A DNA stretch of 64,000 bases, from NCBI GenBank assembly GCA_019096065.1, contig JAGUCH010000001.1:15128001-15192000 (forward strand). Direction: 5' to 3'. Shown here in pieces: positions 1-64,000 of this stretch. The notes below the pieces were generated by a model, which saw only the letters and a list, made by a program, of their open reading frames with translations, did no database searches and was not told the origin of the DNA. Numbering within the stretch: position 1 is the stretch's first letter; each line of letters begins with the position of its first letter. Source of the DNA: Paracyclopina nana. Lineage: Eukaryota; Arthropoda; Copepoda; Cyclopoida; Cyclopettidae. The position numbers were made by a program, and so were the translations under genes.

Positions 1-1297
1 TTTTGCTTCTTCTGTGCGTGAGGGGTTTATACCTTTTGAGAATAGTGGCTTACCTTTGATGTATATTATGTATTGTCGAGCACAATATTTTAAAATGTCA
101 TGCCAGCTTAGTGTGCTGCTGATTTGCACGGATGATCACTTCGTATTTGAGGCGGAAGAATGAGCAAACTCAATTTTTGATCCAGAGATGAACACAGTGT
201 GCCGCGACTGAAGGACGAAAGCACCTCAGGTCAGCCCTGTGTGCCCACTGACATCAGCTTTCACTTATCCTGGACACTTTGGGAATCCAGCATAGGCACA
301 GTATAGCAGCGAGCAGCTGATCAGGCAACTTGCCAAGCTGAGAATCCGCGAAAGCTTCTAAGAATCTCGCTTCAGGAAGAATGAAAGCATTTCAAACAAT
401 GTGGACTTGTATGCTACATTATTGCGTGCATGATTCGCTTTTTTCTGATTGCGACCAATACAGAAGCTGCAATATGCTAAGCATCTGGTAATCCCAACTA
501 TAAAAAGCGATCGAGGCTTCTTCGAGATCGCCAATGCGTGCACGCACGCAATCGCAAGTGATGTTGCGCAAGTAATGCTTCTGGGTTTTTCAATATTTTC
601 AGCCATTTATAGCTCAGCAATTTTATAAGGAGTAGAGAAGAGCTTTGAAATATGCTTCGTTGCTAAGCTAAGGTAATTTCCGTTCATTAATTTTTTTGTT
701 TGACCCAAGTGTTCGTCAATCTCTGATATTTCTTGCATTTACATTATGCACATTACCCTTGCCTAACTTTTGTGGAATGAAATTAAATAAATATCAAAAA
801 GCAAGCTCTGCCACAACATTGTATTCACATTTTTTCGAAACGCTCTTGCTCTTTGTAACTAGGCTCAATTATAAGATTGCATTAATATGCATGATGACAC
901 AACTTGATAATGAATGAAAGCTGCCTTAGTTGCTCTAGAAAAGGTTCAGACCATCTACAAAGCAGCGAGGACCTTTTTTTCCTTGCCACCAGCTTTCTTA
1001 CCATAAGAAATAGCGCTGTTTAGGCCTTTCGTCACGGTTTGGCCTCTTGAGTGCAGCCCTCCTAGCATGGAGCAATTGTTCAAGAAAAAATGGCAAAAAT
1101 CTTGACGAAGAAGCTGCGAGTGCTTCTTTTGATAAGTCAGCTCTTGAAAGATGACATTTTCTCAATGCAATTCCCCACTTAATTTAACAAATGGAAATTT
1201 AGAGCTTTACTGTGTACTCTCGAGGTCAAAAAAGGAAGACTTTTAAACACGGCTGATATTGTTGAGGCTTCAGTGTAATTTTTTCGAGATAGATACA
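1..1297. other. Non-coding stretch, nothing recognised
   Basis: I see no convincing coding exon, RNA gene or repeat here. The short open frames on both strands lack splice context and recognisable residues. The right part would hold the 3' UTR of the minus-strand kinase gene ending at 1298. Confidence 0.5.
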
Positions 1298-3922
<2,625 letters not shown>

Positions 3923-4406
3923 TTATTTGGACAAACCAACGAGTGTGCCACATAGAAAGTGTTGCACCAGAGAGAGAAATAAGGCGGAAACTGATTTGAG
4001 GCAGCAGCTAGGTATAGCTTCCCAATCGTACTGTCACTTTTTGGTGTAAACAACTTATCAGGATGGGGCCGAAGTGTAAACTGAGCTTTCACCGAGAAAT
4101 ACTGCAGTAATTAGCGAATCAGCCTGCGCTGCGAGATTAGTCATGTGCAAAAGCAAATGTTTGCCATGGACATCAACGACGTACGTACTTTTCCTCGTAT
4201 TCATTTGTCGCATGTACTTTATTAACACGACTGACGTTGAAGATTTTCCGTCTAACTTTTCCTCCAAAAGTTGCGTAAAATTGAGGGCGTAAACAATTTC
4301 CTAGAAAGCCTACTAGATAATTTACTACGCCATATGATATCTCACGTTCCGAGTCCCCCACAAAACAAATTGAAACTTTAAAAGTGACTTTTGAAACTTT
4401 TTGCAG

Positions 4407-4893
4407 CCTTTAAAAATGTCAGGCCTGCCAACAAATCGAGCACCATTGATGAATCACGAGTAAGTAAATTTAGGCAGCCTTAAATAACCTTTTAACTCTA
4501 AAAAACGAATACTTTAAGGACGAGAGACAATTCAACGAGCAGATGGAGAAGCTCAACGAGATGAAGTTCAAGGCCAAGAAAAGGCAGGCTAAGAAGAAGG
4601 ACGATGCTGCTGCTCATGTCGAAGAGCTTCATGATGAAGAGGAGACGGAGGATGAGGAAACAACCACTGAGGAGGAAGAAGAGCCAATCCTTGAAGAGGA
4701 TGAGAGTGATAGCGAGTCTGAGTCCGAGCATGAAGACCTTCCTCAGAACATTGATCCTCAAGCAGAAGCCGAAGACTCTGGCAATGAAGATGCTCCGACT
4801 GAAGATGCTCCGATTGAAGATGAGCCAATGGATGATGGCAATGCCAACAACGACCCTCCTCAGCCTCCCGTAAGCCCCGATCCTTATCATTGA
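4407..4893 (+). CDS. Acidic, highly charged protein fragment inside a TIR element
   Basis: Two candidate exons (4407-4459 and 4519-4893) join across an intron with a GTAAGT donor and a TTTAAG acceptor. The frame ends at a stop at 4891-4893. The segment before the intron reads ...STIDESR and the one after begins DERQFNEQMEKL, followed by a Lys-rich stretch, long Glu/Asp runs, and a Pro-rich end. It is not recognised as a family. The ATG at 4416 gives the wrong phase for the intron, so either an upstream exon is missing, which is suggested by a TTTTTGCAG acceptor at 4406, or translation starts at 4543 and gives 116 aa. Because it lies within 50 bp of the element terminus, it may be a captured host-gene fragment. 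Confidence 0.4.
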
Positions 4894-5437
4894 ACAGTAG
4901 TTTAAGCTTCTTTAAGGCTTGCGTAACTTGGTTACGCAGTAAACTTCATTTGCATCCATTTTTTTAGTAGTAGTAACGCAATTTCTTTAATGCCTATTAT
5001 ATACTTTATAATCAAATTATCCAAGTTTACAACAAATGTATAATCATCAATAATATTATCTGCAGGAGGAGAGGCAGGCATCTATGTCACTGGATTAAGT
5101 CGCCCGATACCACACCTGTTCTGCTCAACCCTCAACTTACCTGAAACAGAAGTAAAAGTTTGATAAAAGCGATCGGCAACACACACAACATTTCGGATAC
5201 CTATGATGGGCAGAACAACGATAAATTACCAAGGAGGTGTGAAAAATGAAGATGTGAAAATTTCTATGTGAATTTTGATATAAGCTAGCTCATGCTGCCT
5301 AAACAGTATTATCAGCAGCATTTCCTCTATTTCAATTACTATAAAGTATATGATATCGACACCACAATAAGAGTTAATAAAGAGAATACTACTGGGAAAA
5401 GTTACTACAATTAATGGAGTAAAAAAATAAGCGGGGA

Positions 5438-5522
5438 GCAGCAGGAGTAGCAGCAGCAACCCCGACAGCAGCAGCAACCGCGGCAGCAGCAACCGGGCAG
5501 CAGCAGCAGCAGCAACCCCGAA
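5438..5522. repeat. GCAGCA/CAACCCC-type microsatellite
   Basis: An imperfect repeat of GCAGCAGCAACCCCG units (CAG-rich) inside the 4356-5814 element. No exon with splice context uses it. Confidence 0.7.
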
Positions 5523-5982
5523 AGCAGGCTTTATACAAACTTTTATAGTCATTTTAAAGGTTGCGTCAACACACTTATAAAGTCTAGTAAAACTTTCGGT
5601 AATCCCTTAAAATAAGGCGTGCAACAAATAAAAAATTATAGGAAATAGTTAAATGTACGCCTATTTAAAGTTTACTTAACCGTACCGTAAAAGCAACTTA
5701 TAACAAATACTTTCATTGGTTGTGCGTCACTGTTTTGAGGGGTTAAAGCTTACTTAACTTCACACACTAAAAGCCATTAAGTAAACTTTAGGCAAACTTT
5801 CGTGTTTTGTGGGGTCTATTTATTTATCGTACATATATTAAAGATAACACATTTCCAATGGCTTACTGAATGGAATAATGGAGCCACAGAGAGGTGATAA
5901 TAGCACTCGTTTTTATTGCTAGCACAATTTGTATTGAAAGAATGAATATGACTATATCCAATGATTTCATCATAGCCCCTAT

Positions 5983-8911
5983 TCAAGATGATGCCATGTC
6001 GAATAATGGCTTAACTTTCGTCGCATCTCGCAAGCTTTTCCTTCGGCTGACGATCGGAGCCGCATCCGGAAGCGGAGGAGCCGGATTCTTTGAATCACCT
6101 TTCGGCTTGATCGGTTTCTCGATAATTTTTTCATGCACATAAGCTGTGACCGTCACCGAATTGGAGTTTTGCCGTGCGCGTAGTTTCTGGTATCCCTTGA
6201 CGAACTCCTCAACGCTGATCTCGCCATCTTGATCATCATCCATCAGCTTGAAGACTTTCTCTGCAAACACGTAAGCCGGACTCTTCTTATTTGCCTCCTT
6301 GGCGGCTTGGCCTGGAGCTTTGCCCTCCAGACCTTCGAGTGTTTCCAGAACTGAAGCCATTTCCTTCACATTGATTTTTCCGGACCCATCAGAGTCATAA
6401 AGTCTAAAAGCCCACTTCAATCGTTCGTCCTCGGATTTGCGTGTGACTACGTCGATTGCCTGCAGCAGAAAAGAGCACAGTGGGGAATTCAGCTGAGTAA
6501 ATGTCATCTACTAAGCATTACTTTAGCTTTCATTATTAGCTTTTCTTAGTCCAAATTGCATTGAAAATAGGTCACTTTTGAAATTTTGATCGACCAGACA
6601 GGTAAAATAAAGTACAGAGGCTCGTGATATTGTTCAGGGATAGCGACCACGAGTCAACTTGTCAATATTGTATGGTCAAATGCTTCCAATCCTTGCATGT
6701 ATCCCTTTTCACTAGTACGCTATAGAACCCTCTGTTTTTTTTTAAGTAGCAAAAGTACGCGTAGAATTATTAATATTATTTTCCCCGTCTACTCTAAATG
6801 CAGTTTGGATTGCAAGCGTATCAGTTCACTTTTGTTGGCCTTGGCACCATTACGAAAAAAGTGCACCACTCACCTGAATGAATTCCTTGAATTCGAGCAC
6901 ATTATTTTTATCGGAGTCAAACAGCCGAAAGATGAGATCGCAAAACTGCTCACTGTCGCCAATGGGAAAGACCCGCTTAAAAAGCCGCTGCAAATGGGAT
7001 TTGCTCAGCTTTCCGGACGGACACTCTTCTTGAAAATTGGTGAACCACCGGCGAATTTCCTCCTCTGAATAGCTCGTTTTTTCCAACAAGAATTTGGTAT
7101 CCTCATTGGACAATCCACCTTCTTCATTGCGGGCCTTTTCTCGTTTTGCTCCTTTCTTTTTCCGCTTCTTTTTCTTCTTCTTCTTTTCGATTATGTTGCC
7201 CTCGTCATCATATTGGTCCTGGGCGTCTTCATCGTCATCCTCGTCCTCGTCACTATTGTCCTCTCCATCCTCCTCGGAGTCTGAGTCGGAAGAGTCCGTC
7301 TTTTTACTCGACTTTTTTCCATCTTTTGCAGCCGATTTCGTGGGGTCCCATCTGGATGCTCCATCAAGTGATTTAACCACGCTCGGATGGTATACATTGT
7401 CCCATAGCCCAAAAATTCCTGGTGCCTCTTTCAGAGAGATTTTCCGGCTTTCAAACAGAGCAGACTTTTCTCGCATTTTGAACTTTTCGTCCACTCTCTG
7501 CATACAAAAGGCTCATTATTGTCTTTAATTTTGGAATTATTCATACGAGTGCTATATACCGTCTGACCGTTCAAAATTGGACGGTGCGGGAATCAAAAGT
7601 TTGTGTTGTGATTTCATGAATTTTGAGGCTTAATGGGTATCGTTGGAAAGCTTGAACCTTTGGGCATCTTTTTTGTTTTCAGACAAAATGAAAAATATTA
7701 TTGTGAAATCCACGTGACATCAAAAATAAATGATGCATCAGTTTTTTCGTGACAATTTTCTGGGTTGCCTTGGGAAAATTGAATTTTCCCGGTTTTTCCT
7801 CTTTCAATTGATTTTTTCTACTTTTACAAAAAAGGTGGAAAAAGGCTCAATCTTTCCAATGATATCATTTAAAAGTCCTGTATATATTGAATATGTGACA
7901 AAAAGTTTAGATTTCCGTACCGTCCAATTTTGAACGGTCAGACTGTATATCCTGTTTTTCATTTTTGTCCCAAATACCACACGTACAGAGTAAAATATAT
8001 GAAATTACCTCGATTTCGTCCTTCTCATAGATCCTCCGGCCCACTGCCCATCCCATATCTTCAACCCCGTTGGACTCAAGCCAATCCATGTCGGTTTTGA
8101 TGTCATCGATGTACTTCCACCGAAGCCACATGTTGTTTCTGGCCCGATCGTTTCTCTCTGCTGCAGTCTTGAAAGTGTTGACTACGATCTCCTTCAATCT
8201 TCGTTCCCTTTGTTGGGGAGTCAGGCTACTCGCCAATTCTGGAGGGATCATCAAAGTCGTCTTGCGCTTGGCCAATTTTGAGGCCTTTTTATTCTCCTCA
8301 TCTTTCTTCTTTGTTTTTGGTGACGGAACATTGGCCTTGTTTGCGTTGACCACCACAGGCTCAGGATCAGTAGCAGCAACCTCAGGCTCTTTCTTCTCCT
8401 CTGTAGTATTATTACCTTTGAGCTTTTGTTCCAGCACATGTGCCGGGATATCGGTTGGTTTTAGCAAGTTGGGATTGCTGCTCGTAGAGGATGCCTCGCC
8501 ACTCTCCTCAGCTTGTGCAGGTTTCTTTTTGGTCTTTTTCGCTTTGTCCTTCTCGATCATGGTGGCAATATTGGCATTGAGCTCAGCAAGTAGGTCCTCC
8601 TCAGCTTCCACATTGTCAGCCTTTTGCTCTTCAGCAGCTGAAGGATTCTTCTGGTCCTCAATTTGGTCTTGATCCGAGACGGAAGGCCTGGCCTCCTTCA
8701 AAGGCTGCAACCTGGAGTCATGAGGGCTTTCACTTTCAGATGGGTGTTGTTGCTCTTCAAAGCTCGCTGACTTTTTATTCGGGTCGATTTTGGGGGACAG
8801 GCCGACAAAGTTTTTCTTTTTAATAGACGACACTGTTGTCGAGTTTCGCCTCAGGCCTCGTGAACCCCCGGTGGGGCCTTTTTTCTTCGGTTTGCTGTCG
8901 CGCCTTTCCAT
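5983..8911 (-). CDS. KChIP/neuronal calcium sensor-like EF-hand protein with long N-terminus
   Basis: Coding exons are 8911-8009, 7497-6874 and 6459-5983, joined in phase 0 throughout, about 667 aa. The C-terminal part is a frequenin/KChIP-type module. It has a degenerate first EF-hand (CPSG core), then loops DSDKNNVLEFKE, DSDGSGKINVKE and DDDQDGEISVEE with good calcium ligands in the last two. Known relatives are about 190-250 aa. Here the EF-hand module is preceded by roughly 440 residues: a basic start, a long Glu/Lys/Pro-rich low-complexity region, a more ordered WLRWKYIDDIK...GWAVGRRIYEKDEIE stretch, an acidic run and a poly-Lys run. There is also a tail of about 65 aa after the last loop. 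No N-myristoylation signal is seen at the chosen ATG. The frame stays open upstream, so an earlier start (to 9016) is possible. The poly(A) signal is probably near 5819, beyond the stop. Confidence 0.8.
7559..7945. mobile_element. Tc1/mariner-type MITE in intron
   Basis: A 387-bp element with terminal inverted repeats of about 34 bp (GTCTGACCGTTCAAAATTGG core, only two mismatches), flanked by TA on both sides (7557-7558, 7946-7947). It lies wholly in the intron between the first two exons of the EF-hand gene. It has no coding capacity. A TA duplication and CMGT-type ends are the Tc1/mariner signature. Confidence 0.85.
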
Positions 8912-9216
8912 TTTGAGGCTAATCTCTCTGAAAATAATAGATTTTTTGATTGACATTTCCTTTTTCCATGCTGGCCAACTATTGTGAACAGTGTAATAAA
9001 TCGTGATAACTGCCAAATACGACTGAAGGCCACAAGGTCAGTTCTGCTCGGGCAATTGGCAATTTCTAACTGCGTACATTTCAGTCAGCCTCGTCGTGAA
9101 GGCTCTTAAGCTGAATTTTGTTTGCCACATGAATATACTACATTTTCAGCGGAAATTGCTTGTATTTTACGTTTCCTCACAATCGTAAATGCCTGTGTAA
9201 TCAGAGGAAGTGTTGC

Positions 9217-9649
9217 TTATACCAGAAATGGAAGGCTTGCGTCACTGTGCCTAAGCAGCGCAATTATTATGCCTTCTGCCTTGCTCGAGTCCTTGATCAC
9301 TACTACCAAAAAGCAGAGGGGAATCTTCATGACCTGGCCATTTAATGTCTTGGTAACAATTATGATCAGTTTCTCAGTAGTAGAGTACTTGTGTACTGAA
9401 AAAGGCCGAAGGGCCTTACTTCTTGTATCACGCAACAATCAGTAGTGCTTTTCTGGCTAAACAATAAAACTTGGCATTATGAGACAGCAGCGCAAAAATA
9501 ACTGGGCCGTTGGCTCCCTCTTCAATAATGTGCAATTGTCGAGGTCTTTACCTTTGGTCATAAACTAGGAGAACTTCTTCTTCTACTGGCTCTTTGGAGC
9601 TGTCAACAACCACAATATTGGGACGAACGAGGAGTCTGTTATTTGGCAT
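9217..9649 (-). CDS. Hypothetical small protein, two exons
   Basis: The first exon runs 9649-9552 from ATG, encoding MPNNRLLVRPNIVVVDSS and on, and ends at a GTAAAG donor. A second exon at 9421-9217 continues the frame to about 100 aa, with hydrophobic beta-like stretches such as KLIIIV and IPLCFLVVVI. The acceptor for that join (ATACAAG) has a poor pyrimidine tract. A better acceptor near 9464 (TATTGTTTAG) would give a different, shorter end of about 62 aa. I recognise no family, and the gene may not be real. Confidence 0.3.
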
Positions 9650-10500
9650 CTTCGAAGTTACTGTGAATTGGTGTGCGAAAGCATGGCTTTCTAAAAATTG
9701 CCAAAGCCTGCTCGGTGTCGGAGTCGTTGTCGTTGCTGGTTGTTTTTTCTCTGTGTGACATTCCTGGAAAGAAGGGGAAACACCAGTAGCTAGCTAGCAA
9801 AGGTCGACAACGACAACCAATCGCTCTGAAAATGGCCTTCAGGCCTACTACAGTCAGTCTCAGAGGTGGCCTAGCTCCTTTTTCCTATTTTACAACAACA
9901 ACAACTTCCATGCGCACGTTACTTCCATTGACCTGCTGCTTCCTTCGAAAATTGCCTATTTCACCTACGTTATAACTAATACCGAAGCTTGCCTTCTACA
10001 GAAATGATGTCAGTACAGATACTATAAATATCTAGGTATAAATAGGCGGCTTTTTTCCATGGAAATTGGCTGGTAGACAGCATGACAACTGACAAGTTGG
10101 CCCGTGCTTTATGATGGCTGTTATGTAATGAATGGTCTTTATTATCATTCATTGTCAACATCCAATGCGATACTAAAAAGCCTTTTTTGGCCCAGCCAAA
10201 ATGCTAAACGAAGCACATCCTACTTTCCAGTGTTTTTTTTCTTCTTGATTGCATAATATTTTCAGCTCAGATTGAGCTTGGCCAGCTTTTTTAATGAGCA
10301 TCAGTAACCAAGCTGACATTCTCGCTTCAGTACTAATTTACTGCTTTAAGTGGCCGTGAGCAGTCACGTCGAAACAGCTCTGCCACGATAAAAGGTACCT
10401 AGGTATTTTAACTTTTATAATTTTACCATTTGACTCACATTTCTTCTTTTTGTAACTTGTCTAGAAACTAGAAAGCCTGACTGTTGATTAGACGACTAAG
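9650..10500. other. Intergenic, nothing recognised
   Basis: AT-rich sequence between divergently oriented transcription units. It contains an ACAACAACAAC run near 9892. No exon or inverted-repeat element was identified. Confidence 0.45.
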
Positions 10501-10776
10501 ATGTGGCACATTTTCCTCGTAATGTTTTTTGTCTCGGTCATGGTAAAAAACGAGCTGTCACGAAGAGCCCTTGAAATGGACGAATTTTTTGATCAAATGG
10601 GCGTGGCACCTTTCCATGTACTACACCAAGAAGACGAAGGCATCGTTGAGCCCTCTCCATCGCACCAAAGTATCATTAGCTTTCGAATGAAATTCGAATT
10701 TGAAGTTTTGCCGCTTCAACGACCTGGAGAATATCGCATTTTCCATGAAATTGTATCTAGTCCCCAGCTACATTAA
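10501..10776 (+). CDS. Possible small secreted protein, 91 aa
   Basis: An ATG-initiated open frame with a hydrophobic N-terminus (MWHIFLVMFFVSVMV) that could be a signal peptide, followed by an acidic, Pro-containing body with no cysteine. It is not recognised. It stops about 180 bp before the G-alpha start and could also be chance. Only the signal-like start and the intact length support it. Confidence 0.3.
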   Translation: MWHIFLVMFFVSVMVKNELSRRALEMDEFFDQMGVAPFHVLHQEDEGIVEPSPSHQSIISFRMKFEFEVLPLQRPGEYRIFHEIVSSPQLH

Positions 10777-10954
10777 GAAATACAAAGTTTTTCTTGCTCA
10801 CATAATATATTTTAACTCCTTTTTTCTGCCTATTGTATACATACCATAGGTTTTTTGCTGGTCACCTGGCAACGCTTTCTCGTCCTCTCGAGCTTGTACT
10901 TATGATTTGAAGAGAACAAATTTGAGTTGGGCATCTTATTCAGTCAAACGTATC

Positions 10955-12449
10955 ATGGAGAGAGAATCGGTGTACCTGTGGTTGAGGTCTTGCCTTCGAT
11001 ACGGCCAAGAGCCCGTTACCACGGCTACTTCTGAAGTTGAGCCTATTGCAAAAACTGTAGTGAAACTACTTCTCTTGGGCCCCGCTGGATCCGGCAAGTC
11101 GACCGTTGTGAAGCAAATGCAAATCATTCATATGGTAAAATTGTTGTGTTGTGCCATATCTTTTTAATCCCTGTACTTAATTTTTATAGAATGGATTCTC
11201 GGAGCCGGAGCGTATGCGCTACAGAATATTAATTTATGAGAACATCATTTGGGGCATGTGGTCAGCTTTGAAAACCATGGAAAAGTCTGGGCTACGATTT
11301 GCTCGCAGTGCTCGATCAGAAGACGCAATGAACTTTGTCACGCTTGTCACAGCAAGAAAGGTGATGGAAAAAAATGCTTCTCTTTAATTCTTCCATAACT
11401 TAACATTAAGAGGACTTTTCACATTAGGAGAATTCCGTGCTCTCTCCGGATTTGGCTCGGATCATGATCCGTCTGTGGAATGATGTAGCAATGCAATTTT
11501 GTGTGAAAACTGAAGCAATCTATCGAAACACTGATTCCCAATGCGTGTTTCGAATCGACGAGTCATTGTCGTATTTCCTCGATAATCTGCCAAGGATATC
11601 CAAGTCCAATTACGAGCCTACGGTGGAGGATGTACTAAAATGCAGAATACAAACAACAGGAATTGTCGAGCTCAAATTCACGATGCGGAACACCGTATTT
11701 CGCATTTTCGACGTCGGAGGACAAAGGTACGAATTGAGATAAATTGGTATATGTTGGGCTCATTAATTTTTTAAAGTTTTTTCAAAAAAGATCGCAAAGA
11801 AAAAAGTGGATACACTGCTTCGATGATGTCAATAGCGTTATTTTTATTGCCGGACTATCTGATTATTTGCTCAAGTTGGACGAAGATCACACTGTCAATA
11901 GAATGACAGAAACACTCAAGGTGAGAAGATCTTGGATTTTTTTTCTAATATCTCGAGTTATGTAGTTTCCACTTTGCTTACTCACTTAATTAGGTATTTC
12001 AAAACGTGGTCTTCACCGAAGCCTTATCTTCCGCATCTCTCATCGTTTTCTTCAACAAATGTGACCTTTTTGATCTCAGACTAAGCACGAGAACAGGACG
12101 AGTGGCTTTTCTCGAGCTTTTTCCGGACTACAAGGACTCCGTGTTCTCATCCGGAAAGGCGGGAGATTTCATCAAGAGCAAATTTGAAGAAATTCTCGAT
12201 TTGAGATCGGCTAATCGACCCCGAGTGATCAATATTCAACCTCGCAGCAGTACCCCGTTTGAAGTCAAGGAGGACTTGGATCGAAGGCGGAGTAGTTTGG
12301 TTTCCAAAAAGAATAAAAGCCTCGACAGACAGGCCTTGATGTACAGCCATTTCACATGTGCCACAGATACGCAAAATATGCGAATTGTATTTCAAGCTGT
12401 ATCTGATACAGTGCTCATTTCCACAATGACAGAAGTGGGCATTTTTTGA
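10955..12449 (+). CDS. Heterotrimeric G-protein alpha subunit, divergent
   Basis: Five exons: 10955-11134, 11190-11360, 11428-11726, 11791-11920 and 11994-12449. All splice phases agree, giving 411 aa. G-alpha subunits bind GTP and relay GPCR signals at the inner membrane face. Visible motifs are the P-loop GPAGSGKST, switch I CRIQTTGI (Arg and Thr kept), switch II FDVGGQR (catalytic Gln kept), NKCD, and TCAT before the last helix. Odd points are listed here. The usual GAGESGKS P-loop has lost its Glu. There is no MG start for myristoylation, although a Cys near residue 15 could be palmitoylated. About 35 extra basic residues precede TCAT. The C-terminus ends in EVGIF, with no Cys at -4. I cannot assign it to Gi, Gq, Gs or G12. 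It may be an arthropod-specific fast-evolving class. Confidence 0.88.
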
Positions 12450-12645
12450 AAAAATGCAGTACAGCATGCCTAATACTTGTTTTATTTATACCTAATTTTC
12501 CTTTATTATAAATGAAGTGTGGAAGGGAAAAGTGTCTTGTCGCCATGATTACAGGGGAATTTTCCAAAACAAAAACTCGAGGTTGATAAATCTGAAGTTA
12601 TAAATACTAAGCAACATTAATAAGTTACTTCAGTCGCCAAAAATA

Positions 12646-13008
12646 ATGGAGATTTGCAAGAACTGCACGTTGCTATTTCTATGTTTTACATTTATTTTAA
12701 GCTTTTCAGTGGTGAACGGGAAGAAGGGCGATGGGAAAGGAAAAGGCAAAGATTCAAGGCAAGCAACAATTGCAATAGCAACAGAACCAACTAGTACGTC
12801 TACTATTACTACTACTTCTACTACTACTACATCAACATCAACTGCACCAACTACAACTACAACAACGACCACCACCACCACCACCACATTAGTAAAATGC
12901 TCAATGCCTCCAATTGTTCAACATGCCTCAATAACTCAGGGTGTTAAAACTACCTACTATGCAACAGAGCATATAGCCCAGCGAACCCTTTTTTGTTTTG
13001 AAATTTGA
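12646..13008 (+). CDS. Thr-rich (mucin-like) secreted protein, 3' end inside a transposon
   Basis: The ATG at 12646 opens with a hydrophobic signal-like stretch (LLFLCFTFILSFSVVNG). A Lys/Gly segment follows, then a long Ser/Thr repeat with a run of 13 Thr (likely O-glycosylated), and then CSMPPIVQHASITQGV, which resembles the start of a sushi/CCP repeat. The frame crosses into the inverted-repeat element at 12977 and stops at 13006-13008 after about 10 element-encoded residues. The gene may be truncated by the insertion, or the element may supply the new end. No sushi continuation is visible past 14288. Confidence 0.55.
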   Translation: MEICKNCTLLFLCFTFILSFSVVNGKKGDGKGKGKDSRQATIAIATEPTSTSTITTTSTTTTSTSTAPTTTTTTTTTTTTTLVKCSMPPIVQHASITQGVKTTYYATEHIAQRTLFCFEI

Positions 13009-14288
13009 TAGAAATTTGACAAAAACTTGATGAAAAGTTTCTTTCGAAACGAGTTTTTTATTATTGTAAGCGTAACACGAAACGTACACGAAATTCAATG
13101 AAAAAACGCGTTTTTGGAAATTTGATAAAAACTTGATAACTTTTCATCTTATCATAAATCAAAGAAACTCAATGAAAACGCATTTTTTGGCTGTGTGAAA
13201 CTCAATGTGAAACTTGATTGAAAAGAGCTAAAAAGGAGATAATTTAAAAAATAGACTTAAACCAAATTTGTTACAAATTCGATAAGTTGACAGAGATATT
13301 TATTGTCACAAATCTTGTAGATTACAAGTTCATCTTAGAAAAGGAAAGTACAACAGATTTCATTTGTTCCGGGCTGGTTCCAAGCAACGTGCGTACCATA
13401 TGAAAATTCTTCGCGGTCTTAGGCCGGTTCTTGAGCCGGGTCATGAGCCGGTTCTTGAGCCGGGTCTTGAGCCAGGGCTTTGGCTGGATCTTGGGCCGGA
13501 TCTTGGGCCGGGTCTTGGGTTGAGTCTTTGGCCGGGTCTTTGGCCGGGTCTTCTGCCGGGTCTTTGGCCGGGTCTTGGGCCGAATCTTGGGCCGGATCTT
13601 GGGCCGGATCTTGGGCCGGATCTTTGGCCGGGGCTTGGATTGAGTCTTTGGCCAGGTCTTGGGCTGGGTCTTGGGCCGGGTCTTGGGCCAGATATTGGGC
13701 CGAGTCTTGGCTCGAGTCTTGGGCCTGGACTTGGGCCAGTTCCTGGGGCTGGGTCTTGGGCCGGGTCTTGGTCTTGGTCTTGGGCAATGCCTTGAGCATT
13801 CAACTTGAAACTTTTTTAGCACAACAGGCTAGGTGCGTGCCACGAGGAATTTGCGAAATGCAAGTTCAATTGCAGCTGACTGAATTTTGTTGATGACTGG
13901 ATTTTTGATGAATTTACACAAAATGTATTCAAAAAAGCCAAAATTACATTTTGTACGATATTTTTTGCACTAGTAACTCTGTTTCTAACAAATCAAGTTT
14001 TTTATCAAGTTTCTTAACACATCTAATTTTTAATGAATTTCTGGAAACAAGTTTCTCCAAACTTGACAGAAATTCGTCCAATATCCATCATGTTTTGAAC
14101 AAGTTTCATAAACAACTTTAAAATTTATTTGTATTGAATTTTATTAGATTTGAAATTTACGAGTTTGAAGAAACACGAAAAAAACTTTTTTGAAACTTGT
14201 TTTTATCAAATTTGTTTTAGAAACTTGATAAAAAAGTGATAATGTGGAATTTGATCGCAGGAACTTTTCGAGAAAAGGGTTCGCTGGG
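12977..14288. mobile_element. TIR DNA element, CCCAGCG...CGCTGGG ends, 2-bp TSD AG
   Basis: Inverted ends CCCAGCGAACCCTTTT, flanked by AG on both sides (12975-12976, 14289-14290), 1312 bp. Both flanks of the interior are packed with degenerate AACTTGATAAAA/GAAATTTGA words. The centre is a 12-bp minisatellite (about 13430-13790). No transposase is seen. It interrupts the Thr-rich secreted protein gene. Confidence 0.7.
13430..13790. repeat. 12-bp minisatellite (TCTTGGGCCGGG-like)
   Basis: About 30 imperfect copies of a dodecamer, TCTTGGGCCGGG and variants such as TCTTTGGCCGGG. Because the unit is a multiple of 3 and lacks stops, several frames stay open on both strands (AGSW, PKTR/PGPR and AQDP repeats). 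I treat these as by-products of the repeat, not genes. Confidence 0.85.
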
Positions 14289-14373
14289 AGCGTAAGATCA
14301 AGTCAGACCCAGAACACCAAGACCATGATATTTTTTAGAGTAGCAAATATGCTAGACATTTGCTAATTGTATT

Positions 14374-14717
14374 TCAGGCTATAATGATGTTGTCTTGAGC
14401 AAAATTTTTAGGCTCTTTCAGATGCTTCGTTAGGAAATGCTTTTTTATCGATGATCCTACGGAAGAATTGTTGCACAAGACACACAGGTTTGTGTTGGTA
14501 TTGGGATTCTTGTACACATGCGACTCGATGAATTTATCCAGCCTCGACTTGAACTTTTCGTCCCTGGTCATGTGAGTCATGAGATGCTCCCGCTGGTTAT
14601 AGAGGTCTCGGCAGGTTAATCCACAAATAAGGCACTGGTAACGACCTTCCTCCGTACGAGACGACATGGACGTAATGTAAGCATGAATTTCACAAGCCAA
14701 ATTGAGTTGCTCGTCAC
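14374..14717 (-). CDS. Alternative last exon A17, most distal, two C2H2 fingers
   Basis: Acceptor TTTTCCAG, Gly junction (GDEQLNLACEIH). Finger 1 is CLICGLTCRDLYNQREHLMTH. Finger 2 is irregular (CVLCNNSSVGSSIKKHFLTKH), with 31 residues between the fingers, unlike the short linkers elsewhere. It is therefore the most divergent intact member. It sits just upstream of the TIR element ending at 14288. Confidence 0.8.
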
Positions 14718-17700
14718 CTGGAAAACAAACAAATTACAAAATTGTGGCCACGGCTACTAAAATGAATGAGGAAAACTACAACACTAGTGACAACGTGGAG
14801 TGAAAGCAGGCTCACTTACTTTATTAACCAGCAAATTTGTCATTTAGGGCATCTCCAAACGGTATTCGATGCTTGCAATACATGTGTGTCTTTAAGTAAT
14901 CTGTATTGTTGAATTTGGCCCCACAATATTCGCAGGTGAACGTTTGTCCCAGTCGAGCTGATAAATGAACGTTTCGATAATGCCTGTTGGCTGAGGAGAA
15001 GCAAGAGAATACACGACCACATTCATTACATAAGCATTTACTTCCACTCAGCTTAGTGATTACAACATCTGCAATATAAATCAAAAATTGATCATCTGGG
15101 GTCAACTTTGGCTTTCAGCATGGCTTTTGACAGCTTGTGCACAGATCTCAAATGGTCATCCAGGTACATTTTCACCGCATAGTATTTATTGCAAATCTGA
15201 CATCGATATCTGCGTTCACTTTTGTCAGTTGCATGGACCAATACGAAATGGCGTCTCGCGCTGAACATGGAGCCAAGTGTCTTGCCACAGCTCAAGCATC
15301 GCACTGATCCATCATCATAGGGCACAAGTCCCACCGTGGGGTCGTCTGCAGATTCATACACATCTAGGAAATGTTTATGATTTTACTCAATTTATTCCTT
15401 TATTGACTGTCCAGCTGGAGACATTATCATAGAGATATAACTAGCTTAAGAATACATCTTAAGGAGCTACACGATTACGCAACATTGTTTGAGTGATTTT
15501 GTGAGCAACCCTCAAGTGGTCGTTAAGGTAGATTTCGACTGTGAACCTTTTGCTGCAAATCTGGCATCGATATCTGCGCTCACTTTTGTCGGTTGCATGG
15601 ACCAATACGAAATGGCGTCTCGCACTGAACATGGAGCCAAGTGTCTTGCCACAGCTCAAGCATCGCACTGATCCATCAGCATAGGGCACAAGCCCCACCG
15701 AGGGGTCGTCTTCAGCCTCATAAACATCTAAGAAATGTATATTGTTATGCTAAAATTATTCCTTTATTGACTTTGCAGTTTGATAGCAATATATGTATTT
15801 CTAGTATAATCCTATGGAGCTACACGGTTACGCAACATTGCTTGAGTGATTTTATGAGCAACTCTCAGGTGGTCGTTAAGATAGATTTCCACTGAGAACG
15901 TTTTGCCGCAAATCTGGCACTTGAATCGTTTGTCTGACTTGTTCACTTCATGGACCAATCTGTAGTGCCTACGAGCAACAGACAGCGAGCATAAAGTCTT
16001 GCCACATCTTAAGCATCCAGCGGAGCCATCTTCATACGGAACAAGACCATAGAGTGGATTATCGATAGAATCTGAAAGAGGGGGACAATCGGTCACAATC
16101 ATGGCTGGAAATCAGGCCTTTTCTGTCCCAATGAAAAGCAAACATCTTTTCATGGCATGACTCTAGCTCGCATCATGGCTTTCGAAATTCGATGCACTGT
16201 TCTCATGTGGTTATCGAGGTACATTTCAAATTGAAACCTTTTGCGGCACACTTGGCACTGAAATTGAAATTGCCTCTCTGGAACCTTGTTCTTTTCATGA
16301 ACGAGCATGTAATGTCGGCGGCCACTGTTCATTGAACTCAGGACTTTTTCACAGCTCAAGCACTGCACACTTCCATCTTGATAAGGAACAAGACCAACTA
16401 GCGAATTTGAGCTGCAATCTAAGAGAGTACGCATACATTATTGAAGAGCTGAAACACTGACAAAAGCTATCCTATGGCATGACTCTAGCACGCAACATGG
16501 CTTTCGAAATCTGATGAATTTTCCGCATGTGGTTGTCCAAGTACATTTCAAAGGGGAACCTCTTGTTGCACACTTGGCATTCTAATTGCCTGCTAGCAGC
16601 TTTTCTCTTTTGATGGATACGGTGGTAATGCTGATTGCCGTGGTTAAAGTCGCTCATGACTTTGCCGCAGATCAAGCATCGCACACTTCCATCATCGTTG
16701 GGAACAAGGCCACCAATCGCACTTGAACTGCAATCTAAATAGACTACCAATTAACAAGTGTTTTTATATTGTAAGGCACAGGGAATGATCCTTATTGATT
16801 TTATGGCTCGCATCATCATGGCTTTCGAGATTCGATGGACCACCCTCAAGTGGTTGTCACGATAAATTTAAAATGGAAACTTTTTGCTGCACATTTGGCA
16901 TTTGACGGTATCTGTTATTTGGTGGCTCTCGTGAAGCAGCATTTAGTGCCGGTGTCTACTTTTCATGCTGCTTTTGACCTCATATACTAAATACTGCCCA
17001 CAATCGCGCACTATCGCGCACGAACGCGCAAATGCTAAATACTGCCCACAAATGATAACTAATTCATATTTTTGAGTGTGAGGCACCTGAGTTAACCCCA
17101 ACCTGTAGATTAAGCAAGGATCTACAAAATCCGTTTTTTGGCTGTCCTGAAACGCCCACAGTAGTACTTTTTTTCAGCTAAGAGCAGACTCAGCATTCTT
17201 GACCCTTTGCTGACCTCTGCTGAAAATTTGAGGCAGCTGAGTCAATTTTAAGGGTCGATTTCAGGAGTATCAACAAAACTGCTAAGTACTGCCCATGTAC
17301 TGAAAGTTGACAAGCATAAACTAGAAACTCCTGAAATCGGCCCTTAAAATTTTTTATTTGTTGTTGTTGTTGAAACCTTAAATAAGAGTTACTCTATGTA
17401 TTTTTGACCCTTTTTCATTTTATATCAGTCAATTATCATCTCTGGGCAGTATTTAGATTTAGCGCATTTGTGCGCGTTTTGATCCATGGGCAGTATTTAG
17501 TATTTGCGCGTTTGTGCATGATTGTGCGCGATAGCGCCCGTTTGTGCGCGATAATGCGCGATTGTGGGCAGTATTTAGTATGGGCCGCTTTTGACTTTGT
17601 CGCTACTCAAGCATCTAACGCTTCCATCAATCACGTTTGAGCAGCAGTCTAAGAGAGATCCAAAAGTTTTCATTAGTAGTGAAATCTAAAGTGATCCAAA

Positions 17701-20700
17701 AAGTTTTATTCAGCATAATAATCAGGGCGCGGCACAACTGGCTCAGGGGGCTTAATTATGTTTTTCATCATGGCTGAAGTGATGCCATGGGTCTGCCTCA
17801 TGTGAGTGTCTCTGGAAATTGCGTTTTTGCATAACACTTTGCATATTTTGCATCTAGCTGGCTGGTTGGGCTGGTGAGCGGAGGCATAATGGCGCTTTCC
17901 GGAATGAGCAGTGGCTAAGGTCTTTCCACATTTGAGGCAAGTGCATTTCCCATCCGGAAGCATTGCCAGGCCCATTTCTTCATCGGTGTCCTCCTCCCAA
18001 GGAACGCCAGAAAACGAGTCTACAATTAAGGCAATATTTAAGCTGAGCCTGGTGCGAACTTTTTGAGCATATCTCGCGTGATGCCATGGCTCTGTCTCAA
18101 ATGGCTATCTCTAGTTTGCTGATTTTTGAACACTTTTTTGCAAACGGAGCAAGGTGCGGGTTGGTTCAACCCATGCACGGATCTGATGTGCCTTTGGCCG
18201 TTGTTCACATTGCTTATCATTTTCCCACATTGGAGGCAGGTTACACGACCGTCCGGATGTTGAGCGAGGCCAGTGTAGTCCTCTTGAGGAAAGATCGCCA
18301 ATCGCCCTGCACAGTGGGAAAACTGCATCAAATCTCGTAAACAATGCTTCAGCTCAATATTGCACGCAACCTTGTATTTTATTAAGTCTACTTCAATTTC
18401 GTGCCCACTTATAAAAATGGTAATTTTCAATCATTATTATTTTTTCTGGTTGGGCAGTCTGACGGCGACTCCGTGATATTGCCTCAAATGAGACTCACCC
18501 TTCATTTTGCAGCGATTTTCAGCAGGTGTCACACTCGACAGGAGAAAAAACCACCAGATTCTCGTCTTCAAGGGAGACCTCGAGGCCTGTGTTGAATTTT
18601 AGGTTTGTTGAATACTTATTGCAGGCAGCTTTCTAAAATACAAATTACATAGCTGCAAGGTATGCCTCAACCTCTTTTAACTGCAATTTAAAGCTCTCCA
18701 ACTATCAACGTTATTTTCCTTATTCATTGATATAATCAACGCTTGTTACTCTTGGATTGTTTGAAAGATAGGATTTCAGCAGAAGAATTCTTTTTATTGA
18801 GAAATTATCTTTCCGGTTTCTGAGTTTGAATATAATCCGTTTGTAATTTATTCAGCGGCAGGTGGGATGGGGATAAACCCTTCCATTATCATAGTTTCAG
18901 TGACTCCGTGAACTCTCTTCATATGCTCATTTCTTGAAGTACGATTCTTGTATGTTTTGAGGCAAACTCTGCATTCGGCTGGCTTATTGACTTGATGAGC
19001 GGTGGCAAAATGACGTTTTGCAGCACTCGGTGAGGAGAACGTTCGATTGCACTTCAGACAGAGCACTTTGCCCTCGGGCAATATAACAACTCCTGAACCT
19101 TCATCTTGCTCCATAAGGAAATCATCGTCAAACATTGAGCCTAGTGTAGTAGGACAAATATTAAAAATCTAATGGCACAGGCACAAAGTTGTTTTTCAAC
19201 ATCGATTCAGTCACGTCATGAGCTCGCTTTAAATGATCTCTCATTGAAGTTCGATTTTTGTACGTATTGGAGCACAGCCTGCAACGCACTCGCTCAGTGA
19301 CTTGATGCACCGAAACAAAGTGACGCTTGGCATTGCTCATGCTGCTGATTTTAGCGTTGCACTTGAGACAAAGCACTTTTCCATCGGACATTTCAACTAG
19401 ACCCCAGTCCTCTGCAGGTGGCTGCTGATCCTCAACGCAATAGCCTAATGTCAAATAAATATTTATGAAAAACCTCAAGCAACTTGTCATTGTACCTATT
19501 TAATTTCATGAAATGATGATAAAATTGAGTAGCTCAGTTTCTGTGCATTTTTTAAAGGCAATTTCTATCTTGGCTGATATAAAAATAGGCTCCATATTGA
19601 CATAACAATTATCATTTAGAATTGGTAGATTCAAGCGTGGTTTCCACAAGTGCATTCAGTGGTTGGGTGGCCATTTCGGAGTCATTGCCAATTTGTTCAT
19701 GCTCTTTTTTGATTTCAGCTGCTGCCACTAAGTTTTCCGCGTCTTTAATGGACATTCGATGCAATCTATTGACATGCTTGTTCAGGGCAGGCCGATTTTT
19801 GCATGTGGCTTGGCAAATTTTGCACTGGAGAGGCTCGTTCTCTTGGTGAGTTATAGCAAAGTGTCGTTTAGCTGACCTCATAGCATTCAAGACTTTGCCA
19901 CAATGCGTGCATAAAACTTTTCCATCGTCCAGCTTTGTTAATCCACAACCTTTGATGTCGTCTTCATAAAATCCTGAATTGATAATAACTCGTTAATTAC
20001 AATGTTATTTTCTTGAAACTTTATTTTTAAAAATCGCACAACAATTAGTAGAATAACTTGCTCACTGCAGATCTATCTAACAGCAATTCATTCAACATCC
20101 CTTATGGAGAGCCCATGGCTACGATTAATGTGCTTGTTCAGTGACAACCGATTTTTGTAGAGCTTCAAGCAAAGTTTGCACTTTAGTGGTGCATTTTGAA
20201 TGTGTGCCAGGGCGAAATGGCGGCGACCAGTAGAAATGCCACTCAAGATTTTAGAGCAAAGTGAGCATTCGATTCTTCCGTCAGTTAGCCGATTTAACGT
20301 GGCATCAATGTCAGACTCGCTAAGCTCGTTTTTGACGTCAATGGTCTCATCACCGTCCGCATAAAATCCTGCATTGCAATATGGCTTTTATTAGATATGA
20401 AAAGGAACAACAACAACTGCAAAAAAAGTGCGACTAAAACTTTCAAGATTTTATTCTTATGACTCTTTGGCACATTTTTTGGGGTGAGGTCTATTTAAAT
20501 GATCCTCGTAGTTTCGAAGTTTAACCCATGTGATAATTTTTTGCAGATACACCATGAGAATTGTTTAAATGTGATGCTCTAGCTGCCTTATGCTTGAACG
20601 TTTTCTGGCAAATTGGACACTTCACTGGCTCGTGATACATGTGGACGTTGCGGTAATGCTGGATTCCAATTGCCTTCGAGCTCAAAATCTTACCACACTT

Positions 20701-23282
20701 AAAACATGTCACTCGTCCGTCTAGCATTTGCCCGAGCAAAGCGTTCCCAATGTCATTGCCTTAAAAAAGGGTATCATTTAGTCGATTATCACTACGGTCA
20801 ACCGACGGAGCTTCAATGAAGCTATTCATATATCTAGCTGAAATGCCATGAATGGTCTTCATGTGGACCTTCAACCCATGGTTGTTCTTTAGGACTACTT
20901 TGCAAATTCTACAAAGGGCTGGCTCATTGGGCAAATGAGCAGATCTATAGTGAGATCTTCCGGAGGATACACCGCTGAGTATTTTGCCGCACTTGAGGCA
21001 AGCTACCTTGCCACCATCCAAGGCCATGAATCCAGGGCTCTTGTCTTCATCATCAAGATGTTGTGTATTGAGCTCGAGCCCTAAGGTTCAACAAAACAGT
21101 TTATTAGTCATCTATAGATGGTGGCACTTTCAGAGCATTTTTAGCCATTTTCGCGGTCAGCCCATGCTTCTGGAGCAAATGAACATAGCGGGAGGCCTTG
21201 TTCTTGTAGACCCTTTTGCAGAGTGTGCATTTGTAAGCTTGATTGGGCATATGTAATGTTCTGTAGTGTCTGTAACCATTTGCAACATTTCCAATGTGAG
21301 CTCCACACTTGAGGCAGGTCACAGATCCATCCGGATTCCGGACAAGCTCAAATGATCCATCTTCCTCCATGGAAGCCTCTCCATACAAAAAACCTGCGAC
21401 CAAAACCAGTGACTTTGTTTAGTTTTGAGGTTTCTTGAGTGGGCCAATCCAGTTTACGACTGCGATCAACTCGCATACATTTGTTATGGCTATCTCAATG
21501 GTAGAAAGTTCACATGCAATATTTGCATTTTGAGGCTGCACATGCACAAGTTATTTCTGTGTTGGCAATGTGCACTGCTTGACTTGTAAAAGAAAATGAA
21601 ACATTTCATCAAGAGTTCAAGAGAGGCTCAAATCCTCCCTTGAGCAAAGCTTGGCAAAACCATGAATAGCGAGCCTATGGCTGTAGAATGTGCGTAGGCA
21701 ATAATTAAACCGTTGAAGTTTTGCATTCATGAGGACAATTCTGTAGTGGTGATATGCACTACCAGTAAGTGGCAAAATGTGGCAAATCAAGCAACTTAAC
21801 TTATGCGATTGTCTGCTTTGGCAAAACCCTCTCCCTCGGCTTGTGTTTTAACAATGTATTTTTTTCATTCTTAAAGGACGAGTTCAGGAACAACCATTGA
21901 ATCTTCATTTTCTCAGTAGTATATTCTGCAACATCTTGGCACTAATTCTGTGAATTTGCTTCACATGCTGGCTGAGAGTACGCTAGTTTTTCATAGTTTT
22001 ATGGCAAATCTGACACATTTTGGTCACAGCAATGTGAGTATTGCAATAATGCAAGGACAAAGGCTTGATTGACCAATGATCAATAACACCTGAGACATGT
22101 AATCATCCCGGTATTGCAGATTGGGAGCCAGACTGGCCAAAAAAGTGGATAGGCATCATCATATTTTCAATGTGGTTAATAGGTGTTCCCGAGGATACTT
22201 AGCGTTAGCCGTGCTATGTTAGCAAATTGTTGTTCCAAGAATTTTTTCACAGCAAAGATACATCTCTTTTGAGACTCGTCAGTCATGTGATTCTCTTTGA
22301 AATGAGTACAAGCTTGAATTGGTCTGCTCAATTTTCGGCTGCATTTCAGGTAAATCAATGTGCCATCATCCAAACCATACAGTCCTAGCTCCATTTGGCT
22401 GTTGTCTACTGATCCTATGGCTATCTAATTCTCTTCTAATGAATGCAACCATTTACCTCAGCAGCTCTTTCAGCTGTTAGTATGAGCAACATCCTACCAG
22501 CTCTAGCACATAGTTGTACTTGTGAAGCAATATAAAAAAATGATCCCTACCTTTGCCTTCTTCTCCAGACTCAGACGGACCAGCCTCCTCATAATACTCG
22601 TCGTAATTATCCATTTGCTCCTGCTCCAAATCAACCACAGGGTCGGGATCTTGTTTGATCTCCGTCTTCTTTGAACTGCTCTTGATGGCATCTCCAGCAT
22701 TCTTGCTCATTTTTAGACGTTTTGTGGGTGGTGGATTTGCTGAAGATGTGGAAGCTTTGGGAGTTGAGCTGAAGGTATGAGTTGCAGATGACCCAACATT
22801 GGAAGTGCTGCCATCTTGGTTTTGCGTCAAGCCCTTGATCATGAGGTCTTGCGCTACACTCAAAAATGAGTCGAGATCTTCTTGGGCCACAGACACCTGG
22901 CCAAGGTACATAAACTCTAGGATATTTTTTATGTCTTCATGGCGGACGCCTCGAAGATAGATAGCAGGGTTTTGGACGGTTGAAAGCCTCTTTATAATGT
23001 GTCTGAAAGGGAAAGCAGAAAAATTCATATTCAGGAATTGCTGCAAAACAAGTGACACATGTTGTGCTATTGTTGATAAGTCAGTTCCAAATCAGATTCT
23101 TACCTGAAATGTGGGGAACAGGCTCCCAAAATCAGCTTATGACACCGGATTTCGGATTCCTCTGTGATGAGGGTGACATCGAAGAAATCTTCATCATCTC
23201 GAAGTTCGTTAAATGCAGATGACAAATTTGATGTGAAGTCATTCCACTTCAAGCAGTACTTTTCGCTCTCTACGGAGCCCAT
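14374..23282 (-). CDS. lola-like BTB zinc-finger gene with alternative 3' exons
   Basis: A transcription-factor locus. A common 5' coding part (23282-23104 plus 23002-22551) encodes the BTB domain and linker and ends in splice phase 1. Downstream lie 17 exons, each with its own AG acceptor, a length of 3n+2, and its own stop: 22405-22176, 21393-21104, 21080-20761, 20759-20521, 20368-20088, 19973-19612, 19444-19161, 19140-18848, 18306-18038, 18019-17706, 16734-16472, 16418-16150, 16071-15812, 15727-15459, 15363-15092, 15068-14824 and 14717-14374. All but the first encode a pair of C2H2 fingers. Since each contains a stop and all share the acceptor phase, they must be mutually exclusive last exons, as in Drosophila lola (established architecture). 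Several relic exons are interspersed. Orthology to lola itself is inferred from architecture, not proven. Confidence 0.85.
14824..15068 (-). CDS. Alternative last exon A16, two C2H2 fingers
   Basis: Acceptor ATATTGCAG, Asp junction (DVVITKLSGSK). Fingers CNECGRVFSCFSSANRHYRNVH and CEYCGAKFNNTDYLKTHMYCKH. The stop lies in GGTTAATAAAG, so the stop codon overlaps a poly(A) hexamer. Confidence 0.83.
15092..15363 (-). CDS. Alternative last exon A15, two C2H2 fingers
   Basis: Asp junction (DVYESADDPTVG). Fingers CLSCGKTLGSMFSARRHFVLVH and CQICNKYYAVKMYLDDHLRSVH. The first finger and linker are almost identical in DNA to A14, which implies recent duplication or gene conversion. Confidence 0.85.
15459..15727 (-). 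CDS. Alternative last exon A14, two C2H2 fingers
   Basis: Asp junction (DVYEAEDDPSVG). Fingers CLSCGKTLGSMFSARRHFVLVH (identical to A15) and CQICSKRFTVEIYLNDHLRVAH (nearly A13). It is thus a mosaic of its two neighbours. Two AATAAA motifs follow the stop, near 15392 and 15401. Confidence 0.85.
15812..16071 (-). CDS. Alternative last exon A13, two C2H2 fingers
   Basis: Acceptor CTTTCAG, Asp junction (DSIDNPLYG). Fingers CLRCGKTLCSLSVARRHYRLVH and CQICGKTFSVEIYLNDHLRVAH, ending RNRVAP. A minus-strand AATAAA near 15762 follows the stop. Confidence 0.85.
16150..16418 (-). CDS. Alternative last exon A12, two C2H2 fingers
   Basis: Phase 1 junction, Asp (DCSSNSLVG). Fingers CLSCEKVLSSMNSGRRHYMLVH and CQVCRKRFQFEMYLDNHMRTVH, ending MRARVMP. 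It is a close paralogue of A11. Confidence 0.85.
16472..16734 (-). CDS. Alternative last exon A11, two C2H2 fingers
   Basis: Phase 1 junction gives Asp (DCSSSAIGG). Fingers CLICGKVMSDFNHGNQHYHRIH and CQVCNKRFPFEMYLDNHMRKIH, ending LRARVMP. It is most similar to A12 and to the broken copy next to it. Confidence 0.85.
16797..17648 (-). pseudogene. Relic zinc-finger exon split by a transposon
   Basis: The array-type acceptor and Asp junction (DCCSNVIDGSVRCLSS) are present at 17648. The exon is then interrupted by the element at 16979-17586 and resumes toward 16797. Relative to A12, one finger-1 Cys is Ser, and TAA codons replace a Tyr in finger 1 and a residue in finger 2 (CQMCSKKFPF-stop). It can no longer encode a finger pair. 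Confidence 0.8.
16979..17586. mobile_element. TIR element with about 9-bp TSD (GCTTTTGAC)
   Basis: Terminal inverted repeats containing ATACTAAATACTGCCCAC, followed by CGCGCA/TGCGCG-rich arms, about 608 bp. GCTTTTGAC occurs at 16970-16978 and again at 17587-17595. The 8-9-bp duplication suggests a hAT- or Mutator-type element. It has no coding capacity. Confidence 0.75.
17706..18019 (-). CDS. Alternative last exon A10, two C2H2 fingers
   Basis: Acceptor TAATTGTAG, phase 1 (Asp). Acidic leader (WEEDTDEEM), fingers CLKCGKTLATAHSGKRHYASAH and CKICKVLCKNAISRDTHMRQTH, and a Pro-rich tail (KPPEPVVPRPDYYAE). Confidence 0.85.
18038..18306 (-). CDS. Alternative last exon A9, two C2H2 fingers
   Basis: Acceptor CTGTGCAG, phase 1 (GRLAIFPQED). 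Fingers CLQCGKMISNVNNGQRHIRSVH and CSVCKKVFKNQQTRDSHLRQSH. The gap to A10 is 18 bp. The frame is open upstream of the acceptor, but that part lacks array features. Confidence 0.83.
18440..18600 (-). pseudogene. Relic second-finger fragment
   Basis: On the minus strand CDTC, a stop, then KSLQN, a frameshift, and ESHLRQYHGV match the finger-2 region of A9 (CSVCKKVF...SHLRQSHGI). The rest is unrecognisable. It is a decayed duplicate between A8 and A9. Confidence 0.55.
18848..19140 (-). CDS. Alternative last exon A8, two C2H2 fingers
   Basis: Acceptor TACACTAG, phase 1 (GSMFDDD). Fingers CLKCNRTFSSPSAAKRHFATAH and CRVCLKTYKNRTSRNEHMKRVH. The tail is FIPIPPAAE. Confidence 0.85.
19161..19444 (-). 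CDS. Alternative last exon A7, two C2H2 fingers
   Basis: Acceptor GACATTAG, phase 1 (GYCVED). Fingers CLKCNAKISSMSNAKRHFVSVH and CRLCSNTYKNRTSMRDHLKRAH. Only 20 bp separate its stop from the start of A8. It closely resembles A8 in the YKNRTS stretch, which points to a local duplication. Confidence 0.85.
19612..19973 (-). CDS. Alternative last exon A6, two C2H2 fingers plus long tail
   Basis: Acceptor TCAATTCAG, phase 1 (GFYEDD, like A5). Fingers CTHCGKVLNAMRSAKRHFAITH and CKICQATCKNRPALNKHVNRLH, then a charged 50-residue tail ending LESTNSK. This is the longest exon of the set. Its leader and finger spacing make A5 its nearest relative. Confidence 0.85.
20088..20368 (-). CDS. Alternative last exon A5, two C2H2 fingers
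   Basis: Acceptor ATTGCAG, phase 1 (Gly: GFYADG...). It has no internal Met before the fingers, so simple ORF calling misses it. Fingers CSLCSKILSGISTGRRHFALAH and CKLCLKLYKNRLSLNKHINRSH. It ends SIRDVE-stop. An AATAAA on the minus strand lies near 20020. Confidence 0.82.
20521..20759 (-). CDS. Alternative last exon A4, two C2H2 fingers
   Basis: Acceptor CCTTTTTTAAG abuts the stop of A3. Phase 1 (Gly), short leader NDIGNALLGQ. Fingers CFKCGKILSSKAIGIQHYRNVH and CPICQKTFKHKAARASHLNNSH. This is the shortest complete exon of the array (78 residues after the junction). Confidence 0.82.
20761..21080 (-). CDS. Alternative last exon A3, two C2H2 fingers
   Basis: Acceptor GAACCTTAG, phase 1 (Gly). 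Fingers CLKCGKILSGVSSGRSHYRSAH and CRICKVVLKNNHGLKVHMKTIH. The final codons (LNDTLF, stop) also form the branch site and pyrimidine tract of exon A4, and the last A of TAA is the A of A4's AG acceptor. Confidence 0.85.
21104..21393 (-). CDS. Alternative last exon A2, two C2H2 fingers
   Basis: Acceptor GGTCGCAG, phase 1 (Gly). Fingers CLKCGAHIGNVANGYRHYRTLH and CTLCKRVYKNKASRYVHLLQKH, both C-x2-C-x12-H-x4-H. The stop codon lies in GACTAATAAAC, which combines the TAA, an AATAAA poly(A) hexamer and a CTAAT branch-point-like motif for the next acceptor. Confidence 0.85.
21600..21830 (-). pseudogene. Relic zinc-finger exon fragment
   Basis: LICHILPLTGSAYHHYRIV on the minus strand resembles finger 1 of A3/A5 (CGKILSG-x-S-x-GR-x-HYR) with one Cys lost. 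The downstream half shows no second finger. It sits between A1 and A2. Confidence 0.4.
21890..22135 (-). pseudogene. Relic zinc-finger exon with stops
   Basis: The minus strand reads KMCQICHKTMKN, stop, RTLSQHVKQIHRISAKML. This is the finger-2 pattern CxxC-x12-HxxxxH with the array's typical following residues (ISAKM), but with a stop in the finger and stops in the upstream part. It is a decayed copy. Confidence 0.6.
22176..22405 (-). CDS. Alternative last exon A1, diverged zinc finger
   Basis: The acceptor TCAGTAG precedes 22405, and the phase matches the array (G+AC, Asp). The pattern G-x-DDGT-x-YLKCSRKL...HFKENH keeps the layout of finger 1, but the first Cys is Tyr, and the second finger is unrecognisable (CIFAVKKFLEQQ...). 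The frame is nevertheless intact to a stop at 22176. It is either a decaying exon or one with a new, non-finger C-terminus. Confidence 0.5.
22551..23282 (-). CDS. BTB/POZ common exons of the lola-like gene
   Basis: Exon 1 (23282-23104) begins MGSVESEKYCLKWNDFTSN, the typical start of arthropod BTB-ZF proteins (CLKWN). The sequence continues through DVTL, CHKLILGACSPHFR, IYLRGVRHEDI and LEFMYLGQVSV, all hallmark BTB strands and helices. Exon 2 (23002-22551) ends the domain near residue 115. It then carries a Ser/Thr-rich linker, a basic PTKRLKM motif that could be a nuclear localisation signal, an acidic EQEQMDNYDEYYEEAG stretch and the donor GGCAAAG|GTAGGG. BTB domains dimerise. This part would be present in every isoform (about 211 aa). 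Confidence 0.9.
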
Positions 23283-24827
23283 TTTGATTCAGTTGATTTG
23301 GCGAGATCGCCAAAGATGTTAAGGATGTCGGAGGATTCAGCCAATGTTAGAATGTCCAGACTCTGAGGTCGGCGACTCGGCGTCGATTTCAGCAATAACT
23401 GACATGAAACTAGAGTTGATTAGGCCAGAAACTTGTAAATTGTATAATTTAGTGCCAGCAACAGTCAAATTTGTGCTTGATGTTCGAGAGAAGCATACAA
23501 CTCTGGAAACACTTTAAAGAAAGAGCCCTTTCGTCTAGATGAGTAAAAGAAAGAACCCATTATATTTAAACTATTCTGGTGGTCTTAAAAAAAGCTGACA
23601 ATGCTATAAAAATACTAAAAAAATATTAAATTGATGCAAAACACACCTAAATCAATAAAGAGTAAATAGATTTCTATGTCATATAAAATCTGAGTTAATG
23701 AACTTTTCATTTTACTTAGCACGATTATTATTGACTACTCAATCATCACTTCTTAGGTGACGGTCATCACCCTTAAGTGAGTTAAGTCATAACATTGTAG
23801 AATGATTGTCCTTTGAATGCCGCTGTGCGGACAGCTTATGGCTAAAGAGTTTCGCAGATATGAGGAATAGACGGGGAAAATTCAGATTTAGTACTTTTTG
23901 CCAAATTGTCGTCTGTTAATTTCGTGTCTACGTAGCGGTAGCGTGAGCCGATCGATCTCGATGACGTAAATTCTTGTCACCAAAAAGAAAAAACGAAGCA
24001 GAGGAAAAGCGGCAGAATTTAGATGTCAACAGCCTCAATTTGGACTGCCAAAAGATTTGGATTTGGCCGATGCATCAGCTTCCATTTTGAATTGCCTGAT
24101 GACTTGGAATTGGATAGTTGTGGATTTGGCCCTTGCAACACCCTCAATTTGGACTACCAACACACTTGGATTCGGCCGGAAAAGAGCCCAGAGCCTGAAA
24201 TTGGGCAAAGACTGGATAACTAGCCAATAATGGGTGTGGAGAAGAGCCTGAATCTACGTTTTGAGGCTGCGCAGAATCCAAAAAGAAGCAAAGGTGACAA
24301 ATAGTACTTTACTAATTACCTAAAAAATAATCAATGTTTCATTTTTTTCAGCCGCTACAAAACAGCGAAAATGGAAGGCCTCTACTTTAGAAGGTCTGGA
24401 GTGACCTTATGGCCTAAGAATTGTTTTGCGAGCCCAGAGGAGCTTTGTGGAGCTATAGTATATGTTGCCTCTTCATCATCTCTCAATAGGCTGGAGGCTG
24501 CGTCTAATGCGCAAATAAGGGCAGATAAGACTCCTATAGGGAGAAAATTGAGAAGGTCTCTTTTTTTAGGGCTAGGAGTGACATAGAAGCATGAAAATAT
24601 TTTTGCCAGCCCATGCACCAATGTAAAGGTAGTCCAAGCTTCCTTTTCATCCTCAGCCTCTCCCGACAGACTTAAATCTGCATCAGATAATCAAGAACTT
24701 ATAGCCACTTCTACGCATGGGATGCTCCGAGTTTTAGTGTAGTAATTCTATATAAGTATGGAGTATGAGTCGCAATGTATTGAGTCAGGGAAAGTCTCCA
24801 TTTTTGCCCGCAGCTTCCATTTTACTC
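23283..24827. other. Upstream region of the BTB gene, no exon seen
   Basis: This should hold the 5' UTR and promoter of the BTB gene. The only visible structure is two imperfect copies of CTCAATTTGGACTRCCAA (24028-24068, 24139-24178). No coding sequence is supported. Confidence 0.45.
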
Positions 24828-25432
24828 CACAGTGTTCCTGGTGAGGTTTTAACCTAAACTTTCTCAACCAACTTTATATTACACATTTTCTGAAAGCTAT
24901 TGATATGGGGATTCCAATGGTGAAAACCATAAAATCCCCTGTCGTAGCTTCCCATAGCATACGAGTTTAAAAAACCGCTAGCGCTCTCATTTTGCAAGGT
25001 AGAGAAAAAAAGCGCTTCAATGACCCCCTCTAAAATCAGAAAATGAACATATTATATTTTATAAACATTTTTGATATCGGACATGGTTTTGAAGTAACTG
25101 CACTATGCTAAATGGCAACCCTTTCTCATCTTCCACATGATGGTAATATCACAAGTAAATTGTAACTCTAGAATTAAGTCCAAATTCAATATTTTGTATA
25201 AAAAATATTATGTTCATTTTTGAATTTAAGAGGGGGTAAATGAAGCACATTTTTTCTCTTCCTTGTAAAATGAGAGTGCAAGGGGTTTTTTAAACTTGTA
25301 TGTTATGGGAAGCTACGACAGGGGATTTTTTGGTTTACACCATTGGAATCCCCCTATCAATAGCTTTCAGAAAATGTATAATTTAAAGTTGGTTGAGACA
25401 GTTTAGGTTAAACCCTTACCAGGAACACTGTG
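24828..25432. mobile_element. Foldback DNA element with ~250-bp arms, 4-bp TSD ACTC
   Basis: Two arms of about 250 bp are inverted copies at roughly 85-90% by eye, beginning CACAGTGTTCCTGGT, with less than 100 bp between them. ACTC flanks both sides (24824-24827, 25433-25436). A 4-bp duplication with CAC ends suits the Chapaev/CMC group (inference). It has no ORF. A transcript would form a long hairpin. Confidence 0.82.
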
Positions 25433-25865
25433 ACTCTTCTTATTAGCCCCTGTCGCTGAATGTAGCCTTCATACTTTTAAAGATTGAAGGCAAAATTGGC
25501 CCCAAAAAATCGAAAAAAAAATCTTTTGAACTGCTCTGCGAACGGCTAATGATAGTGAAATGCAAATCCTACAACTTTGACCACCTCAAACAAAGTAGCA
25601 ACGTTCAACAAGGTCATAGCTGCAACATTTTACTAACGCTTCCTATTTTCTCGTTTCAATGACATTTCAGCTTGCAGTAGCTAGTAATGCTGTGATAAAT
25701 TGCCATGACAATTATGCTACAAGCTTTAGAGGTTAAGTGTTATTCATATCCAATGTATCTTGGACACACATTAGTGGTTTCGAGGGAAATATGGCACAAG
25801 TCTTAATTAATAAAGCTAGGAGATCGGTTTTGACACAGCTTCAAAGTTCACTATCAAGATTTGAA

Positions 25866-26647
25866 TTATTGGATTCCAGTCGGCTTGCCATTACTATTAG
25901 TGTGTATGATGTAGGCTCCGAATCCATAAGCAAAAGTGTTAAAAATGCCAAATACCTAAAAAGAATTGACAATGCTTACATATATGCTTAGCATTTATAA
26001 AATTAAACTTACTCCTGCTGCTATCCTTGCATCACATTTCTTAGATTCACCAGCACAGTATCCAAATCCAGCCAACAAAACAATGAATGCAATAAAATAC
26101 ATAATTGTTGCGCAGATAGTAAATATGTACTCCTGAAAATGGACTTATTTTTACTCTTCTTACTTTTCTGCAGCGCAGTAACTACTTACCAATTTCAGCC
26201 AAGAAAATGGCAATTTTATGGCAATGGCTTCTCCTAATTGAAGCAAATAGAAGAAGCACCAGAGTAATGTAATAATAAAAGAAGTTGAAACCACAAAAAG
26301 AAACCAATGATTATGCCCAACTCCGAAGGTTTCTCCCCTAAAAGTAGCGTATTTTTGAAGTATATAAATTACAAATTGTATCTTGAAACTTACACATATT
26401 CCCGCGCTGGGGATCCACAAGCCATGCAAATAATTCCAAATACCAATTGAACTAATTTTGTGATGCCCGGCAGAGTTTTAAAGTATGCCAAGTTTAAGTT
26501 GATTTCTGTCACAAAAACTCCTGGATTCGGGTCAATTGTGGTGTTGTGGATTGAAGGAGGTGCATGTCCAGATTGCTCAATGCTGACTACTGACCCCACA
26601 GGAACTGATTGACCGTAGCCAGGGGATTTCTCAACTGTTGTCATCAT
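25866..26647 (-). CDS. MARVEL-domain (CMTM-like) four-pass membrane protein
   Basis: Four exons, 26647-26394, 26337-26190, 26132-26013 and 25955-25866, with phases all consistent, 203 aa. After a cytosolic, Pro-rich N-terminus of about 50 residues come four hydrophobic segments: TKLVQLVFGIICMACG, HWFLFVVSTSFIITLLWCFFYLLQ, YIFTICATIMYFIAFIVLLAGFGYC and VFGIFNTFAYGFGAYI. This is the MARVEL layout seen in CMTM/plasmolipin-type proteins involved in membrane apposition and vesicle traffic. The exact paralogue is not resolved. MMTTVEKS at 26647 is the first Met of the open frame. Confidence 0.8.
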
Positions 26648-27803
26648 CTTCTTGGAAAATGCCTGATTCTACACCAACAGGTGTCAAGATTGGCCTTGCG
26701 ACTTGTGAATGCTGGAGTGCTCGCAGCTGAACCATTACCAGGCCAGAATTTGGGCTAGCGGCGGAAGTTTTGCTACTCCTGCTCGCGCCATCAATGTAGG
26801 TGCGCTACGCCTTACTTAATATGTCTAAAAAATAAGAAAATGCTCTTAAAAATCTATGTAATTATTTTCACTGCACTAATAATAGTTTCATTTGTTAACC
26901 TTAAAGTCCTACAGCCCAAAAACATGTTTACCCAATTTGGCTGACCAAGATTATTGGGACGATGATGTCACCTTTTGAGGAGGCCTCCAACTGATTTTGA
27001 GCAGCTGTTTCAAGATCAATTCACTTACAGCGCGCAGATGTTTTAAACCAGTCCTGCAAAAATGGAATGAGCAACATCTGTTGTTGCCAGTGTCGGCCAT
27101 TATTTGATAATTGGCGAAAAGGATTTTCTTTCAAGGCCAAGTTTCGGATAATTGAGTTGTAGAGTCATTAAAAGCAAATACAATTACTTTGGTTGCATCA
27201 CATATGCCTTTTGTCCCAAAGTAAACAGATCTTAAGTGAGTCGTGGCGTAATAACTGGGTCAGCCACAGCCTGCAGCAAGCAAGACCTTGAATTTTTCAA
27301 GAATTGGGCAATTTCTATGCCTATTTGTTCCCCGAGCTGCTTGACCGAAATCTGAAAATTGCTGCTATATTTCTGAGTTCAAGGATATCTCAAATTAATT
27401 CACTACATTCGGCACAATTAATTTCTTCATCTTTTAAAATTCTGCGCATTTTTAAGAGGTCACAGATGAGCCAAAAATGATAGGGCTCATAATTCTCTTG
27501 GTGTGGGATGCTGCTGCAGGATGCATTGCCTCGTGTAGGCCACGCGTACTATGTATAGGCTCCGACCGCTTAAGATGCGTCGACACGCTGACGCGAAAAA
27601 TGCGTCAGCCAGTTTCCTTGAAAAGCAGCTAGTTGTGGGCCAACGCATGAACTGCCAACAGCGTACAAATCCGGTCAGTGATCTGAACGCTGCAGATTCA
27701 ACCTAGTTGGTGTGTGTCTGGCCATCCATACATATTCGGTGGTCAAACATAGTAGCTTCCGCATCGCGACCCTCAGTTGGCGTCTGACCATGTTAGTAAA
27801 AAG
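26648..27803. other. Intergenic, divergent promoters
   Basis: This lies between the start of the MARVEL gene (-) and the start of the small secreted peptide (+), so it should contain both promoters. I recognise no exon or repeat. Confidence 0.45.
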
Positions 27804-28088
27804 ATGAACCACTCCATCGCTACCCTCTTCTGCATTATTCTTCTCGTGGCATTGTGTCAAGCTGGGCCTTTGGGCAAGTCCAGACTGCGAGCAACGCACG
27901 TGTCCCCCGAAAATGACAACTTCAGCCTCAAGAACCTCTTTGTGTGGCCGAACACCTACTATGACAAGCCAAAACACCGATACCCTTATTATGACAAGTA
28001 TGGCACTGGAAAACTGCTCTACGGCTACGGAGGATCCAGCCTCTACAAGTACTCAGTGTTTAAGCCCCTCGAGGGATATTTCAAGTGA
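27804..28088 (+). CDS. Small Tyr/Pro-rich secreted protein
   Basis: A 94-aa protein starting MNHSIATLFCIILLVALCQAG, a clear signal peptide with a likely cut after CQA. The mature part has no Cys and is rich in Tyr, Lys, Pro and Gly (YYDKPKHRYPYYDKYG, GYGGSSLYKYS). Such composition occurs in structural secreted or cuticle-associated proteins and some peptide precursors, but I recognise no family. It appears to be a single exon. An AATAAA at 28101-28106 follows the stop. Confidence 0.7.
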   Translation: MNHSIATLFCIILLVALCQAGPLGKSRLRATHVSPENDNFSLKNLFVWPNTYYDKPKHRYPYYDKYGTGKLLYGYGGSSLYKYSVFKPLEGYFK

Positions 28089-28100
28089 GCTCTGAACTGA

Positions 28101-28106
28101 AATAAA
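28101..28106 (+). terminator. Poly(A) signal AATAAA of the small secreted protein gene
   Basis: A canonical hexamer 12 bp after the stop of the Tyr-rich secreted protein. It is the only candidate nearby. Confidence 0.65.
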
Positions 28107-28838
28107 TTATTGAATGATCTCCTCGTGAATTTACTTCCTGTTGTTGTGCCGCCCGCGTATTGCTGCATGGCAAAAAGGGCACATATTTATAGCATTGTGT
28201 GAACAGGATAATCGAAAATGCTATGCGGTGGAAATCAGACGAAAGCGTATGCTAATGGGCCAGGCACGTGGGGGAGAAGCTTGCATAATTAAGAAATCTG
28301 ATGATCTTTTGCACTAGCATTTCGGAGAAAAAATTCAAGGTCAATTATGAAAGGACCTTGAATAGCTTCTCGCTTCTAAAGGTAGGCCTTGTTTGCAGAG
28401 CACAATATATTTATCTCCTTGGTGCAGTTGGTTTTTTTCATTGACAGTCATGCTTCTGTGCAACATAATGGTAAAACACCCGCCGCTTTTTCAGCCAACT
28501 CTTTTATCCCTCAAATCTACTCCCACATTTTGACGCTGGCAGGCGAAGTTCAATGCCAAATGCGTCGGCAATGCTTCAATGCTTTTTTGCTATTTCATGC
28601 CAGGAATTTCTAGCGTTGCACTTTAACCGCTCGTTGCTGCTTATTTTGTGCGTCAATTACAAATTAGAGTGGTTTTATTTCGAGTCGCGTATGCAAAAAC
28701 AAGAAAGGAAAACGGATGAGAATTAAAAATGTCTTGATATGTACATAACATGCGTGAGTGTTTTTTAGTCAGCGCGTACGTCGTCGTTGTCTTTAACAAA
28801 ACAATTAATACTACATAAAGTATTTCCTCGGGGCTTAA
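28107..28838. other. Intergenic, nothing recognised
   Basis: The space between the convergent ends of the small secreted protein gene (+) and the Ig-domain gene (-). No feature is supported. Confidence 0.4.
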
Positions 28839-31706
28839 TTATAAAAGTAAAGCCATCATCAGGCCACTGACAAGACCAAGAGCAGGCACAACAATGGAAG
28901 CAGAATTTTCTGAAAACAAATAAATTATTGACCTTATTAATACTATTACTATTTTGAAGTACCCTTCTCCCAGCTCCAGAATCCCTTGGATTTTTCTGAA
29001 ATTGCATTGCTTGCTTGCTGCTGATTACGAGCCCTTGCTGACTGCCCATTTTTGCTGTCTGTTCCGTAATAATTCCTGCCTGGGTCTGCGAAGGATTTTT
29101 TACCAGGCCCATCGTCATTCATGGAATCATCTCCATCGTCGTCACTGCTTCCATGCGCAACAGCATAGCGATCATCAGGGTCTATGTCTGAAATGGGAGT
29201 TAAGGTGTCATTTTTGGCTAGTGGTACTGCTAATCATGCGATGGATGCACTATAATGACCTGGCTCTGGCTCGTGATATATAGTTGGAGCAACCGGCTCA
29301 GTTGGCACTGTCAATTCTGAAATGCAGACATTTAGTATCGAGTTAGCATTAGCATGTATGAATATTCGTAGTAATCAAGATTCGCGGAATGAAAGTTTTC
29401 TTCCCATTTTTAAGCTGCTTTACCGTATAATTGGATGGTGCCTTCGTTGTCGCCATGTGAATTTTTGGACAAGCACATGTACTGCCCAAAGTCCTCCTTT
29501 TGCACCCTTGAAATGTGCAGCTTCAAATCTAATTTGTAATTGGAGTGATGATGCTCATGCGTTTTGAATCGACCCGAAGTCATGACCATGGTGCCGTTAA
29601 AAACCCAATAAGAGATGGCCTTAGGCATTGCTTCAGTGATGCACTCTAAGGTCACATCGTGTCCCACTGCAGCTCCGATTAACTGGTTGGGAATCCAAAT
29701 CATGGGTGCGACTAAAAAAGAAGAAGCGTACACTAAGAAACGAGCGTGGAATACAAATGTCCTTATTCAACAATGATAATAATGGTCGCAGTACGAGCTG
29801 CCAAAAAGTGGAAAGCCAATTGTCCTGAAACCACACATATAGTATACCAACACTAAAAGATTGGGAGCGCACTGCGAATAATTTTCTAGAATAAAAACCA
29901 AAATACCCCACATTACACAAGGCGCATGAATATAAGCTAAATATATCAGTTATGCTGTTCTGGTGAATTAAAAAACCTGCTGAAAATTTCCATGGAAAAT
30001 GCCGTGATTTTGATTTATTTACACAGATAATTAATTTTGAATTTTTTTTTAATAACGCCGACCTTGCGACCAGCGATTGTCAATATTTGGCTATTTTTTC
30101 CATTGGCGCTTTTCAATATGCGATCAAAGGAAAATTGGCGTCAACTTCCTGTTTGTTCGGAATGAATTGAGTAAATACCACTCAACCTTCACGAGTGTGC
30201 GTTCTAAAATTATTTGCAGTGTTGCTGGCACTTTAATGGCAAATCTCGACGCTATATGCATGTAGTGTATGTTGCTTACATTCAAATTAGATTGCCTTTT
30301 GTTCGTGCTACCAAGGCCATTTCTTCATGTTCAAACGCACTTTTTTAAAAGGCTCTCATTTTCGAGCAGTAGCAGCGAGGAGAACACAATTTGCATACAA
30401 AAATATCAGCAGAATTTTAAGCCAAAGGTTACGATACAATTTTAGTAGTAGCGCTAGCTAGAAGAGTTGCATGCAGCTATATGTAGGCACTAAATCCTCA
30501 TTTAAGGTCCTCAAGGAGCGAAGAAGGTAGAAGACTTGCTGCACCGCACCGCTGCTTACAACTTTTATACCATATCGAGGCCAGGAAAGATGCATTTCAT
30601 GAAGAAAAATTGGCTCCACGAAAAAGGGGTACGAGATGATTTTTCTGAGCCAGTGAGTGCATATCTTATGCACACACCCATTGAAGCATTTTGAATACGT
30701 TTGAAAAAAAAACTAAGAAAATGCTCACAGTCCACATTGAGTATGATCCTCTTGCTCACAGCTGGCTGCACTCCGTTCCTTGCGATACACAGATAAGCCC
30801 CCATTTCTGTCCTCGAGATCCGGATCAGATCCAACACTTCGCCATGAACTTCACTCTTCTCCGCTGCAAACAAAAAAGCCCCAAGTAAAATAATTAATCA
30901 TCACTTACCAAGCGTGTGGATTACCTTTTTTGCCCTCGCCTTTCTTCTTCTTCAGCATGATTTTGCGGCCGTCCTCGCGTTTCCAAGTGATTTTCGGCTC
31001 AGGTGTGCCCGACGCTTTGCACACGAGGCTGGCATTGTAGTTTTCGCGAATATTCACCGTGGAGGCTGAGCTCTCCGAATCCGAGATCTCGGGTGGAACT
31101 GAAATCGTAAGGATACGCGCGTGTCTATGATACTCGAGTCTGAATACATTATGCGAGAGACTATCAAAGGATGAGAGGTTGGTCGAGAAGTCGTTGATTG
31201 CTCCGAGATCCCCTCGAAGAATATGTGAATGCGGTCTGCATACCAAGTGCCCCACACTTTTTTATGAATTACCAATATAGTATGTAGTATGGCAGCATAA
31301 TATATAGTACGCTTACCCACGACATCCAGATACCCCACTTTGGACACCATGGGGTCGGTGTTGACTTGGCACATGTAGAAGCCCTTGTCTTCCTGTTGGA
31401 CATTTTGGATCTTGAGCGACCACGTGTAGTGCTTGTCGTGGCTGATGGAAAACCGAGGTATGCGAGTTATAACGTGGCTGTGTATAGTGAGGATCATCTG
31501 ACGATCGATGTGGATAAAAGCCACCTGAAAAGGGCTCAGCTACTTACCCCGTCCTCTTCATATTTTTTAAGGTTAATGGGATAATACCTTGTAATCTTGT
31601 AAATGCTTAACCACGCATTGAAGGGTTGCATCTCTGCCAACTGCGACAGTCTCATTTGTCATGGGATCAATTGTAACTGGATTGGTCGCCGTTTCCGCCG
31701 AAACCA
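28839..31706 (-). CDS. Lachesin/DIP-like GPI-anchored protein with three Ig domains, 5' exon missing
   Basis: Cell-surface recognition molecule of the IgLON-like arthropod family (lachesin, DIPs), acting in neural or epithelial adhesion. Exons joined in phase: 31706-31588, 31524-31317, 31098-30925, 30863-30729, 29711-29424, 29316-29260, 29187-28963 and 28909-28839. Ig1 contains MILTIHSHVITR and FYMCQVNTDPM, the family signature. Ig2 has SLVCKASGTPEPKITWKR and GAYLCIARNGVQP. Ig3 has VTLECITEAMP and FGQYMCLSKNS. A charged linker follows, and then a hydrophobic C-terminus (IVVPALGLVSGLMMALLL) typical of a GPI signal. The Trp normally found in Ig1 (K-V-x-W) is Phe (KVAFIH). The signal-peptide exon lies upstream of 31706 and was not located. 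Confidence 0.88.
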
Positions 31707-32920
31707 CTTGAAAAAGGGAGAAAAAGGTTACCATATACTGCTGGAACATATAGGCAAAGAAAGCTGGAAAAACGCGCGTTGGATGCCATGTTTCTGCTAA
31801 AGTGACACTTTCATCTCTGCCTTCATCCATTTTTAATTGACTCACATTCGGGTGGGCCGCGCGAAAAGGATCTACACATTTTTAGCTTTCTTGAAGGAAA
31901 GCTCTCGCGGCTTGACTGTAGGAAAGAATGCCCAAGGGAAACAAGCAGAAGTTGTAGCTCGGACTGTAGACATAAATTAGCTGACGTCGATGCAATTTAG
32001 CGCGCTCCGCGTAAGATTTTCCACTTGAGAAGGGTTGATCAGAATTCCGGGCTCGTGCCTTTGAGGCCATGAGTAGGACAGGCAAAGTAGAAAAGATGGC
32101 CATGAGCCTGCGGAACGTGAGCAGGTGAGGCCGAGGAAATTGCAGCCTCGGAATTGTCTCTAGTATATGGCGACAGATGAACATAAACTCACGCACACAC
32201 ACCCTGGCGGCTAGCTTCTTTCTGCAATTGAGCAAATGTATCTTTATAGCTCGACGTGGCCACCATTTCCTCAAAGGAGGGCCCAAATCGCCGGTAAAAA
32301 ATGTAGTAGGCTAGAAATGATCATATTTGTTGAATTAGCTGGCCCTCGGGTTGAAAACATAAACGCTGAAGCGGTGGAGAAAAGCAGGCAATTCTGAGGA
32401 AGGCAGAAAGCCTAAGCTCAATAACTGCTTTTCCACGAGGATTCCCACCTCACCATATACAGAAACCCTGAATAACCCATGCGACAAAAATTGGGCTGGA
32501 ACAATATGCGAAATGGCTGGCCATAAATTGAGAATTGCGGCAGTCGTAGAATTCCGTGAAAAATGGCTTGACCTTTCCCCAGCTCTTAAACATGATCACA
32601 TTTGATGCTAGTGGATGCGAGTCCTTTAGAGATATTCAGTCGTAAATAAAAAGCCAATAAAATTGCAATTTTATGAGGCTCCATTTTGTCCCAAAGATCA
32701 TAATGGCTTTTCTCGATATTATGTAAAAAATCGACCATGGGAATCGAGCCCAAATTTGTCTTAGCTCTAATTTTGCAGCATTGTGGGCTTTGTATGAATA
32801 TTGTAGCAGAGTATATATACTGGGGTTCCATGTGAAAATTTCCCCCTTGGTTTACTGTCAGACAGGAGAAAGCATTTATCAGGATGCTACTACAAACAGG
32901 GTGAACCAAAATGGAGAATA
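31707..32920. other. Intron/5' region of the Ig-domain gene, no exon located
   Basis: The missing signal-peptide exon must lie upstream (right) of 31706. A hydrophobic stretch MAIFSTLPVLLMASKARA is encoded on the minus strand near 32095, but no donor in the needed phase follows it, so I did not include it. Confidence 0.35.
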
Positions 32921-32928
32921 CATCGGAT

Positions 32929-33321
32929 TAGCTACTATATAAACTTAGAGAGCGGACAACGAAATCCGCAAGTTTGCGCTGGTTCCTTTCACGTAACCTT
33001 TTAAGCAAGTCGGAAAGATATCTTTTCTGTCTACAAAACCTAGGAAGCGGCATGGGGAGCGGGAAAAACCAAAACACAATTTTAATTGTTTGAATAATTA
33101 TTCAAATTAATACTTTTGCTTCTGAAAAATTAAATGCTATATTCTTTAGCTTAGAATTCACGTTTTTCCTTCAAAAAAATCATTTTAGACTCTAAATCAA
33201 GGTACGCAATTGCCTCAGATTTCTTTAATCGCATTCAAAAGGAACCACTATTGAAATTGACAGCTGATACCTCAATGCTTGATTTTGGCGTTGGCCACTC
33301 TCTAAGTTTATATAGTAGCTA
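32929..33321. mobile_element. MITE with 8-bp TSD (CATCGGAT), hAT-like
   Basis: A 393-bp element with inverted ends TAGCTACTATATAAAC and continuing similarity for about 35 bp, flanked by CATCGGAT at 32921-32928 and 33322-33329. The 8-bp duplication fits hAT- or P-type elements. It has no ORF. Outside it, AACAGGGTG (32896) and CACCCTGTT (33404) may be the ends of an older mariner-type element into which it inserted. Confidence 0.82.
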
Positions 33322-33429
33322 CATCGGATAAACTGCAAACCTGAAAAATGCCACTATAGGCAAATCTCTAAAAAGTGCCTGTGCTTCACTTTGAGACACC
33401 CTGTTTCCCAAAAAAAGATGCTTGTCTTC

Positions 33430-35120
33430 AAGCCATCATTCAGGGTGCAAAATTGATGATAATGGCTGATTAATGTGAGCTAGCTGACTTGACCCATTTC
33501 TTGTCTTTGGAATAAAGCTCCCTGATTTCTCTTTCCTCGACTTTCGGAGGGCATCTGTCATAATGTCAAGTTTAAGGCTGCCGTCACATATGTTGAAAAA
33601 GTTCGAGGGATAGGAACTATTTGTGCGCGGCATATCTAGTTTGAATTTTGAATGGCCCCACACAGCAGCAGAGTTTCCAGTGCATTAAGTCCACGTCGTT
33701 GAGGCTGGTTGTTGTGTGCTAAACATTGTGTGTGTGTGCGTCCCATCAAATATGATACTCAAGGCTCAATTTTCAGGCCCCATTTAATCTTCGTGACAAA
33801 TGGGGCAGGAGCATATGCTTGCAGTATGTAGGTAAGTAAAATCAGACGCCCAAAATCAACACTTTTCCCTTTGAAAGCTTAATAAAATAGCACTGACTGA
33901 ACAGGTAGAGAAAGCCGTTTTATGGGCCATAATCTGTGCAATTATGAGGCTGTGTTGGTGCGGCGTTCCCCGCCAGAGAGTTTGCTGGCCTCAATGATGT
34001 TTGATCTTCTTATAACTTCCTTTCTGGTCTCAAACAAGGGGCTAGAAGATATATAGACAAATGACCGGGTCATTGCTTCAACACTTTCTCAAATGGTAAT
34101 AATGTCTTGGCCTAGATACTGACACTGTAGTTCTACATCGTTCCTATAGAAGCTTGCTTGAGTTATGGCCATTTATATGGCATTCAATGACCAACGGAAT
34201 TTTTTTTCGGAGAGCAGCTATATGCTATACTATATAAAGCATGGCTCATATATAGTACAAGTTGCAAAAGAGCAATTACACATATCAAAAGTGGAGCTAA
34301 TTGGTGAAACTTTTTTCGTAGCAGCAAACTTTTTCCCGTTTATCCCATCATGTTGTTGGTTGGCTTTCAAAGATGCTGCTGCTGCTTCTGCCATTTCCAC
34401 TAAAAACGTCCGCAGCAAAGGAGGGTAAAAACAAAATACTGCCAGTCTTTATTGCCCACTTTTTTATTCATGCCGCCCCCCTTGGTTGGTATTAATCTTT
34501 GAGCAAAGTGTTCATTAGTGCCCATGCAGGTGATTAAACTACACCGACAACAGACAGGGGACCACTGTGTCTTGATTTTCGAGGCCTATGGCGCGTTTAA
34601 AAGCCAGCTCAACAAAACTGCTTGCTCTCACTTGCTTCCAAAATAAATAAACACCCTTTCTTGGCTAGAAGAAGGCAAAAACTGCTCACCGACTCAGTTT
34701 TAAGTTGATTTGGCTTCGAAAATTGGCCTGTCGCTCTTCTCCTTTTACAGCTGTCGTGTCGGTACTCGCTACTTGACCCGTTGACCGGTTCGCGATCAAG
34801 TGGAAAAGTGAGAGCTTTTGTTAACTCCCCAAATATTGTTGTAAATAGCCAAAGAGAAGCGTAAAATTTTCCGGCAATGCCTGGTAGCACCATCCTTTTT
34901 ATGAACGGGTGCTCACATTCGAATCAGCTGTCGTAGAGACTAAAGACCACGCTAGCGTGCGCTCTTTAGTAAAAAGCTGCGCGCGATACAGCTGTAACTG
35001 TAAGCTTATACTTGACTTAGACTGCAACCGCAATTTTTCAAGAAGATTTCAAGATGATCTATAATATAAGGTGACATACTAGCTGAGCTTTTCTTCCATG
35101 AGCTGACGGACTCAGTGCTC
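33430..35120. other. Non-coding, nothing recognised
   Basis: AT-rich sequence with scattered short open frames on both strands, none with splice context, conserved motifs or a supported start. Confidence 0.4.
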
Positions 35121-35475
35121 CCCAACCAGAATTTTGCCGAAATTATCGGTTAATATTCGGGACCATTTTGATATCAAATTTGATCTTGAATACTTCGCGA
35201 ATCGGGGTTTAATCCGTGACGGAATTCACTGCTGAGAAATCGATTTGCTCATGAAAAGTAACTGAAATTCAATGTTGATTACTTCCTGATTGTTTCATAT
35301 GCTTGACCACTTTCAGCAGAATGTTCAGGAACTTTTCAGGAACTTTTCAGGAATTGATTTCAGTTATTTCAAGGACCTGTCAAAAATTAATTTTTTGGGG
35401 AGCTTTCTGGCTTTTTTGATTAAGCTTTCTCTTTCTTTAGACTATGATGGATTTTCAGTGAAAGAAAGAAAGTTT

Positions 35476-35548
35476 ACCCATGGTGGATTCGAACCCATGA
35501 ACCTCAGATTTGGAATCCAGTGCCTTGCCTCTAGACCACAGATGTCCC
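35476..35548 (-). ncRNA. tRNA-like (Trp CCA) relic, probably SINE/tRNA-derived
   Basis: The minus strand has an A-box-like TGGTCTAGAGG, an anticodon loop TTCCAAA (CCA, Trp), and a perfect B box GGTTCGAATCC at correct spacing. The anticodon stem is weak, the T stem and acceptor stem do not pair, so it is not a functional tRNA. It is probably a tRNA-derived SINE head or pseudogene embedded in the 35121-36273 element. Confidence 0.55.
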
Positions 35549-35639
35549 ACTCTGATTTAGCCTTTTTTAGCTGTAATATTGTGCAGAATATACTCTAGAT
35601 GGAGCTAGCTTTAATTTTTAGAGTACTTGGAAATGTCTT

Positions 35640-36150
35640 TTAAGTCCAGTTGTCACTGAATAGTTCTTGAACTATGGAAAAATAATCATTCTTGAATATT
35701 TATTGACATGAACACTCCTGAATTGTAATTGAATATTCAAGTTTCATTCATTATTGAAAAGCTACTGAACATAAGCTCTTGCATAGTTCTTGAATTGTCA
35801 AGAAGCTTTTGTTGCTGAAAAGTTGCTGAAATGAACATTACTGAATAGTTCTTGAAAAATTAAGCTTAATTTATTGTTGAAAAGTTGATGATTGAAAGTT
35901 CTTGAATAGTTCTTGAATTATCAAAAAGTATTCATTATTGAAAAGTTGTTGAATTGAACATTACTGAATAGTTCTTGAATAGTCAAGAAGTATTCATTGT
36001 TGAAAAGTTGCTGAAATCAAAGTTTCTGAATAGTTCTTGAATAGTCAAGACATATTCATTATTGAAAAGTTACAGAGCTAAACCTATTGAATAGTTCCCG
36101 AGCAGTCAATAGCTTTTCACACTGAGAAGTTGTTAAACAGTTATTGAGCT
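35640..36150. repeat. Degenerate ~60-bp tandem repeat
   Basis: Seven or eight imperfect units alternating TGAATAGTTCTTGAATAGT and ATTCATTATTGAAAAGTTGC. Spacing and sequence drift exclude a CRISPR array. It fills the right half of the TIR element. Confidence 0.75.
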
Positions 36151-36273
36151 TAAAGTTCTTGATTTGTTCCCGAGCACTCGAGTAGTTTTCATCAATGAAA
36201 AGCTTCCGAAAAGCTCATTTTGCCAATTCGGGAACTATTCTGGCCCGAATCGGTAACTAAAATTCTGGTTGGG

Positions 36274-39200
36274 TCTAGTCGGACTATGCTGTGGTACCTG
36301 TGGTACTAAAAAAGTGAACACTGTTAATCTTACCAATATTAACAATTTCATTTTTTGCCAGAGTTTCTCAGAAAACGCCAAAATTGAGTGCTTTTGTGAA
36401 GTAAAAAAAAAATATGGCAACACTCACTTCAAAACAAAACAGCTTCAGCAAAAATAAGCAATTTTGTATTTTTAAAAGGAGTAGATGAGAAAAGTAGCAA
36501 AGATGCTGATAGAAGCCCTTTTTGTTTGAATGGCCTGGGCAAGAAAATTCAAAATCATTGAAGTCAAAATTAATTATACTATAAATTGATAATCCTATCC
36601 AAGCTAAAATTCATAATGAAAAAAATCTTAGGGAGTAGTATTTGCAATTGTTTGCTCAAGCATCTCCGTTACTTTCTACTTTAGTTCCCGCTTTTAGTGA
36701 TTGCAGCGCCATCTAGGCTATGATGAACAAATTTCGTGATTTCCTGTCTCTTTGTTCCGTCAAGAATTGTCTTACGAGATGGCGCTGGGTGATTTAAGCT
36801 CTCAGTAGAAGTAAAGAATAATTAAAAAACGATTTCTGAATGTATTTTTTAAAGAATAGTTTGTTTTTTCATCCTATGGTCAAGCTTTAACGGAAGATCA
36901 AAGGTCGTGATGATGGGCTTCTGCTTTGGTACAGTGGTTTTTTTCTGAGGCTCTGAAGAAGAGAGAGCATAGGAAATGAAGGGTGTAATTGCATACAGAG
37001 CAAACAATAAATTTCCCTTAGGTAAATAAAATCCAGTAAATGATGCAATAAACCCTTCTTGGGATTTCCGCTGCCTCGGTTAATATATGCAAGACCCAAT
37101 ATAAACCTGGATTGATGAGTGTTAGGCAAACAATCTCGAGCATCAAAGAGCCTTTTCAATAAAACCACTGCACCAACCTCCCAAGAAAATCGAGCTCTTT
37201 TAGCCTGGCGCTCCTGCAGCTCAGTTTAAATCGATTTTGCATTTTCGCGAGTAGCAGGTCACCCACCATGGCACTATAGAGACCAGGAAGAGCAATTTAT
37301 CCAGTTTTAGCCACTACAATGTGTTGAGTCAACAAAGCTTGTTTTTGCTCCTGGCCTACTTTGGATCAAAGGATTTCATGTGGTATGTGTAACCTTCATT
37401 ATTTTAGCAAGCGTTCTGGGTTTTTTCTTGCCCATGCCCATGATGCCATGAGAGAGAAAAGAAATGCGATGATGTCCTTTTGTCTCTTATTCAGTTGCCT
37501 GGACCCCAAAAGTTGCTCAATGGGGACCTGACAGGAGATCCTTTCTAATGACTCCCAGGCATGCAAGCAACTTCAAGAGGAATAAGATGCTACCTTTTCC
37601 GCTCCCATATTATTCAGTTTTGTTTCCACGTGGTTTGTTTTAGTGAGGGGCAGGAAAAACTATGTAAGATTACTAAGCCAGCGAAGAAAAAAAGGGATCG
37701 AGTTTTATGCTGTGAAGGATAACCTCTCCCCACCCCATGTCGTTCAGGATATGATCCCCTTGAAGGAGAAGGAAAAAAAGACAAGCAAAAGTGTGTGTGT
37801 CTCAATGACTTTCTTGTCCCAGCTGGAGCTTGAGAGCAACCGACTATTATTAGAGGATTTCCATTTTGCTAGCCCACATATTGCAATCAGTCACTTCTTC
37901 ACCAACCATAAAAATGTTAAGAAAATTTTTTGAGGGCTAATAATATTGCAAAGGAAATGTAATAAGGATGGAAAATGTGACATTGTCGGGGCTGCTGATC
38001 ATGATCTTGAGCTCACAGGGTGGCGCAATGTAGCTCGAGATGACAAACGATTTGACGACCTCCCACTCTTCCAGGACCCCTTGGTGGTAAATGTAACTTT
38101 ATTGTCACTTAGATGATGTCCCCGCCAAGATCACCACTTCTTTCTAGACGGTCTGATTGCCACCGCAAACAATGAAATGGCATCAATTAAGCTGAAGTCG
38201 TCTGAAGGGAAATCTGATAGCGTGGGCCTCAAAAGGGCCGAAGCTCGAGGCTGTTAGAGCCTCTTTTATTCATGGCTAGAAACAATGTAGTGGACATAGT
38301 GTGCAAAGTAATCTGATGAAAGCCTAGGGTAGTTTTATGTCTCCTTTTTTGCTCTCTAGTGGAACATGCATGAGGCTTTTGTCCCCCTCAAAAAAGTTAC
38401 TCCTTCTTGCAGTAGTATACTACTGCTACAACATGATGTGTAAGAAGGCTGTAGTAGGAGGATATTTGTACTTTATTGGATAGCTTCACATTATTCTTCA
38501 ACATTCGTATGGAAATATCATATGTAGCATTTGGCGGGCGGCGGGACACAACAACCATTTGCACAAAATGGGATATGGCCCCTCTCAGCCGCTGCACTAG
38601 CTCCTGCTGCTGTTGCTAAAACGAAGACAATTTTCCAGTCAATCTAAAAATAGGTTCACGTAACCCTTGGGTCCCTCCCCCAGTCTCTGGGGTCCTGTTT
38701 GTAAGTAAGCAAGATGCAGGAAAGAAAGGAACGTGGCAAGAATGCAAATAGAGGAATATGTCAGATTTTTTTTACTAATGCTCTGTAGTGTACTATACTC
38801 GCGGGTTGCTCTCGCGCTGCATCTGTGTGACATCATGTCAATGCATGACAAGTTTGGCAAGTATGGCAAGAATGACTTTTTCATTCACTTGCCTCCTCCG
38901 TCAACAAAATAGTTGTAATCCGACATTTGGTATTCCTCCTCTTGCTGCTTTTTTTTATTTCAAGAACCTTAAGGAGGGAGTTTTCCACCTTGATTTACTG
39001 CCCTACCATTCATTCCTGGGAAAATAATGAGTCCACGACAGCATATACACTTGTAGTACGCAACAGCTTTAAAAAAGTTCTTTCCACTCCATTTCCACTT
39101 TCTCATGCCGAGTGGTGCAAAGTGAGCGGAGGCCTTCTTCAAGGTACAACTATCCCTCATGAAATTAGGCTTTAACAGCTCTTTCGGTGTAAATTGTGCC

Positions 39201-42200
39201 TCACCCACACTCAGAAGCTCGAGCTAAGTAATGGACCCCAAGTTTGCTCCAAAGTGTTTCCTGGACTGGTGATAAAGGGAGAGCCACTTCGAATCGTCCC
39301 AAAAATGGCCCCGACACAATGAGCCCAATTTCTTCACTCAAAGTGGCTCTCAATGATCTACAACCACCTAGGGAAATGGAGCAAAACGAATGCTACTTCT
39401 TCTTCAGCGTGAGTATAAAAAAGGAAGAGTCTTCTTCGACACCATCAGGGCATGGTGCATGTTTGTGACCAAATCTTTTGCATATTTGAGAGGAAAAAAG
39501 AGCAGCAGTGTAGAGAGGACCATGAGGAATATGGTTGGGCCATTATATTCCCATGTGAGACATCTGCATCCCACCAGGACAAGCAATATCTTGTACCACC
39601 CTTATAGCTACTGCGAACGTGCTGGAGTAACTAAGACATAAGCACACTTGAAGGCAAAAAATGATGATGAGCCTTCAGCAAAGGCATTTGCAAAACTCAA
39701 TACTGCGCTGCCAGCTCCAAAAGCTACATTTACAAGCTCGTATTCCAAGCTGATGCAATGCACTAAAGTAGTATAAAGCGCTTTCTTGCAATGCTCATGA
39801 CCACAGTTGGCTTTTCTTTTGGCCATTAGGAAAAATTGGCTATACAACCTCAAGAGAATAGACGAGGACTCACGTGCGAGGAGCGAGCTAGCCACCCTCG
39901 GCCATTGTTCAAAGTGGCTCCATAAAAAGAAGTGTGGAGAAAATCTGATGCAATGGCAGCAAATTGTTGTGCATTCAACCAACTTTGTGCATGGAGCTCT
40001 ATATTTGTCACAGCATTTGCATTTTGGGCGAAAATCTGGTACGTGTAGCAGGGCTTCATATCATTTGTCAGAATTAGCGCGGATAAATTGCTCTGGATCT
40101 GGTGACTGTATGAAGAAGAATCGATATAGTGTTGGTCGCAAATGCTCTATCAACTCGTTGTCGCGACAATTACCTAACTTGGTTGCTGCTTTTGGGTGTG
40201 GTCAAGTGCTTTTTCCACCTAATTTGAATGCCAGAGGGTAAATGGAAGAGATTACGCTATTTTTTCCAATTTGTATGAGAGTTTTTTGCCAGCTCACCGA
40301 AACAGCAAAACTGGAACAATTTGCACAAAGGAGCATTTTAGCATCCCGCAGAGTCCCATACAAGAGCCGGATTTGCGATTTTTTCTGGTGGTACACAAGA
40401 AAACGTATGCTGCAACTCCTTCATAATCTTTCCCCTCCCTCCGATTATGATCATCAAAAACTCCATTATTTACCATTGTGATAAATGGTCCGAAGAATAT
40501 GTGGTATTTTTTCGTATGCGCGTTTATCGGGGCTTTCTTGCGATTTCTAAGCGAAATTGACATCCTCAGTTGTGTAATAAGAAGTCTTACCCTTGAAGCT
40601 AAGTGAAACGATAAAAACAACATGCAGCACTTTTTTCATGGTTATTTCTGTGTCCTGGAACTGGCTACGATTCCGCCACGTCGCACTTTTTCCCACTCCA
40701 CTCATCTTGGGGGTTACTTCTTTGTCTTTTTTGCGTCAATCATACGTTTAGCACGTTTAGGCGAGGACTGAGAGCAGAGAACACCAGCAAAAAAGGATCT
40801 TGGAATCTTGTATGTGCGTACAGGAGAAGACCGAGAATGATGCGATAAAAACTAGCAGTCGTCCGGCCTCGAGGAGGCCGCAGAATTGACCAAACCGAGG
40901 GACGCGCAACAAAATGCGGTTGGAAGCGCGTTTGCGTTTATCGCGGAAAAACGATAACAAAACTTTGTTTCTCTTTGTATGCAATAAAATCGTCAATCAA
41001 GAAGAAATATAAAAATTAAGGTCTTCTGTCGGCAATTATTTCAATCTGTGAATTAAGTTTGACTTTATTTCATCTGCTTTGAGTGAAAAATCTTGAATTC
41101 CAATTCAAAGAATTCCTTTTAAGCACGTTGTCTCCGATTAAAAAAAGAGAAAGCAATACATCCATGTGAGGTAATACAATTTTAAGTATTTTTTAGCCTT
41201 TAGAGTTTTTATTTATAGCGTATTTCGTTTTATGAGAAATTGGCACATCCAATTGCAAATAAAGGCTGGCCGCAGTCGCCCAATAAAACGAAAAAGTGAG
41301 GCTTGAGTGGTGAATAAAAGAGGCTAGTGAATAATTTCTGGGCTACATTTTTTGACCGCATTGGTGCGCATGATATGCACCAAACCATCATCAAGTTATC
41401 TCTTGTCGTCGTGAGCTCCCCAAGAACAACGTGAAACATGCTACTTTTACCTTTTGCTCCTAATATAGTAAAAATTCTTAAGATAGGCTGTAAATTCCCT
41501 TAATATTGTCAATACCAGATTATTTTTATGAGGGCATTTTTGCAGCGTTTCTCACTGTGCTGAGACGGTCTCATGGGAGTTTTGACCCTCTAGCACCACG
41601 ATATCATGATGAGTTGTACTCAAGCTCCTCTGCAAAGGTCATTCACTATGTGTAGCAGCAGTATGCAATGTAGATGAATCCATTTAGATATGCAGCATAC
41701 ACTCCCTTCCTCATTTTGCCAAGAAGACAGTGAAAATTCACTGGGAAATACGACCATCAAGGCTTGACACCCTTCATCACAGAGGACTCGTTTTTCGTCC
41801 CAAAACGCACGTTTTTAAACAATTGAAGTGGAGAATTATGCTTGTTGGAAAGAGCCCTTTTCGTCATGCATACAAAAATGTCGAGGAAAAGCAGCATAGG
41901 CATAAAAAATACGAATTTAACAATTTCGTGTTTTTTTGTATTACACGCAAGTATTTGAATATTCAAAGTAAAGTACGTCTATTTGTATATGTGACCTCAT
42001 TACTAACAGCTGAAAAATTAGCTGCTTTCTTTGTGCCCAAAAACGCACTGAGAAATATGAAAGGTTGCGTGAATTTATTATGTAAATACCGTTTTTCACG
42101 AACAGAGTTATTTTAATAAAGTTTTAAGATTTCGGTAACATTTGGCGTTTTCATTCAATTCTAGGCCATATTCATAAACTGTGTCAAGCAACACTAGTCA

Positions 42201-42270
42201 TATTTTGAAGTTTGTCTTGTAAACAATTAGGAATTTTCCAATTTTATATTTCGGCCTGAAATAGCATAGA
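36274..42270. other. About 6 kb without a supported gene
   Basis: I see no splice-linked coding frames, RNA genes or paired terminal repeats. Frames up to 140 codons occur on both strands, for example 39807-40241 (+) and 39608-39982 (-), but they overlap each other and look random. It is upstream of METTL3 and may contain regulatory sequence. Confidence 0.4.
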
Positions 42271-44051
42271 ATGGACGATCCCTTGTCGGAACTTCATGCA
42301 ATCACTTCAAAGCGGTCAAACTTACGCGATAAGTTGAAAAAGCGTCGCGAGGCTTTGGGTAGTATTTTGGCCCAAACTTCGGATCCAACGGAGGCTGTCA
42401 AAAATGATAATTCTGAAAGGGAGAAAGAAGTGGCCAAACCAGAAGAGTCATGGTAAGTCTAGCATTATCAACTATTTTAATGCCACTTTTTCTCGTAAGA
42501 TGCTAAGAAATAGTTCTCATTTTTTAAAAAGATGATAACTTCAAATGCAAAGGAAAGCTAAAATGAAAGAAGAATGATCCATCTACTTAGGTTTTTTATT
42601 CTTATCATCCAATTCAAATCTGTCTAAAAAAAAGCCCTTTTTTCGTATATTGGAATTTTGTGAAATTGGCGCGTCAAATTGTATCAACGCTTACCTCATT
42701 TATCTCCACGTGAAGGTTAAAGAATAACTTAAATTAATATAATAGGCTCGTCAAGTTTTTTATTATTGAATTTTCAGTGCTTCTGCCAAAAAGCCAAAGT
42801 TCACAGTTCCTGAAGAGGCGCCCAAAGAAGTTTCACCTGCTGCTGCTGCTCCTACTTTAAGAAACAAAAGGACTTCCACAAGTGATTCCAGTGAAGATTT
42901 GATGAGCCTTCTCCAGGCGCAGAGTGCTAAAGAAAAAGTGGACCACCAGCACCGTGAAGAAATTCGAGAATTGCTAGGAAAGCCCACTGCCAAAGAGCAA
43001 GTATTGATTGATTCCTTCCGATCACAAACCGGGTCTGGAGTGAAAGAGTTCTGCTCTCACTCCACCAAAACCGAGTGCATGAAATTCAATGATAGCCAGG
43101 AGCCTTGTGAAAAGCTGCATTTTGCAAAAATCCTCCAGCCTCACACTGACGAATCCTTGGGTGATTGCAGTTTCCTCAACACTTGCTTCCACATGGATAC
43201 GTGTAAATACATTCACTACGAAGTCGACGCAGATGACATCCGCAAACAAAGGTACCAATCATATGTTTGCCCTATTTCGACTCTAATGCTATGATTGATT
43301 TAGGCTGAAAGGGTGCGCTTTGGAAAAGTTTAATGATATGCCAGAGCTGCGTGCAATGAAGAGTGTTTTGCCAGAGGCCGCAGACATGAAGCTCGTTCCA
43401 CCACAGTGGATTCAATGTGACCTGCGAAACCTCGATTTGTCATTTTTGGGCAAATTTTCGGTCGTGATGGCTGATCCCCCGTGGGACATCCACATGGAGC
43501 TTCCCTACGGAACCATGTCTGACGACGAGATGCGGCGTCTTCCGGTCCAAAAGTTGCAGGAAGAAGGACTCATCTTTTTGTGGGTGACAGGCCGAGCCAT
43601 GGAGTTGGGCAGGGAGTGCCTCAAAATCTGGGGATACGAGCGCGTCGATGAAATCATCTGGGTGAAGACCAACCAGCTGCAAAGAATCATCCGAACGGGT
43701 CGCACTGGCCACTGGCTCAACCATGGGAAAGAGCATTGCCTGGTTGGCCTTAAAGGCTCTCAAAAGTTCAACCGTGGCATTGATTGTGATGTTATTGTGG
43801 CAGAAGTTCGCGCCACGTCGCACAAGCCCGACGAAATTTACGGCCTCATCGAGAGGCTGAGTCCGGGCACGCGAAAAATCGAGATTTTCGGCAGGCCGCA
43901 CAACGTGCAGCCCAACTGGGTCACGCTCGGAAATCAATTGGACGGTTGCGTGATCCACGACGAGGAAATGCTCAAAAGGTGGAACAAAGTTTATCCGAAT
44001 GGTTATCAGCTCGTCGAAGGATTGGTCCTTCATGCTCGGAGGGAGCCCTAA
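42271..44051 (+). CDS. METTL3: N6-adenosine mRNA methyltransferase catalytic subunit METTL3
   Basis: Methylates adenosine N6 in mRNA with S-adenosylmethionine, normally with METTL14 in the nucleus. Three exons, 42271-42452, 42778-43251 and 43304-44051, 467 aa with consistent phases. The N-terminus has a leader helix ([12 protein letters not shown]...). Two CCCH zinc fingers follow ([14 protein letters not shown]...C...H and [20 protein letters not shown]), then the MT-A70 domain with the catalytic DPPW at about residues 276-279 ([12 protein letters not shown]). Further motifs are [52 protein letters not shown] (active-site and interface loops) and [12 protein letters not shown] near the end. 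Human METTL3 is longer (about 580 aa), mostly in the disordered linkers. All catalytic motifs are intact. Confidence 0.95.
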
Positions 44052-44195
44052 AAAGGCTCATTTTCTTATACCTATATAGTCCTGATTTCGAGGGCCAGCC
44101 GAAAATAAGAAAGCCTTTGTTTTGTAGCAACCACCAAAGCTCAAACTATGTGAATATGGTCTCAGTAGCTTTCCAATCTTGTCTGAGGCTCCAAA

Positions 44196-44843
44196 ATGAA
44201 CAATGGCTTGGGATTCACGATAAGGCTTTTGATATTATGCATTTCTGCGAGGGACACTTTGACGACAAATCAATTCAAGCTGCTGGTTCCAGCTGGAGGC
44301 AAGGAGTGTGTTTATTTTCACTCGGATGCGAGTGCCACGTTCTCGATGGAAACCAAAGTTTATGGCAAGTCTCCCAACATTCCTGGCCCGATTGAGATTG
44401 CCATGTCTATGAAGAATGGCAGCGAGGATGCTCCCTTTTCTCATTATGCCGTTTTGACCGAGACCTCGTTCCTGCTGACTGTAGGCCCGGAATCTCATCG
44501 GTACGAGGTCTGCTACGATAACCAAATGGCAACTTTGATATCCAAGAAAGTGTATCTTGGGCTCTTTCCTCCTGCAATCGAGTGGAATGACTCCAAGACA
44601 GTTGGCAGCCATAAAACGGAGGAATCCAGTTTGCTCGCGGATTCGCTGGCCAGCATCAAAGAATATTTGGAACGAGTTGAGCGACTCCAGAGTTTGGTCA
44701 AGATGTCCCATGCCAGTGATTTTCAGCGTGCTTTGGACCGCAACTTTTGGGTGGACGCCTGGAGCCTGCTCCACCTTGTGTTTATGTGCACTGTGAGCTT
44801 TGTGCAAGTAATCTTTGTGAAAAAGCTCTTCTCCACTTACTAG
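44196..44843 (+). CDS. p24/TMED-family cargo receptor
   Basis: Single-exon 215-aa protein starting with a signal peptide (MNNGLGFTIRLLILCISA). The lumenal GOLD domain contains FKLLVPAGGKECVYF and a second Cys in YEVCYD. A coiled-coil stretch precedes RNFWVDAWSLLHLVFMCTV, the p24 transmembrane segment, and the tail VKKLFSTY carries the COP-binding dibasic/aromatic signals. p24 proteins cycle between ER and Golgi, selecting GPI-anchored and other cargo. The NFW...WS pattern suggests the TMED1/5 (gamma) group, but that is inference. It starts only 144 bp after the METTL3 stop on the same strand. Confidence 0.9.
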   Translation: MNNGLGFTIRLLILCISARDTLTTNQFKLLVPAGGKECVYFHSDASATFSMETKVYGKSPNIPGPIEIAMSMKNGSEDAPFSHYAVLTETSFLLTVGPESHRYEVCYDNQMATLISKKVYLGLFPPAIEWNDSKTVGSHKTEESSLLADSLASIKEYLERVERLQSLVKMSHASDFQRALDRNFWVDAWSLLHLVFMCTVSFVQVIFVKKLFSTY

Positions 44844-44952
44844 AACAGGAAAAGAAATGCATCTTTTTCAAAAGTAGCATTGGATTATGCTGTGGCTACT
44901 CAAAAGTAGAGGGACTTAGTCCTACTTTTATTTGTGAAAGCGATTCTAAAAC

Positions 44953-45823
44953 TACTTGAAAACTACTTTCTTTTCCTCCTTCGAGAGCATCACTAGCATA
45001 GCGAAAGCAACTTTTCTCTCTCCGTCGTCAGTTTGCGAGTCCACATCCAAAGTTAGTCCCTCTTCTTCCAGCAGAATGTGACGCTAAAAGTGATTTACTG
45101 GCTGTGCTGGAGTACTTGTACTTTTCATAAGGTTAAACACCAGCCTGCTCCTTCGAAGCATTTTTTTAAAACGTATAACGATCGGCTGTTGCTTCAACTG
45201 TTGATTTCAAAGCTTTCTAAAGTATGAACCAATGCTCTTATGTACTTCATGATGACGAGCCGAGTCAAACAATTGCAGGGTCTTTCACGATTTATTGACC
45301 TCGCGACTTAGCAAATGTGAAAGTAATGAGTAGGAGACGCATAGTATATATAGAAGTAAACAGGTCTTTTCCTCTCTGATTTGTCTCATTGTCTACCCAC
45401 CCTCCTAGAACGGCCAGAAAGTCATTACTTTTGTGTGCCACTTGCAATTAGATGGCTTTTCCAAGTCCCCAATTTCTCCTCTCGAGATCACTGAGAAAAA
45501 CTAGCTTTCTTAGGCTTCTTGCTTACACCATCAAATTATTATACCTGCGACTGCTCTCCGCAAATAATCATGCCATTGTACCTGCAGGAGGATAGAATTA
45601 TTTCATGGCCACGAGTTGCTTCGTGAATTACCATATAAATCTCTAGAGATACTCGAGGGACATCCCAAATCTGATGGGAGTCTTCGATTCTGCTGACCCA
45701 GCCGAAACTGGATTTATGGCAGGCAGTACCCTGTTGTTTCTCCGGCAAGCACATGGGAAATATAATGTTTGTGTCCTCGACGATCGAGGTGGTGTATATG
45801 GTGGTGGTCGCCGTCGACAGCAA
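44953..45823 (-). CDS. Unrecognised gene, two or more exons, partial
   Basis: A minus-strand exon (about 45823-45544) encodes a hydrophobic LRLLLLLSTATTT-like start and then a Cys-containing body (IIFPMCLPEKQQGTACHKSS, IWDVPRVSLEIYMVIHEA, IILSSCRYNGMIICGEQSQ) ending at a GTATAA donor or stop. A second exon at 45083-44953, preceded by a CTTTTAG acceptor and in the same phase, reads RHILLEEEGLTLDVDSQ and ends KVVFK-stop. Together they look like one beta-rich, possibly secreted domain that I do not recognise. No in-frame ATG is visible, so a 5' exon is missing. Further minus-strand coding-like sequence lies at 46065-45875 (GQWECWCIIEIGHKPSKDAK), but I could not join it. Confidence 0.4.
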
Positions 45824-46129
45824 CAGCAGCAGCCTCAGAGCTTCGAAGGAAGGCGGCCTCGAGAATAAGCATCATCGCGCCCTCTCGCCGCTCCACGTCT
45901 TCTCTTTTCTCTTCAAATTGGAGAATGAAACAGTCTCGCGAAGGCTGATGGTGGCCACACTACTCGCACCAACCTTGGCGTCTTTGGATGGTTTGTGACC
46001 GATTTCAATGATACACCAGCATTCCCACTGACCTCGAGGCCGCTGGCTGTACTGCTGTAAGTAATTCCGCGAGCTTAAACCAATTAGCCCGCGCGAGGCA
46101 GTTGTTGAAGGATTAGATGAACGCAATAA

Positions 46130-48185
46130 GAGCTGGCTGGGGAAGAAGAAGGCCAGTGTTGTGGAAGTTTCTTGGCATATATAGTTCCATGTTAAGTGGT
46201 TTTTGTGCTAATACTCCACCATGCACACACACACATAGCCACACTCGTGAGAAGTGAGAAAAGAGTTCGGTTTCAACGGAAAACCATTAGGAGCTTTAAA
46301 CCATCTCAACAAGATGATGGCGACCCCCCTTTTTTTTGGAAACAATTGCCTATGGCTAATTCATTATCGGCTTCAATAGCAAGGCCCAAGTGCCAGCCTT
46401 TTGTTAAAAGGACTATGTACTTTATGCAGTATAGATGAGAAGAGCAAAGAATGCGTTTGTTGCATGCTGCTAGTTATTCCCTCAAAGTCGTTTACATGTG
46501 ACAGCTCAAGATAGACGAAAGTGAAAAAATACACTACTGTTCTTTTGAATGGCATGTTTGAGCCACTCTGTCAACAATTCTGGCACTTTCTCTGCCAACA
46601 AATATTGTCATCCCAAAGAATGAGATTTCGAAAGATTCAATGGCGCTTGCCAATTGTCCCGTTCCAAAATGTCTCCATAAATGGCGAGCATTAAAATCTG
46701 AAGGAAAACTTTTTGATGGAAACGAAGTAATGAAGAATTTTCACGTAGGTATTAACAACTTCTTTGTCATTTATCTGGGGACCCCTTTTTGCCCTCAATA
46801 GAAGGAGCTAGTCTAGAGCATTTCCTGAGAAATATGACATGAAAGCATACTTGCAGGATGCTTTCGCTTTTTTAAGGGCGTTTGCTCTTTGGGAAGACAA
46901 CCATCTTCAATGTTTACCTCCATTATTTTCTTTGTCCTTTGTATTATACATACATATACAGCATGCGTAGGCGATGCAAAGGCCATCATGCTCTTTTACC
47001 TTTATTTCTGTAGGAAGTTTTGGCTAACCTAGCTGTCAAATCACGCCACTAAAATCTGAGGAAAAAAGTTATTTGAGCCTGATGCACTTCTATGCTTGGG
47101 AGCTGGTGCAGTGGAAGCATAAAGTTTGACTGACAGAAAAGCCTCCATCAGCTTGAATGGTCCTTGCTTTACTTTGGATTTAGCTCGAAATAGTTTTAAA
47201 ACTCGCGCGTCGGGGATATGCCAGGACTCGGGATTTAATTAGCAGCTGATCTAGTTTTAGCTGGTTCTCCAAAAGGGCTGCACGATTGGCCTTTCTGCTT
47301 GAGTGAGATCTAACAGCTGGCGCTTTTTAAGCAAACATCATCTGACGATAAAATGGTGGAAAACGCTGACAGCTATTTTTTGTCTCCTGAGCCAAAATCA
47401 CCGTTTTTTCGTCACTTTTATCTTTGTAACTCAGTGCAACCCATTTACAATGGGTAGCAAAAGACAGACAAAATGCAATAGATGGTGCTGAATGTTTGGT
47501 TCTTTGGCCACAAAAAGTAAACAAAATGTTTTTTAGAATTGTAGGGAACAAAATGACAAAAAATCTCTCTTTTTGAGCTTGTAACAGTGCAATTGATTCA
47601 AGGAGCAGAATGGTACCATTTTGAGTAAGATTCATGAAAGTCAAGGAATTTTGGATCATGAGTCACTTCATATCCAGACCTGAGCATGATGGATCGAATA
47701 AGGAAAAATAGCCTTACTTTTTGCAGCTCAACTCAGTGTGAGTTCAAAACAAACAAGTTTATGTAGAGTGGATTCAATAAAAATAGCCAGTTTTTTGACA
47801 ATTTAGCCATTGCTTGCAATGAATTGAGGAAATAGTATTTTCTGGTAATCATGATAGCCATGCTATAGTTGTTGTACTTAGCAAAAGCTAAGAAAATTGG
47901 AAAAAGCCAGCCCATAAGTAGAGAACCATAAGATATTGGACCTCTAATCAGAGAACCAGCCAATTTTTATTGTGAGCCCACCTAGACAATGCAGTTCTCA
48001 GCCCTCCATGGCTTCGGCTTAAATCAACTTGTCATCATGCATCTTCTAGTTTCGCCCTATAAGAAGCTGGTAGCTTTATAAAGTATGAAAACCCAACGTC
48101 AATTTATGCAACATATATATGTAATATTTTGTGGGTGACAAGGGTAACCTTTTATAATTCAAATCCGTTCTTGTTCTTGCGTACA
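46130..48185. other. Intergenic or 5' intron of the TMEM200-like gene
   Basis: No exon is supported. A TACAG acceptor lies just before 48187, so a non-coding 5' exon of the TMEM200-like gene probably lies somewhere upstream. Confidence 0.4.
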
Positions 48186-48203
48186 GGCCAATGAAGGAGT
48201 GAC

Positions 48204-51200
48204 ATGTACGAGGTCCACGACGAGCTGCCCCTGCCCTCCTCGGACCCCGAGGGCGGCGGGGTCAGTCTCGGCCTCAAAAGGCAGTCGAGCGCGGGAGCCT
48301 GCCACACGAGAGTGGTCCAGGTCGTCCACGAGGACCCCAAAGACTCACCCGTCTCCGTTGGCCAGCGGAGGCGAGTGGTGATTCGGAGGTCGAATACTCT
48401 TCAGCCTCGCGGAGGCCACCAAAACGTGGCCCACCGTTTCGATGTGACGAGGTCGGCTGGCAACAGCAAGGTGGGCCTGCACAACGAGGACCCCGACCTC
48501 CAAATCATGGTTCGAGGCCGAGTGGCCTCGGTGTCCTCGAGAGTGGCCGCCGAGTCAATTGCTACACCTTCCATTCGATTTGCAAAATCACCACGTTCAT
48601 CTATAGCCTGTGATCCAATCAAGTTCAAGAGCCGCTCCGAGGCCGCAGCAGCCTCCATAAAAATGAGGCTGACCAATTTTTGGTGGTGGCTACTAAATCA
48701 GTGTCTCAGTTGTGCGAGGCACGCTCACCTCACTTCGAGAACGACCAACTTTCCTGCCAAGATGGGCACGAATGGCCACACCTCGTTTGAGGTGCAAGAA
48801 GGTGGGCTGGCAGGTGCTGACGAGGAGAACGGTGGCAAGGACTACTGGGGTCCTCTGATTGGCCACGGCGACAACGGGCACGCGGCCAAGCCGCTGTTCA
48901 CGAGCTTCAAGACTGAAGGCCGCGTCACGACATCCTGTTTGTGGCATGCTTGCCGAGCTGTCACAGTGGGATGCTTGCTCATTATTATGGGAATCACCAT
49001 GGCTATATTAGGTGAGGAAATGAAGGTTTCTTGCCAAGGTCATTATTTCCGCCCGGCCTTTCTATTTTCCGTTTATGCTCACTGATCCGTTGATGCCTTT
49101 TTTGGCAATATTTTTTTGATTGTGGCGCTCAGCGCATCCTAATTGTGATAGTTGAGCCAAGAGCTAGATGTAAAGAGAGTAAAGTGAATACTGAGAAAAA
49201 TTCAGAGGCAGCCGAGTGCAGCTATTTTTTGCTTATAAAGTAATTCAATCTTTTGTATGGGCATACGCTATTTACAGTTCTTAAAGCAACAGCATACATG
49301 GAAAAAGTATTTTTAAAAAGATACCAACTTTCACTTTCTGCGTAATCTTTTGAGACAGTATCTCACTTATTTCTAAGCATCCAATATACTTTGTGTATTT
49401 ATGGCTCTGGTTATGCCAATTCAGCACCTCAACTGCTGGTTAGAATTGATTCTGTCACACCACTCTCTTCTTGGGAGAATCCCATGGGAGAAGTTAAGTC
49501 TTAGCTGACATCATCTCCAGTGCTGAACTTTGTGCTCGCATTAATTACCACAATTTCAGCACTGAAGCGTTTGAACCCCATTCTTCTAAGGCTATGCGGA
49601 GCTTAGCATATAATGAGGTTTTTTTCCTATGTACTATGTGCGAGATAGGCATGTGGCCAGCCAGACATTTTTCCGCCACACATCTATCCAAGGGTCCTCC
49701 AGGTTTCCAGGCTATTCTCTAAGCTCTTTAAGTCACCCATCCTTACGGCAGCGAGCTGATTTTGCATTCCACGAAACATTCCACTCTCGATCGAGGAGGA
49801 ATTCGCTTGTGGATAGTTTGCGGTGCCTAACTTAATACCAAATGTTTTGACATACTTTCCTTTTTTGTGGGTATGTTTGCCTCCAAGGAGAATGTGACAG
49901 TATTTTTCGATTTATCGGATGTGGCCTTTCTCTCTCGCTCTCGTGCGTGCAGCCTTTTTCGCTGTTGTTGTTGCATTATGCGCTACAAATAGTACGTACA
50001 TATACCACCACCAGCTGGATCTAGCAGAAAAGCTATAAGACGAGCAATAATGGATACCCAAGATGTCAAAGTTGAGAGAAATCCCTTTTCTTTTCCAGGC
50101 TTCATCGCTGACCAAAATGACTACGTGGCGAGGGTGAAGAATCAAACCCATGCTTCTCACTTTTCTGTCGGTCCTGGCATGGCCGAGCCAGTGGAAAGAT
50201 TCAGGTTGAACAATCTTAGCTTTGCCGGACCGGTTATCATGGGCGTGGGAGGTAAGGAGGATCTGTCTCCATCAATCATGTTTAGGATGATGATCTGTAT
50301 TTGATACTAAAGAATGAATGGCTGCGGGCGCGCGTCTTCATCTTGAATATTGCGTTACTATACATTTTTTTGTCAGCTGGCTGTAATTACCTTCTTGAAG
50401 ATCTTTTAAAACTTGTCATGCTCTGGCAAACTTTTCCCCTGCAGTAGCTGGAGCAAGAGAGGCTAAAGTTACGTTCGCGTACCAAAAAAGTTGATAGGCC
50501 TATAAAGTTCGAAGAAAGCATGCATGGTAGCAAGTGAAATATTAATCTTGTACCAGTATAAAATTAGAGCAACCAACTTTATCCATAAGTTAGCTGATTG
50601 AATTTGGTATAGATTGATTTAATGGCCTCCACTAAATTGGGTTGCTGTACTATACCATTACGGGGAAACGCATGAAAAGGCTCTTTGAGAAGCTTTACTT
50701 GAAAATGGAGCCGTCCACCAAAGGTTTTTTTTTTGCATTCACTGCAAAAGAGTTCGTCTTGGCTCTCATGTAATAGGGGGAAAAAGTGCACACACAGGTC
50801 TTCAATAGCAGACTTGTGCTGCCTCTGTTATAAAATGGGTTTAATGGCTGGCAAAAAGTGGTTGTAGTGGCACTACAGTTCAGAGAAAATGTAGGCATAC
50901 TACGAAGGAGAAGGAGAGGGCTCAAAGTGCACTAGATTATAGGAAAATTACTTCGGAAGTAGTAAGCACAAAGGAAAGCAAATAGAGAGTAAAAAAGTAA
51001 ATGCTGCCTACTGAAGCTAATAGCTCAAGTTGCACACATGTTGTTCGTATTGCACAAAGCAGCTCGAGGGGTAAGAAAAGAGAGAGCCTTTGTCATTCCT
51101 AGCTATTTTATTATGGAGTTGATTTGCTTTATTGCTGCCTAAATGCCTTGTGCGTCATTAATTACTCCAACTTGCATAATACAACTCATAGCTTATTCCA

Positions 51201-54200
51201 CGACTCAATGCTAAGCACACTATATGGTCTTTTTATTAGATTCCTAACACATGTACGTAGTATAGAAGTTCAGGTCTATATATACTCTTTTATCGGAGAG
51301 CCCTATATAAATGCATATTCCAAATGAGTACAGCAGAGTAGTACACGGAAATACATCTTTCTTTGCTCTACTGAAGCCCATTTCAAGTCGGAAAGAAATT
51401 GCCTTCGGGCATCAAGTGCTCAGAAAAGCAGTTTGTTATTGATCTTATGAAACGTACTACGTTGTAGACTACTATGCTATGCTGGTCTCATGCAAACATT
51501 CCTCTTGCAGAACTTGCAAATTAGCCTCTCTGTCTGTCTGCGCTCTTTGAGGAAGTTGGGCAATCAAGCTTTTCTTCACGCGCACAAGTAGTTGAAGAAC
51601 TCTATGATTTCGAGCTTTAAAAAAACGGTGGCAGGTATGAAGATTTGAGTTCCTCAGAGATGCTCCGGACATGCTGTGAATAAATAATGAGCGGTCACGG
51701 AAGGTAGCCAAAAAGAAAGGCTGTTCATCAGGTAAAAATGGAGTACAATTGCGCAAAAATTATGACTAACCAAAATAGAATAGAAAAAAAACCAGCATAT
51801 TATGCAAATGTGAAACTTTTTACTACAAATGAGCTATGACGGTAAAAACATGAACCCAACCAAACAAAACAAAAAAAAATACTGATTTAATACAGATTTA
51901 CTACCAGTATTATCATCCGTATTTTCCCGGTTTACTACTGATTAATTTGTAACGATATCATAAAATATAAGCTTTTGAAAATACTGATTTATAAAATTAA
52001 AGGTACAGATTTCTAATCATTATTATTGCCTTCCTCTCACTCTAGCGATGCCAAATATGTAGTAATTTTTTTCAAAAAATGTTTCATTCCTAAGTTAACA
52101 ATCTTTTAATTTTAGAATATAAAATTTTATTCAGTAGTTAATCTGTCAAATACTTGATTTCTACACATTAACACCTGATTTTTTTCCCCTGATTTTCGTG
52201 AATGCGAGCCTGAATTTTATCGTTAATAAAACTGTTTTTTATTTGTAGTGTACGGTAAAACTGCTGATTTCCACCACACCCAACTACAGCAGGAAATCTG
52301 TATCTGAATCCCTACTTCTGCCACAAAACTACTGAATGTCTACCCGTCGTGTATTGGTGATTGACGGTGAAACTAGAAACTTTGCATGCCTTAGATTTGA
52401 TGACTCAATTCTCTACTTCAGAGAACTTGTTCCATTCATCAGACTAGATGATAGGTAATCATACATGTAGTCATGTTAAATATAAGCACTTAAGGCAATA
52501 CCTTCTTTCCTAACAAATACATTTGATTATTTATGAAGTTTTACTTATTTATTCAAAAATAAGCATGAATGCTATTTTCAATAGCATATTTAGAGACATA
52601 TAGCTAAAAGCTATTAATACATTTTTTCAAAATCTATAACTCAACAAAAGTTATTTACAAGACAATTTTCACAATATAATGATATGTAAGCAGCGCCATC
52701 TCTGAATAGTTTACTAAATTTAATTCATGAAAACAGATAAAATACTGATTTACAGCTGACCTAGTAAATCCGGTTCAGACTGATTTCAAACTGATTTAGT
52801 ACAGATTTTTTAGCAAGGATGAAATAGCGCACTAGCGAGTTAGGTGGCAGTAGATCATGTATTAACTGCCGATACAAGACTGGTTGAGACAGCCATGTGA
52901 AAAGTTGCACTTTACAGAATTTCTACTGCTGCAGTAAATCCGGTTCAGACTGATTTAATGCAGATATAGTAGGCATATCATATTACTTAGTATGAACTTG
53001 AATACAGATAAAAAACTGATTTCAAAATCTGTAGGAAATGGATTAAATACTGATTTAATATATATATTAAAGATAAATAAAATTATTACCTACTACTGAT
53101 ATAAATTTCACAGTAGTATATAAGTATTATATCTGTCAAAACCTGATTTCATACTTAAATATTACTGATTTATAAAATTAACAATAATAATAAAAAATTA
53201 ATTATTTTTCTTCGCTTGATCCTAGCAACATGATATAAGTTGAAAAAAATTGGTTTCTTAAAAAATTAGAAGAGTCTGTCAAAGAGCCAAATTGACGCAA
53301 AATCAAGTTTTTAAAAAAATCATATCTCTTATGTTTGAAATGATATTTAAGTAAAAATTACATTTGTGTATACTAAATACCATGGAGAATAAATATGTGA
53401 GGATATTTTTTAAAAATTAACATTTTTAATTTTCAGATCCGTTTACTACGGATAAACTACGGATCATTTGTTTGGTTGGGAAAAACATAATGATCTTCTC
53501 CTGCAGAGCTTCTCAATTTGTCATCGCTCTGAAGGGCCAAACAATGCCACAAAATTAAGCATACGGAATTTTCATAACAATAGCCAGGCCCTGTGTGTTA
53601 TGGCTTCGCCAAGATACTAGCAAAAGTGCTATAGTACGTACTCTTGCATTACTTCCACATCTTGCTCTGGTCGTTTTATCTTCAGTCCGTCTTCTAACGA
53701 GCATTTTAACAAGAGCAATATTATAGCGCAGTAAGCTCTAATAACGCATGAAATGCCCAAGAGATTCATTTGCTCGGAACGCTCAAGCATTTACATATCT
53801 GAGCTTGTGTAGTCATGTGAATAAAGCAACTGCAGGGAATAAGCCATTTTCAGCTCTTTTTCTTCTCACAGCTCACTTAGCTCTCTATAAATCGAGCGTG
53901 TGAAAAGCCCAATATTCGTATTTGCAGGTTTCCTCATTGTTGCGGCCTGCGTCATGACCTTCGAAGCTCGGGATAGTGCTGCCAAAGTCGTACCTGCAAC
54001 TACAGCCAATCACAACGATGATGTCCAAATGGGGCCTCTAAAGGTGAGCTACGTTCTTTCTGCTAGGACCAGTCTTAATTATTTTAGCTTATACCATGAT
54101 GCTACGGCTATCAACAACAATGATGGAGGATGAAACTGTAAACTTTTGTGTGTGTCCTTCTTCTACGTAGTACTATACGTATAGCGTATCTGACAATTAT

Positions 54201-57200
54201 CTTTTATAGTATACGAACAAAAGACACGAATATGTTTTTGGACAGAATTTCTCTCTTTTATGCTACTGTATCAATACTTGTACGTCCACTGTCGTAATTG
54301 ATGCTTAACAAGCAGCGCTATTCTTTGCATGACCTATAGGGGTAACCTGTTTAACTACAGTCCCTTACTACAATTTCAAACTATACTATACCAAGCTACG
54401 TATAATCGTATTTATGTTACGGACTAGCAACAGCAACAGTACACTCGCATAGCCTGATATAAAGCTGTATCTAAATATATATACATGTACGTACAGTACA
54501 CATCACTTCATTAACGCTTTGTCTACGAACCAAGCAAACTCATCCCACTTTCGAAAAAAATCATCGTGTACTTTTTCTATTGTTTTCCAGCAAAAATAAT
54601 GTAGTACTTTAGTATCTAGGCTCGCTCATCATCTCTCTAATGCTTTTGCTTGGTTCAATTAACGTCTACTTCTTCTGCCGCAATTCTAGCTTATTATACG
54701 TATTCGTACTAAACCACATTACTTCACCAAATACTAGACTGACTCTGTATTTTTCTGTATTTTCCTCTTCCACATCTTACTCGTGACAACAAAAAAATCA
54801 CCGATCATCTGCACGAAATGTACGTCATCACAACTACTTCGACCTTCCACGAAAATATCATGTGTACTCGTGACTTTCTTACTCCTCCGTCATTTTTGGG
54901 CCAATAACCAGGAGTCAGCAGATATCCTGGCCTTGAAAGCCTTCGTCTCATCGGCCTCACACCGACGGAGGTCGAGGCCGAGGCCGACCTCTGCTACATC
55001 GTCAGCCCAATTTCAGGCCCAATTTCGATCGTCCTCAAGCCAAACCACCCTTCTCGACCGAAACATCGTTCACAACTTGGCCTCCACGACCCCTGCTCCC
55101 GTGCAAACCTCGTCCTCGAAGCTGTCCTCGGTCGGAGGCCGCACGACGACCACAGTGTGTACCCAAGGGGGCTGTGGGCCTAGGAAACGACGACCTCGAA
55201 CCGTTCCAGCCTCTTACACGAGTGGCTCTGGAAGTGTCAAGAGAGCCTCATTTTCTGGCACTCTTCCCGATGGTATGTAGATACATTCAAATCGTTACCA
55301 ATACATTTCTTGTCCTCGAGAGCTTGTTTGCCTACCAAATTTCCTGTAATAACGAAGTATCGTAAATGCACTTCAGAGCAACTCCTGCCTATTTCTAGCA
55401 TATTCTTAAAGAAAAAAAGCCTGGCTGCCGTTGAAAAAAATTGCCTTCAAAGCAGTAGCGAGATTAGATGAAGCTTCTTTTGCTTTCTTTAGCGAGTTTC
55501 GTGATGCCCTACCACGCGAGCAACGACGGAGAGCTTCTATATACCATAATGAAACCAACCAGATCAGCTGAACTTGAAAAGTTGGCTAGTTCGCAAAGTT
55601 GGGCAACAGCACAAATGCCTTGTAATTATCGCAGCTCAGTGCAGTTGTAGTTCACTAATCCAATAATGAGTCAAGTCAGCTAAATCGTAATTTTGGCAAG
55701 CTGAGAGCGCGTCGCGAGCTTTTGCCGTGGGTGCTAGCTGCAGACGCAAGGCTCTTTTCAGCTAATCTTGTTAGCAAAGCTTGCGAGATTGGAAATTGGC
55801 TTTCTTGCCTGGGGAAATGAAATGATGTAAGAAGCCAGCCAGGGTTAATGCCACGCCTACAGAAAATCTCTCTAGGATTGGCCTGAAAGTGCCAAGTAAG
55901 GACGCGGTTTGTGGCACATTTGTCTGCAGAAGTCCTTGGAAACTCCACAGATTTTGTGGTGGTTCCCACATGCACCACAAATGTATCTCGCGCTTGAGCG
56001 AATTTCCAGTCGCAGTCTCTAGAAAACTTGAATGGGCGCGAGCGCGCACTGCCAAGATGCGCGTACGTGTGCCACGACCGTGAACGACTCATTAATCATG
56101 TCAGATCGAAGAGCTGCTGTTGCTGCTCCGAGCTTTTTCAAAGTGAAAATCCTGGCATAAGTTATGGCCTTTCTCTGCAAATTAGAGCTTTCTCGAAGCC
56201 TCTGAGTTGAATTATAGAAGGAGGCTCCAAAATGAATCGACCAAAGCAAGCATCCAACGATTTTTTTACGTTTGTGGGCCATCAGAAAATGTGCTAGCCT
56301 AAGCAAACATTGGCATTGTTAGCTACTAGAGGTATTTCTGTTTATAGTACATACAACAACTACAGTACTGTTGTCTCGTATAGTGGCACTCAAATGCATT
56401 GAGTGCATGGCTGTTCGTTCCACAATACTAGTATATCTGTATATTGTCCCCACAACAACTATTAAAGCAGCCATTTTCCTCGTGCAGATGCAGAAGTTGT
56501 TGTCTTCTGCTCCCTCTTTTAAAAGAAGCAGACTTGTAAAACTTGGCCCAGCTGGTGCCGACTCGAAATTCCATTAGTTATTTAGCAAGGCAGTTTAGGC
56601 TTTCACTTCTTTTGCGGGTGCAGCCATAAAAAAGCAGATAAATAGAGCGTGCAACCAGTTAATTCCCGGGCACGTACAGCATTCAGATACACACAGAGCT
56701 GTACGCGTTGTGTTTTGCCCCAAGTCTGCTGCGGGAGTTCCACGCACAGAAAATCCAATTAAAATCTTGCAACAGTTGCAGGCATTGAGCCAGGGCTGGC
56801 CTTGATGGACGAGATTGGCCGGAGAGCCCTCACAGATGCTTTCATTCGGTTCACAAAAGAGACAGCCAAAACCCACAGGTTTCTCTACAACAACCTCGGC
56901 TCCTCGAGAAAGAGGTCAACAACAGAGGAGGAGGAGGAGGACGAGGACGACCTCAACACTGGCATGCAAAAGTGTCCTTCGGCTCCCAACATCCACCAGC
57001 ACAAATTGTACCCAGTGCCCTCCATGATGGTCACACCTGCGTCCCAAGAGGGAATGACCCACGGAATAAGAAAGGATTTGATTTTCAGCAAATCAGAGTC
57101 CTCTTCGTCGAGGCCGCCATCTGCCTCGCGGGTGAAGCTGAGCCTCTCCTTGCTGCCACCCATCGGCCCAAACGAGGCTGAGCAGCAGGAAAAAAGGTAC

Positions 57201-59807
57201 TATAAAGAGTCATATTGAAAACTCCAGCCATAAATAGAACCTTATACAGAAAGAGGTATTGCTGGCTCAGCCACCTTGTGGTACTAGCTGTAATAAATTC
57301 GAATCGTCGCAGTATTTTTTAGAGGGGAAGGGCTTTAAAGGGAAAAGTGACAGAAAGCTCTTCGGATTGAGCTGGCTTTCTCCTGCTTACGAGCAGTAAT
57401 TTCCCACCACCTTCTTCTTCTTCTTAGCTGTAGCGCTGGTAGCTTCTTGATACTATGTATTGGGTATTTCATGCGATTCTTTGCCGCAGCTACAGCACGT
57501 ATCGAGTGCTCACGCCTACCATGTATCGATCACGAATGGCTTGCGCTCGTCAAACCGTTTCAATGGACTATGACGACGACTCTGGAGCGGTCAAAAAGGC
57601 TCGACTTCGCCGCGAGGGCCCTTCGATGCGGGGCCCTTCGCCGCTCCTACGTCCAGGCAAACTACTAATGGCTCAAAGATCCTCAGGGGAGAACAGCCTC
57701 GACCTCGAGCTGGGAGCCTCAGCCACCAGGGTGCATCAATTACCTTCAACTGTCGGATCGTCGTCATCATCGACGAGAATTCGGAGGCTTTCCCCAAATG
57801 TGCATCATCATCATAGTTTGGGTGAGTCCAAAAAAACCGAGCGGCTTTCACTTTACCATACAGCACTGGATATGCTAGTATACACAGTGCATTGACGGAA
57901 AACAATAGCTGCAGAAAGCGAGAGGAAAGGGCTTTTGAAGGCTTCATCCAGCCTCATTATTTGTCGTGAAGGATGCCCAAAGCCGCGCGCTATCTAACAG
58001 AATACAGAACTGCATATAGCGCAACCACTGTTCACCGTAGCGTTTTATATGGTCAACGCGCTCAAGGCCAAAGCCATCAATCTATTTATCAAGATGTTTT
58101 TCTCTTCTTTTTTCCTGCGCCAAGCTCATCGTGAACACGATGATTTTCTATGTATAGTTTGTACTACATTTGCCCAATATGTAAATGCTGGCATTTCAAG
58201 GCGTGCACGTAAGCATTAAAGCCTTTTATGCAAATTCTCGTCTTGATGTTCTACGGCAACGTTTTGTATACACATCAGAATTGAGCTTGCCTTCCTGCAT
58301 TTTCAGGCGTTTGCTTTAGGGTAGCAAAAGCTCAGATTTCCAGCTTAATGTGTAATTGAATGAAACATGGAGGAGAGCTTTTGCAACGTAAAAACTCGAT
58401 GATAAAGCACGTGCTCGGCATCCAAATAGGAAAAGTGGGCCTCAGCCATCCAAGATTAATGGCCGTAGAATGTGCGCGCGAGTACAACGTGGACGACAAT
58501 ATAAGTGTGCATGAAAATACTCGAGCATCATTTCACTCGAGCCAGAGAGACTCTATAGCATAAAGCATTGCATTCATGCGCCTCTCCTGCTTTTTTGTAA
58601 AAATGCGAGGTATGCTAGTAATGAATAGTGCGGTACATAGCATAGAAGTCAAGTACTACCATCATAGTACTATGGGAGTCCAAGCCTTGGAAAATTCGAG
58701 CTAGTGGAGCTAAAATTCAATTTACAAACGTTAAAAAAAAACAGCAGAAGCTTCGAAACAATTTCAAGGATTCACTTTTGCCAACTTTTTGAATTCCTTT
58801 CCTGGAAAAGCGACATTACAGGGGATTATTTCTGCTACTTTTCCTAGCCAAAGAAAAGCCTTTTTACAGCCAAAATCTACAGTTTTGTGTGCATTCCAGA
58901 AGAATATATTATTTCCTAGTTTACGAGAGACAAATTCTGCCAACTAAATTCTTTCTGATACACATATGTATTTGCTATCATTTGATGCCAATTTTGAAGA
59001 GCTTGTATCTGTTGGTTTGCAGACCACTCCGGATCAACCATGATGCTTGACCTTCATATTGAGGGAGCCGCCCCCGTGACTCTGCTCGTCCGAGACGAAT
59101 CCCGTTCCACGAGGTCAACTTCCGTCAACAAGGACGAGGATTTGGACCTCGACTTCCCCAGCTGCGACTCGTCCATGTCGTCAAAACGGCCTCGCCTCCT
59201 CGGCAATTGTCACCACCACAATCCTCAACAGCAGCCTCCAACCTCATCTGATGATGAGGCTGCTGGCGACCTCAGTCGAAGCAAGCTGCACACAGTCGTG
59301 GACGAATGCGAGGCTGCCGCCACCAACCTCAGCATGGCTGAGGAAATGGCCTCGTTTGAGTTCATTGATGAGCTTGCGGCCTCAGCAGCGACAACGTCTT
59401 CGAGCTCAATGGCGTCTGATTTTGACGTGTGGAGTCCCCGTGAAGCAGCGGCCTCCGCCTCAAATGCCCACCAGGCTGTGACCTCAAATTTCAAGAGTCG
59501 ATTTTTATCGGAATTGGAGGCCAAAAGTTGGCTAGCTCTGCCAGCGAGACGAGCCTCTGCGGAAAGCCTGTCGACTCCGCTAAGCCCCAAAAACGACCTC
59601 GAGAAGATGCCGGCCTCGGTCTCAGTCACCTTAGAGCTGAACCGATTGGCTGCAACCACTCCTACTGAGACACCACAACCTGCACCTACGAATGGCAACA
59701 ATGCCGGATTTCAGTCCCGTCGAAGGAACTGCCAAACGAGGCAGTCGAAATTAGTGAGGCAGTCCAAAGTCGATGATCATCGTGACGTGCACGATGACAA
59801 ACCGTGA
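48204..59807 (+). CDS. TMEM200-like two-pass membrane protein with long cytoplasmic tail
   Basis: Seven exons, 48204-49011, 50099-50251, 53928-54043, 54912-55272, 56782-57196, 57490-57821 and 59023-59807, join in phase to 989 aa. After a basic cytosolic N-terminus (RRRVVIRRSN and on) comes TM1 (AVTVGCLLIIMGITMAILG). A short exterior loop with an Asn-glyc site (NQTH) follows, and then TM2 (FAGPVIMGVGGFLIVAACVMTFEARD). The GPVIMGVG...ExRD pattern is the TMEM200 signature. The remaining 650 or so residues are a Ser/Pro/Arg-rich cytosolic tail with PSAPNIHQHKLYPVPSM and a C-terminal Ser/Ala-rich stretch. Vertebrate TMEM200 proteins are about half this length and their function is poorly known. 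The ATG follows a TACAG acceptor and an upstream in-frame stop. AATAAA is at 59984-59989. Confidence 0.85.
51855..53480. mobile_element. TIR DNA element, CCCAACC...GGTTGGG ends, 2-bp TSD AA
   Basis: Inverted ends CCCAACCAAACAAA, flanked by AA on each side (51853-51854, 53481-53482), 1626 bp, in intron 2 of the TMEM200-like gene. The interior is very AT-rich and saturated with degenerate TACTGATTTAATACAGATTT-type words in both orientations. No ORF is seen. The flanks also share AAAAACAT around the insertion, which could indicate a longer duplication. Confidence 0.7.
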
Positions 59808-59983
59808 TATATACACACATCTCTTTGGTGAATTTGTTGAATTTTCCTCTTCTAATAATTATTGCAAACTAGGGAGAAAACTGTCAAGACTGTATGACCA
59901 CACTTTACTTGCTTATTACACTATATATACATACATACATAGGAGTAGAGGCAAAGGAAGAAATGCAAAAACCGTTTAGCGGC

Positions 59984-59989
59984 AATAAA
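59984..59989 (+). terminator. Poly(A) signal AATAAA of the TMEM200-like gene
   Basis: A canonical hexamer 177 bp after the stop, in the 300-bp space before the convergent minus-strand gene that ends at 60121. Confidence 0.6.
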
Positions 59990-60120
59990 AGTAGCTTATA
60001 AGAGTATTTTAAGCAGCTTCCCCAATAGCAGTTGCGTACACGCCAATATTGCTAGGATTAATATTATATTGGGTCATTTCCCCATGGAAGCAGTTGTTAT
60101 TGGGCATCTCGCTTGACATC

Positions 60121-61164
60121 TTAGTATTCATATTGGTTTTCATTGTGATCAGTGTCATCCTCCACAGTGGCAGTGGGAGTTGAAGGCAATCTGAAAAAAG
60201 GAAAATCTTGTTTTGGGCTCCTGCTGGCTCATCAATAAGGGAAGAGAAAGCAAATATGACCTGAGGCTTTGCGGAGAGTTCTGATAGCTTCTCGATGGCT
60301 TCATTAATGTGTGATACAGCGTGAGTCGGCCACGACGTGAGCTTCGTGCAGCCTCGGGCATTCGGGACCGCATCATGTTGCTGCTCATAGAATCCTCAAA
60401 ATCCGGCGTCATCGTCGTGCTTGCTCCAGTTTCGCCCCTGACGTAGCTAAAAAACGGAGTGCATTAAGCAATTTGACATTCATGGCAAAAATCACCTGAT
60501 TTGAGGCTGATCTGCCATCATCCCCTCCACTGGCATTGGTTGATCTCCCATCATCACATAGGGGTTGGATCTCATCAACTCCTGCTCCAGTCTGGCCTTT
60601 TCGCAAGGGCTCAAGGGGGCCTCAGTTGTGGTGGTAACGTAGCAAGGAGGCGTGGTTGTGGTGGTCGTGGTGGTTGTAGTGGTGGTGGTTTTTACAAGAG
60701 GACAGGGGCTGGGAGTGGTTGTGGTAGCCAAGGGCCTGGCTTGGCCTTTTTCTGGCCTAGCATTTCCCTATAATGGATTATGGAACTTTATCCCATATCG
60801 CATAAGGAAAGCTATACCTTTTCATTAGTGTTGGCTCTCCCAGTGAAGGCCACCCTGGATTCGAAGCGAGGATCGTCCTGCTGCGGCAATTCCCCGTTCT
60901 CAGCCTTTAACTGTTGCTCCCTCTAGATTTCAATTAAGGTAGGCGCATGAAAAGGTTGCGTGACTGCATCTCGTTCAAGTTCCTAGAAAGCATTACCATC
61001 TTGTCCTTGATAATTTTCTCTTCCGCTTGCCTAGCCAAATCTCCTTCCTTTCCACATAACGCTTTGCCATCTACGAGATAGCAAGGAGACCTTGGGTAAG
61101 ATTCGTCAACTGGGAAAAGACAAATGAGGGCAAAAAGTGGAGCAAAGAGCAAAAAACGGGACAT
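60121..61164 (-). CDS. Thr-rich secreted protein
   Basis: Five exons, 61164-60997, 60922-60818, 60767-60496, 60446-60261 and 60190-60121, 266 aa, all phases consistent. It starts MSRFLLFAPLFALICLFPVD (signal peptide). CYLVDGKALCGKEGD follows, then a charged helical stretch, a Thr run (TTTTTPSPCPLVKTTTTTT...) likely to be O-glycosylated, a Met/Pro segment (MMGDQPMPVEGMM), an Arg/Ser stretch and an acidic end (DTDHNENQYEY). Four Cys residues are visible. I do not recognise the family. It is convergent with the TMEM200-like gene and about 610 bp upstream of the AKTIP stop. Confidence 0.72.
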
Positions 61165-61776
61165 CTTAACAAATAGAAGCTGTTCCTACAACTAGCACAA
61201 CTGGAGACCCTGACATTGAACTTGGAGATCCAAACTGTGCTCGGAATGTCGTCGACCATCGAATAAGATCTACTGCGACGGAAGGTTTCAAATTAGTTTT
61301 GTCACATTAAGATTTTTGTCTCCTCCTTTGTGAGATTCATGCTTTTGATCATTTTGACGAGCACGAGATCAAAGCAAGTGAAAAACCTATTGCCTCTTCC
61401 TTGAAGGGAGATTTTTTGACGTCAATATATTTTCCTGCGCTGAAAGTACTTTCACAAATGCACGCGCGTTTCCCAACATTTTGAATGTGGATCGAGTTGA
61501 TCAATTTTGCGTGAAAACAACGTCACTGGATTCGCATCAAAAATGCAACTTGCACTTTCACTTTTTGCCAGTGTTTGCAACTTGGCAGATGCATCAAGAA
61601 TTATTGGACTAGTTTTTCCGGAGAGAGAGAAAAAAAGTTTTATTATTGTTACAATAATTCACAGCTCTTCTTACATAACAGTAGCGCTAGCCAAACAAAT
61701 CCATGCAGTTATCCTTGAAAAATTGCTTAATACACTTTCTTGGATGATTGGTTGTAGCAGCTCGATTAATCTCAGG

Positions 61777-62993
61777 TCAGGAGTTTGCTGACGTCGTGGA
61801 AGACTCTTTGGAGAAAATTTGCAAGGATCCTGGCTCAATAAAAGAGTGGCCACCTCGTCGTCCAGATTTGGCACGTGCCTGATGTGGGGGAAAAGAGAGA
61901 GGAAATATTGGAAATGTGGCACATTTTTCAAAGCTACTCACTTCCTGCTTTTTCGCCTCCGCCAGCATGGCCGCTCGCACAGGCTCGTGGACTTGAGGCT
62001 GATACGGAGAAAATGATGGATAATGAGGATCATTTGTCGGGGGACGATGAAACACTCGCTCCTTCCAGGCTTGCACACAAACGCGAGCGGATTCCTTGTA
62101 AGCCTCGATGTCGTTCTCATACCTATACAGCATATACCATTATTAGCATGAGCCCGGCTGATCCGCATTAAGAGGAAACCTTGTCAGAAAAGCAATTTTG
62201 TGATGAAAAAGTGAAATTCAAAATCAATTAGAGATAATCGATCAAGAGCCAGTGAAGCATTGAGCTATACACACACTCTCAGACAGAGTGAGGGAATAAG
62301 AGAGATTTTCCAAGGATCGTAATTATTTTTAGTAGTATCTTACAAGTCGGCCGCGTCTTGATTCAGGGCGTCCTTCGTCTCGAATTTGTAGAAGCATCGT
62401 CTGGTATAGAGCAGAATTTGCCAAATGTGATGGACGTTTCGCCGCCATTTGTGAAATCCTCGCTTCACATCCAGCTCGTGAGTATTAGGGCAAATAATCG
62501 GGTGGAACACCGGGTGCTCGAAAATGAGCCGAGGGCAATCACCATCTGGGTAGTTTTCCGGAATGAGAATCTTGAAGCGAAACACGCCTTCTTGGTAAAT
62601 GCCCTGGCGGATGAAAATGATGCCAAACCAGCCTAAAAAAGTATTGATTTCCTAGAGAAGGTTTCCATCAAAATTGCCAACCTGGAGCTCCAGGGACTTA
62701 CACAAGGAAGTTTCGCTGGAAGGTATGACGTACACTCCGGGTAGTTTTTGCTTTTGAAGCAAGTTGAACTCGGCCAACAGAGAGTACTCCAGAAAGAAGG
62801 GGCCGTAGCTGTGGTTCCCTTTCGGAGTCGAGGTCCGTTTGTCGATCATTTTGGCCGATAAGTTGATCTGCGTCTCCATATCCGGAACCGAGGGCAGCAC
62901 TTTCCGCATCGAGCCCCTGGCTGAACCTCTCCGATGGAAACTGGATGGAGGCGTGGGACTGTCGAGACTGTTGTCGGAGTTTTGATTTCCAAG
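61777..62993 (-). CDS. AKTIP: AKTIP/FTS, ubiquitin E2-variant protein, 5' exon missing
   Basis: Exons 62993-62702, 62632-62344, 62122-61942 and 61878-61777 join in phase. The core is an E2-like fold: [92 protein letters not shown] and YARR-like [10 protein letters not shown]. The catalytic Cys of active E2 enzymes is not at its usual place, as expected for this inactive variant. AKTIP (Fused Toes) forms the FHF complex with Hook and FHIP proteins linking dynein to endosomes, and in vertebrates it binds AKT1 (established). An AG acceptor at 62994-62995 shows that a further 5' exon exists upstream. Confidence 0.92.
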
Positions 62994-62999
62994 CTGAAA

Positions 63000-64000
63000 A
63001 TATTACGAGAGTGGGATTAGGAGGTGTCTCTCACTTATACGCCCTTCTTTTGGCAGGTATCATATTAAGAGCACCCACCAAATAAGGTCAACAATTCATC
63101 AAAATAGTTTTTTTCAAATCTGCTCGCTCACTTCTCACATTTGAGCACAATCTTCACGATCTACTTTATGCAAATCGAGTTGCAAGATACCACTATTTTG
63201 GCTTCGAATAAAGTAGAGGCTTATCAGCAACGATTCGAGCAAGTGCGGCTCAAAACACTAACAGAACACGTATTCTTCTTCAGAAGCTCCCAAAGACAGG
63301 TATTTAGTATGCAAATGGATCTCGTTCCTCAAGGAGGTAGAAAACGCCCACCGCAGAGCCATTTCAGAAGAAGGAGTCTAATTGCCCTCACTTTCAATAG
63401 TCACAACAACAATTCAACTAGGTTAAGCATCATTTTGACATGGGGCTGAACCGCTTGTACTATTTGCACTCCCACTTGAATGCACATTAAAAAAAGACTG
63501 CATGACAGCAGCAAAGTTGAAAGAAACCCAAAGTGACGTCTCGTGATCATGCTGCGATATGGCAGCGATACGATCGAGCTCCATTTTCCATCAATCACGA
63601 GGCAAAATTTGGGCACATCTAACAATCGATCCATGGTGGTGAAATGATGGAAGAAACTTCAAGTACATGTGAGGTCACAGAGGTCTTTGCCACAGGATGA
63701 CGATCAAACCGAGACAAAAACCCAGCTGTGAAAATTTCTCCTCTTGGCAAATTGGCAGGGAGCACAATAATATTTAATGCAAGCTATAAAGTACCATAAA
63801 GTTTGCGTTTTTAAGCCACCATCTGCATTGCTTAATGCTAGCTAGATGAAATTCGCAACCTTCAAAGAGGTAAAAGCTGCAACTCAAGTCGTATATTTCT
63901 CGGATTGAGCTGACGTAGTGGATTTCAGCTTGGGAAATCTTGGCAAAGCAACGCAAGTTTTCCTGATTAATGGCTAGATTTTGCTAGGAAGACCCTTTTC
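63000..64000. other. 5' side of AKTIP, no exon certain
   Basis: The first exon of AKTIP should lie here or beyond the window. A minus-strand frame at 63634-63401 encodes a hydrophobic stretch (STLLLSCSLFLMCIQVGVQIV) that could be a signal peptide or chance. I cannot connect it to anything. Confidence 0.3.

What the first reader, a model, noticed from the sequence alone, without database searches (positions are those of the whole stretch)
14374..23282. BTB locus with 17 phase-matched alternative C2H2-pair last exons
Seen: a BTB exon ending in phase 1 is followed by 17 exons. Each is preceded by AG, has a length of exactly 3n+2 to its own stop, and (in 16) encodes two C2H2 fingers. Because every exon contains a stop, only one can be used per transcript. 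Known: Drosophila lola uses this logic, with trans-splicing in some cases. The compactness here (about 8 kb for 17 exons) and the number of exons make it a strong model for how one promoter yields many DNA-binding specificities.
Basis: partly seen in the sequence, partly recalled or inferred. Interest (0 to 1): 0.8.

Follow-up and report, generated by a model that had tools for sequence, protein, structure and literature searches.

The report
One protein gene, many swappable zinc-finger ends
An arthropod gene carries one shared protein front end and a row of 16 intact alternative DNA-binding tails, and a partial copy on another chromosome keeps four more tails whose counterparts here have rotted; the layout resembles the fruit fly gene lola, but this looks like a separate branch of that kind.

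Summary
Observation confirmed. On the minus strand, a two-exon BTB sequence (phase-1 donor at 22551) is followed by 17 exons of length 3n+2, each with its own stop: 16 encode two C2H2-type fingers, and the seventeenth (22414-22176) is open but has lost its fingers. Alternative last exons are strongly supported by anatomy; no RNA was available.

New here: (1) A partial copy on another contig (C4) has a near-identical BTB and four intact finger exons. Their counterparts in the window are the decayed units in front of the array: four of four duplicated units decayed, against two of 18 unduplicated ones. A repertoire of 20 tails is thus split between two loci. (2) A second array with the same donor phase lies 2 Mb away, with 25 finger ORFs found. 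(3) Five intronless BTB plus one-finger-pair genes look like retrocopies of spliced isoforms; four group with this BTB (93/77). (4) Packed exons probably share poly(A) signals; one acceptor abuts the previous stop codon.

The mechanism works like Drosophila lola. The BTB does not group with fly lola (fly sequences recalled), so I file it as a lola-like TTK-type array, not as lola. Trans-splicing is untested. The kind is known; the split repertoire is the interesting part.

The parts
23104..23282 (-). BTB exon 1 (ATG at 23282), donor gtaaga
   Evidence: aligned with C4 copy
22551..23002 (-). BTB exon 2 and linker, common part ends in phase 1, donor gtaggg
   Evidence: 12 nonsynonymous and 1 synonymous codon changes in 37 codons
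21922..22133 (-). decayed finger exon, counterpart of C4 exon B: acceptor AG lost, frame shifts, premature stop
21609..21847 (-). decayed finger exon, best match C4 exon D (77% over 263 columns); no AG at the matching place
21464..21584 (-). short decayed finger relic, matches C4 exon C (72%) and D (73%)
21104..21393 (-). alternative last exon 1, two fingers
20761..21080 (-). alternative last exon 2, two fingers; stop codon abuts the acceptor of exon 3
20521..20759 (-). alternative last exon 3, two fingers
20088..20368 (-). alternative last exon 4, two fingers
19612..19973 (-). alternative last exon 5, two fingers
19161..19444 (-). alternative last exon 6, two fingers
18848..19140 (-). alternative last exon 7, two fingers
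18450..18600 (-). likely decayed finger relic (identified by eye)
18038..18306 (-). alternative last exon 8, two fingers
17706..18019 (-). alternative last exon 9, two fingers; AlphaFold2 model shows two finger units
16800..17650 (-). decayed finger exon split by a 608-bp insertion (16979-17586) flanked by the 9-bp repeat GCTTTTGAC
16472..16734 (-). alternative last exon 10, two fingers
16150..16418 (-). alternative last exon 11, two fingers
15812..16071 (-). alternative last exon 12, two fingers
15459..15727 (-). alternative last exon 13, two fingers
15092..15363 (-). alternative last exon 14, two fingers; close duplicate of exon 13
14824..15068 (-). alternative last exon 15, two fingers
14374..14717 (-). 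alternative last exon 16, two divergent fingers
23567..26255 (-). 5' flank; two stretches (26255-26129 and 25972-25792) shared in order with C4:730811-731098, so the copied block reaches about 3 kb upstream of the ATG

Best explanation
A lola-like transcription-factor locus of an arthropod. One promoter makes a pre-mRNA with a TTK-type BTB part; the common donor at 22551 (phase 1) is joined to one of 16 phase-matched last exons, each giving a different pair of C2H2-type fingers and its own stop. Shown: sequence, phase, motifs, splice-site candidates, the C4 copy and its divergence. Inferred: that each acceptor is used; that exons lying 1-100 bases apart share a downstream poly(A) signal, so that acceptor choice rather than poly(A) choice decides within such groups; and history. 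The history inferred: a block of about 4-5 kb with the BTB, its 5' flank and the first four finger exons was copied between contigs C1 and C4; the four finger exons that thereby existed twice decayed at C1 and stayed intact at C4, while both BTB parts stayed under strong constraint. The ancestral repertoire of at least 20 tails is now divided between two loci.
For: Phase and stops in 16 of 16 exons, blind acceptor tests 18 of 20 and 19 of 20. Copy on C4: BTB protein 97%/93% identical in the two pieces, CDS also phase 1 and four finger exons of 3n+2 after AG; DNA collinear over 1,702 columns at 80%. BTB domain dN/dS 0.015, whole common part 0.08, dS 0.44-0.48. Decay of 4 of 4 duplicated units against 2 of 18 others, Fisher p 0.002 (units counted by eye). 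The duplicated relic A shows 12 nonsynonymous to 1 synonymous changed codons. Finger exons of near pairs have dN/dS 0.22-0.33 in the five pairs where dS could be computed, of seven tried. Helix contact positions differ: 20 distinct sets in 20 exons. Poly(A) hexamers: 10 AATAAA against 1 on the other strand, 1 of 1000 shuffles as high; 8 of 16 exons have one before the next acceptor, 8 do not. Five intronless BTB plus finger-pair ORFs, four of them sister to this BTB at 93/77 and with fingers inside this array's group. Fold model of exon 9: two strand-helix finger units, pLDDT around 90 or more there.
Against: No transcript evidence. Acceptors of six of 20 exons were not the top AG of the hand-made score, and in two cases the top AG was out of phase. 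Of eight intact finger exons given to Pfam (of 16), two reach no zinc-finger cut-off and only two reach that of zf-C2H2 itself; three reach zf-BED and one zf-met instead. Half of the exons lack a poly(A) hexamer before the next acceptor. Ten of 16 exons do have an in-frame ATG before the fingers, so separate starts are not excluded for those. The intronless genes are old and diverged (BTB about 32% for the best), their grouping with this locus has middling support and one of five (C4:4.02 Mb) is unplaced. Silent divergence of the BTB copies (0.48) is higher than that of the decayed exon stretch compared (0.14, few sites), which I cannot explain.
Confidence: 0.85

Rival explanations
1. The finger exons, or groups of them, are transcribed from promoters of their own and joined to the BTB leader by trans-splicing, as reported for mod(mdg4) and for the 3'-most exon of lola. 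Exons on C4 could then also serve the C1 BTB and the reverse.
For: PMC4528330 (section 16 read) says both known fly cases are genes of this very build. The two loci keep near-identical BTB parts and the same donor context.
Against: All intact exons lie on the same strand as the BTB within 9 kb, so cis-splicing suffices. Six of 16 exons have no ATG of their own (neutral for trans-splicing). No promoter evidence was sought; promoter scanning tools here are bacterial.
Confidence: 0.1
2. The finger exons are separate small genes or a decayed tandem cluster of zinc-finger genes that merely lie behind a BTB gene.
For: Ten of 16 have an in-frame ATG upstream of the fingers.
Against: Phase agreement, six of 16 without ATG, the same order BTB then fingers at three loci, intronless BTB plus finger fusions.
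Confidence: 0.03
3. The locus is the direct orthologue of Drosophila lola.
For: Same architecture and similar number of C2H2 tails; lola is one of the oldest TTK-type genes and is found in basal arthropod clades (PMC11426971, section 9 read).
Against: A second array with 25 finger ORFs in the same genome competes for the title, and its BTB does not group with fly lola either.
Confidence: 0.12

Closest known systems
Drosophila lola (longitudinals lacking)
   Same: TTK-type BTB common part and many alternative C2H2 last exons; 17 of 20 isoforms carry C2H2 fingers according to PMC11426971 (passages).
   Different: The BTB does not group with fly lola (recalled fly sequences); exons here are packed into 7 kb with gaps down to 1 base; part of the repertoire sits on another contig.
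Drosophila mod(mdg4)
   Same: Common BTB part with more than 30 alternative ends, many trans-spliced (PMC4528330 section 16).
   Different: mod(mdg4) tails are mostly FLYWCH (PMC11426971), here C2H2-type; here all intact exons are on one strand.
Drosophila broad, fruitless, tramtrack
   Same: BTB with alternative finger-pair exons (broad: PMC4528330 section 16; the others recalled).
   Different: Far fewer alternative ends (recalled).
Array 2 of the same genome, C1:17199265-17210658
   Same: Phase-1 donor AAAG|gtaggc after a BTB 53% identical; 25 finger ORFs, best AG in phase for 20 of 25.
   Different: Fingers form another group (seven of its exons used); BTB falls in another group.
Function-sharing of duplicates through alternative exons (for example fish mitf genes)
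   Same: Duplicate genes divide ancestral isoforms by losing different alternative exons (function-sharing model in PMC5306129, passages; the mitf paper itself seen only as a title in that reference list).
   Different: Here a multi-exon array of DNA-binding tails is divided, and the copy seems partial from the start.

Membership tests
TTK-type BTB transcription factors | BTB domain | tested here: met
   PF00651 78.3 bits, cut-off 20.5
TTK-type BTB transcription factors | N-terminal FxLRWN motif (PMC11426971) | tested here: met
   YCLKWN at residues 9-14 by reading the translation, with F to Y and R to K; array 2 has FCLRWN
TTK-type BTB transcription factors | Hexamer-forming interface | not tested
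   No multimer model was made
lola-like alternative last-exon locus (mechanism) | Common BTB part followed by many phase-matched terminal exons with DNA-binding fingers | tested here: met
lola-like alternative last-exon locus (mechanism) | Transcripts join the common part to one tail each | not testable with these tools
   No RNA data; intronless BTB plus one-pair genes are indirect support
lola orthologue | BTB groups with lola | tested here: not met
lola orthologue | Shared individual finger exons with fly lola | not tested
   No fly finger sequences were at hand
Trans-spliced BTB loci (mod(mdg4), lola) | Tail exons with promoters of their own or on the other strand | tested here: inconclusive
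   All 16 intact tails on the BTB strand; promoters not testable here
C2H2 zinc finger | Two Cys and two His at C2H2 spacing, finger fold | tested here: met
   Motifs in 16 of 16; eight ligands invariant in 15 aligned; two finger units in the model of exon 9. Pfam zf-C2H2 cut-off reached by 2 of 8 exons tested, so the fingers are divergent
Subfunctionalised duplicates (duplication-degeneration-complementation) | Both copies constrained, complementary losses | tested here: met
   BTB dN/dS 0.015; 4 of 4 duplicated finger exons decayed at C1 and intact at C4, C4 has none of the 16 others in the 20 kb fetched behind it. Expression not tested

The most novel reading that the evidence does not exclude
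One transcription factor's menu of at least 20 DNA-binding tails has been divided between two chromosomes: a partial copy carried the BTB and four tails to another contig, and the parent then lost exactly those four tails and kept 16. Each tail would then be an independent, individually needed module whose home locus does not matter as long as a BTB stands in front of it. In the boldest form, BTB parts and tails of the two loci may also be mixed by trans-splicing.
Probability: 0.65. Interest if true: 0.65.

Novelty: new member of a known kind. Interest (0 to 1): 0.5.

Why it matters
It is a compact, complete case for asking how one splice donor picks among many acceptors, and how a repertoire of DNA-binding specificities grows and shrinks exon by exon. 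The split between two loci is a natural experiment: it indicates that single tails are separately dispensable once a second copy exists, and it gives matched pairs of living and dead exons for measuring constraint on fingers, acceptors and poly(A) signals.

Tried and rejected
Rejected: finger exons spliced together into one protein (every exon ends in a stop). Rejected: my first acceptor guess at 22427 for the seventeenth exon, replaced by 22414. Discarded: the first BTB tree, because minus-strand loci had been translated on the wrong strand; one search replaces it. Not used: the simulation of chance open frames (its codon count was faulty). The genome-wide finger searches scored only 150 candidates each, so further arrays or copies may exist.

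Against my reading and kept in view: two of 20 blind acceptor choices out of phase and one of 20 by the second rule; five of 25 in array 2 out of phase, one of which is probably a spurious ORF; weak Pfam scores of the fingers; open frames of the decayed units at 22414-22176 and 21847-21617.

Full report
Observation. The gene lies on the minus strand. Exon 1 (23282-23104) and exon 2 (23002-22551) give a 210-residue BTB and linker and leave one base over (631 nt). Behind the donor come 16 exons that each follow an AG, are 3n+2 long, continue the frame and end in their own stop (16 of 16), with two C2H2-type motifs each. Picking acceptors blind to frame gives the right phase in 18 of 20 and 19 of 20 exons, counting four from the C4 copy, against 0.448 for all AGs in these stretches; tails 3e-5 and 3e-6. 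Both scoring rules were made by hand.

Proteins. The common part carries a BTB domain (78.3 bits) with YCLKWN where TTK-type domains have FxLRWN (motif from passages of PMC11426971); that paper finds TTK-type BTBs only in arthropods apart from a few plant sequences it ascribes to lateral transfer (section 9), so the host is an arthropod, species unknown. The fingers are divergent: of eight intact exons given to Pfam, six reach the cut-off of some zinc-finger family and two none. An AlphaFold2 model of exon 9, one of those two, nevertheless shows two strand-helix finger units at pLDDT near 90. Predicted helix contact residues differ in all 20 exons (20 distinct sets), so the isoforms should differ in DNA preference (inference).

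The copy on C4. A search of the genome with the BTB found a near-identical copy at C4:732624 (97% and 93% in its two pieces). It has the same two exons, a phase-1 donor and four finger exons of 3n+2. DNA is collinear from window 23567 to 21922 (80%, 1,702 columns) and 21847 to 21609 (77%), and two stretches farther upstream, to window 26255, match in order (75% and 85%). The matching stretch of the window in front of its own array holds only decayed units: ligands lost, acceptors lost, frame shifts and a stop. None of the 16 intact window exons has a counterpart among the 20 kb fetched behind the C4 copy. So four of four duplicated units are dead in the window, against two of 18 others (p 0.002; units counted by eye, and order of the last two relics against C4 exons C and D is not settled). 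Meanwhile both BTB domains are held tightly (dN/dS 0.015; dS 0.48). The plain reading is partial duplication followed by loss of the redundant tails at the parent locus.

Other relatives in the genome. A second array lies 2 Mb away on the same contig: BTB at C1:17199265, phase-1 donor, 25 finger ORFs with the best AG in phase for 20. Five intronless genes on C1, C3, C4, C6 and C9 encode a BTB and one finger pair in one open frame (236 to 293 residues). Four of them form a group sister to this BTB and its C4 copy (93/77) with fingers inside this array's group; the fifth has fingers near exons 10-14 (87/83) but an unplaced BTB. They look like old retrocopies of spliced mRNAs, which would mean that tails of two different types have been joined to the BTB. 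This is indirect, and DNA-level fusion is not excluded.

How it works. One pre-mRNA, one donor, competing acceptors. Gaps between exons go down to 1 base, and the acceptor of exon 3 directly follows the stop codon of exon 2. AATAAA is in excess on the coding strand between exons (10 against 1; shuffle mean 3.0; 1 of 1000 as high; the insertion left out and 300 bases behind the last exon added), but only 8 of 16 exons have AATAAA or ATTAAA before the next acceptor, and one of these eight, behind exon 9, lies in the inserted repeat. So groups of exons probably share one end, and an upstream tail's 3' UTR would run through the next tails. That is inferred.

Comparison. The design is that of lola and mod(mdg4): a common BTB part and many ends (PMC11426971 passages and section 9; PMC4528330 section 16). 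Division of isoforms between duplicates by loss of different alternative exons is a known model (PMC5306129, passages). What is uncommon here is its application to a many-tailed DNA-binding array; I found no report, which search one open-access library.

Verdict. The split of the repertoire and the retrocopies raise it above a routine lola-like locus.

Noticed in passing
window 16979-17586: 608-bp insertion with inverted terminal arms (93% complementary, 46 nt) and a flanking 9-bp repeat GCTTTTGAC, in a decayed finger exon; its inner part belongs to a repeat with 419 matches in the genome, including tandem runs near C2:219-252 kb.
   Followed up: partly
window 13415-13785: Tandem array of a 12-bp unit, about 31 copies, just behind the finger array.
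   Followed up: no
G000 C7:1576020 and C3:2235004 (L027, L028): Two BTB genes on different contigs with nearly identical BTB domains, a further recent inter-contig copy.
   Followed up: no
window 23282-22551 against C4:732624-733356: Silent divergence of the common part (0.44-0.48) seems high against the decayed exon stretch (0.14 in 37 codons); unexplained.
   Followed up: no
   Followed up: no
window 26000-26445: A 69% match to C3:5473530-5473982, apart from the copied block.
   Followed up: no
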